Shown here one piece after another: positions 1 through 32,303 of a stretch of 32,303 bases of DNA. The stretch's first letter is position 1, and each line of letters opens with the position of its first letter. The notes beneath the pieces are model-generated. The model had not been told where the DNA came from and searched no databases. It was given only the letters and a program-made list of their open reading frames with translations. Made by a program: the position numbers and the translations under genes. The DNA is taken from positions 1 through 32,303 of the forward strand of contig CADAHL010000016.1 in assembly GCA_902787755.1 (NCBI GenBank), in the 5' to 3' direction. This DNA is from Oscillospiraceae bacterium. GTDB taxonomy: Bacteria; Bacillota; Clostridia; Oscillospirales; Oscillospiraceae.

Positions 1-1050
1 CAGGGAGATGACGCCGGTCACGTCGGTGGTACGGAAGTAGAACTGGGGACGGTAGTTGTTGAAGAACGGGGTGTGACGGCCGCCCTCTTCCTTGGACAGA
101 ACGTACACCTGGCCCTTGAACTTGGTGTGGGGGTGGATGCTCTTGGGAGCAGCCAGAACCTGACCACGCTCAACGGACTTCTTGTCGATACCACGCAGCA
201 GGCAGCCGACGTTGTCGCCAGCCTCGGCGTACTCCAGGGTCTTGTGGAACATCTCGGTGCCGGTAACGGTGGTCTCAGTGGACTCGTCCTTCAGACCAAC
301 GATCTCGACCTTGTCGCCGATCTTCACGCGGCCACGCTCAACACGGCCGGTAACGACGGTGCCACGACCAGAGATGGTGAACACGTCCTCGATGGGCATC
401 AGGAAGGGCTGGTCGGCCTTACGGTCGGGAGTGGGGATCCACTCGTCAACAGCGTCCATGAGCTCCTTGATGCAGGCGTAGTCGGGATGATTGGGATCGG
501 TGGACTCGCACACCAGAGCGTTCAGAGCAGAACCGCGGATGATGGGGGTTTCGTCGCCAGGGAAGCCGTAGAAGTCCAGCAGCTCGCGAACTTCCATCTC
601 AACCAGCTCCAGCAGCTCCTCGTCGTCGACCTGGTCGCACTTGTTCAGGAAGACCAGAACGGAGGGCACGTTCACCTGACGGGCCAGCAGCAGGTGCTCA
701 CGAGTCTGAGCCATGGGGCCGTCGGAGGCGGCGATGACCAGGATAGCGCCGTCCATCTGAGCAGCGCCGGTGATCATGTTCTTGATATAGTCGGCGTGGC
801 CCGGGCAGTCGACGTGAGCGTAGTGACGCTTCTCGGTCTCGTACTCGACGTGAGCGGTGTTGATGGTGATACCACGCTCGCGCTCTTCGGGGGCCTTGTC
901 GATGGAAGAGTAATCGGTGTACTCAGCCTTGCCCTGCAGAGCCAGGTACTTGGTGATGGCGGCGGTCAGAGTGGTCTTGCCGTGGTCGATGTGGCCGATG
1001 GTGCCGATGTTCACATGGGGCTTGGTACGGTTGTACATCTGTTTTGCCAT
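1..1050 (-). CDS. tuf: Elongation factor Tu, C-terminus cut by window edge
   Basis: EF-Tu is the GTPase that brings aminoacyl-tRNA to the ribosomal A site. Reading the minus strand from the ATG at 1050 gives [20 protein letters not shown], followed by the P-loop GHVDHGKTT, then DCPGHADY and NKCD. The frame is open to base 1, so about 350 residues are present; bacterial EF-Tu is about 395-400 residues, so roughly the last 45-50 (the end of domain 3) lie outside. An AGGAGG ribosome binding site sits at 1060-1065, about 9 bases before the ATG. It follows fusA by 40 bases in the classic str operon order. No internal defect is visible in the part present. Confidence 0.98.
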
Positions 1051-1090
1051 TTCAGAAATCCTCCTAAATTGATAGAAATGATTGTTTTGC

Positions 1091-3181
1091 TTAATACCTG
1101 TTGGAATAACCCGAGCGATTGTTCACCAGGGTCTCCTGCAATGATTTGGGCAGCTCCACGTAGTGGCTGGGCTCCATGCTGTAGGTAGCCCGGCCCTGGG
1201 TCTTGCTGCGAAGATCGGTGGCGTAGCCGAACATGGTGGAAAGAGGCACGCGGCTTTCGATGATCGCGGCGCCGTTGTGAATGTCGGTGCCGGTGATCTG
1301 ACCGCGGCGGGCCGTGATGTCGCCCATCACATCGCCCATATAATCCTCCGGCGCGGTAACGACCACTTTCATGATAGGCTCCAGCAGCGTGGGCTGGGCC
1401 TTCTGGCAGGCCTCCTTGAAGGCCATGCTGCCGCAGATCTTGAAGGCGAGCTCGGAAGAGTCCACCTCGTGGAAGGAGCCGTCCAGCAGGGTGACCTTGA
1501 CGTCCACCACAGGATATCCCGCCAGGACGCCGGATAGCATCGCTCCCTGCACGCCCTGATCGACGCTGGGGATGAACTCCTTGGGAATGGCGCCGCCGGT
1601 CACCTGGTTGACAAACTCATAGCCCTTGCCCGGTTCATTGGGCTCGACCATCAGCTTGACATGGGCGAACTGGCCCTTGCCGCCCGTCTGACGGGAATAC
1701 CGGGTCTCAACCGTTGCGGCACGCTGAATGGTCTCCTTATAGGACACCTGGGGCTTGCCCACGTTGGCCTCGACCTTGAACTCCCGCAGGAGTCTGTCCA
1801 CGATGATCTCCAGATGAAGCTCACCCATGCCGGCGATAATGGTCTGGCCCGTCTCCTGATCCGTATAGGTCTTGAAGGTGGGGTCTTCCTCTGCCAGCTT
1901 CTGCAGGGCGATGCTCATCTTCTCCTGGCCGGCCTTGGTCTTGGGCTCGATGGCCACACGAATGACCGGTTCGGGGAACTCCATGGACTCCAGCACGATG
2001 GGGTGCTTCTCATCACAGAGAGTGTCACCGGTGGTGGTGTTCTTCAGACCCACCGCTGCGGCGATATCGCCGGACCAGACCTGGCTGATCTCCTCTCTGT
2101 GGTTGGCATGCATCTGCAGGAAGCGGGAGATCCGCTCTCTCTGGCCCCGGGTGGAGTTGAGCGCGGTCTTGCCGCTCTCCATGGTGCCGGAGTAAACGCG
2201 GATGAAGCCCAGCTTGCCTACGAAGGAGTCGGACATGATCTTGAAGGCCAGGGCGGAGAAGGGGGCGTCGTCATCGGCGGCCCGGGTCTCCTCTTCCTCG
2301 GTCTTGGGATTGGTGCCGGTCACCGGAGGAACCTCCAGCGGGGAGGGCATGTACTCCACGATCGCGTCCAGCAGCTTCTGCACGCCTTTGTTCTTGTAGG
2401 AGGTGCCGCAGGTCACGGGAACCATCTTCACCGCCACCGTGGCTCTCCTGATCGCCGCGCGGATCTTGTCCGCAGGCACATCTTCGCCTTCGAGAACCAG
2501 TTCCATGATCTCGTCGTCGAAGTCGGAAACCGCTTCCAGGAGCTTCATACGATACTCTTCGGCCAGGGGACGCATCTCCTCGGGGATCTCCTCGTTGCGC
2601 ATCTCCTTGCCCAGATCATCGTAATAAATGCGGGCGTTCATATCCACCAGGTCGACGATACCGACAAAGCTGTCTTCCTTGCCGATGGGCAGCTGGATGG
2701 GCACGGCGTTGCATTTGAGCCGGTCATGGACCATGTCCAGGACGTGGTAGAAATCTGCGCCGGTGATGTCCATCTTGTTGACGTAGATCATGCGGGGAAC
2801 ATGATAGTGGTCAGCCTGACGCCACACCGTCTCGGACTGAGGCTCCACGCCGCCCTTGGCGCACAGGACCGTCACGCATCCGTCCAGCACTCTCAGCGAG
2901 CGCTCGACCTCCACGGTAAAGTCCACATGGCCCGGGGTGTCGATGATGTTGATGCGGGTATCGCGCCAGTAACAGGTGGTGGCGGCGGAGGTGATGGTGA
3001 TGCCACGCTCCTGCTCCTGATCCATCCAGTCCATGACTGCGGTGCCCTCATGCGTCTCACCGAGCTTGTAGTTGACGCCCGTGTAGAACAGGATCCGTTC
3101 CGTCGTGGTCGTCTTCCCGGCGTCGATATGAGCCATGATGCCGATATTTCTTGTTCTTTCAAGTGAATATTTTCTGGGCAT
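1091..3181 (-). CDS. fusA: Elongation factor G
   Basis: EF-G is the translocation GTPase of the elongation cycle. The 696-residue product has the normal family length. It shows the G1 motif AHIDAGKTT (residues 17-25), switch II DTPGHVD (81-87) and NKMD (135-138), followed by the domain II-V regions, including GELHLEI in domain III. The start ATG at 3181 is preceded by an AGGAGA-type ribosome binding site. It lies 18 bases after rpsG and 40 bases before tuf, so it is co-transcribed from the rpsL promoter. It reads as the housekeeping EF-G rather than a TetM-like or FusA2 paralogue, judging by operon position and N-terminus. Confidence 0.98.
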
Positions 3182-3199
3182 TGTCTTCTCCTGAAGGGA

Positions 3200-3670
3200 T
3201 TACCATCTGAAGTGCGCGAAAGCCTTGTTGGCCTCGGCATTCTTGTGCATATCCTCACGCTTCTTCACGGAAGCGCCGAGGTTGTTGCAGGCGTCCATGA
3301 TCTCGCCGGCCAGACGCTCCTTCATGGTCTTCTCGCCGCGCTTGCGGGAGTAGGTCACGAGCCAGCGCAGGGCCAGGGTCTGACGACGGGCAGGACGAAC
3401 TTCGATAGGCACCTGATAGGTGGCGCCGCCGACACGGCGAGCCTTGACCTCCAGAGCGGGCATGATGTTGTTCATGGCCTCGTTGAAGGCATCCAGGGGC
3501 TCCTTGCCGGTCTTTTCCTTGATGATGTCAAAAGCGTCGTAAACGACCTTCTGGGCTACGCCCTTCTTGCCGTCGAGCATGACGCCGTTGATGAGCTTGG
3601 TTACCAGAACGCTATTGTACATAGGATCAGGCAGAATCTCACGTTTTGGGACATTACCTCTTCTGGGCAC
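3200..3670 (-). CDS. rpsG: 30S ribosomal protein S7
   Basis: S7 is a primary 16S rRNA-binding protein of the small-subunit head. The product starts [20 protein letters not shown], read as MPRRGN, and has 156 residues, the usual S7 length. The start is GTG at 3670. The in-frame ATG 18 bases upstream (3688) is excluded because its codons, ATG AAG GAG GG, themselves form the AGGAGG ribosome binding site that lies 8 bases before the GTG; the family N-terminus also begins at PRRG. The central stretch [14 protein letters not shown] is conserved S7 sequence. It sits between rpsL and fusA, 18 bases before the fusA start. Confidence 0.97.
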
Positions 3671-3809
3671 TGTACTTCCCTCCTTCATTAAAAAATAAGA
3701 TCAAAGGTACTCGAACGCACACAGCGTCCGTTGCGCCCTGCTCTATCCACAAAACGGGAAACCCGAATATAGATAAACGACAGGGCAAATTGGGCCGCGC
3801 CCCACAGGG

Positions 3810-3830
3810 CGACAGCCGGTGCTGCCGTCG
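3810..3830 (-). other. Hairpin just after rpsL stop
   Basis: Seven paired bases (one G-T) around a seven-base loop begin 4 bases after the rpsL stop, inside the 164-base rpsL-rpsG gap. No T run follows, so it is not a normal intrinsic terminator. It may act as an RNA processing or stability element between the first two str cistrons, or be chance in GC-rich DNA. The rest of the gap shows no other clear signal. Confidence 0.3.
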
Positions 3831-3834
3831 GAAA

Positions 3835-4260
3835 TTACTTCTTCTTCGCAGCTTTGGGTCTCTTCGCGCCGTACTTGGAACGACCCTGCATACGACCGTT
3901 GACGCCCTGGGCATCCAGAGTGCCGCGGATAATGTGGTAACGGACACCAGGCAGGTCCTTGACACGACCGCCGCGGATCATAACCACAGAGTGCTCCTGC
4001 AGGTTATGGCCGATACCGGGAATGTAGGCAGTGACTTCGTAACCATTGGTCAGACGGACACGGGCGATCTTACGCAGAGCGGAGTTGGGCTTCTTGGGAG
4101 TAGAGGTACGCACGGCGGTGCAGACGCCTCTCTTCTGGGGGGAGCTCAGGTTGGTCTCCTTGTTCTTCAGGGTGTTCATGCCCTTCTGCAGTGCAGGGGA
4201 CGTGGACTTGTAGGTGACCTTCTCTCTGCCTTTTCTGACAAGCTGGTTAAAAGTTGGCAT
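3835..4260 (-). CDS. rpsL: 30S ribosomal protein S12
   Basis: S12 is part of the decoding centre of the small subunit. The product is 141 residues, [20 protein letters not shown] onward, longer than the 124 of E. coli because it carries the N-terminal insertion typical of Firmicutes S12. The accuracy-centre segments [11 protein letters not shown] (54-64) and [14 protein letters not shown] (97-109) are intact, with lysines at the classical streptomycin-resistance positions, so the sequence looks wild-type for that drug. The start is ATG at 4260, with AGGAGG about 7 bases upstream; the longer reading from 4323 is unlikely because it runs back through this ribosome binding site. It is the first gene of the str operon. 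Confidence 0.98.
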
Positions 4261-4330
4261 TTTGTTCCTCCTTTCTTCAATTCTGTGATGCTGCTCCGGC
4301 AAAGGCGCACCTATGCCAGGCAACTATTGG

Positions 4331-4359
4331 ATTTTAGCACAATAGACAAATTAAGTCAA
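4331..4359 (-). promoter_or_regulatory. Sigma-A promoter of the str operon
   Basis: On the minus strand the -35 box TTGACT (4354-4359) is separated by exactly 17 bases from the -10 box TAAAAT (4331-4336). This places the transcript start about 65 bases before the rpsL ATG. The AT-rich tract at 4360-4385 just upstream could serve as an UP element. The remainder of the rpsL-4614 gap (4386-4555) holds GC-rich inverted repeats of GGGCCCG type and no gene that I can support. Confidence 0.85.
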
Positions 4360-4555
4360 TCATTTTTGTAGAAAAATTTTTTGAAGCTTTTTCTCCTCCC
4401 CGGGCGGAAAGGGGCCCGGACGGAAGCCCGGACGGGCCCTGCGGCCGGGACTCGGGTCCGTGGCGCCGCGGAGAACCGATACAGTCTGCCCGTTTTTTCA
4501 CGCTTTGAAACGCTCCCCCTCCTATCCGCCGCCGGGCGGAGCCGTCCGCGCCGTC

Positions 4556-4584
4556 TTTACAGGGTCTCGGAGCTGGGTTATAAT
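4556..4584 (+). promoter_or_regulatory. Sigma-A promoter for the flavin reductase/macrodomain pair
   Basis: TTTACA (4556-4561), a 17-base spacer and a perfect TATAAT (4579-4584) lie 30 bases before the ATG at 4614. A GGGAGG ribosome binding site follows at 4601-4606. The leader is therefore short, about 22 bases. Confidence 0.8.
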
Positions 4585-4613
4585 GGTGCCAAACAGAATC
4601 GGGAGGTCATCGC

Positions 4614-5114
4614 ATGGATTTTCAGGACAAACGCTACGACGTGTTTCGGATGTTCAACGACCGCTGGGCTCTGGTCACCGCCGGAACCATCGGGCACTAC
4701 AACACCATGACCATCGCCTGGGGCAGTCTGGGCACGATCTGGGGCCCGCCCCACAGGGGAAAGCCCATTCTGACGGTGTACGTCTCCCCCGCCCGCTATA
4801 CCCATGAGTTTCTGGAGGAGAACGAGTACTTCACCGTCAGCTTCTTCCCGGAGGAGTACCGCGGAGATCTGAGTCTGCTGGGCAGCCGCTCCGGCCGGGA
4901 CGGGGATAAGGTGTCCCGGACCGCCCTGACGCCGGTGGCTCTGCCCCATGGCGTGGATTTCGCCCAGGCGGAGCTGACCTTCGTCTGCCGGAAACTCTAC
5001 GCCCACCAGTTTGAGAAGGACCGGGTCCCCCCGGAGGTGGCCGACTGGATCTACAGCCGGGTCCCGCCCCACACCATGTTCATCGGTGAAATCGAGGATG
5101 TGATCGAGCGATGA
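4614..5114 (+). CDS. Flavin reductase-like (FMN-binding split barrel) protein
   Basis: A 166-residue protein of the flavin reductase-like family, which binds FMN in a split-barrel fold and, in characterised members, reduces flavin or acts as a small flavoprotein. Visible family features are the N-terminal WALVTAG strand, TIAWGSLGTIWGPP (about 32-45), and a central VYVSPARYTHEFLEENEYFTV segment around the expected flavin site. No signal peptide or membrane segment is seen, so it should be cytoplasmic. The ATG at 4614 has GGGAGG 7 bases upstream. Its TGA overlaps the ATG of the macrodomain gene (ATGA), so the two are translationally coupled. The substrate is not readable from sequence. Confidence 0.82.
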   Translation: MDFQDKRYDVFRMFNDRWALVTAGTIGHYNTMTIAWGSLGTIWGPPHRGKPILTVYVSPARYTHEFLEENEYFTVSFFPEEYRGDLSLLGSRSGRDGDKVSRTALTPVALPHGVDFAQAELTFVCRKLYAHQFEKDRVPPEVADWIYSRVPPHTMFIGEIEDVIER

Positions 5115-5896
5115 GGACGACAGAAGAGCTGATCCGCTTTCTGATCCGCGAGCTGCTGGCACAGATGCCGGAATACCGCCGGGAGGCCGCCCGGGTGCCG
5201 GGCGATCCGGAGAGCCAGCGCTACCTGCTGCGCTGCCTGATGAACGTCTGGCCGCCGCAGGAACTGTCGGCGGCGTTTCTGTCCGCCCAGGATGAGCTGC
5301 TCGGCCGGGAGCGGGAGGAAAAGGGCGTGGTCCGGGTCCTTGATCTGGCTCCGATCCCCGGAGAGCCCCGGCTCGTTCTCTGGCAGGGCGACATCACCCG
5401 CCTGGACGCCGGCGCCATCGTCAACGCCGCCAACAGCCAGCTGCTGGGCTGCTTCCGCCCCGGGCACAACTGCATCGACAACGTGATCCACTCCGCCGCC
5501 GGGCTGCAGCTGCGTCAGGAGTGCGCCCGGATCATGCGGGAGCAGGGGCACGAGGAGCCCACGGGCCGGGCCAAGCTCACCGGAGCGTATAACCTGCCCG
5601 CACAGGCGGTGCTGCACACCGTGGGCCCCATCATCACAGGGCCCCTCACTGACCGGGACCGGGAGCTTCTGGCCTCCTGCTACCGCTCCTGCATGAGTCT
5701 TGCCCGGGAGCACGGGCTCCGGACCCTGGCCTTCTGCTGCATCTCCACCGGGGTCTTCCGCTTCCCCAAGCCGGAGGCGGCCCGGATCGCCGTCGAAACG
5801 GTGAAGGAGAGCCTTGCGACCGGCGGCCCGGAGAGGGTGGTCTTCTGCGTCCACGGAGAGGAAAACCGAAAGATCTATGAGGCTCTTCTGGGCTGA
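5111..5896 (+). CDS. Zinc-class macrodomain protein, probable ADP-ribosyl hydrolase
   Basis: A 261-residue protein with an N-terminal helical region (about 1-80) and a macrodomain (about 85-258). Macrodomains bind ADP-ribose; this subclass, known from Staphylococcus and Streptococcus, is linked to removal of ADP-ribose from proteins. The sequence shows GDIT (93-96), NAAN (105-108) and the zinc-class signature with C114, H119 and C121 in LLGCFRPGHNCIDNVIH, plus the phosphate-binding STGVFRFP loop (212-219). In known operons this subclass sits with a class M sirtuin and a lipoate-carrier protein; none is present here, and it is coupled instead to a flavin reductase-like gene. ATGA overlap with that gene fixes the start. 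Confidence 0.88.
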   Translation: MRTTEELIRFLIRELLAQMPEYRREAARVPGDPESQRYLLRCLMNVWPPQELSAAFLSAQDELLGREREEKGVVRVLDLAPIPGEPRLVLWQGDITRLDAGAIVNAANSQLLGCFRPGHNCIDNVIHSAAGLQLRQECARIMREQGHEEPTGRAKLTGAYNLPAQAVLHTVGPIITGPLTDRDRELLASCYRSCMSLAREHGLRTLAFCCISTGVFRFPKPEAARIAVETVKESLATGGPERVVFCVHGEENRKIYEALLG

Positions 5897-5911
5897 GTCC
5901 GGGCGTCATAA

Positions 5912-5958
5912 AAAAACCAGCTGCTTCCCCATTGCGTTTGGGGAAGCAGCTGGTTTTT
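5912..5958. terminator. Bidirectional intrinsic terminator
   Basis: A perfect 19-bp inverted repeat (5912-5930 and 5940-5958, 9-base loop) has an A run on its left edge and a T run on its right. It ends the macrodomain unit on the plus strand and the seven-gene operon on the minus strand, whose last stop codon is at 5973. Confidence 0.93.
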
Positions 5959-5972
5959 GTTTTCGGACTCTG

Positions 5973-8276
5973 TTATTTCGCGTAGGCGTAGTAATACGCA
6001 GACTGGTTGTAGACGTCCCCGAACAGGGCCATCACGTCGTCGTAGACCTGGCTGCCCGGGAAGCAGAGATGGCTGCTGACCCGGCGGTCCCGAACGGCGA
6101 TCACCTGGTCGCCCCAGTAGTGCAGGGTCACCACCGAGCGCTGGTCCACCGTGGCGTTGGCAAAGAACAGCATGCCGTCGGCGTAATACAGCTCCACCCG
6201 GTAGCCCGGCACCAGATCGTCGGTGTAGGCCAGACGATACCAGTCCATGTGGCTGCCGTCGTCCTTGTGGCGGTTATTGAAGGTGCTGCCCACCACGGTG
6301 ACCTTGTCCTCGTCGGAGTAGTACACGCCCTGGATCAGGTTCTCCCGCAGGGCGATGCCGTAGGGCGACTGGGGATCGCTGGGCAGCTGCAGGCTCCGGG
6401 GCGGCGCAGGCGTCGGCGTGGGCACCGGCGCAGGCGTCGGAACCGGGGTCGGGACGGGCGTCGGGACCGGCGTCGGGGCCGGAGTGGGCGCGGGTCCGTT
6501 CCAATAGAAGGAGGAGTCGTACAGGGGATCCATCTGATAATAGATGTATCCTTCGGTGGTAAAGTGCTGTTCGGCGGAGACAAAGCCGGTCTCGTCGCCG
6601 GTGAATCGGATCCGTCCGCCCTCCGCCGGGAAGGTCAGGATCAGCTCGCCCCCGGAGAAGACGTACTCGCCGTTGTAGCAGATGCCGCTGCGGTACTCTC
6701 TGGCGCTGAAGCTGCCGTTGGCCAGGAACAGGGCGTCATACTGATGATCCTGCCCGTCGCCGAAGTGCAGCGTCCAGTAGGTATCGGCCAGATCGATCGT
6801 TTCCAGCGTCTCTCCCGGGGCCAGGACCCGGGCAAGCGCACTCTTCATATCCAGCAGATTGGGCCCTCCGCTGACGGCAAAGTCCGCGGAATCCCGGATG
6901 ATGGCCTTGACCTGGGCTCCCGTGAGCCCGGGATCCGCCGCCCAGACCGCGGCGCACACGCCGGTGACGTAAGGCGCGGCCATGGAGGTGCCGTTCCAGA
7001 GCTCGTAGCCGTTTTCGGCCACACAGCTGTAGATCCGCACCCCGGGAGCGCAGACGTCCAGCCGGCTGCCGAAATTGCTGAAGCTCGCCAGGTAGTAGGA
7101 GCCGGCCCACTGCTCCGCCGCCCCCACCACCAGGATCCGGTCTCCCACCGGTCCGTCCTGGATGTAAGTAAACTCATTGCCCCAGCGGGCGTCGATGGAC
7201 TCGTTGCCGGCGGAGCTGACGAACACGAAGTCGTAGCCCTTGTCCAGCAGGCGGCCCAGCGCCGCTTTCACGGTCTCGGCCTGCTGCTCGTAGTAATACG
7301 AGATCATCCATTCGTCGCCCAGATAGGCGCCCATGCCGATGGATTCCACGTAGCCGATGCTGTAATTGATGGCCCTGGCGCCGCCGGAGGCCAGCTCCGC
7401 GATGGCGCTGAGGGTGCTCATCTCATTGGAAAAGCCCCACAGGGAGTAGGTATGGATCCGTCCGTCCTCCAGGACGCCGGACAGGCCAGCCCCATTGTTG
7501 TGGGCGGCGCCGATGATCCCGGCCACATGGCTGCCGTGGGACCAGGACGCGTCCCGCTCGGAATAGCGGTTGTAGATCTCGTTGTAATGGGTCTCCACGA
7601 TGTGGTCCCGCAGATCCTCGTGATCGGAGTCAAACATGGTGTCGATCACGCCCACCTGCACCGGACCCAGCTCATAGTTTTCCCAGCAGTAGGGGGCCTG
7701 GATGGCAATGGCGCCCCAGTTGCCGTCGTCCATCCCATTCCAGTCGGCGTCGCCCCAGGGATCGTTGGGATAGGCCTTCCCGCCCGGCTCCCAGACCAGC
7801 TCCGCCTGGGCCAGCTCCACCCGGGGATCCTGCCGCAGCTTTTCCGCCAGGGCGTTCAGATCCTCCAGGCCGGGAGCGTCCGGCGCGCTGACCTGATAGG
7901 TGTCGGTCAGGGGGATGTAGCCTATGATCTCCATCCCGTGGGAGGAAAACAGCTTCTCTATCCCGGCGTAGTCCACGCCCAGGGCGGATACCACGATCAG
8001 CCGGCCTTCGGAATAGCTCACGCCCCGGTCCGAGCCGATCCGGCTTTCGTCCACCGGGGCAAAGAAGCTCTCCTCCGGCGTGTGCCGATCGACCGGCTCC
8101 GGGCTGCTCTTCAGCAGCCGCCCGGCCAGAAATCCCACCAGTCCCAGGGCCAGAAGGATGCCGACGATCAGGATCGGGTCCCGCTTTCCCTTGTGTTTTT
8201 TCCCCTTTATCTTCGCCTCCGTCGGCACCGGGATCGGCTCCTGGTATTGATCGTTCCAGTCCTTCCAGTCATGCAT
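5973..8276 (-). CDS. Membrane-anchored subtilisin-family (S8) serine protease
   Basis: A 767-residue protein in five parts. Residues 1-33 are basic and cytosolic-looking. One membrane helix at about 34-55 (DPILIVGILLALGLVGFL) would hold the protein outside as a type II anchor. Residues about 90-165 resemble a subtilase prodomain. The S8 catalytic domain has Asp212 (VGVIDT), His247 (SHGSHVAG), oxyanion Asn358 (SSAGNES) and Ser431 (NGTSMAAP), so it should be active. Two smaller beta-rich regions follow, split by a Pro-Thr linker of PTPVPTP repeats (about 595-626). It is the last gene of the seven-gene operon, 17 bases after its neighbour. A role in cleaving exported operon products is inference from position; no cell-wall sorting motif is seen. 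Confidence 0.92.
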   Translation of the reverse strand: MHDWKDWNDQYQEPIPVPTEAKIKGKKHKGKRDPILIVGILLALGLVGFLAGRLLKSSPEPVDRHTPEESFFAPVDESRIGSDRGVSYSEGRLIVVSALGVDYAGIEKLFSSHGMEIIGYIPLTDTYQVSAPDAPGLEDLNALAEKLRQDPRVELAQAELVWEPGGKAYPNDPWGDADWNGMDDGNWGAIAIQAPYCWENYELGPVQVGVIDTMFDSDHEDLRDHIVETHYNEIYNRYSERDASWSHGSHVAGIIGAAHNNGAGLSGVLEDGRIHTYSLWGFSNEMSTLSAIAELASGGARAINYSIGYVESIGMGAYLGDEWMISYYYEQQAETVKAALGRLLDKGYDFVFVSSAGNESIDARWGNEFTYIQDGPVGDRILVVGAAEQWAGSYYLASFSNFGSRLDVCAPGVRIYSCVAENGYELWNGTSMAAPYVTGVCAAVWAADPGLTGAQVKAIIRDSADFAVSGGPNLLDMKSALARVLAPGETLETIDLADTYWTLHFGDGQDHQYDALFLANGSFSAREYRSGICYNGEYVFSGGELILTFPAEGGRIRFTGDETGFVSAEQHFTTEGYIYYQMDPLYDSSFYWNGPAPTPAPTPVPTPVPTPVPTPAPVPTPTPAPPRSLQLPSDPQSPYGIALRENLIQGVYYSDEDKVTVVGSTFNNRHKDDGSHMDWYRLAYTDDLVPGYRVELYYADGMLFFANATVDQRSVVTLHYWGDQVIAVRDRRVSSHLCFPGSQVYDDVMALFGDVYNQSAYYYAYAK

Positions 8277-8293
8277 AGCCCTCGTCCCTCTCT

Positions 8294-8743
8294 TTACCCC
8301 ATTCCCCGGTCCCGATCCGGCGCCCGGTCTCCCGATGCGTCGGGTCCTTCCGCGCCTGCGGCGTCGCCCTCGTAATCAAAGCTCCGGGCCGGAGCGGTCC
8401 CGGGCGCTGCCGCGTCCCCGGCGTCGCCCTCATAGTCGAAGCGCGCCTGTCCGGGATCCGGTTCCGCCGTCTCAAAGCCCTCCCCGTCCAGGCTCTCCCG
8501 CTGCTCCCGATCCAGCTGGGCCAGCTGCTCCCGGTATTCCTGATCGGCCCGGGCCAGAGCCTGCCGGTAGGCCTCCAGTCTGGCCCTCTTTTCCGAGGCC
8601 GTCAGAGTGGGATCGTTCCAGGTCTCCTCCGCCCCCCGGGCGTAGGCGTCCCCCAGATTCTGATAGCCCTGATGCAGGTCCGCACGCTCCCGGTCAAAAT
8701 CCCGACCCTCGGAGCGTCGGCTGCGTCCCAGTGTTCGTCTCAT
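8294..8743 (-). CDS. Small charged helical protein with two DYEGDA repeats
   Basis: No known family is recognised. The 149-residue product has a basic start, then a very charged, probably helical or coiled-coil segment (about 15-88, rich in E, R, Q, A and L), then an acidic Gly/Ala-rich tail. The tail contains FDYEGDA twice, with DYEGDA at 103-108 and 123-128, exactly 20 residues apart. The same peptide with the same 20-residue period fills the tail of the HNH-like protein of this operon. There is no signal peptide or membrane segment. The ATG at 8743 follows an AGAGGAGAG ribosome binding site. A second substrate, adaptor or chaperone for the locus are all possible. The gene is well supported by operon position; the function is unknown. 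Confidence 0.8.
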   Translation of the reverse strand: MRRTLGRSRRSEGRDFDRERADLHQGYQNLGDAYARGAEETWNDPTLTASEKRARLEAYRQALARADQEYREQLAQLDREQRESLDGEGFETAEPDPGQARFDYEGDAGDAAAPGTAPARSFDYEGDAAGAEGPDASGDRAPDRDRGMG

Positions 8744-8767
8744 AGCCGGTCTCTCCTCTCCGGGCGC

Positions 8768-9259
8768 TTACCAGCGGCGCGGGAACAGACTGCGGAAGAG
8801 CAGGCCCACCACCACGATGATGATCACCAGCGAGATGACCCAGGACAGCACCTGGGACAGGAACATGGTGATCTCATTCCGGTACACCACCGCCAGGGTA
8901 ATGGCGATGGCGATGGCCGCCAGGATCAGGATGATGTCCCAACGGATATGGAGCGGAGGACGGGGTGCGGACCGGGGTCCGGGATCCGGCTCCCAGCGGG
9001 TATTGGTCCTGGGCCCCCAGCTCTGTATCTCCGAGCCGCGGGTATTGTCCCGGGTGTTCAGGGACCGATCCCGTTCCGGATCGGGCTGGATCCAGCCGCC
9101 CCCTCTGCCGGGGGTCACAGGATCGCGCTGCCGGACAGGGGCGGGATCCGGGTAGGAGCCTCTGTCGGAGCTGTCCGCCCAGGCGCCCGCGCTGCCGCCG
9201 GAGTTGTCCGCCCAGGTGTCCTCGCTGCCGCCGCTCTTACTGTTGAAATCGTACGCCAT
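8768..9259 (-). CDS. Two-helix membrane protein with disordered N-terminus
   Basis: No known family is recognised. The 163-residue product has about 105 hydrophilic, Gly/Ser/Asp/Pro-rich residues, including two copies of a short motif around WAD (TWADNSGGS and AWADSS, residues 15-31), then two membrane helices (about 108-126 and 135-156) and a basic end FRSLFPRRW. The positive residues before helix 1 and after helix 2 suggest both ends are cytosolic, with a short outside loop. Such an arrangement would suit a small membrane partner of the neighbouring VirD4-like proteins, which themselves lack membrane helices; this is inference. The AGGAGG ribosome binding site overlaps the stop codon of the upstream gene, so translation is coupled. 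Confidence 0.82.
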   Translation of the reverse strand: MAYDFNSKSGGSEDTWADNSGGSAGAWADSSDRGSYPDPAPVRQRDPVTPGRGGGWIQPDPERDRSLNTRDNTRGSEIQSWGPRTNTRWEPDPGPRSAPRPPLHIRWDIILILAAIAIAITLAVVYRNEITMFLSQVLSWVISLVIIIVVVGLLFRSLFPRRW

Positions 9260-9270
9260 GTCTCTTCCTC

Positions 9271-10509
9271 CTATCCGTTGAATCGAACGATCGAATCATT
9301 TTCCATGTCGAAGAGGATCGCCTGATAGGTCCGCAGGGCCATCAGCTCCTCCGGACGGACCCGCTGCGCATCCGTATCCAGCCGGGTGGTCACCCCTTCC
9401 CGCTCCTCATGGTGGAGGATATCGAAGAGGCTCCGGGACTCATCATAGGTCCGCTCGGTAATGAGACGCTCGAAGGTGCCGATAGTTCCGGACAATTCCG
9501 CGGCCCGCTGAGCGGTGGGCTGCTTGAACATGACCATCAGGTCCATCCCGGCGGCCAGATCGTTGAACCGGTCCCGCTCCGTCAGCCCCACCACGTCCTG
9601 GCCGCTGACCACCACGCGGAACTGGTCGCTGCCCCGGCCGATCATCTTCAGCAGCTCGCCCTCCAGGCTCAGGCCGTCCAGCACCAGCAGACAGGGCTTG
9701 CCGTAGCTGTAGCGGAGCTCCTGGGTCAGATAGGGCAGCATCAGCTCCCCGTAGCTCTCCCGGACCTCCATCACAAAGCAGGCGCCGTTTGCCCGGCCCA
9801 GCAGAGCGTTGATGCCGCCCGCGCCGTTTCCGGGTCTCCAGCCGCTCCTGCTCGCCTCGTCCGCCAGACGGAGGACCACCGTCCGCAGCAGCTGTCCGGC
9901 CTCCCGGCCGCCGCCGTCCCGGGTGCAGCCCATCTCCGCCCAGACCTGCAGGGCCATATCCTCGTCCCGGGGCGAAACCAGGCTGAGAATGTACTCCCGC
10001 AGCTGGTTTGCGCCGAAGATGCTGCACAGCCGGTACAGGCCGCTCAGGCAGGGCTCGGCGCCGGACATCCGCACCGCCTGCAGATAGGCCCGGACCACTG
10101 TGTCAAATTCCGCGGGAATGCTCATGCCCCGGCTCCGGGCCAGGGTCTCCAGAGTATCCACGATCTGGGTGTCGTTCATCCCCAGCAGGGGCTCCAGGAT
10201 TGGCGAGCGCTGATCCACCAGCCCCAGGGGAGCCTGCCGGCCCAGGCCGGCCGCTTCCCGCCAGCAGTCCCGGGCCAGCTCCGCCAGACCGGTGTTTCCG
10301 TTGTGCAGCACGATCACCGGGACCCAGCCGATGGTGGCGGTGAGCAGATAGCGCAGGGGCTCATAGCGCTCCCCGGGCGTACCGCCGGTAATGAGGATAT
10401 TCTTGGGAACCCTGCCGCTCCAGAAGAAGGAGTTCAGATCCGCCGGGCCGCCCCGGCAGGAGCAGACGTTGGCCTGGCCCCGGTTGTATCTGTCAAGTCT
10501 TCTATCCAC
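9271..10509 (-). CDS. VirD4/TraG-like protein with degenerate ATPase motifs
   Basis: A 412-residue protein that appears to be a diverged partner of the neighbouring coupling ATPase. Where a Walker A would stand it has ITGGTPGERYEP (about 40-51), which lacks the GK[ST] core. A Walker B-like CLLVLDGLSL keeps the aspartate but not the following glutamate. The end, with MFKQPTAQRAAELSG and then QAILFDMENDSIV, resembles the closing part of TraD/TraM-recognition proteins. It is probably a structural, nucleotide-dead paralogue; this is inference from sequence. The GTG at 10509 is chosen because an AAGGTGGG ribosome binding site lies about 8 bases upstream and it overlaps the previous stop by 8 bases. 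A TTG at 10539 is the alternative start. Confidence 0.72.
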   Translation of the reverse strand: MDRRLDRYNRGQANVCSCRGGPADLNSFFWSGRVPKNILITGGTPGERYEPLRYLLTATIGWVPVIVLHNGNTGLAELARDCWREAAGLGRQAPLGLVDQRSPILEPLLGMNDTQIVDTLETLARSRGMSIPAEFDTVVRAYLQAVRMSGAEPCLSGLYRLCSIFGANQLREYILSLVSPRDEDMALQVWAEMGCTRDGGGREAGQLLRTVVLRLADEASRSGWRPGNGAGGINALLGRANGACFVMEVRESYGELMLPYLTQELRYSYGKPCLLVLDGLSLEGELLKMIGRGSDQFRVVVSGQDVVGLTERDRFNDLAAGMDLMVMFKQPTAQRAAELSGTIGTFERLITERTYDESRSLFDILHHEEREGVTTRLDTDAQRVRPEELMALRTYQAILFDMENDSIVRFNG

Positions 10510-11848
10510 GGTATTTGCCCACCTTCTCGTAATTATCAAACTGGAAGAGGAAGGGCTTCTCCTCGCCCAGGCCGATCACCGCCTGGCCCAGCCCCAGATT
10601 CATCTGATCCCACTCCTCCACGGTATTGCCGTCCCGCTCCCGGTGGAGGGGCTCGTTCAGATACCGGCTGGAGTAGACATAGGCCTGCAGGTTCTTTCCG
10701 AAGCGCCGCTCGATGTATTCCCGGGAGGAGCTGTCGTTGGTATGGAAGGCAAAGAGGCTGCCGAAGCCGGAGGCGATCACCGCCCCCTTCTCCCTGCCGT
10801 AGATATCGTACAGCTGGTCGATGCTCTGGATGCCCGCCACCACGCGCACGCCCTGGCCCCGGCCGAAGTTCAGCGCGTCGTCGATATGCTGCAGCTTGGG
10901 CAGGAGCTTGAACTCATCCGCCACCAGATAGACCAGGCAGTCCCGGTCCTCCCGGCCACGGCCCAGCGCCTCCTTCAGCGCCTGGTCCACCAGCAGCCGG
11001 TAGATCGGCGTCAGCGTCTCGCCCACGGACAGATCGTATTCCACGAAGATCTTCCGGGCCCCTTTCCCCCGGACCGCCCGGCGCATGGAAACTTCCCGGC
11101 CCGGCCGGCTGGAGGCGAACACACCAATAAAGTATTCGGAAATCATGCTGTTGAGCTCGCCGAACACGCCCAGGGCCTGGTTGGAGCTGCCATCGCCGAT
11201 GTAGCTGAGCAGGCTTCTGGTGTCCGGGTAGTTGGAGAAGATGCGCTCGTAGCTCTTGGGCCCATAGGCCTGCAGGGCCTCGGTGAGGCAGGCGTTGTTC
11301 AGCCGGGCCATCCATTGCTCCGGATGCCGCTGGGCCTGGCGCACGAAGTGCAGCAGGATCCCGGCGAACAGATCCCGGGCCGCGTTGCAGAAGAAGGGCT
11401 GGGTGCTGGAGCCCCGGTCGTGGAACAGGGCAGCCGAGAGCTCTCTGGCGTTCATCTTCACCGACTCCTCGTCCCAGCCGTCGGCCAGCAGCTCCTGAAA
11501 CAGGTTCCAGCTGTAGCTTTTCTGACGGAAGGCGCGGCTGTTGCCGATGACGATATCTCCCGGGCGGCCGAACTTCTCGTAGAACTCGCCCTTGGTGTCG
11601 AAGATAATGGCCACGTCCTGGGGCCGCATCGCCGCCTCCAGCTGTTCCAGGATGAACAGGAAGGTATTGGTCTTGCCGCAGCCGGACCCGCCCAGAAGCA
11701 GCAGATGCCGGGCGAAAACGTCCCGATCCACCGCAAACTCCCGTCCCCCGTCCAGGGTCTTGCCCGGAAAGCGCAGGAAGGGCTTCCCGGCCTTCGGCGC
11801 CGAGTTCTGCAGCACCCGGGAGCCGTAAATGATCTGTTCGTTCTGCAT
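10502..11848 (-). CDS. VirD4/TraG-like type IV coupling ATPase
   Basis: A 448-residue P-loop ATPase of the VirD4/TraG/TraD (type IV coupling protein) class, the enzymes that select DNA or protein substrates for type IV secretion. Evidence: Walker A GGSGCGKT (53-60), the family IIFDTKGEF motif (81-89), Walker B VYLVADEF (306-313, D311/E312), and the GIQSIDQLYDIYG sensor region (339-351). The usual N-terminal membrane helices are missing; the chain starts directly before the nucleotide-binding core, so it must be soluble or rely on a membrane partner. No VirB4, VirB6 or relaxase is in the window. It lies 12 bases after the HNH-like gene and overlaps its degenerate paralogue, all in one operon. 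Confidence 0.88.
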   Translation of the reverse strand: MQNEQIIYGSRVLQNSAPKAGKPFLRFPGKTLDGGREFAVDRDVFARHLLLLGGSGCGKTNTFLFILEQLEAAMRPQDVAIIFDTKGEFYEKFGRPGDIVIGNSRAFRQKSYSWNLFQELLADGWDEESVKMNARELSAALFHDRGSSTQPFFCNAARDLFAGILLHFVRQAQRHPEQWMARLNNACLTEALQAYGPKSYERIFSNYPDTRSLLSYIGDGSSNQALGVFGELNSMISEYFIGVFASSRPGREVSMRRAVRGKGARKIFVEYDLSVGETLTPIYRLLVDQALKEALGRGREDRDCLVYLVADEFKLLPKLQHIDDALNFGRGQGVRVVAGIQSIDQLYDIYGREKGAVIASGFGSLFAFHTNDSSSREYIERRFGKNLQAYVYSSRYLNEPLHRERDGNTVEEWDQMNLGLGQAVIGLGEEKPFLFQFDNYEKVGKYRG

Positions 11849-11860
11849 GCCGCTCTCTCC

Positions 11861-12901
11861 TTATTCCATCGACTCTCCGCCGCCGCTGCCGCTGTCCATG
11901 CCGCCGCTGCTGCCGCTGTCCATGCCGCCGCCGGAATCCTGCCCGGCGCTCTCGCCGGAGGACGCGGCGTCCCCCTCGTAGGAGGAACCCAGGTCCTCGC
12001 CTTCCCCGGAGGAGGTCTCCGCCCCCGCGGCGTCCCCCTCATAGCCGGCCGCCGGATCCTCGGTCACTTCGGTGCTCTCCCTCTCGGAAGCGTCCCCTTC
12101 GTAGTCCGCTGCCAGGTCTTCGGTCTCCACGGTACTCTCCGTCTCCGAAGCGTCCCCCTCGTAGTCGGACGCCAGATCCTCGGCCGCTTCGGTACTCTCC
12201 GCCTCCGAAGCATCCCCTTCGTAATCGGACGCCAGATCCTCGGTCTCTGTGGCACTCTCCGCCTCGGTCTCTCCGGCGGTCTCTTCCGTCTGGCTTTCGC
12301 CCGCTTCCGTCGTTTCCTCCCCGGTCTCTCCGGCAGCCTCCTCCGTCAGAGCTTCGCTCTTCTGAGAGCCGCTCCCGTACTCGTCGGACAGCTCGCTGCT
12401 GTTGGCGATCTCCTCGGAGTACTCGCTGTGGAAGTCATAGTCCACGTTGCGGTTCTTGACGTATTTGCCGTCGCTCTCCCGCTGGGAGTACAGGCCGATC
12501 TCGTCGTTGAGGTTTTTGGCGTAGGGATCGCTCAGCTCGTTTGCCTCCGGCGGCGTGGGGCCCTGATCCCCGAAGTCGCTCATCTCGCCGGTATTCGGAT
12601 CGTAGTAGCCGTTGGTCTCGTTGTGAAAATCCCCCCGGTGGGCTCCTTCAAAGTGCTCCTTTTCCGTGAGGAACTGAATGTTGTCCTTGTCTCCCGCGTA
12701 CTCCGGATGGGCGGTGGCGGACTTCATGTGCTGCCCCTCGTAGCCCTTGACCCGGCCGGTCTCCAGAAGCTCTTGCTGCTCCTGTGCAGACCAGTCCCGG
12801 GTGCCCCTGCCCTCCAGGACCAGCTGCTTTTCCCGGGCCCAGGCCTGGCGTACCGCCCGGCTGCGCTCCACTGTCAGCTGCTGTTTTTCCTCTTCTGTCA
12901 C
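11861..12901 (-). CDS. HNH-nuclease-like protein with acidic 20-residue repeat tail
   Basis: A 346-residue protein in two parts. The N-terminal about 110 residues resemble HNH/Endo VII-type nuclease domains of polymorphic toxins: basic helix RSRAVRQAWAREK, then GRGTRDWS, LLETGRVKGYEGQHMKSA, AHPEYAGDKDNIQFLT and EHFEGAHRGDFHN. His58, Asn74, His83 and His88 are candidate site residues; the usual HH pair reads Q57-H58. The rest is acidic and probably disordered, with YEGDA at 227, 247, 267, 287 and 308 and a Gly/Ser/Met end. The start is GTG at 12901, 3 bases after the SUKH stop, with GGAGG about 10 bases upstream. A secreted nuclease effector is inference. A toxin domain at the N-terminus with a recruitment-like tail at the C-terminus is the order seen in type IV effectors. 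Confidence 0.75.
   Translation of the reverse strand: MTEEEKQQLTVERSRAVRQAWAREKQLVLEGRGTRDWSAQEQQELLETGRVKGYEGQHMKSATAHPEYAGDKDNIQFLTEKEHFEGAHRGDFHNETNGYYDPNTGEMSDFGDQGPTPPEANELSDPYAKNLNDEIGLYSQRESDGKYVKNRNVDYDFHSEYSEEIANSSELSDEYGSGSQKSEALTEEAAGETGEETTEAGESQTEETAGETEAESATETEDLASDYEGDASEAESTEAAEDLASDYEGDASETESTVETEDLAADYEGDASERESTEVTEDPAAGYEGDAAGAETSSGEGEDLGSSYEGDAASSGESAGQDSGGGMDSGSSGGMDSGSGGGESME
11966..12241 (-). repeat. 60-bp coding tandem repeat (DYEGDA units)
   Basis: About 4.5 units of a 60-bp direct repeat encode EDLASDYEGDASE-type 20-residue blocks. The first four YEGDA cores are exactly 20 residues apart and the fifth is 21. DNA identity is high between the first three units and falls towards the end, as expected for a locally expanding coding repeat. 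Confidence 0.9.
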
Positions 12902-12904
12902 GGT

Positions 12905-13333
12905 TCAGTCCTCCATCTCCGCCACCAGCTGCCGCCCGATGGCGATCTCCTCGGTCAGCCAGGAAGCCAGGCTGTCCCAGCGCCGGAACTCGCAGTCCCG
13001 CTCATGGTCCCATTGGATCACCTGGCAGGGAGGCCGGAGCTTCAGGCAGATCAGATCCCCGAAATTTTCCTTGGCAATGACCATGGCGTCCGATGGCAGC
13101 CGAAACCGGGCCCGGTGCTCCGGATTGTTGGCCCATTTCAGATTCTGCTCCCCGGACAGGCCGTAGATCACCGTGCCGGGGACGTAGATCTCGCCGCCGT
13201 TGAAGCAGTCCAGCAGCTCCCGCAGCTGGGACGGGAGCCGGTCATAGGCCCCTGTTCTCTTCACAGGCGCGGCCAGGTCCATACAAGCCGCGTCCTTCTG
13301 CAGCTCCTCATATAGTTCCCGGATCGTCTTCAT
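12905..13333 (-). CDS. SUKH (SMI1/KNR4-like) immunity-type protein
   Basis: A 142-residue cytoplasmic protein of the SUKH superfamily, a common class of immunity protein to secreted nuclease toxins. Family marks in order: LPSQLRELLDCFNGGEIYVP (33-52), YGLSGEQ, DAMVIAKENFGDLICLKL (82-99), VIQWDHERD (105-113) and a final SLASWLTEEI helix. ATG 13333 is chosen as the start. The in-frame ATG at 13366 sits about 5 bases after the -10 box, at or before the expected transcript start, and has no ribosome binding site, while 13333 has AAGGGG about 9 bases upstream. It is the first gene of the operon, directly before the HNH-like gene, so it is the likely antitoxin of that pair. Most toxin-immunity pairs have the toxin first; here the order is reversed. 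Confidence 0.85.
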   Translation of the reverse strand: MKTIRELYEELQKDAACMDLAAPVKRTGAYDRLPSQLRELLDCFNGGEIYVPGTVIYGLSGEQNLKWANNPEHRARFRLPSDAMVIAKENFGDLICLKLRPPCQVIQWDHERDCEFRRWDSLASWLTEEIAIGRQLVAEMED

Positions 13334-13371
13334 GGGCGATATCCCCTTTTCTACACATTTTTCCATATTGG

Positions 13372-13400
13372 ATTATACGTTTTCCCTTTCGATCTGTCAA
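13372..13400 (-). promoter_or_regulatory. Perfect consensus sigma-A promoter of the seven-gene operon
   Basis: On the minus strand TTGACA (13395-13400), 17 bases and TATAAT (13372-13377) match the consensus at all twelve positions. Transcription should start near 13365, giving a leader of about 30 bases before the ATG at 13333. All seven genes from 13333 to 5973 are spaced 24 bases or less apart or overlap, with no internal terminator, so one transcript is expected. Confidence 0.9.
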
Positions 13401-13450
13401 TGTCTCCGCCGTGGCCGGAGTCCATCTTCTCCCCCTTTGATTCCGCAGTT

Positions 13451-13468
13451 ATTACCCCACAGGGTAAT
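13451..13468. promoter_or_regulatory. Operator-like dyad in the divergent gap
   Basis: A perfect 7-bp inverted repeat, ATTACCC-CACA-GGGTAAT, ends 6 bases before the -35 box of the plus-strand cassette and lies about 50 bases upstream of the -35 box of the opposing operon. Size and symmetry fit a dimeric HTH regulator such as the one encoded at 13881-14333. That assignment is inference. Confidence 0.55.
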
Positions 13469-13474
13469 TTTACC

Positions 13475-13503
13475 TTGACTTTTTACGCCTCGCGGTGTAT
13501 AAT
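13475..13503 (+). promoter_or_regulatory. Sigma-A promoter of the small-gene/regulator cassette
   Basis: TTGACT (13475-13480), a 17-base spacer and TATAAT (13498-13503) precede the first small gene at 13555, whose AAAAGGAGGT ribosome binding site is at 13537-13546. It is divergent from the seven-gene operon promoter, with -35 boxes about 75 bases apart. Confidence 0.85.
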
Positions 13504-13554
13504 ACCACTGAAATTACTTCCCGGGGGAATCCCGGGAAAAGGAGGTCGGACGAG

Positions 13555-13704
13555 ATGGAGATTCGATTCAATGAGCTGAGCGGAGAGTGGGAGGTGCTGG
13601 GTCCCAACAGTCCCCTGAAGGACGGGGAGCCGATGCCGCTGTTCACCGCGGACTCGCTGGAGGCGGCCACGGCTTACGCGCAGGAGGAAGAGGGCTGGAT
13701 CTGA
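13555..13704 (+). CDS. Small protein of 49 residues, unknown
   Basis: Not recognised. The product MEIRFNELSGEWEVLGPNSP onward is acidic and ends AYAQEEEGWI. The pattern of EWEV, then PLF, then SLEAATAYAQ suggests a small domain of two or three strands plus a helix. A very strong AAAAGGAGGT ribosome binding site 8 bases before the ATG and a near-consensus promoter support expression. It opens a four-gene plus-strand cassette divergent from the VirD4-like operon. The longer frame from 13495 is excluded because it begins inside the promoter. Confidence 0.75.
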   Translation: MEIRFNELSGEWEVLGPNSPLKDGEPMPLFTADSLEAATAYAQEEEGWI

Positions 13705-13734
13705 GGATCGGGGCCGCGGAAAGGAGAAGTGCGG

Positions 13735-13884
13735 ATGACGAAGTATGATATTGAGCGCATTAAGGCTGTGGCCTTTGACGTATTGAGCGCCACCGCCGCC
13801 AGTCGGGAGGAGCTGCCCCAGATGCTCAGCGCCATGGGGCTGCTGATCCAGGTGCTGGAGGCGGAGCAGGAGCGCCTCCCATGA
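13735..13884 (+). CDS. Small helical protein of 49 residues, unknown
   Basis: Not recognised. MTKYDIERIKAVAFDVLSAT onward is probably all helical, with REELPQMLSAMGLLIQVLEAEQ forming the second half. An AAAGGAG ribosome binding site lies about 8 bases before the ATG. Its TGA overlaps the ATG of the HTH regulator (ATGA), so the two are translationally coupled. It is 30 bases after the preceding small gene. Coding is supported by spacing and coupling only. Confidence 0.68.
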   Translation: MTKYDIERIKAVAFDVLSATAASREELPQMLSAMGLLIQVLEAEQERLP

Positions 13885-14333
13885 CCGGAGCCCCGCTGGA
13901 GGGCTGCCGATTCGGCCGTCTGACCGTACTGGGTCCGGGCAGAGAACAGGTGGATCTGGACAGCCGAAGACGAAGATACTGGCGTACCCGCTGTGACTGC
14001 GGGACGGAGGGCCTGGTTCTGGAGGAAAATCTTCTCTCGGGCCGCAGCCGGTCCTGCGGATGTCGCGGCTTCCGGGACCGGACCGGTACGGAGCCGGAGC
14101 TCCTGTCCCCAGACCTGGGGTCGGCGCTGCGCCTGGCCCGGAAAAAGGCCGGGATCAGCCAGCAGGCGCTGGCCAGATGCAGCGGTCTGAGCCGACAGAG
14201 CATCGTCAGCTACGAACAGGGGCGGGTCCTGCCCAGCCTCCCCTCTCTGCTGCGTCTGACCGAGGCCCTGCGCATCGGACCGGAGGAATACCTGGGAAAG
14301 GAGGCGCGTGAAGATGATTCAGATCCCCGATGA
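13881..14333 (+). CDS. Cys4 (CxC...CxC) domain fused to XRE-type HTH regulator
   Basis: A 150-residue DNA-binding protein. Residues 1-65 hold FGRLTVLGPG, then RYWRTRCDCGTEG and SGRSRSCGC, with C38, C40, C59 and C61 placed to bind one zinc; this module is common at the start of phage HNH/AP2 homing proteins. Residues about 78-140 are a helix-turn-helix of the XRE/HTH_3 type: LGSALRLARKKAGISQQALA, then GLSRQSIVSYEQGRVLPSL. The nuclease part usual after the Cys module is replaced by the HTH. It is probably the local repressor, acting on the dyad at 13451-13468 and so on both divergent promoters; this is inference. The start is fixed by ATGA overlap with the upstream small gene. Confidence 0.82.
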   Translation: MTGAPLEGCRFGRLTVLGPGREQVDLDSRRRRYWRTRCDCGTEGLVLEENLLSGRSRSCGCRGFRDRTGTEPELLSPDLGSALRLARKKAGISQQALARCSGLSRQSIVSYEQGRVLPSLPSLLRLTEALRIGPEEYLGKEAREDDSDPR

Positions 14334-14409
14334 CCCCATCATCCGTTCCATGGAGCGGACGGGATGGCCGCCCTGGATCCGGCCGGAGGGTTCGGAACCG
14401 GAGGAATGA
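14314..14409 (+). CDS. Small protein of 31 residues, unknown
   Basis: Not recognised by function. The product MIQIPDDPIIRSMERTGWPP plus 11 residues begins within the last 20 bases of the HTH gene in another frame, with an AAAGGAGG ribosome binding site about 9 bases upstream. The IPDDPIIRSMERTGWPPW pattern reminds me of small proteins on Firmicutes mobile elements, from memory only. It is the last gene before the terminator at 14501. Confidence 0.55.
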   Translation: MIQIPDDPIIRSMERTGWPPWIRPEGSEPEE

Positions 14410-14500
14410 TCCAATGACGAATTCCCGGGCCTCCGGTTCCCTTCCGCCCGATCCGGGGACATCCCCGCTTCCGTGACCCGGCGGACCTGCTGTTTTCCGG

Positions 14501-14543
14501 AAAGATCTCTGGGGGCCATCTGCGCCCGCAGAGATCTTTTTAT
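14501..14543 (+). terminator. Intrinsic terminator of the regulator cassette
   Basis: An 11-bp stem (14501-14511 with 14529-14539), partly extendable inside by GGGC/GCCC pairing, is followed by TTTATTT. It lies about 90 bases after the last small gene of the cassette. Confidence 0.8.
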
Positions 14544-14776
14544 TTACATATTCTTATTTATCCCTTGTTATGTTAACTATTTCGCGTCCCTTGCCCGCGT
14601 GATCGCTTCCGGCACCTCCCCCGCTCCGTACTCCGGCGCGAAACGATCCGGTTCCCGGCGCCTCAAATTTGTTTACATAATTCTGTTTTATCTTTTTTAT
14701 GTCTCCTATGTTTTTCTTTAACGTCTCTTCGGGATTCGATGTGGTTTACATAATTATATTTTCTCATAATTTATGT
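14543..14776. repeat. Three copies of a 31-32 bp TTTACATA...TTATGT element
   Basis: Copies at 14543-14573 (31 bp), 14672-14702 (31 bp) and 14745-14776 (32 bp) each start TTTACATA and end TTATGT with a T-rich core of 17-18 bases; in copies 2 and 3 the ends ACATAA/TTATGT are inverted repeats. The stretch 14410-14804 holds no gene that I can support and is strikingly AT-rich around the copies compared with its GC-rich surroundings. It could be a regulatory array for the following gene or the remains of a small element. Confidence 0.6.
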
Positions 14777-14804
14777 CTTCTTCTCATCTCCTTTCTGTCA
14801 GGAC

Positions 14805-14833
14805 TTGCGAAACCGGGAAAAAAGGCTTATGAT
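14805..14833 (+). promoter_or_regulatory. Sigma-A-like promoter of the moaE-lepB unit
   Basis: TTGCGA (14805-14810), 17 bases and TATGAT (14828-14833) lie 35 bases before the ATG at 14869. An AAAGGAGG ribosome binding site follows at about 14855-14862. Confidence 0.7.
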
Positions 14834-14868
14834 AGCAGCATCGTCAAAGTCGCAAAGGAGGCCTGACT

Positions 14869-15282
14869 ATGGATCAAAGCAGAACGGTCCCCTCTCTGGA
14901 TCAGTGGCTCCGGGAAGCCAAGGCGGAGGAGGATTCCGATCAGTGCGGAATGTATCTGTTCCACAACGGCGTGGTACGCCGCACCGCAAAAGCCCGTGTC
15001 CGGCGGGGAGAGGACGGCGCGCCCGACGTGACGGGGATGCTCTTCTCCTACGATGAAGCGAAGGTCGAGGCCGCCATCGCCCGGACCAGACAGATGCCGG
15101 GGATCTTCCACGTTCGGGTATGGCTCAATCAGGGGCGGCTCTCCCTGGGCGACGATATCATGCTGGTGCTCATCGGCGGCGATATCCGCCCCCATGTGGT
15201 GGACGCGCTGCAGAGCCTGGTGGGAACCATAAAAAACGAGTGCGTGGTGGAGCAGGAAGTTCCCGAGACGCGGAAAATGTGA
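14869..15282 (+). CDS. MoaE-like protein (molybdopterin synthase large-subunit family)
   Basis: A 137-residue protein resembling the MoaE family, whose classical members join with MoaD to put sulfur into precursor Z in molybdenum cofactor synthesis. Matching parts are VRVWLNQGRLSLGDDIMLVL (about 82-101), RPHVVDALQSLVGTIKNECV (107-126) and the final VEQE. The family end DxxKxxxPIWKKE keeps the first lysine (K122), but the WKK part is VEQ, so a second active-site lysine seems lost. No other molybdenum cofactor gene is in the window. It lies 9 bases before lepB and shares its promoter and terminator. It may be a variant with another role. Fold match likely, activity uncertain. Confidence 0.68.
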   Translation: MDQSRTVPSLDQWLREAKAEEDSDQCGMYLFHNGVVRRTAKARVRRGEDGAPDVTGMLFSYDEAKVEAAIARTRQMPGIFHVRVWLNQGRLSLGDDIMLVLIGGDIRPHVVDALQSLVGTIKNECVVEQEVPETRKM

Positions 15283-15291
15283 GGAAGCCCC

Positions 15292-15915
15292 ATGGATAAG
15301 GAAGAGACAAAGCCGGCGGCCTCCGGGGAGGCTCCGTCCCCGGAAAACGCCGCGCCGGAAAAACAGCCTCTGGACTGGAAGAAGGAGCTCGTGAGCTGGG
15401 TCGTGAATCTGGTGGTCCCGGTGCTCATCGTGCTGCTGCTCAACGCCTTCGTCTGCAAGGTGATCCGGGTCAGCGGCAGCTCCATGGTCCCCACGCTCCG
15501 GGACCGGGATATGCTGCTGGTGCAGATGCTGGGCTACGAGCCCGAGCCCGGAGACGTGGTCGTGTGCAAGACCGATCCGTCCAGTACCCTGGGCGAGGAA
15601 TATATCGTCAAGCGCTGCATCGCCGTGGGCGGCCAGACCGTCACCATCGACTATGAGCGCAACACCGTGGCGGTAGACGGCACAGTGCTGCAGGAGGACT
15701 ACATCAACCTGGACGAGGCCGATCCCATGCAGCTCAAGCACTTTGAGAGCGGGAGCCTTCAGGTTCCGGAGGGCTGCATCTTCGTCATGGGCGACAACCG
15801 GAACCACTCCACCGACAGCCGGGAGCCCGCCGCGGTGGGCATGGTCCCCCGGGAGCGGCTGATCGGCGGTCTGCTGTTCCGGCTCCCCCTGGGCGAGTGG
15901 TTCGGCGGCCGCTGA
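15292..15915 (+). CDS. lepB: Signal peptidase I
   Basis: A 207-residue type I signal peptidase, the membrane protease that removes signal peptides from exported proteins. It has an acidic cytosolic start (1-30), one membrane helix (about 33-55, ELVSWVVNLVVPVLIVLLLN), then the box B SGSSMVPTL with nucleophile Ser64, box D IVKRCIAVGG with general base Lys107, and box E GDNRNHSTDSR. This Ser-Lys dyad and single N-terminal helix are the Gram-positive pattern. The ATG at 15292 follows moaE by 9 bases with a GAGGAAG ribosome binding site. It could serve the secreted and membrane proteins of the window, but nothing ties it to them specifically. Confidence 0.95.
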   Translation: MDKEETKPAASGEAPSPENAAPEKQPLDWKKELVSWVVNLVVPVLIVLLLNAFVCKVIRVSGSSMVPTLRDRDMLLVQMLGYEPEPGDVVVCKTDPSSTLGEEYIVKRCIAVGGQTVTIDYERNTVAVDGTVLQEDYINLDEADPMQLKHFESGSLQVPEGCIFVMGDNRNHSTDSREPAAVGMVPRERLIGGLLFRLPLGEWFGGR

Positions 15916-15917
15916 AA

Positions 15918-15962
15918 AAAAGCGTGCGATTCGTAAATCAGCTTTACGGATCGCACGCTTTT
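15918..15962. terminator. Bidirectional intrinsic terminator
   Basis: A 20-bp inverted repeat with one wobble pair (15918-15937 and 15943-15962, 5-base loop), A run on the left and TTTTCTTTT on the right. It ends lepB on the plus strand and the kor/CoA-transferase operon on the minus strand. Confidence 0.93.
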
Positions 15963-15985
15963 CTTTTCGTATCCAGCCGGGCGGT

Positions 15986-16306
15986 TCAGTCCTTCTGTTC
16001 CTTCTTCTCGATCGCCTTGTTGCGGAAATAGATGCCCACGCCGCAGGCCACCATCAGGGTGTTCAGGACGTAGAAGAACATCACGTACCAGTGCACCGTC
16101 TCGTACCAGGGGGCCGGGGCGTAATAGGCGATCAGCACCAGCTTGCCGATGACGGCGAAGATGTAACCCAGGAGGATCAGGGAATAGAAAAAGATACTGA
16201 TCCCCTTGGTGCTCCGGGCCTTCCAGGCCTTGACGATGTTGATGGGCCAGGACAGGCCGAAGCAGACCACCATCAGCATCTCCATGATGCTGGCAAAATT
16301 CAGCAT
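15986..16306 (-). CDS. PQ-loop / SemiSWEET-like membrane protein
   Basis: A 106-residue membrane protein with three helices (about 5-24, 37-60 and 70-93) and a basic tail, the size and topology of bacterial SemiSWEET transporters, which dimerise to pass small sugars or other solutes. The PQ-loop-like motif is FGLSWPINIVKAWKARSTKG (16-35), followed by a GYIFAVIGK stretch. The ATG at 16306 overlaps the CoA-transferase stop (ATGCTGA), and an AAGGAGA ribosome binding site is present. As the last gene of the kor operon it may carry a substrate or product of that pathway; the substrate is not readable. Confidence 0.8.
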   Translation of the reverse strand: MLNFASIMEMLMVVCFGLSWPINIVKAWKARSTKGISIFFYSLILLGYIFAVIGKLVLIAYYAPAPWYETVHWYVMFFYVLNTLMVACGVGIYFRNKAIEKKEQKD

Positions 16307-17820
16307 AGTTCGTTCTCCTTTTCGAGCATGGTCCCCGTAGCCCTCAGCCGCTGGTGGAAGGAAAAGCAGCGGTCCAACAGATGGGGGGTCTGGGCGTCAT
16401 GGCAGGCGGCGCAGGCCGCCTCAAAATAGGCCCGCAGCTGGGGCCGGTAATCGGGGTGGGCGCAGGTTTCGATGATCTTCACCGCCCGTTCCTTGGGGCT
16501 CAGGCCCCGGAGATCGGCGAATCCCTGCTCGGTCACCAGCACGTCCACGTCGTGCTCGGTGTGATCCACGTGGGTCACCATGGGCACGATGCTGGAGATG
16601 GCCCCGTTCTTGGCTACGGAGTTGGTCATGAAGATGGAGATGGAGGAATTGCGGGCGTAGTCCCCGGAGCCGCCGATGCCGTTATAGACGGTGGTGCCGT
16701 TCATCTGGGAGGAGTTGACGTTGCCGTAGATATCCGCCTCCACGGCGGTGTTCATGGCGATGACCCCCAGACGGCGGATGACCTCGCCGCTGTTGGAGAT
16801 CTCGGAATCCCGCAGCAGCAGTTTTCCCCGGTAGTCCTCCAGGCGGCTGAGCAGCCGCTGCATCCCCTCCTCGGACAGGGACAGAGAGGTGGCGGAGGCG
16901 AAGTCCGCCTTGCCCGCATCCATCAGATCCAGGATCCCGTCCTGCATGACCTCGGAATAGAACTGCAGGTGGGTGAAGCCCGAATCCCGCAGTCCCATGA
17001 GGACCGCGTTGGCCACCGAGCCCACGCCGGACTGCAGGGGCGCCTTGTCCGCGGAGAGCCGTCCGGCCTCCCGCTCCCCTTCCAGAAAGCGCACGATGTT
17101 GTGCGCGATCCGGCGGCTGACCTCATCCTCGGGCGCCAGGGCCCGGGGTTTTTCTTTGGCCTCGCCGATCACCACCGCAGCCACCTTCTCCACCGGGCAG
17201 CGGAGGGTGGTTCTGCCGATGCGCTGGCCCACTTTTGTCAGCGGGACGGGTCTGCGCTCCGGCGGATCGCCCTGGTCGAAGATATCGTGGAAACCCTCCA
17301 GCTCCATGGGCTGGGCCAGGTTCAGCTCCACGATCACCTTGTCCGCCAGGTCGATATAGGTCTGGCTGCAGCCCAGGGCGGTGGTGGGCACCAGGCTGCC
17401 GTCCTCGTGAACGGCGGTGGCCTCAATGATAGCCACGTCGATCCCGCCGTACTGCCCGCTCCGGGCGTTCTGGGCCATCTGGCCCAGGTGGATATCCGCA
17501 TAGGCCACCTCGCCACGGTTTACGACGGTACGCAGAGCCTTGCTGGTCATATAGGGCATCCGGCGGGCCAGGATCCCGGCCTCGGCCCAGGCGGTGTCCA
17601 GCTCCTCCCCGGTGGAGGCGCCGGAGAGCAGGGTCAGCTTCAGCTGCCGCTGTCCGCTTTTGGCCTGCTTGGCCAGGGCCAGGGGCACCATTTTGGGACA
17701 GCCGGAGGGCGTAAAGCCGCTGACCGCCACAGTCATCCCGTCCTCAACGAGCAGGGCGGCCTGCTCCGGCGTCATGACCCGGTCCAGAAGAGCCGGGCAG
17801 TGCAGGCGCTTTTCGTCCAT
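16300..17820 (-). CDS. Class I acetyl-CoA hydrolase / CoA-transferase
   Basis: A 506-residue enzyme of the acetyl-CoA hydrolase/transferase family (Cat1, AarC and Ach1 type), which moves CoA between an acyl-CoA and a carboxylate such as acetate through a glutamyl-CoA intermediate. The catalytic glutamate is most likely E290 in FYSEVMQDGILDL. The oxyanion and CoA-binding loops QSGVGSVAN (263-271) and NGIGGSGDYARN (380-391) are present and the length is normal. It begins 1 base after the korC stop, so it is coupled to the 2-oxoacid oxidoreductase. It would release the free acid and conserve the thioester as acetyl-CoA. The exact acyl group (succinyl, propionyl, aryl or branched) cannot be read from sequence. 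Confidence 0.9.
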   Translation of the reverse strand: MDEKRLHCPALLDRVMTPEQAALLVEDGMTVAVSGFTPSGCPKMVPLALAKQAKSGQRQLKLTLLSGASTGEELDTAWAEAGILARRMPYMTSKALRTVVNRGEVAYADIHLGQMAQNARSGQYGGIDVAIIEATAVHEDGSLVPTTALGCSQTYIDLADKVIVELNLAQPMELEGFHDIFDQGDPPERRPVPLTKVGQRIGRTTLRCPVEKVAAVVIGEAKEKPRALAPEDEVSRRIAHNIVRFLEGEREAGRLSADKAPLQSGVGSVANAVLMGLRDSGFTHLQFYSEVMQDGILDLMDAGKADFASATSLSLSEEGMQRLLSRLEDYRGKLLLRDSEISNSGEVIRRLGVIAMNTAVEADIYGNVNSSQMNGTTVYNGIGGSGDYARNSSISIFMTNSVAKNGAISSIVPMVTHVDHTEHDVDVLVTEQGFADLRGLSPKERAVKIIETCAHPDYRPQLRAYFEAACAACHDAQTPHLLDRCFSFHQRLRATGTMLEKENELC

Positions 17821-17821
17821 C

Positions 17822-18391
17822 TCAGCCCAGCCTCCGGCGGAAGGCCTCCGCCTGATCAGCTTGGATCAGCGCCTTGCCGGCGTCCAGGGCCCGCTGGTTG
17901 ATCTCCTCGGTGCCTCTGGGGATGTGGCGTCTGACCGCCTCCAGAAGCTCCGCCTCGCCAAACAGGCCCAGCGCGGCGTTGATGGCGCCCACGGCCACGA
18001 TATTGGCGGTGAAGGCCTTGCCCACCTTCTCGGCGGCGGTGGCCAGGACGGGGACGCGCAGAAGCCGTTCCTCGGGAAAGCCCTCCGGGGCCTGGAGGCT
18101 GTCGTCGATCATCATGACGCCGTCCTCCTTCAGGCTGGGGGCGTAGGCGTTCACCGAAGCCTGGGTCAGGGCCAGCAGAAAGTCCGGGTTCTTCACCTTG
18201 GAAAACCAGATCGTCTCCCGGCTGACGATGGTCTCCGCCTTGCTCACACCGCCTCTGGCCTCGGGCCCGTAGGCCTGGGACTGTACGGTATTCAGGCCGC
18301 TGATCACCGCGGCCTCGGCCAGGATCACACTGGCCAGGATCACGCCCTGCCCGCCGGAGCCAGCAAAGCGCAGCTCATAACGCTCACTCAT
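17822..18391 (-). CDS. korC: 2-oxoacid:ferredoxin oxidoreductase, gamma subunit
   Basis: A 189-residue gamma subunit of the KOR/VOR-type 2-oxoacid:ferredoxin oxidoreductases. These enzymes convert a 2-oxoacid plus CoA to acyl-CoA and CO2 while reducing ferredoxin. Family marks are GSGGQGVILA (11-20) and QAYGPEARGG (39-48), a loop that contacts CoA in relatives. The ATG at 18391 comes 13 bases after korB, with a GAGGT ribosome binding site. The order D-A-B-C matches four-subunit enzymes. The symbol is given by homology; a branched-chain or aryl 2-oxoacid substrate cannot be excluded. Confidence 0.9.
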   Translation of the reverse strand: MSERYELRFAGSGGQGVILASVILAEAAVISGLNTVQSQAYGPEARGGVSKAETIVSRETIWFSKVKNPDFLLALTQASVNAYAPSLKEDGVMMIDDSLQAPEGFPEERLLRVPVLATAAEKVGKAFTANIVAVGAINAALGLFGEAELLEAVRRHIPRGTEEINQRALDAGKALIQADQAEAFRRRLG

Positions 18392-18404
18392 CGCTTATCC
18401 AACC

Positions 18405-19250
18405 TCACTTCCTGCCCTTTTTCCGACAGGCGTCGATCAGCTTCAGATACTCGTCGGTATATTCCGGATAGTCGTTGTGGGTCAGCACGCCGATGGGCTT
18501 CTTCCCCTGCCGGTCCTCCTGGCTCATGGTCTCGAAACGGGCCCCGGGGATCAGATTGGCCTGCTGCCATTTGAGCATCTCCACCGCGTCGCCCTTCTTG
18601 TTCTTGCGGCCGTAGTAGGTGGGGCAGACGGAATACACGTCCACCAGGGAGAAGCCGTGGTGGCAGATGGCCTGCTTGATGATCTCGGTGGTCTCCCGGG
18701 CGTGGAACACGTCGCCCCGGGCGGTGAAGGAGGCGCCGGCGCCGGCGGCCAGCTGGGCGATATCAAAGGGCCGGTCCAGGTTGCCGTAAGGCGCGGTGGT
18801 GGCCAGATCCCCGGTGGGGGTGGTGGGCGAATACTGCCCGCCGGTCATGCCGTAGATATCGTTGTTGAACACGATCACCGTCAGGCCCACGTTCCGCCGG
18901 GCGGCGTGGATCAGGTGGTTGCCGCCGATGGCGGAGCAGTCTCCGTCGCCGGTGAGGACGATAACGTGCAGCTTGGGGTTTGCCAGCTTGATGCCCGTGG
19001 CGAAGGCGATGGCCCGGCCATGGGTGGTGTGGATGGAGTTGAAGTCCAGGTATCCGGCGGCCCGGGAAGAGCAGCCGATGCCGGAGACGATGACGAAATC
19101 CTCCCGGGTAAAGCGCTCGTCCGGGTCGTTGATGAGCTCGTCGATGGCCTGGGCCACGTCGCGCATGATGACGCCGTTGCCGCAGCCGGGGCACCACATC
19201 TGGGGCAGATGATCGATGCGCATATACAGATGGACAAGATCACTGGGCAT
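18405..19250 (-). CDS. korB: 2-oxoacid:ferredoxin oxidoreductase, beta subunit (TPP-binding)
   Basis: The beta subunit holds thiamine diphosphate and an iron-sulfur centre. The 281-residue product shows WCPGCGNG with C20 and C23, GIGCSSR (another cluster cysteine), and the TPP motif GDGDCSAIGG (101-110) to NNDIYGMTGGQ (129-139). ATG 19250 is chosen: a GGAGGG ribosome binding site lies 7-8 bases upstream, whereas the in-frame GTG at 19259 lies inside or directly beside that site. The gene overlaps the end of korA by 11 bases. The sequence resembles 2-oxoglutarate-type more than pyruvate-type enzymes, from memory of the families. Confidence 0.93.
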   Translation of the reverse strand: MPSDLVHLYMRIDHLPQMWCPGCGNGVIMRDVAQAIDELINDPDERFTREDFVIVSGIGCSSRAAGYLDFNSIHTTHGRAIAFATGIKLANPKLHVIVLTGDGDCSAIGGNHLIHAARRNVGLTVIVFNNDIYGMTGGQYSPTTPTGDLATTAPYGNLDRPFDIAQLAAGAGASFTARGDVFHARETTEIIKQAICHHGFSLVDVYSVCPTYYGRKNKKGDAVEMLKWQQANLIPGARFETMSQEDRQGKKPIGVLTHNDYPEYTDEYLKLIDACRKKGRK

Positions 19251-20391
19251 GATGCTCACCCTCCATTTCCGCCAGTTTGTTCAGGATCTCCTCGGGCGTG
19301 ATCACGGTACCGTCGATGCGCCCCAGGAAGTCCACCGGCTTCTCGTTTCCGGCCACCCGCTGGACCTCCAGCAGCATCTGGCCGTGGTTGTGCTCCACCA
19401 TCAGGATCCGCTTGAGCTGAGGCAGACGGGCCTTCAGGGCCTTCTCCGGGAAGGGCCAGACGGTGATGGGCCGGAACATGCCCACCTTTCTGCCCTCCGC
19501 CCGGGCCTGCAGCACCGCCTCCATCACGGCTCTGGCACCGCCCCCGAAGCAGACCACCGCCGTCTCCGCGTCGTCCATGGCGTATTCCTCCACCCGGCAG
19601 ATGTGGTCGACGTTCTTTTCCACCTTGTCCATCAGCCGCTGGCACAGCTTGCCCGCGATCTGGCTGGAGTTGGTGGGGAAGCCCGACTGGTCATGGGCAA
19701 GGCCGGTAATATTATACCGCTCGCCGTGGCCGAAGGGCTTCATGGCGGGCACGTACTCGCCCTCCGGGACGAAGTAGCACTGCTTGTTGGCCCCGTCGTG
19801 GAAGGACATCTTTCTGTGGTTGATGATCAGCTCGTTGGGATTGGGCAGCTCCACACCCTCCCGCATGTGGCCCACGATCTCGTCCATCAGGAAGATGACC
19901 GGGGTCCGGTATTTCTCGGCCAGGTTGAAGGCCCGAATGATCAGGGTATAGGTCTCCCGCACGGAGGAGGGAGACAGGGCGATCACCGGATGGTCCCCGT
20001 GGGTCCCCCAACGGGCCTGCATGTAATCGGCCTGGGAGGGGCTGGTGGGCAGGCCGGTGGAGGGACCGGCGCGCTGCACGTCCACGATGACACAGGGGAT
20101 CTCCGCCATGGCGCCGTAGCCGATATTCTCCTGCATCAGGCTGAAGCCCGGGCCGGAGGTGGCGGTCATGGCCTTCATTCCGGCGGCGGAAGCCCCCAGA
20201 ACGGCGGCGATGGAGGCCAGCTCATCCTCCATCTGAATAAACTTTCCGCCCTCCTGAGGCAGCCGTCTGGCGCAGCCCTCGGCGATCTCGGTGGACGGTG
20301 TGATGGGATATCCCGCGAAGAAGCGCATGCCGGCAGCGATGGCGCCCTCCACGGCGGCCTCGTTGCCTTGCATCAAAACTGCTTTCGACAT
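19240..20391 (-). CDS. korA: 2-oxoacid:ferredoxin oxidoreductase, alpha subunit
   Basis: The 383-residue alpha subunit contributes to the active site at the interface with korB. Clear marks are MQGNEAAVEGAIAAGMRFF, then GYPITPSTE (27-35, 2-oxoacid recognition), ATSGPGFSLMQENIGYG, and GLPTSPSQADYMQARWGTHG. This sequence type matches KorA rather than VorB (which has a GPGLGGIQPSQ-like loop) or PorA. The AGGAGG ribosome binding site overlaps the ferredoxin stop codon (TAAGGAGG), so translation is coupled. The usual length is about 350-385, so the gene is complete. Confidence 0.93.
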   Translation of the reverse strand: MSKAVLMQGNEAAVEGAIAAGMRFFAGYPITPSTEIAEGCARRLPQEGGKFIQMEDELASIAAVLGASAAGMKAMTATSGPGFSLMQENIGYGAMAEIPCVIVDVQRAGPSTGLPTSPSQADYMQARWGTHGDHPVIALSPSSVRETYTLIIRAFNLAEKYRTPVIFLMDEIVGHMREGVELPNPNELIINHRKMSFHDGANKQCYFVPEGEYVPAMKPFGHGERYNITGLAHDQSGFPTNSSQIAGKLCQRLMDKVEKNVDHICRVEEYAMDDAETAVVCFGGGARAVMEAVLQARAEGRKVGMFRPITVWPFPEKALKARLPQLKRILMVEHNHGQMLLEVQRVAGNEKPVDFLGRIDGTVITPEEILNKLAEMEGEHHAQ

Positions 20392-20403
20392 TTCGCGGCC
20401 TCC

Positions 20404-20613
20404 TTATTCTTCCAGATTCACAAGGTAGATGGCGTAGTCGGGACAGCGGAGCTCGCACATGCCGCAGGACACGCACTTCTCCGGGGCCACAGCCCTCACC
20501 TTGCCGTGATGGATCTCCAATACCTGCCTGGGACAGAACGCGGCGCAGATACCGCAGCCTTTACACCAGGTATCCTCGATCACCAGCCTCTTCCTGCCGT
20601 TCGTAACGATCAC
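20404..20613 (-). CDS. korD: 2[4Fe-4S] ferredoxin-type subunit of the oxidoreductase
   Basis: A 69-residue delta subunit that passes electrons from the KorAB active site to free ferredoxin. Two full cluster motifs are seen: C17, C20, C23, C27 (CKGCGICAAFCP) and C47, C50, C53, C57 (CVSCGMCELRCP). The start is uncertain. GTG 20613 has AAAGGGA directly beside it, which is too close; an in-frame GTG at codon 11 has AGGAAGAGG just upstream but would shorten the N-terminus. The relatives' length favours a start near 20613. First gene of the operon. Confidence 0.9.
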   Translation of the reverse strand: MIVTNGRKRLVIEDTWCKGCGICAAFCPRQVLEIHHGKVRAVAPEKCVSCGMCELRCPDYAIYLVNLEE

Positions 20614-20670
20614 TCCCTTTATTTTTTCTCCCGTTCGGTCCGCTCTTCCGAGCCGACACTCTGCTCCGCC

Positions 20671-20699
20671 ATTATACTATCCGGCGAAGAAAATTGCAA
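20671..20699 (-). promoter_or_regulatory. Sigma-A promoter of the kor operon
   Basis: On the minus strand TTGCAA (20694-20699), 17 bases and TATAAT (20671-20676) lie about 58 bases before korD. The interval 20700-20754 is AT-rich and separates it from the terminator of the upstream coiled-coil gene. Confidence 0.82.
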
Positions 20700-20754
20700 T
20701 CTGTTCCCGTCATTTTTCTTTATTTCCGTTTAAGTTTATCATGATTTAAAGTGC

Positions 20755-20794
20755 AAAAACAGCTGTCTCCCGTGGAAGGGAAACAGCTGTTTTT
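20755..20794 (-). terminator. Intrinsic terminator of the coiled-coil gene
   Basis: A 17-bp inverted repeat with one mismatch (20755-20771 and 20778-20794, 6-base loop) has an A/T run on both outer edges. It lies 20 bases after the stop of the coiled-coil gene at 20814 and isolates the kor operon downstream. Confidence 0.9.
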
Positions 20795-20813
20795 CTCTCG
20801 ATTTGCTCTGCGA

Positions 20814-22523
20814 TCAGTCCTCGCCGGCCAGAACGGGAGCGGCGGGGGCCGCCACGGCGGGAGCGCCGGTTTTGGTCAGGGCGGCGACCACGATCACCGT
20901 CAGAGACAGGAGCGAGACCACGCAGGCCCACACGAACACACCGACCGTGTTGCCGGTGCGGGAAATGACGGACATGGGGTTCTCCATCCCGTCCACAAGG
21001 ATCAGCGCGCTGGCGGCAAGCCCCGCCGCGGCGGACAGGATGGCGGGGATCATGGCGCCCAGGCGCAGGCCCACCAGGCCCAGGATCCCGGCCACAAGCC
21101 CGGCGATGCAGGCCACGGCGATGGCAACCAGAGAAATGATCCGGCCGGTCAGTTCCTGGGTGACCACATCACTGGTGTCCGCCAGGAAATCCCGCCCGGC
21201 CCGGACCACCTGGGCAGCCTTGTCCAGATCCAGATGCCGCTCCCCGTTCAGAAACACGTAATTGCCGTCCTGGTCCAGCTTCCAATAGGAGAAGTCGGCT
21301 CCCAGGCGGTCGGCAATGGACCTGACCAGCGGGCGTCCGGCCCGATCGTAGTAGGTATCGGTGCCGATCACCAGGTTCAGGCCGTCGGCCACCTGCTGCT
21401 CGCCGCCCTCGTACTCGCCCAGGCGGGCCAGACCGTCGGCCAGAGCGGCGGCGCCTTCCTTCAGCGCATCCTCGCCGGCGGCATAATCCTTGTAGCCCTT
21501 GGCCAGATCCGCGGCGCCCGCGTCCAGCTGGGCCTGACCGTCGTTGAGCCGCTGCCGGGCGGCGGCAAGCTCGGCCTCTCCGGCGTCCAGCTTGGCCTTG
21601 GCCTCGGCAAGCTTGGCCTCGCCCTCGGCGATCTGGGCCTCGCCCTCGGCGACCTTGGCCCGGCCTTCCTCCAGCTTGGCCTCGCCCGCGGCTACCTCCT
21701 GGCGGCCGGCCTCCACCTCGGCCATGCCCGCCTCATAGGCGGCCAGCTTCGCCTTGCCCTCTTCGATCTGGGCGATCAGGCCATCCAGAGAAGTACCGCC
21801 GAAGTCGGCCTGATAGGCGGCCTGAGCCATGGCGATGGCAATGTTCAGCTCCGTGACCTTGTCCTGAAAGAGCGGACCCATGGCCGCATACCGATCTCTC
21901 TCAGCGATCAGATTATCGATCTCAGCCTTACCGGCCAGGGCCGCCTGATACAGAGGCTCGGCTGCGGCGATCTGGGCCTTGCCCTCTTCATACTCTTGAC
22001 GATGGGCCTCCAGCTCGGCCTCGCCGGCGGCCAGTCTGGCCTTGCCGGCTTCCAGCTCGGCCTCGCCCTGGGCCAGCTGAGCCTTGCCCTCCTCCAGCTG
22101 GGCCTTGGCAGCCTCCAATTGGGCCAGACCCTCCTGGTACTGCCGCTTGCCTTCCTCCAGCTTGGCGGCGCCGGCGTTGTACTCGTTCTGGCCGGCCTCC
22201 AGTCTGGCGGCGCCGTCGGCATAGGCGGCCTCGCCGGCGGACAGCTTCTTCGCGCCGTCGGCCAGGGCGTCCTCGCCGGCCTCGTAGTCCTCCAGGCCGT
22301 CCTCATAGGCGTCCACGCCCTCCAGATAGGCGTTCTCGTTTTCCTTCAGGCGGCTGATGCCGTCCTCCAGCAGTCCGAAGCTCTCATCGGCCTGGGCGCC
22401 GGCCTCTTCCCAGTAAGCCTTGCAGTCCAGAGCGCCGCGCAGGTTCAGCCCCGCAAAGACCAGGCTGATCAGGCAGACAAGAACCAGAAGACCGCTGCAA
22501 ATTCTCAGGGGAATCTTTTTCAT
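20814..22523 (-). CDS. Membrane-anchored long coiled-coil protein with LxxG heptads
   Basis: A 569-residue protein. Residues 1-6 are basic, followed by a hydrophobic helix (about 7-27) and no clear cleavage site. Residues about 40-340 are a long run of seven-residue units of the type LEEGKAQ, LAQGEAE, LEAGKAR, LAAGEAE, with a glycine in nearly every heptad. A short globular part follows (about 360-455, GTDTYYDRAG and the FLNGERH region), then three C-terminal helices (about 462-484, 488-511 and 527-549). Such heptads also occur in the outside loops of YhgE/Pip-like and RND/MMPL-type proteins, so a cell-envelope or export accessory role is possible. No catalytic motif is seen. The ATG at 22523 has a weak GAGGT ribosome binding site; no clear promoter was found upstream. 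Confidence 0.82.
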   Translation of the reverse strand: MKKIPLRICSGLLVLVCLISLVFAGLNLRGALDCKAYWEEAGAQADESFGLLEDGISRLKENENAYLEGVDAYEDGLEDYEAGEDALADGAKKLSAGEAAYADGAARLEAGQNEYNAGAAKLEEGKRQYQEGLAQLEAAKAQLEEGKAQLAQGEAELEAGKARLAAGEAELEAHRQEYEEGKAQIAAAEPLYQAALAGKAEIDNLIAERDRYAAMGPLFQDKVTELNIAIAMAQAAYQADFGGTSLDGLIAQIEEGKAKLAAYEAGMAEVEAGRQEVAAGEAKLEEGRAKVAEGEAQIAEGEAKLAEAKAKLDAGEAELAAARQRLNDGQAQLDAGAADLAKGYKDYAAGEDALKEGAAALADGLARLGEYEGGEQQVADGLNLVIGTDTYYDRAGRPLVRSIADRLGADFSYWKLDQDGNYVFLNGERHLDLDKAAQVVRAGRDFLADTSDVVTQELTGRIISLVAIAVACIAGLVAGILGLVGLRLGAMIPAILSAAAGLAASALILVDGMENPMSVISRTGNTVGVFVWACVVSLLSLTVIVVAALTKTGAPAVAAPAAPVLAGED

Positions 22524-22633
22524 GGTATGACCTCGCTTTGAAAATTATCTTTCCAGTACACAATATATGACGACTTTTTAAATAAAAAATAAGAAAAGTC
22601 TTGTGAAAAATATGACGTTTCCCTTCCGGGCAT

Positions 22634-22660
22634 AGAAAAAGCCTTGTCTCAAAACAGGCT
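22634..22660 (-). terminator. Probable intrinsic terminator
   Basis: On the minus strand an AGCC-based stem with one bulge is followed by TTTTT. It lies about 255 bases after ireB and would end that unit before the coiled-coil gene. In the plus orientation there is no T run. Confidence 0.6.
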
Positions 22661-22693
22661 GTGCTTGGCTTATGTGACGGCGCCCAATATCAC

Positions 22694-22844
22694 TGTAGGG
22701 GCTGGCGCCCTCGACAGCCCGGCAGTATCCTTGTGTCCTGAAATGCAATTATGGGCGAATACGCACAAAAACAATGCGTATTCGCCCATAATCATTTTGA
22801 ATAACACTTTCTCCGCACGGGCCGTCCGGGGGCCGGCCCCTACG
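22694..22844. repeat. GTAGGGG-type palindromes flanking an 18-bp perfect inverted repeat
   Basis: The gene-free stretch 22524-22914 carries a GTAGGGG element on plus (about 22694-22722), a second on minus (about 22817-22844), and between them a perfect 18-bp inverted repeat (22748-22765 and 22775-22792, 9-base loop) whose arm contains GGGCGAATACGCA. Nearly the same sequence (GGCGGTACGCATTCGCCC) recurs at the right end of the window. No coding sequence is supported. Confidence 0.75.
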
Positions 22845-22914
22845 ACAGCTCCGGCATTTTGCCTCTGATTATGCCGCTCGCACGGGTTTGATTCAGCCCG
22901 CTTTGGGTAGTGCG

Positions 22915-23166
22915 TTATTTGTCGAGATAGCATCGCAGCAGCTCCTGCAGCAGCTCATCCCGGTCAAGGCGGCAGATCAGGGTGCGGGCATTGTTGTAGT
23001 TGGTGATGTAGGTCGGATCCTCCGAGAGGATGTAGCCCACGATCTGATTGATGGGGTTGTAGCCCTTGACCATGAGGGAGTTGTACACAGACAAAAGGAT
23101 CTCCCGCATCTCCGCCTTGCTGTCAAGCGCCGTAAATTTTCTGGTGGCGCCGGTCGTACCTTCCAT
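22915..23166 (-). CDS. ireB: IreB family regulatory phosphoprotein
   Basis: An 83-residue protein of the IreB family (UPF0297/DUF965), known in enterococci as a small substrate of the IreK/IreP serine-threonine kinase and phosphatase pair that tunes cephalosporin resistance. The conserved centre is [20 protein letters not shown], then [18 protein letters not shown] and the [12 protein letters not shown] end. Threonines near the N-terminus (TTGATRKFT) are in the region phosphorylated in relatives. The ATG at 23166 follows a strong AAGGAGGG ribosome binding site. In many Firmicutes it sits with a YqgF-type resolvase and a DUF1292 gene; here it is alone, with its own promoter. Confidence 0.92.
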
Positions 23167-23198
23167 GAGCGTCCCTCCTTCCGTTTGATTTCGCCTTC

Positions 23199-23226
23199 AT
23201 TATACCAAATTTTTTCCGCAAGTAAA
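23199..23226 (-). promoter_or_regulatory. Promoter of ireB
   Basis: On the minus strand TTTACT (23221-23226), 16 bases and TATAAT (23199-23204) lie about 33 bases before ireB. There is no clear terminator between pheT (stop at 23265) and this promoter, so pheST transcripts may read into ireB. Confidence 0.75.
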
Positions 23227-23264
23227 GTCGAAACCGGGGCGCTTTCATAAAATTTCCCGGAAAC

Positions 23265-25955
23265 TTACCGGCGGACGGCGCCGAAACGCTCCTCCAGCAC
23301 CTTCAGGACCCGGGTCATGGTCTCCTCGGCGTGCTCGTCGGTCAGGGTCTGATCCTCGGAGAGCATGGTCAGGGAGAAGGCCACGGACTTCTTGCCCGGC
23401 GCCACACGGTCGCCGGTGTAGACGTCGAAGAGGGTGCAGCCCTTGAGATACTTTCCGCCGGCGGCCAGAATGGCCTCGGTCATCCGGCCCACGGGGATCT
23501 GGCGGTCGCAGACCACGGCCAGGTCGCGGGTGACCGCCGGGAAGCGGGGCAGGGGCTTATACACGGGGATGCCGCCCTTGACCCGGACCAGCGCATCGAA
23601 GCGCAGCTCAGCGCAGTAGAGCTCGTCCTGTACGCCGTAGTTGGCGGCCACTTTGGGATGGATCTGGCCCAGAACGCCGATATCGGTATCCCCTATGCTG
23701 ACCCGGGCGCAGCGGCCGGGATGGTAGGAGGGATTGTCCTTCACAGCCTCGAAATGGGGCCTACCGGCGCCCAGGGCCTTCAGCAGCGCCTCCACCCAGC
23801 CCTTCAGCGTGAAGAAGTCGGTTCCGGGGCCGTAAGCGCCCAGGGAGAGCATCTTCGGCTCGTCCGCCAGGCCGTCGGGCCGCTTGAGGTAGATGCGGCC
23901 GATCTCATAGAGACTGGCGCTCTTGTTCCGGGAGGCGTTCCGGCTGAGGATCTCCAGCATGGAGGGCAGGATGGTGGTGCGCATGATGGAGGTGTCCTCG
24001 CCCAGGGGGTTGAGGATCTTCAGGCTGTCCCGGCGGGGATCGTCCGCGGGAAGGCCGATCCTGTCATAGCAGCTGGGGCTGATGAAGGAATAGGTGATGA
24101 TCTCGTCCATTCCCATAGCCCGGCAGGCCTCGCCCAGGAAGCGTTCGGTCTGCTGCAGCTCGGTATAGCCGCCGGCGGTGCTCACGCCGCCGGAGAAGGC
24201 GGTGGGGATCTCGTTGTAGCCGTAGAAGCGGGCTACCTCCTCGGCGATGTCGGAGTAGTGCTCCACGTCGCCGCGCCAGGAGGGAACATAGATGGTGTCG
24301 CCCTCCAGAGTAAAGCCCAGATCCAGCAGGATCCGGCGCATGGTGTCCTCGTCGATGTCCGTACCCAGCAGAGCGTTGACCTTCTCCGGCTCCAGCTTCA
24401 CCGTGGTCTGAGGCTTCCGGCCGGGATACTCGTCGATGACGCCCTCCACGACCTCGCCCGCGCCCAGCAGCTCCACCAGCTCGCAGGCCCGGTTCACGGC
24501 CCGGAGGGTGCCCTCCGCGTCCAGTCCCTTCTCAAAGCGGGAGGAGGCGTCGGTGCGCATGCCCAGGGCGGTGGCGGTACGGCGGACGGAGGGGCCGTTG
24601 AAGCAGGCGCTCTCGAACAGGACCATGGCGGTGTCGCCCACGATCTCGCTGTTCTCGCCGCCCATGACGCCGGCCACGGCCACGGGCCGGTCGCTGTCGC
24701 AGATGCAGAGCATGCCGGGGGTCAGAGGCCGGTCGGTGCCGTCCAGGGTGCGGATGCTCTCCCCTTCCCTGGCCTGGCGCACATGGATCTGGCCGCCCTT
24801 GACGCAGCTGAAGTCAAAGGCGTGCATGGGCTGGCCGTACTCCAGCATGACGTAGTTGGTGATATCCACCAGGTTGTTGATGGGGCGCATGCCCGCGTTG
24901 CGGATCCGCTCCCGCATCCAGGCGGGAGACGGGCCGATCTTCACGTTCCGGACCATCCGGGCGGTGTAGCGGGGGCAGAGCTCCGGATCCTCGATGATGA
25001 TCCGGGCCATGTCGGCGATGTTGCCTTCCGCCTCGGCCCGAACCTGGGGCTCGTGGAGCTCCAGCTCGGTGCCGAAGGTCACCGCCGCCTCCCGGGCCAG
25101 GCCGATGACGCACAGGCAGTCGGGCCGGTTGGGGGTGATCTCGAACTCCACCACGTGGTCGTCCCGGCCCAGGAGCTTCGCCATATCGTCGCCGGGCCTG
25201 CAGTCCTCATGGAGGATCAGGATACCGTCCTCGATGCAGTTGGGGAATTCCTTCTGCTCGGCATGCAGATCCGCCAGGGTGCAGATCGTTTTCTTCTCGG
25301 TGTTGAAGGCCACCAGATCGCCCTCATGGACGTTCTGGCAGGGAGTGACGGTCTCCGCCGTCTCGCCGCCCAGGTTCAGGGCGCAGTTCCACAGGTTCAC
25401 GCCCGCGTTCTCCACCGCCGTGACTTTGGCGGCGCAGACCTTGCCGAAGATCTGGTCCCCGGCCTGGATGAGCGGGGAGATGGAGGGCTTCAGGGGGTCG
25501 ATGGGGTGGTAGTTCTGCAGGATCGCGGCGGCCTTGATCTCCCCGTAGGGGAAATCGTGCACGTCGGCGGCCAGCTCCTTCAGGGAGCAGAGCATGCCGT
25601 AGGACTCCACGCCCCGGAGCTTGCCCTTCTCGATCTTCACGCCGGAGGGCAGCAGGGACTTGTGCAGGGCCACGGGCACCAGATCGCCCACGTGGACGTT
25701 CCAGGCGCCGGTGCAGATCTGAACGGGCTTATCCTCGCCCACGTCGATCTGGCAGACCAGCATGTGGTCGGAATTGGGGTGCTTCTCCAGGGACAGGATC
25801 CGTCCCACCTTCACGTTGTGGATGGTCCCGGACAGGTCCTCGGTGACCTCCACCTTGGAGCCGGAGACGGTCATGGCCTCGGCGAAACGCTTGTCATCGA
25901 ACTGCTCCAGGGGCAGATTTACAAACTCATTGAGCCATTTTCTCGAAAGTTTCAT
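23265..25955 (-). CDS. pheT: Phenylalanyl-tRNA synthetase beta subunit
   Basis: The beta subunit of the alpha2-beta2 enzyme that charges tRNA-Phe; it carries tRNA-binding and editing domains. Visible parts are the tRNA-binding domain (about 40-150: VKVGRILSLEKHPNSDHMLV, SYGMLCSLKEL), the B3/B4 editing region, B5, the synthetase-like core, and the C-terminal ferredoxin-fold anticodon domain (from about YKPLPRFPAVTRDLAVV). At 896 residues it is about 90 longer than usual. The extra stretch follows CSLKELAADVHDFP (about 125-235), inside or just after the tRNA-binding domain, and reads like a second copy of such a fold (GDQIFGKVCAAKV). The start ATG has GAGGAG upstream. It is separated from pheS by 231 bases of hairpins. 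Confidence 0.96.
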   Translation of the reverse strand: MKLSRKWLNEFVNLPLEQFDDKRFAEAMTVSGSKVEVTEDLSGTIHNVKVGRILSLEKHPNSDHMLVCQIDVGEDKPVQICTGAWNVHVGDLVPVALHKSLLPSGVKIEKGKLRGVESYGMLCSLKELAADVHDFPYGEIKAAAILQNYHPIDPLKPSISPLIQAGDQIFGKVCAAKVTAVENAGVNLWNCALNLGGETAETVTPCQNVHEGDLVAFNTEKKTICTLADLHAEQKEFPNCIEDGILILHEDCRPGDDMAKLLGRDDHVVEFEITPNRPDCLCVIGLAREAAVTFGTELELHEPQVRAEAEGNIADMARIIIEDPELCPRYTARMVRNVKIGPSPAWMRERIRNAGMRPINNLVDITNYVMLEYGQPMHAFDFSCVKGGQIHVRQAREGESIRTLDGTDRPLTPGMLCICDSDRPVAVAGVMGGENSEIVGDTAMVLFESACFNGPSVRRTATALGMRTDASSRFEKGLDAEGTLRAVNRACELVELLGAGEVVEGVIDEYPGRKPQTTVKLEPEKVNALLGTDIDEDTMRRILLDLGFTLEGDTIYVPSWRGDVEHYSDIAEEVARFYGYNEIPTAFSGGVSTAGGYTELQQTERFLGEACRAMGMDEIITYSFISPSCYDRIGLPADDPRRDSLKILNPLGEDTSIMRTTILPSMLEILSRNASRNKSASLYEIGRIYLKRPDGLADEPKMLSLGAYGPGTDFFTLKGWVEALLKALGAGRPHFEAVKDNPSYHPGRCARVSIGDTDIGVLGQIHPKVAANYGVQDELYCAELRFDALVRVKGGIPVYKPLPRFPAVTRDLAVVCDRQIPVGRMTEAILAAGGKYLKGCTLFDVYTGDRVAPGKKSVAFSLTMLSEDQTLTDEHAEETMTRVLKVLEERFGAVRR

Positions 25956-26023
25956 ATCGTATTCTCCTCTTCATCTCAGGTCTTGATCCGCAGGGGATCC
26001 CGCTCGTGCCAGGCCTCGCAGAG

Positions 26024-26185
26024 TTTTCGCCCGCAGGCGAAAAGGGATTTGTTCCGTTTTTGGCCGCGGCGTGTACGTGGCCAAAAACACTTCTCGCGGA
26101 GGGAGTGTCGAAAGGGCCGCCAAAGCGGACCTTGAGGCATCGAGCGGAGCGCAGCCCCCTCGATCAAAGGCGCTGCCTTTGATCG
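26024..26185. repeat. Three hairpins between pheS and pheT
   Basis: Inside the pheS-pheT gap lie TTTTCGCC/GGCGAAAA (26024-26043), TTTTTGGCC/GGCCAAAAA (26057-26087) and an 11-bp perfect stem with a 3-base loop (26161-26185) directly after the pheS stop. None is followed by a T run in the transcribed direction that would make it a clean terminator. pheS and pheT are usually nearly adjacent, so this looks like inserted repeat DNA that transcription must cross. Confidence 0.75.
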
Positions 26186-26186
26186 C

Positions 26187-27212
26187 TTAAAACTGTTCCA
26201 GGAACCGCACGTCGTTCTCGAAGATGAGACGCAGGTCCGTGATCTTGTACTCGCCCATGGCCAGGCGCTCCAGGCCCATGCCGAAGGCCCATCCGGAGTA
26301 CACGTCCGGGTCGATGCCGCAGCCGGAGAGCACCTTGGGGTGCACCATGCCGGCGCCCAGCACCTCGATCCAGCCCTCGCCCTTGCAGGTGGGGCAGCCC
26401 TTGCCGCCGCACTTGTGGCACTGGATGTCCAGCTCGCAGCTTGGCTCGGTGAAGGGGAAATGATGGGGGCGGAAGCGGGTGACGGTGCCCTTGCCGTAGA
26501 TCTTCTCCACCACCAGGTTCAGGGTGGCCTTCAGGTCGGCCATGGTCACGCCCTTGTCGATGACCATGCCCTCGATCTGATGGAACATGGGAGAGTGGGT
26601 GGCGTCCACCTCGTCCTTCCGGTAAACCCGGCCGGGGGCGATGATGCGGATGGGCAGCGGTCGGGTCTCCATGGCGTGGATCTGCATGGGAGAGGTCTGG
26701 GTCCGCAGGAGGATCTGGCTGTCCTCGGTGAAGTAGAAGGTATCGGTCCACTCCCGGGAGGGGTGGCCCTCGTCGATGTTCAGCTTGGTGAAGTTATAGT
26801 CGGCCAGCTCCACCTCGGGGCCGTCCACGATCTCGAAGCCCATGCCGATGAAGATGTCCTTGATCTGGTCCAGCACGTTGTACATGGGGTGCTTGTGGCC
26901 CAGACGGGGCTCGATGCCGGGCAGGGTCACGTCCAGGGTCTCGGCCTCCAGCTTCTTTTCCATCATGATGGCGGTCAGCTCGGTCTTGCGCTTGTCGATG
27001 GCGCTCTCGATCTCCGCGCGCAGCTGGTTGGCCAGCTGGCCCATGGCGGGGCGCTCCTCGGCGGAGAGCTTGCCCATCTGCCGCAGAATGGCGGTCAGCT
27101 CACCCTTCTTGCCCAGGTACTTGACCCGCAGGTTTTCCAGGCGCTCGGCGTCCTCGGCCTCCAGAATGGCCCGGACGGAGGCCTCCCGCAGGGCCTGCAT
27201 CAGTTCTCTCAT
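26187..27212 (-). CDS. pheS: Phenylalanyl-tRNA synthetase alpha subunit
   Basis: The catalytic class II subunit that activates phenylalanine. The 341-residue product has normal length: an N-terminal coiled-coil (1-90), then motif regions HPMYNVLDQIKDIFIGMGFE, FDT-type DTFYFTEDSQILLRTQTS and the motif 3 end WAFGMGLERLAMGEY. A four-cysteine CHKCGGKGCPTCKGEGW insert is present. ATG 27212 is preferred: AAAGGAG lies 7-8 bases upstream, while the TTG at 27218 lies almost on top of that site. Regulated by the upstream T-box. The stop at 26187 is followed at once by a perfect hairpin. Confidence 0.97.
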   Translation of the reverse strand: MRELMQALREASVRAILEAEDAERLENLRVKYLGKKGELTAILRQMGKLSAEERPAMGQLANQLRAEIESAIDKRKTELTAIMMEKKLEAETLDVTLPGIEPRLGHKHPMYNVLDQIKDIFIGMGFEIVDGPEVELADYNFTKLNIDEGHPSREWTDTFYFTEDSQILLRTQTSPMQIHAMETRPLPIRIIAPGRVYRKDEVDATHSPMFHQIEGMVIDKGVTMADLKATLNLVVEKIYGKGTVTRFRPHHFPFTEPSCELDIQCHKCGGKGCPTCKGEGWIEVLGAGMVHPKVLSGCGIDPDVYSGWAFGMGLERLAMGEYKITDLRLIFENDVRFLEQF

Positions 27213-27240
27213 ATCCAATCTCCTTTCCTTATTGGCCCCC

Positions 27241-27470
27241 TTGCCTAAAGGGGGCTGTCAGCCGCCAGGCTGACTGGGGGATTCTCCTTTCCCTGTTGGG
27301 AGTGAAGAGTGAAAAGTGAATAGTGAAAAGTGAATAGTGAAGAGTTATGGTATCGCCTCCGGCGATGAATTTCAAATCTGTCCGCGAAGCGACGGCGCAT
27401 TGCCGAGGGCGTTAGCCCGAGTCCTTTATGCGCCTAGTCCCTTTAGGGACGACACCAAATCTTTTCACTC
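27241..27470. repeat. Repeat cluster between T-box and pheS
   Basis: The leader-pheS gap holds, from left to right, a CCCCCTT/AAGGGGG plus GTCAGCC/GGCTGAC double palindrome (about 27241-27288), six perfect tandem 7-mers AGTGAAN (27301-27342), ATCGCC/GGCGAT and GCGCAT/ATGCGC palindromes (about 27351-27435) and GTCCCT/AGGGAC (about 27436-27452). No coding sequence is supported. The first element is related to the one at about 32230-32280. Confidence 0.75.
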
Positions 27471-27490
27471 TTCCCTTTTATCTCTTCACT

Positions 27491-27720
27491 AAAAAAATAA
27501 GCCTCCGTCCCAAAACTGGGACGAAAGCAGAGCTTCCGCGGTACCACCCGGATTCGGCCGCAGGATACGACCGCGCTTTTTCGGCGGGATAACGGCCGCC
27601 GGCCGCCGGGGATTGGCCGGAGCTCACGGGCGAACCAAGCGCGCACGGCTCCGGGGGCTTCCAGCCCATGGCTCCCCTTCTCTGTCAGCCGGTCCTCGCG
27701 CTATTTTCCCGATCACAGCG
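27491..27720 (-). promoter_or_regulatory. T-box leader (tRNA-Phe) controlling pheST
   Basis: On the minus strand the T-box core GGGTGGTACCGCG (27537-27549) precedes a terminator hairpin (CGTCCC/GGGACG, 27506-27523) and a T run (27491-27500). Upstream is a long GC-rich Stem I region with GGCTGGAAGCC. Uncharged tRNA pairing at the T-box would favour the antiterminator and pheST expression. The likely specifier codon is TTC (Phe) at 27632-27634, placed by eye. The leader ends about 280 bases before pheS, farther than usual, because repeats lie between. Confidence 0.92.
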
Positions 27721-27725
27721 GGGAT

Positions 27726-27754
27726 AGCGTACCATAGTTTTCACAAGATTTCAA
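27726..27754 (-). promoter_or_regulatory. Promoter of the T-box-pheST unit
   Basis: On the minus strand TTGAAA (27749-27754), 17 bases and a weak TACGCT (27726-27731) directly precede the T-box leader. Confidence 0.55.
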
Positions 27755-27861
27755 GTGCATTTTTGGAGAATTTGCCGGAATAGTACGCAGGAAACAGTGC
27801 TTGGTGCTCAGAACCGAAAACCGGGCTGATACAAATTCGATCTGCGTTCCGAGCACCGCGC

Positions 27862-27953
27862 GGGCGGCTGATAGCCGCCCCTACGGGCGAGACATCAGGT
27901 TCTCGCACAACTCCGAATTCCGAATTCCGAACTCCGAACTCCGAACTCCGAAT
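27862..27953. repeat. GTAGGGG palindrome and six tandem TCCGAAN 7-mers
   Basis: A minus-strand GTAGGGG element (about 27862-27888) is followed by six perfect consecutive 7-mers TCCGAAT/C (27912-27953). The last unit overlaps the final base of the murC stop codon. The reverse complement of the same 7-mer recurs four times at 31505-31532 and twice at 31661-31674. The stretch 27755-27861 shows no other feature. Confidence 0.85.
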
Positions 27954-29329
27954 TATTCTTCGCTCTTCACCAGATCCTCGCCGATCCGGTACACGTCGCC
28001 GGCGCCCACGGTCAGAATGATATCGCCGGGCTGGGCAGTCTGCCGCAGAGCCTCCTCCAGCTCCGGAAAGCCGGGGAAGAATCGGGCGTTCTCCACCCGG
28101 GCGGCCAGATCCGCCGAGGAGATGCCGTAGATATTCTTCTCCCGGGCGGCGTAGATCTCCGCCAGGAACAGCACGTCCGGGCGCTTGAGCTGGGCCACGA
28201 AATCCTCGAACAGAGAACGGGTGCGGCTGTAGGTGTGGGGCTGGAAGACCAGCACGCTGCGCTTGTAGTTCAGGGTCTCCACCGTGTCCAGCAGAGCCCG
28301 CAGCTCGCTGGGATGATGGGCGTAGTCGTCGTACACGTCCGCGCCGTTATATTTGCCCTTGAACTCGAAGCGGCGGCCCGCGCCGTTGAAGCCCGCCAGG
28401 CCGTACTTGACCGCGTTGGGCCGGATGCCCAGGCAGATGGCGGCGGCGGTGGCGGCCAGGGCGTTCTTCACGTTGTGCATCCCGGGCACGTGCAGCAGCA
28501 CGTCGGTGAACTTCCTTCCCCGGTACATGATATCAAAGGAGGTGTTGTCGCCGATGAACTTCACGTTCCGGGCGTACACGTCGGCCCTGGGGCTCATGCC
28601 GAAGGTCATGACCCGGCGTCCCAGGTCCTTCAGAGCGTCCATGGTGTTGGGATCGTCCAGATTGGCCACCACGGTGCCGTCCTCGGGCACTTTCTCGGCG
28701 AAGGCCCGGAAGGACTGCTTCACCCGCTCCAGGTTCTTGAAATAGTCCAGATGGTCGGCCTCCACGTTCAGGATCACCGCCACGGTGGGATAGAAGGCCA
28801 GGAAGGAGTCGTAGTACTCGCAGGCCTCCATGACGATGGTATTGCCGTGGCCCACCCGGTGCCCGGCGTTGAGAAGCGGCAGGGTGCCGCCGATCATCAC
28901 GGTGGGATCCCGATCCGCGGCCATGAGGATATGGGTGCACATGGAGGTGGTGGTGGTCTTCCCGTGGGTGCCGGAGATGCACAGGGCGTTGGAATAGTCC
29001 CGGGAGATGGCGCCCCAGGCCTGGGTACGCTCGAACACGGGGATGCCCAGCTCTCTGGCCCGGATGATCTCCGGGTTCTCGTCATGGACCGCGGCGGTGC
29101 GCACCAGGAACTCCACGTCCTCCGTCACGTTCTCCGCCCGGTGGCCGATGGCCACGGGGATGCCCTTGTCCCGCAGGTTCTGGACGTTGCGGCTCTCGTT
29201 CATATCGGATCCGGCCACCAGGATGCCCATGCCCTTCAGGACCTCCGCCAGGGACGACATGGAGACCCCGCCGATGCCCACCAGATGGCCTCTGCGGCCG
29301 GGAGAGAGATAATTGGAAAAATCAGCCAT
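27953..29329 (-). CDS. murC: UDP-N-acetylmuramate--L-alanine ligase
   Basis: MurC adds L-alanine to UDP-MurNAc, the first amino-acid step of peptidoglycan precursor synthesis in the cytoplasm. The 458-residue product has HLVGIGGVSMSSLAEVL (15-31, nucleotide-sugar binding), ATP loop SGTHGKTTTT (119-128), ACEYYDSFL, NVEADHLDYF and DDYAHHPSE, all typical of Mur ligases and MurC. The start is ATG 29329, with GGAG about 8 bases upstream; the longer frame from 29467 is rejected because it runs through the promoter and lacks family sequence. It is divergent from cca. Its stop codon abuts a heptamer repeat array. Confidence 0.96.
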   Translation of the reverse strand: MADFSNYLSPGRRGHLVGIGGVSMSSLAEVLKGMGILVAGSDMNESRNVQNLRDKGIPVAIGHRAENVTEDVEFLVRTAAVHDENPEIIRARELGIPVFERTQAWGAISRDYSNALCISGTHGKTTTTSMCTHILMAADRDPTVMIGGTLPLLNAGHRVGHGNTIVMEACEYYDSFLAFYPTVAVILNVEADHLDYFKNLERVKQSFRAFAEKVPEDGTVVANLDDPNTMDALKDLGRRVMTFGMSPRADVYARNVKFIGDNTSFDIMYRGRKFTDVLLHVPGMHNVKNALAATAAAICLGIRPNAVKYGLAGFNGAGRRFEFKGKYNGADVYDDYAHHPSELRALLDTVETLNYKRSVLVFQPHTYSRTRSLFEDFVAQLKRPDVLFLAEIYAAREKNIYGISSADLAARVENARFFPGFPELEEALRQTAQPGDIILTVGAGDVYRIGEDLVKSEE

Positions 29330-29418
29330 TGAGAATGCTCCGTTTCCGCTTCGGGATCGGGCCGGAAAAAAGTCCGCCGATTCCCTTGATGTTACACCGA
29401 CAAGATGATAAAATAGGC

Positions 29419-29446
29419 TTAAACACAAAAACGAAGATATTATAAT
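29419..29446 (+). promoter_or_regulatory. Promoter of cca-udg
   Basis: A perfect TATAAT (29441-29446) with a weak TTAAAC -35 (29419-29424, 16-base spacer) lies 56 bases before cca. The -10 is part of the palindrome ATTATAAT shared with the murC promoter on the other strand. Confidence 0.6.
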
Positions 29447-29467
29447 ACGGCGGCGGTCCGTTTGCAA
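29439..29467 (-). promoter_or_regulatory. Promoter of murC
   Basis: On the minus strand TTGCAA (29462-29467), exactly 17 bases and TATAAT (29439-29444) give a leader of about 100 bases before the murC ATG. It overlaps the cca promoter at the -10 palindrome. Confidence 0.8.
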
Positions 29468-29502
29468 GAGGATCTTGCGCCGCCCTTTCCCGGAGGCCCT
29501 TC

Positions 29503-30693
29503 ATGGATCGGATCGTTCCCCCCAAATATGTGCTTCGGGTGCTCTTCACCCTGCAGAGCCGGGGCTATCCCGCCTATCTGGTGGGCGGCTGCGTGCGGGA
29601 TATGCTGCTGGGCGTCCGGCCTCACGACTGGGACGTGTGCACCGGCGCCCGGCCGGAGGAGGTCATGGCGGTGTTCCCCAAAACCCGGCCCACCGGTCTG
29701 CAGCACGGCACCGTCACCGTGATCGACGGCTCCCACGCTCTGGAGGTCACCACCTTCCGGGCCGAGGGCGAGTACTCCGACCACCGGCACCCGGACGCGG
29801 TGCGCTTCGTGACGGATCTGACCGCGGATCTGAGCCGCCGGGATTTCACCATCAACGCCATGGCCCTGTCCGCGGAGGGGGTGCTCACCGATCCCTTCGG
29901 GGGGCGGGCGGATCTGCAGAAGGGCGTGGTGCGCTGCGTGGGCGATCCGGAGCAGCGCTTCGAGGAGGACGCGCTGCGGATGTTCCGTGCGCTGCGCTTT
30001 TCGGCCCGACTGGGTTTCCGGATCGACCCGGCCACCCGCGAGGCCATCCGGAGGAAGGCTCCTCTGGCCGCCGCCCTGGCCTGCGAGCGGGTGCGGGAGG
30101 AGCTGGAGAAGCTGCTGCTTACCCGGTCGCCGGAGACGCTGGGAGAGCTGGTGGAGCTGGGTCTGCTGGACCCTTGGCTCTATCACCGGCCCAGCCCGGG
30201 GCTGGAGTACCTGCGGCTGAGCGCCCTGCCCAGGGTGGCTCTGGACCGGTGGTGCGGGCTGTGCTGGCTGCTGGAGCGGGACGGCGCCATCGCCTCGGCG
30301 GAGAGCTTTCTGGACTCTCTGCGGCTGGATTCCCGGAGCAAAAGCTGCTGCGCCGGCGCGATTGAGATCCTCTCCTCCCCCATGCCCGCCTCCGCCGCCG
30401 AATGGAAGCGCTGTCTGCGCCGCCACGGTACCGAGGCCGCCCTGTGCGCCGCCCGCTGTGCCGACGCCTTCGAGCACCGGGGCCACACCCGGGCGCTGAA
30501 GGAGGTCCTGAAGAGCGGGGAATGCTTCTCCCTGCGGCATCTGGCCGTGGGCGGAGAAGACCTGCTGGCGCTGGGGCTCCGGGGGAAGGCTCTGGGAGAG
30601 ATGCTGGACTTTCTGCTGGATTATGTGATCGAATACCCGGAGAACAATCGCCGGGAGCTGCTGCTGAATATCGCGGCGCATACGGAGGAATGA
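29503..30693 (+). CDS. cca: CCA tRNA nucleotidyltransferase
   Basis: A class II nucleotidyltransferase that builds or repairs the 3'-CCA end of tRNAs. The 396-residue product shows [12 protein letters not shown] (26-37), the metal-binding pair D42/D44 in [16 protein letters not shown] (81-86), [10 protein letters not shown] (112-121) and the nucleotide-choosing region [19 protein letters not shown] (154-172). The C-terminal half is helical with no HD hydrolase motif. The ATG at 29503 has GGAGG about 7 bases upstream. It is followed by udg after 2 bases, so both form one unit. Whether it adds all three bases or only part cannot be read by eye. Confidence 0.93.
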
Positions 30694-30695
30694 GG

Positions 30696-31262
30696 ATGGA
30701 CCCCTGGAAGGAACTGAAGGAAGAATGCGCCGGCTGCCGGGGCTGCGTTCTGGGCGAGACTCGGACGAACCTGGTTTTCGGCGTGGGCAACGAACAGGCC
30801 GAGGTCATGTTCATCGGTGAAGGCCCCGGTGAGCAGGAGGATCTGCAGGGCGAGCCCTTTGTGGGTCCGGCCGGGCAGCTGCTGGACACTATGCTGGAGC
30901 TCATCGGCCTGGATCGGAGCAAGGTCTACATCGCCAATATGGTCAAGTGCCGCCCGCCCCGGAACCGGGATCCCCAGGAGTCGGAGATGGCGGCCTGCTC
31001 GGGCTGGCTCCGGCGGCAGATCCAGCTGGTGAACCCGGTGATCATCGTCTGCCTGGGCCGCATCGCTGCCGCCGGGATGATCCGGGAGGATTTCCGCATC
31101 ACCCGGGAGCACGGTCATTGGTTTGAGAAAGACGGGCGGATGCTCACGGCCATCTATCATCCCTCCGCCCTGCTGCGGGATCCCTCCAAGCGGCCGGAGG
31201 CCTTCATGGACCTGCGCAACCTGCGGGATATGATCCGGGTGCGCTGCGAGCATACGTATTAG
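30696..31262 (+). CDS. Family 4 uracil-DNA glycosylase (4Fe-4S)
   Basis: Removes uracil from DNA to start base-excision repair. The 188-residue product matches family 4 (UDGa) enzymes: cluster cysteines C14, C17, C85 and C101, the active-site GEGPGEQED (42-49), [23 protein letters not shown] (81-93) and the late HPSALL (155-160). All four cysteines are present, so the cluster should form. The start ATG at 30696 lies 2 bases after the cca stop, with GGAGG upstream inside the cca end. Length is normal for the family. Conserved pairing with cca is not known to me. Confidence 0.93.
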
Positions 31263-31366
31263 TGCACACTGCGCCGGAAGAGCGGAAGCGAGCCCCAAGC
31301 CCCGCCCCCTGTGTACTGAGCACTGTTTCCTGCGCACTATTTAACATTCTTGTAACAAAACCTTTC

Positions 31367-31395
31367 TTACTTATGAAACAACTTTCGGGTATCAT
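31367..31395 (+). promoter_or_regulatory. Promoter-like site before a short non-coding stretch
   Basis: TTACTT (31367-31372), 17 bases and TATCAT (31390-31395) lie in an AT-rich stretch after udg. The terminator at 31451 follows about 50 bases after the expected transcript start. The match is moderate and may be chance. Confidence 0.4.
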
Positions 31396-31450
31396 AAGAA
31401 TCGCAAGGAACAGTTTTCATCTTTTTCATTTTGTCCTCATCCATACAAGG

Positions 31451-31483
31451 AAACACAGCCCGACGGGGCTGTGTTTTCTTTTT
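31451..31483 (+). terminator. Intrinsic terminator after cca-udg
   Basis: A perfect 11-bp stem (31451-31461 and 31466-31476) with a 4-base loop is followed by a TTTTCTTTTT-type tract. It lies about 190 bases after the udg stop and would also end any short transcript from 31395. Confidence 0.88.
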
Positions 31484-31504
31484 GCCTCCCGGCGGTGCTG
31501 GACA

Positions 31505-31782
31505 GTTCGGAATTCGGAGTTCGGAATTCGGAATTGTATGAGAAACGTACCGCTCAAACCGTAGGGGACGGCGTCCTCAACGCCCCGTCGATATGCGCGC
31601 ATTTCGTTCAAACCGTAGGGGCCGACACCCTCGGCGGCCCGCTCCCCGGCGCCCCGGGCAATTCGGAGTTCGGAATTGAATGAGAAATGTACCGGTTGCA
31701 CCGTAGGGGCCGCCGCCCCCGGCGGCCCGCAAACATGCATGCGTTTCCGTCCTGTCGTAGGGGCGGGGCTGGTCCCCGCCCG
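31505..31782. repeat. Mosaic of 7-mer arrays and GTAGGGG palindromes
   Basis: Four tandem ATTCGGA/GTTCGGA 7-mers (31505-31532) and two more (31661-31674) are each followed by GGAATTG, ATGAGAAA and GTACCG and then a CCGTAGGGG palindrome, so a block of about 40-50 bp is directly repeated. GTAGGGG elements start near 31559, 31613, 31701 and 31756. The short open frames across this stretch are low-complexity shadows, and I support no gene here. Confidence 0.8.
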
Positions 31783-31836
31783 CGCGGTACGGTCTTGGGT
31801 TATTGATTCCTTCGGCGAATGCGTAGGGAGACGACA

Positions 31837-31922
31837 TTCTTTCTCTTTGCTTGTCCAAAGAGAAAGAACCAAAGAGAAACGACACTCGGGAGGGGAAGAT
31901 TGCGTTTTCTTCCCCTCCCGAG
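31837..31922. repeat. Two perfect palindromes (13 bp and 15 bp arms)
   Basis: TTCTTTCTCTTTG/CAAAGAGAAAGAA (31837-31849 and 31856-31868) and CTCGGGAGGGGAAGA with its complement (31885-31899 and 31908-31922). Both could form strong hairpins in either transcript. They are 16 bases apart and look like one compound intergenic element. Confidence 0.8.
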
Positions 31923-31972
31923 ACCTACCCTAATTGAAACGCCCAAGAGGGGCGATCCCCTCTTGGATCACC

Positions 31973-32303
31973 CCCGGGCGGACCGGATTCGCCCGGGGAT
32001 GCTGCATCTCCCAGGTCTCCCCGTTGGGCGGGGACAAGCCCCGCCCCTACACATAGGCGGAACGGTTGTTTTACCCGTAGGGGCCCGGCCATGGGCTCCT
32101 GGTTGGCCCGGGCGGTACGCATTCGCCCGGGGATTCTGTATCTCCCAGGTCTCCCCGCCGGGCGGGGACGAGCCCCGCCCCTACATGGGAACGGAAGGCT
32201 TCCTGTTACCCGTAGGGGCGGCCGACCATTGGCTCCCCCTCTGGGGGAGCTGTCGAGCAAAGCGAGACTGAAGGGGTCTCCCCCGGGCGGTACGCATTCG
32301 CCC
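31973..32303. repeat. Tandem repeat of about 134 bp, running off the right edge
   Basis: A unit that starts CCCGGGCGG, continues through ATTCGCCCGGGGAT, ATCTCCCAGGTCTCCCCG and a minus-strand GTAGGGG element, and ends TTACCCGTAGGGG begins at 31973 and again at 32107. A third start appears at 32282 and is cut by the window edge. Between copies two and three is a GGCTCCCCCTCTGGGGGAGC plus GAGCAAAGCGAGACTGAAGGGG element (about 32231-32276). No coding sequence is supported. Confidence 0.8.

Follow-up and report, generated by a model that had tools for sequence, protein, structure and literature searches.

The window, as we call the whole stretch of 32,303 nucleotides that was analyzed, carries a seven-gene operon (g1 to g7) that is probably an export system for a polymorphic toxin with a VirD4/TrwB-like motor. 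The toxin and immunity pair with an orphan coupling ATPase, its dead twin, and a membrane anchor in some anaerobes looks like an undescribed delivery kit, and no description of the gene set was found in the open-access literature. The analysis computed the gene families and their linkage, the co-inheritance of the ATPase and g4, the predicted fold of g4 and its loss of Walker A, the toxin-immunity pairs, and a weak but significant co-variation of the tail ends with the ATPase.

All seven minus-strand open reading frames of a first-pass annotation of this DNA were present as described, and the tight spacing it reported (24 bases or less, or overlap) held, with gaps of 3, 12, -38 (an overlap), 11, 24, and 17 bases. 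The perfect consensus promoter it named was also recovered at 13372..13400 on the minus strand, as a sigma-70 type TTGACA-17-TATAAT sequence that fits the consensus at 12 of 12 bases. Between 5700 and 13900 there were three promoter-like sites with at least nine matches, compared to a shuffle mean of 1.0. Since the promoter ends only 5 bases ahead of the listed g1 ATG at 13366, g1 probably starts at the alternative ATG at 13333, which is preceded by AAAAGGGG. When the seven proteins were searched against Pfam, g4, g5, and g6 had no match over the curated cut-off, and none of the seven matched a WXG/LXG family.

The first gene, g1 (12905..13366, minus strand), was annotated as SUKH immunity-like and encodes a SUKH-1 protein (PF09346, 9.4e-12). 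It lies immediately upstream of g2, as the immunity gene of a polymorphic toxin system. In all eight loci of its cluster, the window included, the g1 relative is immediately followed by a GHH/HNH toxin gene, and in the seven others this relative is likewise SUKH-1 by Pfam. The HNH-nuclease-like gene of the annotation, g2 (11861..12901, minus strand), contributes the toxin domain: a Tox-GHH nuclease at residues 3-78 (12668..12895; PF15636, 3.7e-21) in which the motifs W..E, GQH, NIxF, and EH were all found. The domain order is reversed compared to polymorphic toxins, with the toxin domain at the N-terminus, instead of at a C-terminal tip that follows shared N-terminal export parts, and a long acidic tail behind it (residues 81-346; 29% D+E and 3% K+R). 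The g2 protein is the predicted substrate. Its tail contains five xYEGDA repeats (11966..12226) with a 60-base period and a last step of 63, in addition to the repeats already annotated in g6. The 2.54 Mb draft genome contains the exact sequence DYEGDA five times, always within the operon (three in g2 and two in g6), and the reversed-pattern control occurs zero times.

The intact VirD4/TraG-like ATPase proposed earlier was confirmed in g3 (10502..11848, minus strand), a TrwB_AAD_bind protein (PF10412, 7.9e-38) with the Walker A sequence GGSGCGKT (11669..11692) and a DEF motif, and thus a coupling ATPase of the kind used in type IV secretion and conjugation. Walker A is intact in all 83 members of the VirD4 family, and TrwB was matched when g3 was used in a sequence search of solved structures. 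A membrane-spanning N-terminus was not seen, as a hydropathy rule predicted a transmembrane segment in 0 of the 83. The next gene, g4 (9271..10539, minus strand, start codon tentative), is a degenerate VirD4/TrwB relative, as annotated; its predicted fold is that of TrwB and its Walker A is lost. Aligned by hhalign to the VirD4 clade of the window itself, g4 scored weakly (probability 4.5%, E 0.009), and the solved-structure sequence search with g4 returned nothing below E 0.4. The two genes are co-inherited and g4 recurs next to the ATPase. Five of the 46 loci in the g4 half lack it, one of which has just 51 bases downstream. The g4 profile was matched in 6 of 291 genomes, and in two of these, the window's own and G660, the match is a true g4 adjoining VirD4. 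Candidates for g4 apart from VirD4 (L121-L124) were rejected as longer or remote ATPase-like proteins (E 1e-12 to 1e-22); L124, at least, has an intact P-loop, and we read the four as active relatives in the superfamily. A plasmid-borne g4 was also rejected, with no match in plasmids.

The structural neighbors of g4 include HerA entries, some of them from anti-phage complexes. This would fit intracellular defense, with the VirD4-like ring as a DNA pump or sensor like HerA in those complexes and the tailed nucleases and peptidases as suicide effectors held by immunity proteins. PADLOC gave weak partial matches of g3 to mad8 (1.4e-12) and HerA, with no nuclease or Sir2 partner match; for g7 it gave a subtilase model (1.3e-22) and, weakly, IetS. 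However, it found nothing for g1, g2, g4, or g5, and g7 does not belong to the conserved block. Some loci do carry DO-GTPase, HSP70, and tubulin-like genes, which passages of Kaur et al. (2020; PMC7159879) assign to conflict systems, but passages of Zhang et al. (2012; PMC3482391) describe SUKH partners and exchangeable toxin domains for secreted polymorphic toxins. HExxH peptidases would need no DNA pump, the tail ends co-vary, if weakly, with the ATPase, and two viral-contig scans gave no relative. We consider defense unlikely and favor toxin export.

The fifth gene, g5 (8768..9259, minus strand), encodes a membrane protein with a polar N-terminal part and a C-terminal two-helix hairpin (8795..8941, by hydropathy). 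Small membrane proteins adjoin VirD4 and g4 in the window's VirD4 clade; these hairpin proteins differ in sequence between loci, and homology was established just among some of them. The small protein g6 (8294..8743, minus strand) has two DYEGDA repeats (8360..8437) and the C-terminus RGMG, and is predicted to be a second substrate or a tail-sharing partner. The last gene, g7 (5973..8276, minus strand), is the S8 protease of the annotation: a membrane-anchored subtilase (PF00082, 4.8e-41) with its D/H/S motifs kept (VIDT, HGSH, GTSMA) and a match to the mycosin-like TIGR03921 below the cut-off (1.3e-22). A search of the other 86 loci gave no relative of g6 or g7 at E 1e-3. Both were therefore rejected as core parts, and g7 is listed as a local addition.

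Whether all seven genes recur together had been put forward as a check, and they do not. What recurs is a smaller block: the immunity gene, the toxin, the VirD4-like ATPase, its pseudo-ATPase partner, and one small membrane protein. The loci analyzed were the best 80 of 146 relatives. Before the 83-locus counts, L014 (a near copy of L013), L015 (identical to L089), L016 (identical to L075), and L017 (frame-shifted) were removed, and the loci fell into a g4 half of 46 and another half of 37. Bacillota account for 74 of the 83 loci, and the other records carry the names of five further phyla, perhaps through misbinning in some cases. Cultured bacteria with a g4-type locus include Anaerobacterium chartisolvens DSM 27016 (L028) and Lactococcus hodotermopsidis (L040). 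A zinc-ribbon-like protein is missing in 8 of the 37 loci of the other half. On plasmid L013, the tailed protein sits after the ATPase, not before it. Some loci adjoin the intracellular conflict genes for DO-GTPase, HSP70, and tubulin-like proteins; the DO-GTPase cluster is present in 6 of the 46 g4-half loci and not in the window. A phage origin was not supported, with no relative in the two viral-contig scans and just two remote matches (22% identity) in a phage collection.

Genes for vWA, kinase, and PP2C proteins occur together in 17 of the 46 g4-half loci, and transglutaminase in 24. This raises the alternative of an intracellular toxin-antitoxin or signaling hub, in which kinase, phosphatase, vWA, and transglutaminase would govern how a complex is assembled, with the ATPase inside it acting as an unfoldase or scaffold and nothing exported. 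Since these four clusters are missing from the window operon and, flanks permitting, from 37 of 37 loci in the other half, the core can do without them. Recurring membrane proteins in both halves also count against the hub. Such a hub appears quite improbable, and export remains our preferred reading.

The tails offer a candidate export code. Many end in Gly-hydrophobic-x-x or Gly-x-x-Arg, a pattern defined after the tails were inspected. In a set of 66 tails, 29 lack it. To obtain this set, 13 of 79 upstream open reading frames (membrane or regulatory) had been excluded; the count without that selection is 38 of 79. In the window, g6 matches and g2 does not, and of three later loci judged by eye, GFGL and GYSE match and SKGH does not. 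The tail ends showed a weak but significant correlation with the ATPase, computed on a second set of 66 tail proteins from which 11 had been dropped because they were short, truncated at a contig end, or fragments of a broken gene. This second set, also used for domain scans, was picked by eye and includes six HNH-cluster members that are not just before the ATPase. A Pfam nuclease domain of the kind known from polymorphic toxin systems was found in at most 17 of these 66, and at least 48 were without a Pfam match to a nuclease or SprT-like domain, which would point to new toxins. NCBIfam gave scattered matches, which we read as low-complexity. The sign of the tail charge changes eight times on a tree of 61 loci, a biased count since 21 loci with an upstream open reading frame unlike a tail protein were excluded by eye. 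Repeats shared between the tail and a second gene were rejected as a general rule: they are clear in the window and weak in L048, and other shared 6-mers look like chance.

The first-pass annotation had named a relaxase and VirB4 just outside the block as one finding that would overturn its proposal. Neither was there. The VirB4-type ATPase P-loop_TraG (PF19044) had 0 matches in the window's own draft genome (92% complete), while the control gave matches in 7 of 14 genomes, and the sole relaxase match (PF03432) lies at the start of contig C1, while the window is contig C16. These two results argue against a fragment of an ordinary conjugative element. A remnant of an integrative conjugative element would account for an ATPase of the coupling-protein superfamily, but not for a g4 co-inherited with VirD4 or for Walker A being intact in 83 of 83 VirD4s, and it is extremely improbable. 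Of the minimal system without full type IV apparatus that had been suggested, the analysis supports a conserved block of toxin, immunity, and coupling ATPase with no detectable apparatus, and not a seven-gene set.

Alternatively, the block could act as an adapter that serves a different secretion system in the same cell, for example type VIIb or a distant type IV. EssC and VirB4 were searched in 32 host genomes (26 of the 80 loci and six others). A VirB4-type protein was over the cut-off somewhere in 13 of the 32, but 16, the window's own included, had no match. EssC was over the cut-off in three, with long matches under it in two more (753 and 475 bits); the window's genome gave 113.9 bits over an FtsK-like part against a cut-off of 778.4. 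The L016 locus (contig G470:C14) is about 6-8 kb away from EssC-like pieces in a genome whose long EssC match is just under the cut-off. An adapter role is very unlikely in our judgment. No conserved outer channel was identified, and no conserved wall component either, which counts against the export system we favor.

In the export system, g1 would be the immunity protein for g2, and the long low-complexity C-terminal tail behind the nuclease domain would be the export tag. The ATPase g3 would read the tail and drive the toxin out, presumably toward a neighboring bacterial cell. The catalytically dead g4 would pair with the ATPase, perhaps in one mixed ring, and tie it to the membrane, where the hairpin protein g5 may be an anchor or part of a conduit or channel. 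Within the window, g6 also carries the tag and could itself be exported as a second substrate, and g7 may trim the exported protein at the surface. More broadly, and tentatively, the loci could form a new class of toxin secretion found mainly in gut Clostridia: a ring of a TrwB-type ATPase and its dead twin, a two-helix hairpin dock sometimes fused to the twin, a C-terminal end code behind a low-complexity, often acidic tail, and exchangeable N-terminal toxins. To our knowledge, little is known of interbacterial toxin routes besides type VII in gut Clostridia. If this picture is true, they have a further delivery route, a conjugation-type coupling ATPase can function without a type IV channel, and a short, testable export code is on offer.

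Among known systems, the GTPase-centric conflict systems in passages of Kaur et al. (2020; PMC7159879) share the DO-GTPase, HSP70, tubulin-like, vWA, kinase, and PP2C genes that adjoin some loci. The window operon, in contrast, has none of these genes and no match to a DO-GTPase with GAP1 among its seven proteins. In that text "TrwB" does not occur, "HerA" occurs once, within a reference title, and a search for "VirD4" found nothing. The polymorphic toxin systems in passages of Zhang et al. (2012; PMC3482391) include Tox-GHH and Tox-HNH-HHH toxins, SUKH immunity, and exchangeable toxin domains. Tox-GHH with SUKH immunity and exchangeable domains is found here too, but the toxin domain sits at the N-terminus and what the proteins have in common is the C-terminal tail. 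Delivery genes of this kind do not appear in that paper's export-table passages, nor does "VirD4" in 300,000 of its 357,715 characters. Type VIIb systems (EssC, LXG toxins) resemble the block in their mostly monoderm hosts, FtsK/HerA-superfamily motor, and toxins with immunity, and the window adds the mycosin-like g7; they differ in that the genome has no EssC over the cut-off and the motor here is TrwB-class with a pseudo-ATPase partner. Unlike type IV coupling proteins (VirD4/TrwB/TraD), neither g3 nor any of the 83 family members has a predicted membrane helix, the genome has no VirB4 match, and g3 is paired with a dead paralogue. The likeness to these proteins lies in the TrwB_AAD_bind domain and intact Walker A of g3 and the TrwB fold of g4. 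VirD4 substrates carry C-terminal tails, and the predicted substrates here bear them as well.

The draft genome that contains the window amounts to 2.54 Mb, with the window as one contig, C16. The first-pass annotation had proposed a seven-gene operon behind a perfect consensus promoter, and this was confirmed, with seven minus-strand genes at 13366-5973 and a complete promoter match. In gene order, the products are a SUKH-1 protein (g1), a GHH nuclease (g2), a VirD4/TrwB-like ATPase (g3), a protein without a family (g4), a two-helix membrane protein (g5), a small DYEGDA protein (g6) and a membrane-anchored S8 protease (g7). The Pfam scan of the operon proteins gave no family match for g4, a degenerate paralogue of g3. 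Nothing unusual was seen among the flank proteins scanned, which are ribosomal protein S7, EF-G, EF-Tu, CoA transferase, Phe-tRNA synthetase and a macro-domain protein. The macro-domain gene, at 5111-5896 on the plus strand, is convergent with the operon end and encodes a protein-ADP-ribose hydrolase (NF003163, over the cut-off).

The GHH domain occupies residues 3-78 of g2 (minus strand; Pfam), which holds the complete set of Tox-GHH signature residues listed in a table of PMC3482391 (W..E, G[HQ]H, NIxF and [DE]H). D+E make up 29% and K+R 3% of residues 81-346, a stretch that carries the xYEGDA repeat five times and is rich in Gly/Ser at its end. Because the exact DYEGDA code is limited to g2 and g6 in the draft genome, the two share a private tag. 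Across loci, the protein encoded just upstream of the ATPase often has a domain at the N-terminus followed by a low-complexity tail. Pfam identified Tox-GHH in nine, Tox-HNH-HHH in six, and LHH, NucA and SprT-like domains in one each of the 66 tail proteins scanned, and HExxH is found in 16 of the 17 members of a further cluster. Eight loci make up the cluster of SUKH-1 immunity-like genes; in each of them Pfam identifies SUKH-1, and the gene directly precedes the toxin gene. A second immunity-like gene does so in 6/6 loci (SUKH-2 by Pfam in three of four tested). A Cys-rich protein is encoded directly before the toxin in 7 of 10 loci, each time an HExxH toxin (L025, L027, L052, L081, L094, L097 and L099), and is a candidate for its immunity protein. 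The Cys-rich protein also occurs in three more loci, where it is not paired with HExxH.

The g3-type ATPase is rare and patchy. Within the order, g3 matched in 9/295 genomes at 1e-10, its own included, and these matches were mostly remote. Profile A1, built from six g3 relatives, found 7/391 genomes of the class and 1/398 of the phylum sample at 1e-60, with the window's genome counted in both. In the species-genome collection it found 146 relatives, and the best 80 of these were taken. The 83 loci counted have hosts in Bacillota (74), Cloacimonadota (2), and Chloroflexota, Verrucomicrobiota, Bdellovibrionota and Actinomycetota (1 each), with three unassigned (the window and two plasmids). Of the records placed in these five minor phyla, all but the Chloroflexota one come from metagenome bins, and their assignment may be a binning error. 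At L017 (genome G439) the VirD4 relative is in two frames and is apparently a decayed copy. L012, L013 and L014 are large plasmids of Curtobacterium and Paenibacillus, typed non-mobilizable. They carry a remote VirD4 of the g3 family together with an acidic-repeat protein, which is 576 residues long in L012 and 791 in L013, as well as a PH-like membrane protein and PqqD-like proteins, both assigned by eye. Integrase-like and reverse-transcriptase-like genes, also recognised by eye, are near some loci (cluster 22, six loci; cluster 37, four loci).

Clustering and a tree divided the ATPases of the 83 loci (the best 80 of 146 relatives included) into two halves. In the window's half of 46 loci, g4 directly follows the ATPase in 34, has another position within the locus in seven and is missing from five. 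The other half, 37 loci, has no g4; a zinc-ribbon-like membrane protein (of four members tested, one matched GRAM weakly) occurs in 29 of its loci and in 0/46 of the g4 half. Each ATPase type therefore has its own partner. In the family sample, g4 itself matched only the window's own genome (1/200). Remote ATPase-like relatives of g4 in Clostridia (L121-L124) adjoin a winged-helix-like gene (by eye), possibly as a plasmid or element module.

The window's ATPase belongs to a clade of 12 (99% SH-aLRT). In 11/11 clade members with sequence beyond g4, a small protein for which membrane helices are predicted adjoins the ATPase or g4. A two-helix hairpin protein lies 3' of g4 in the window, L036, L049, L086, L093, L096 and L102; in L114, g4 is followed by a zinc-ribbon-like protein whose helices are C-terminal; L024, L025 and L027 have a multi-helix protein upstream of the ATPase. 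In L052, L055, L057 and L078, a two-helix segment forms the end of g4 itself. These small membrane proteins and g4 ends suggest a role for g4 in connecting the ATPase with the membrane. Homology between hairpins was seen in some pairs only (window g5 versus L036b, E 8.7e-4), and membrane composition can make scores of this kind look better than they are.

Near the C-terminus, Gly followed by Met, Tyr, Ile, Val, Leu, Gln or Phe was found in 37/66 upstream proteins versus 19/344 other clustered genes, and in at most 13 in any of 200 shuffles; this pattern was defined post hoc, after the tails had been inspected. In the window, g6 fits it and g2 does not. Independent of this pattern, tail ends become more alike as the ATPases become closer, including in pairs whose proteins show no detectable relationship apart from the last 60 residues (1327 pairs, r -0.185; 19/5000 permutations as extreme). 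The mean end score in this set was 3.9 for 87 near pairs versus -1.5 for 234 far pairs. Near ATPases with like ends include GIGY/GYGY (L070, L069), TGIE/TGIT/SGVT (L071, L063, L091) and GMEL/GMQM (L081, L068), while L084/L077 and L088/L085 are counter-examples. In a set of loci chosen by eye, Arg-ended tails occur in 0/9 of the window's clade, 11/18 of the rest of clade I and 2/34 of clade II of the ATPase tree.

We think it most probable, with moderate confidence, that the ATPase, with g4 as an inactive partner and g5 as the membrane part, recognises the toxin's C-terminal tail and drives its export, with SUKH shielding the producer. Linkage, predicted fold, Walker A loss, co-inheritance and tail co-variation were computed; we infer ring formation, export and the target. 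The chief alternative, an intracellular defence complex, seems unlikely to us.

Such an exporter was compared with type IV and type VII secretion. An ordinary conjugative element, with relaxase and VirB4 beside the block, had been named in the first-pass annotation as the finding that would count against a separate system. Instead, the genome has no VirB4 match (PF19044) and its sole relaxase match is on another contig. Half of the 32 host genomes, the window's included, lack a VirB4 match, although drafts can miss genes, and none was found on the six known locus contigs, G000:C16 (the window), G258:C15, G470:C14, G660:C100, G787:C56 and G825:C1. VirB4, VirB6, VirB8 and relaxase were not recognised, partly by Pfam and partly by eye, among 40 clusters common to at least four loci. 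EssC was over the cut-off in 3/32 host genomes, the window's not among them, and two more had long matches below it. A clade II locus with a zinc-ribbon-like partner (L016, on contig G470:C14) is ~6-8 kb from EssC-like pieces, one of which includes, by eye, an FHA-like part. We rate the system as categorically new because these tests place it in neither type IV nor type VII and no such gene set was found in the open-access literature searched; it may be described elsewhere.

In the g4 half, vWA, kinase and PP2C genes occur together in 17 loci and transglutaminase in 24. Other loci of this half have DO-GTPase, HSP70, tubulin-like or radical SAM genes, a set like that of GTPase-centric conflict systems (Kaur 2020, PMC7159879). 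VirD4/g4 loci amid DO-GTPase, HSP70 or tubulin-like genes are L024, L027, L035, L036, L051, L085, L088, L092, L096 and L102. Section 29 of that article does not mention a link of VirD4/g4 to these conflict genes. The window operon has none of these eight kinds of gene, and this absence marks the minimal core.
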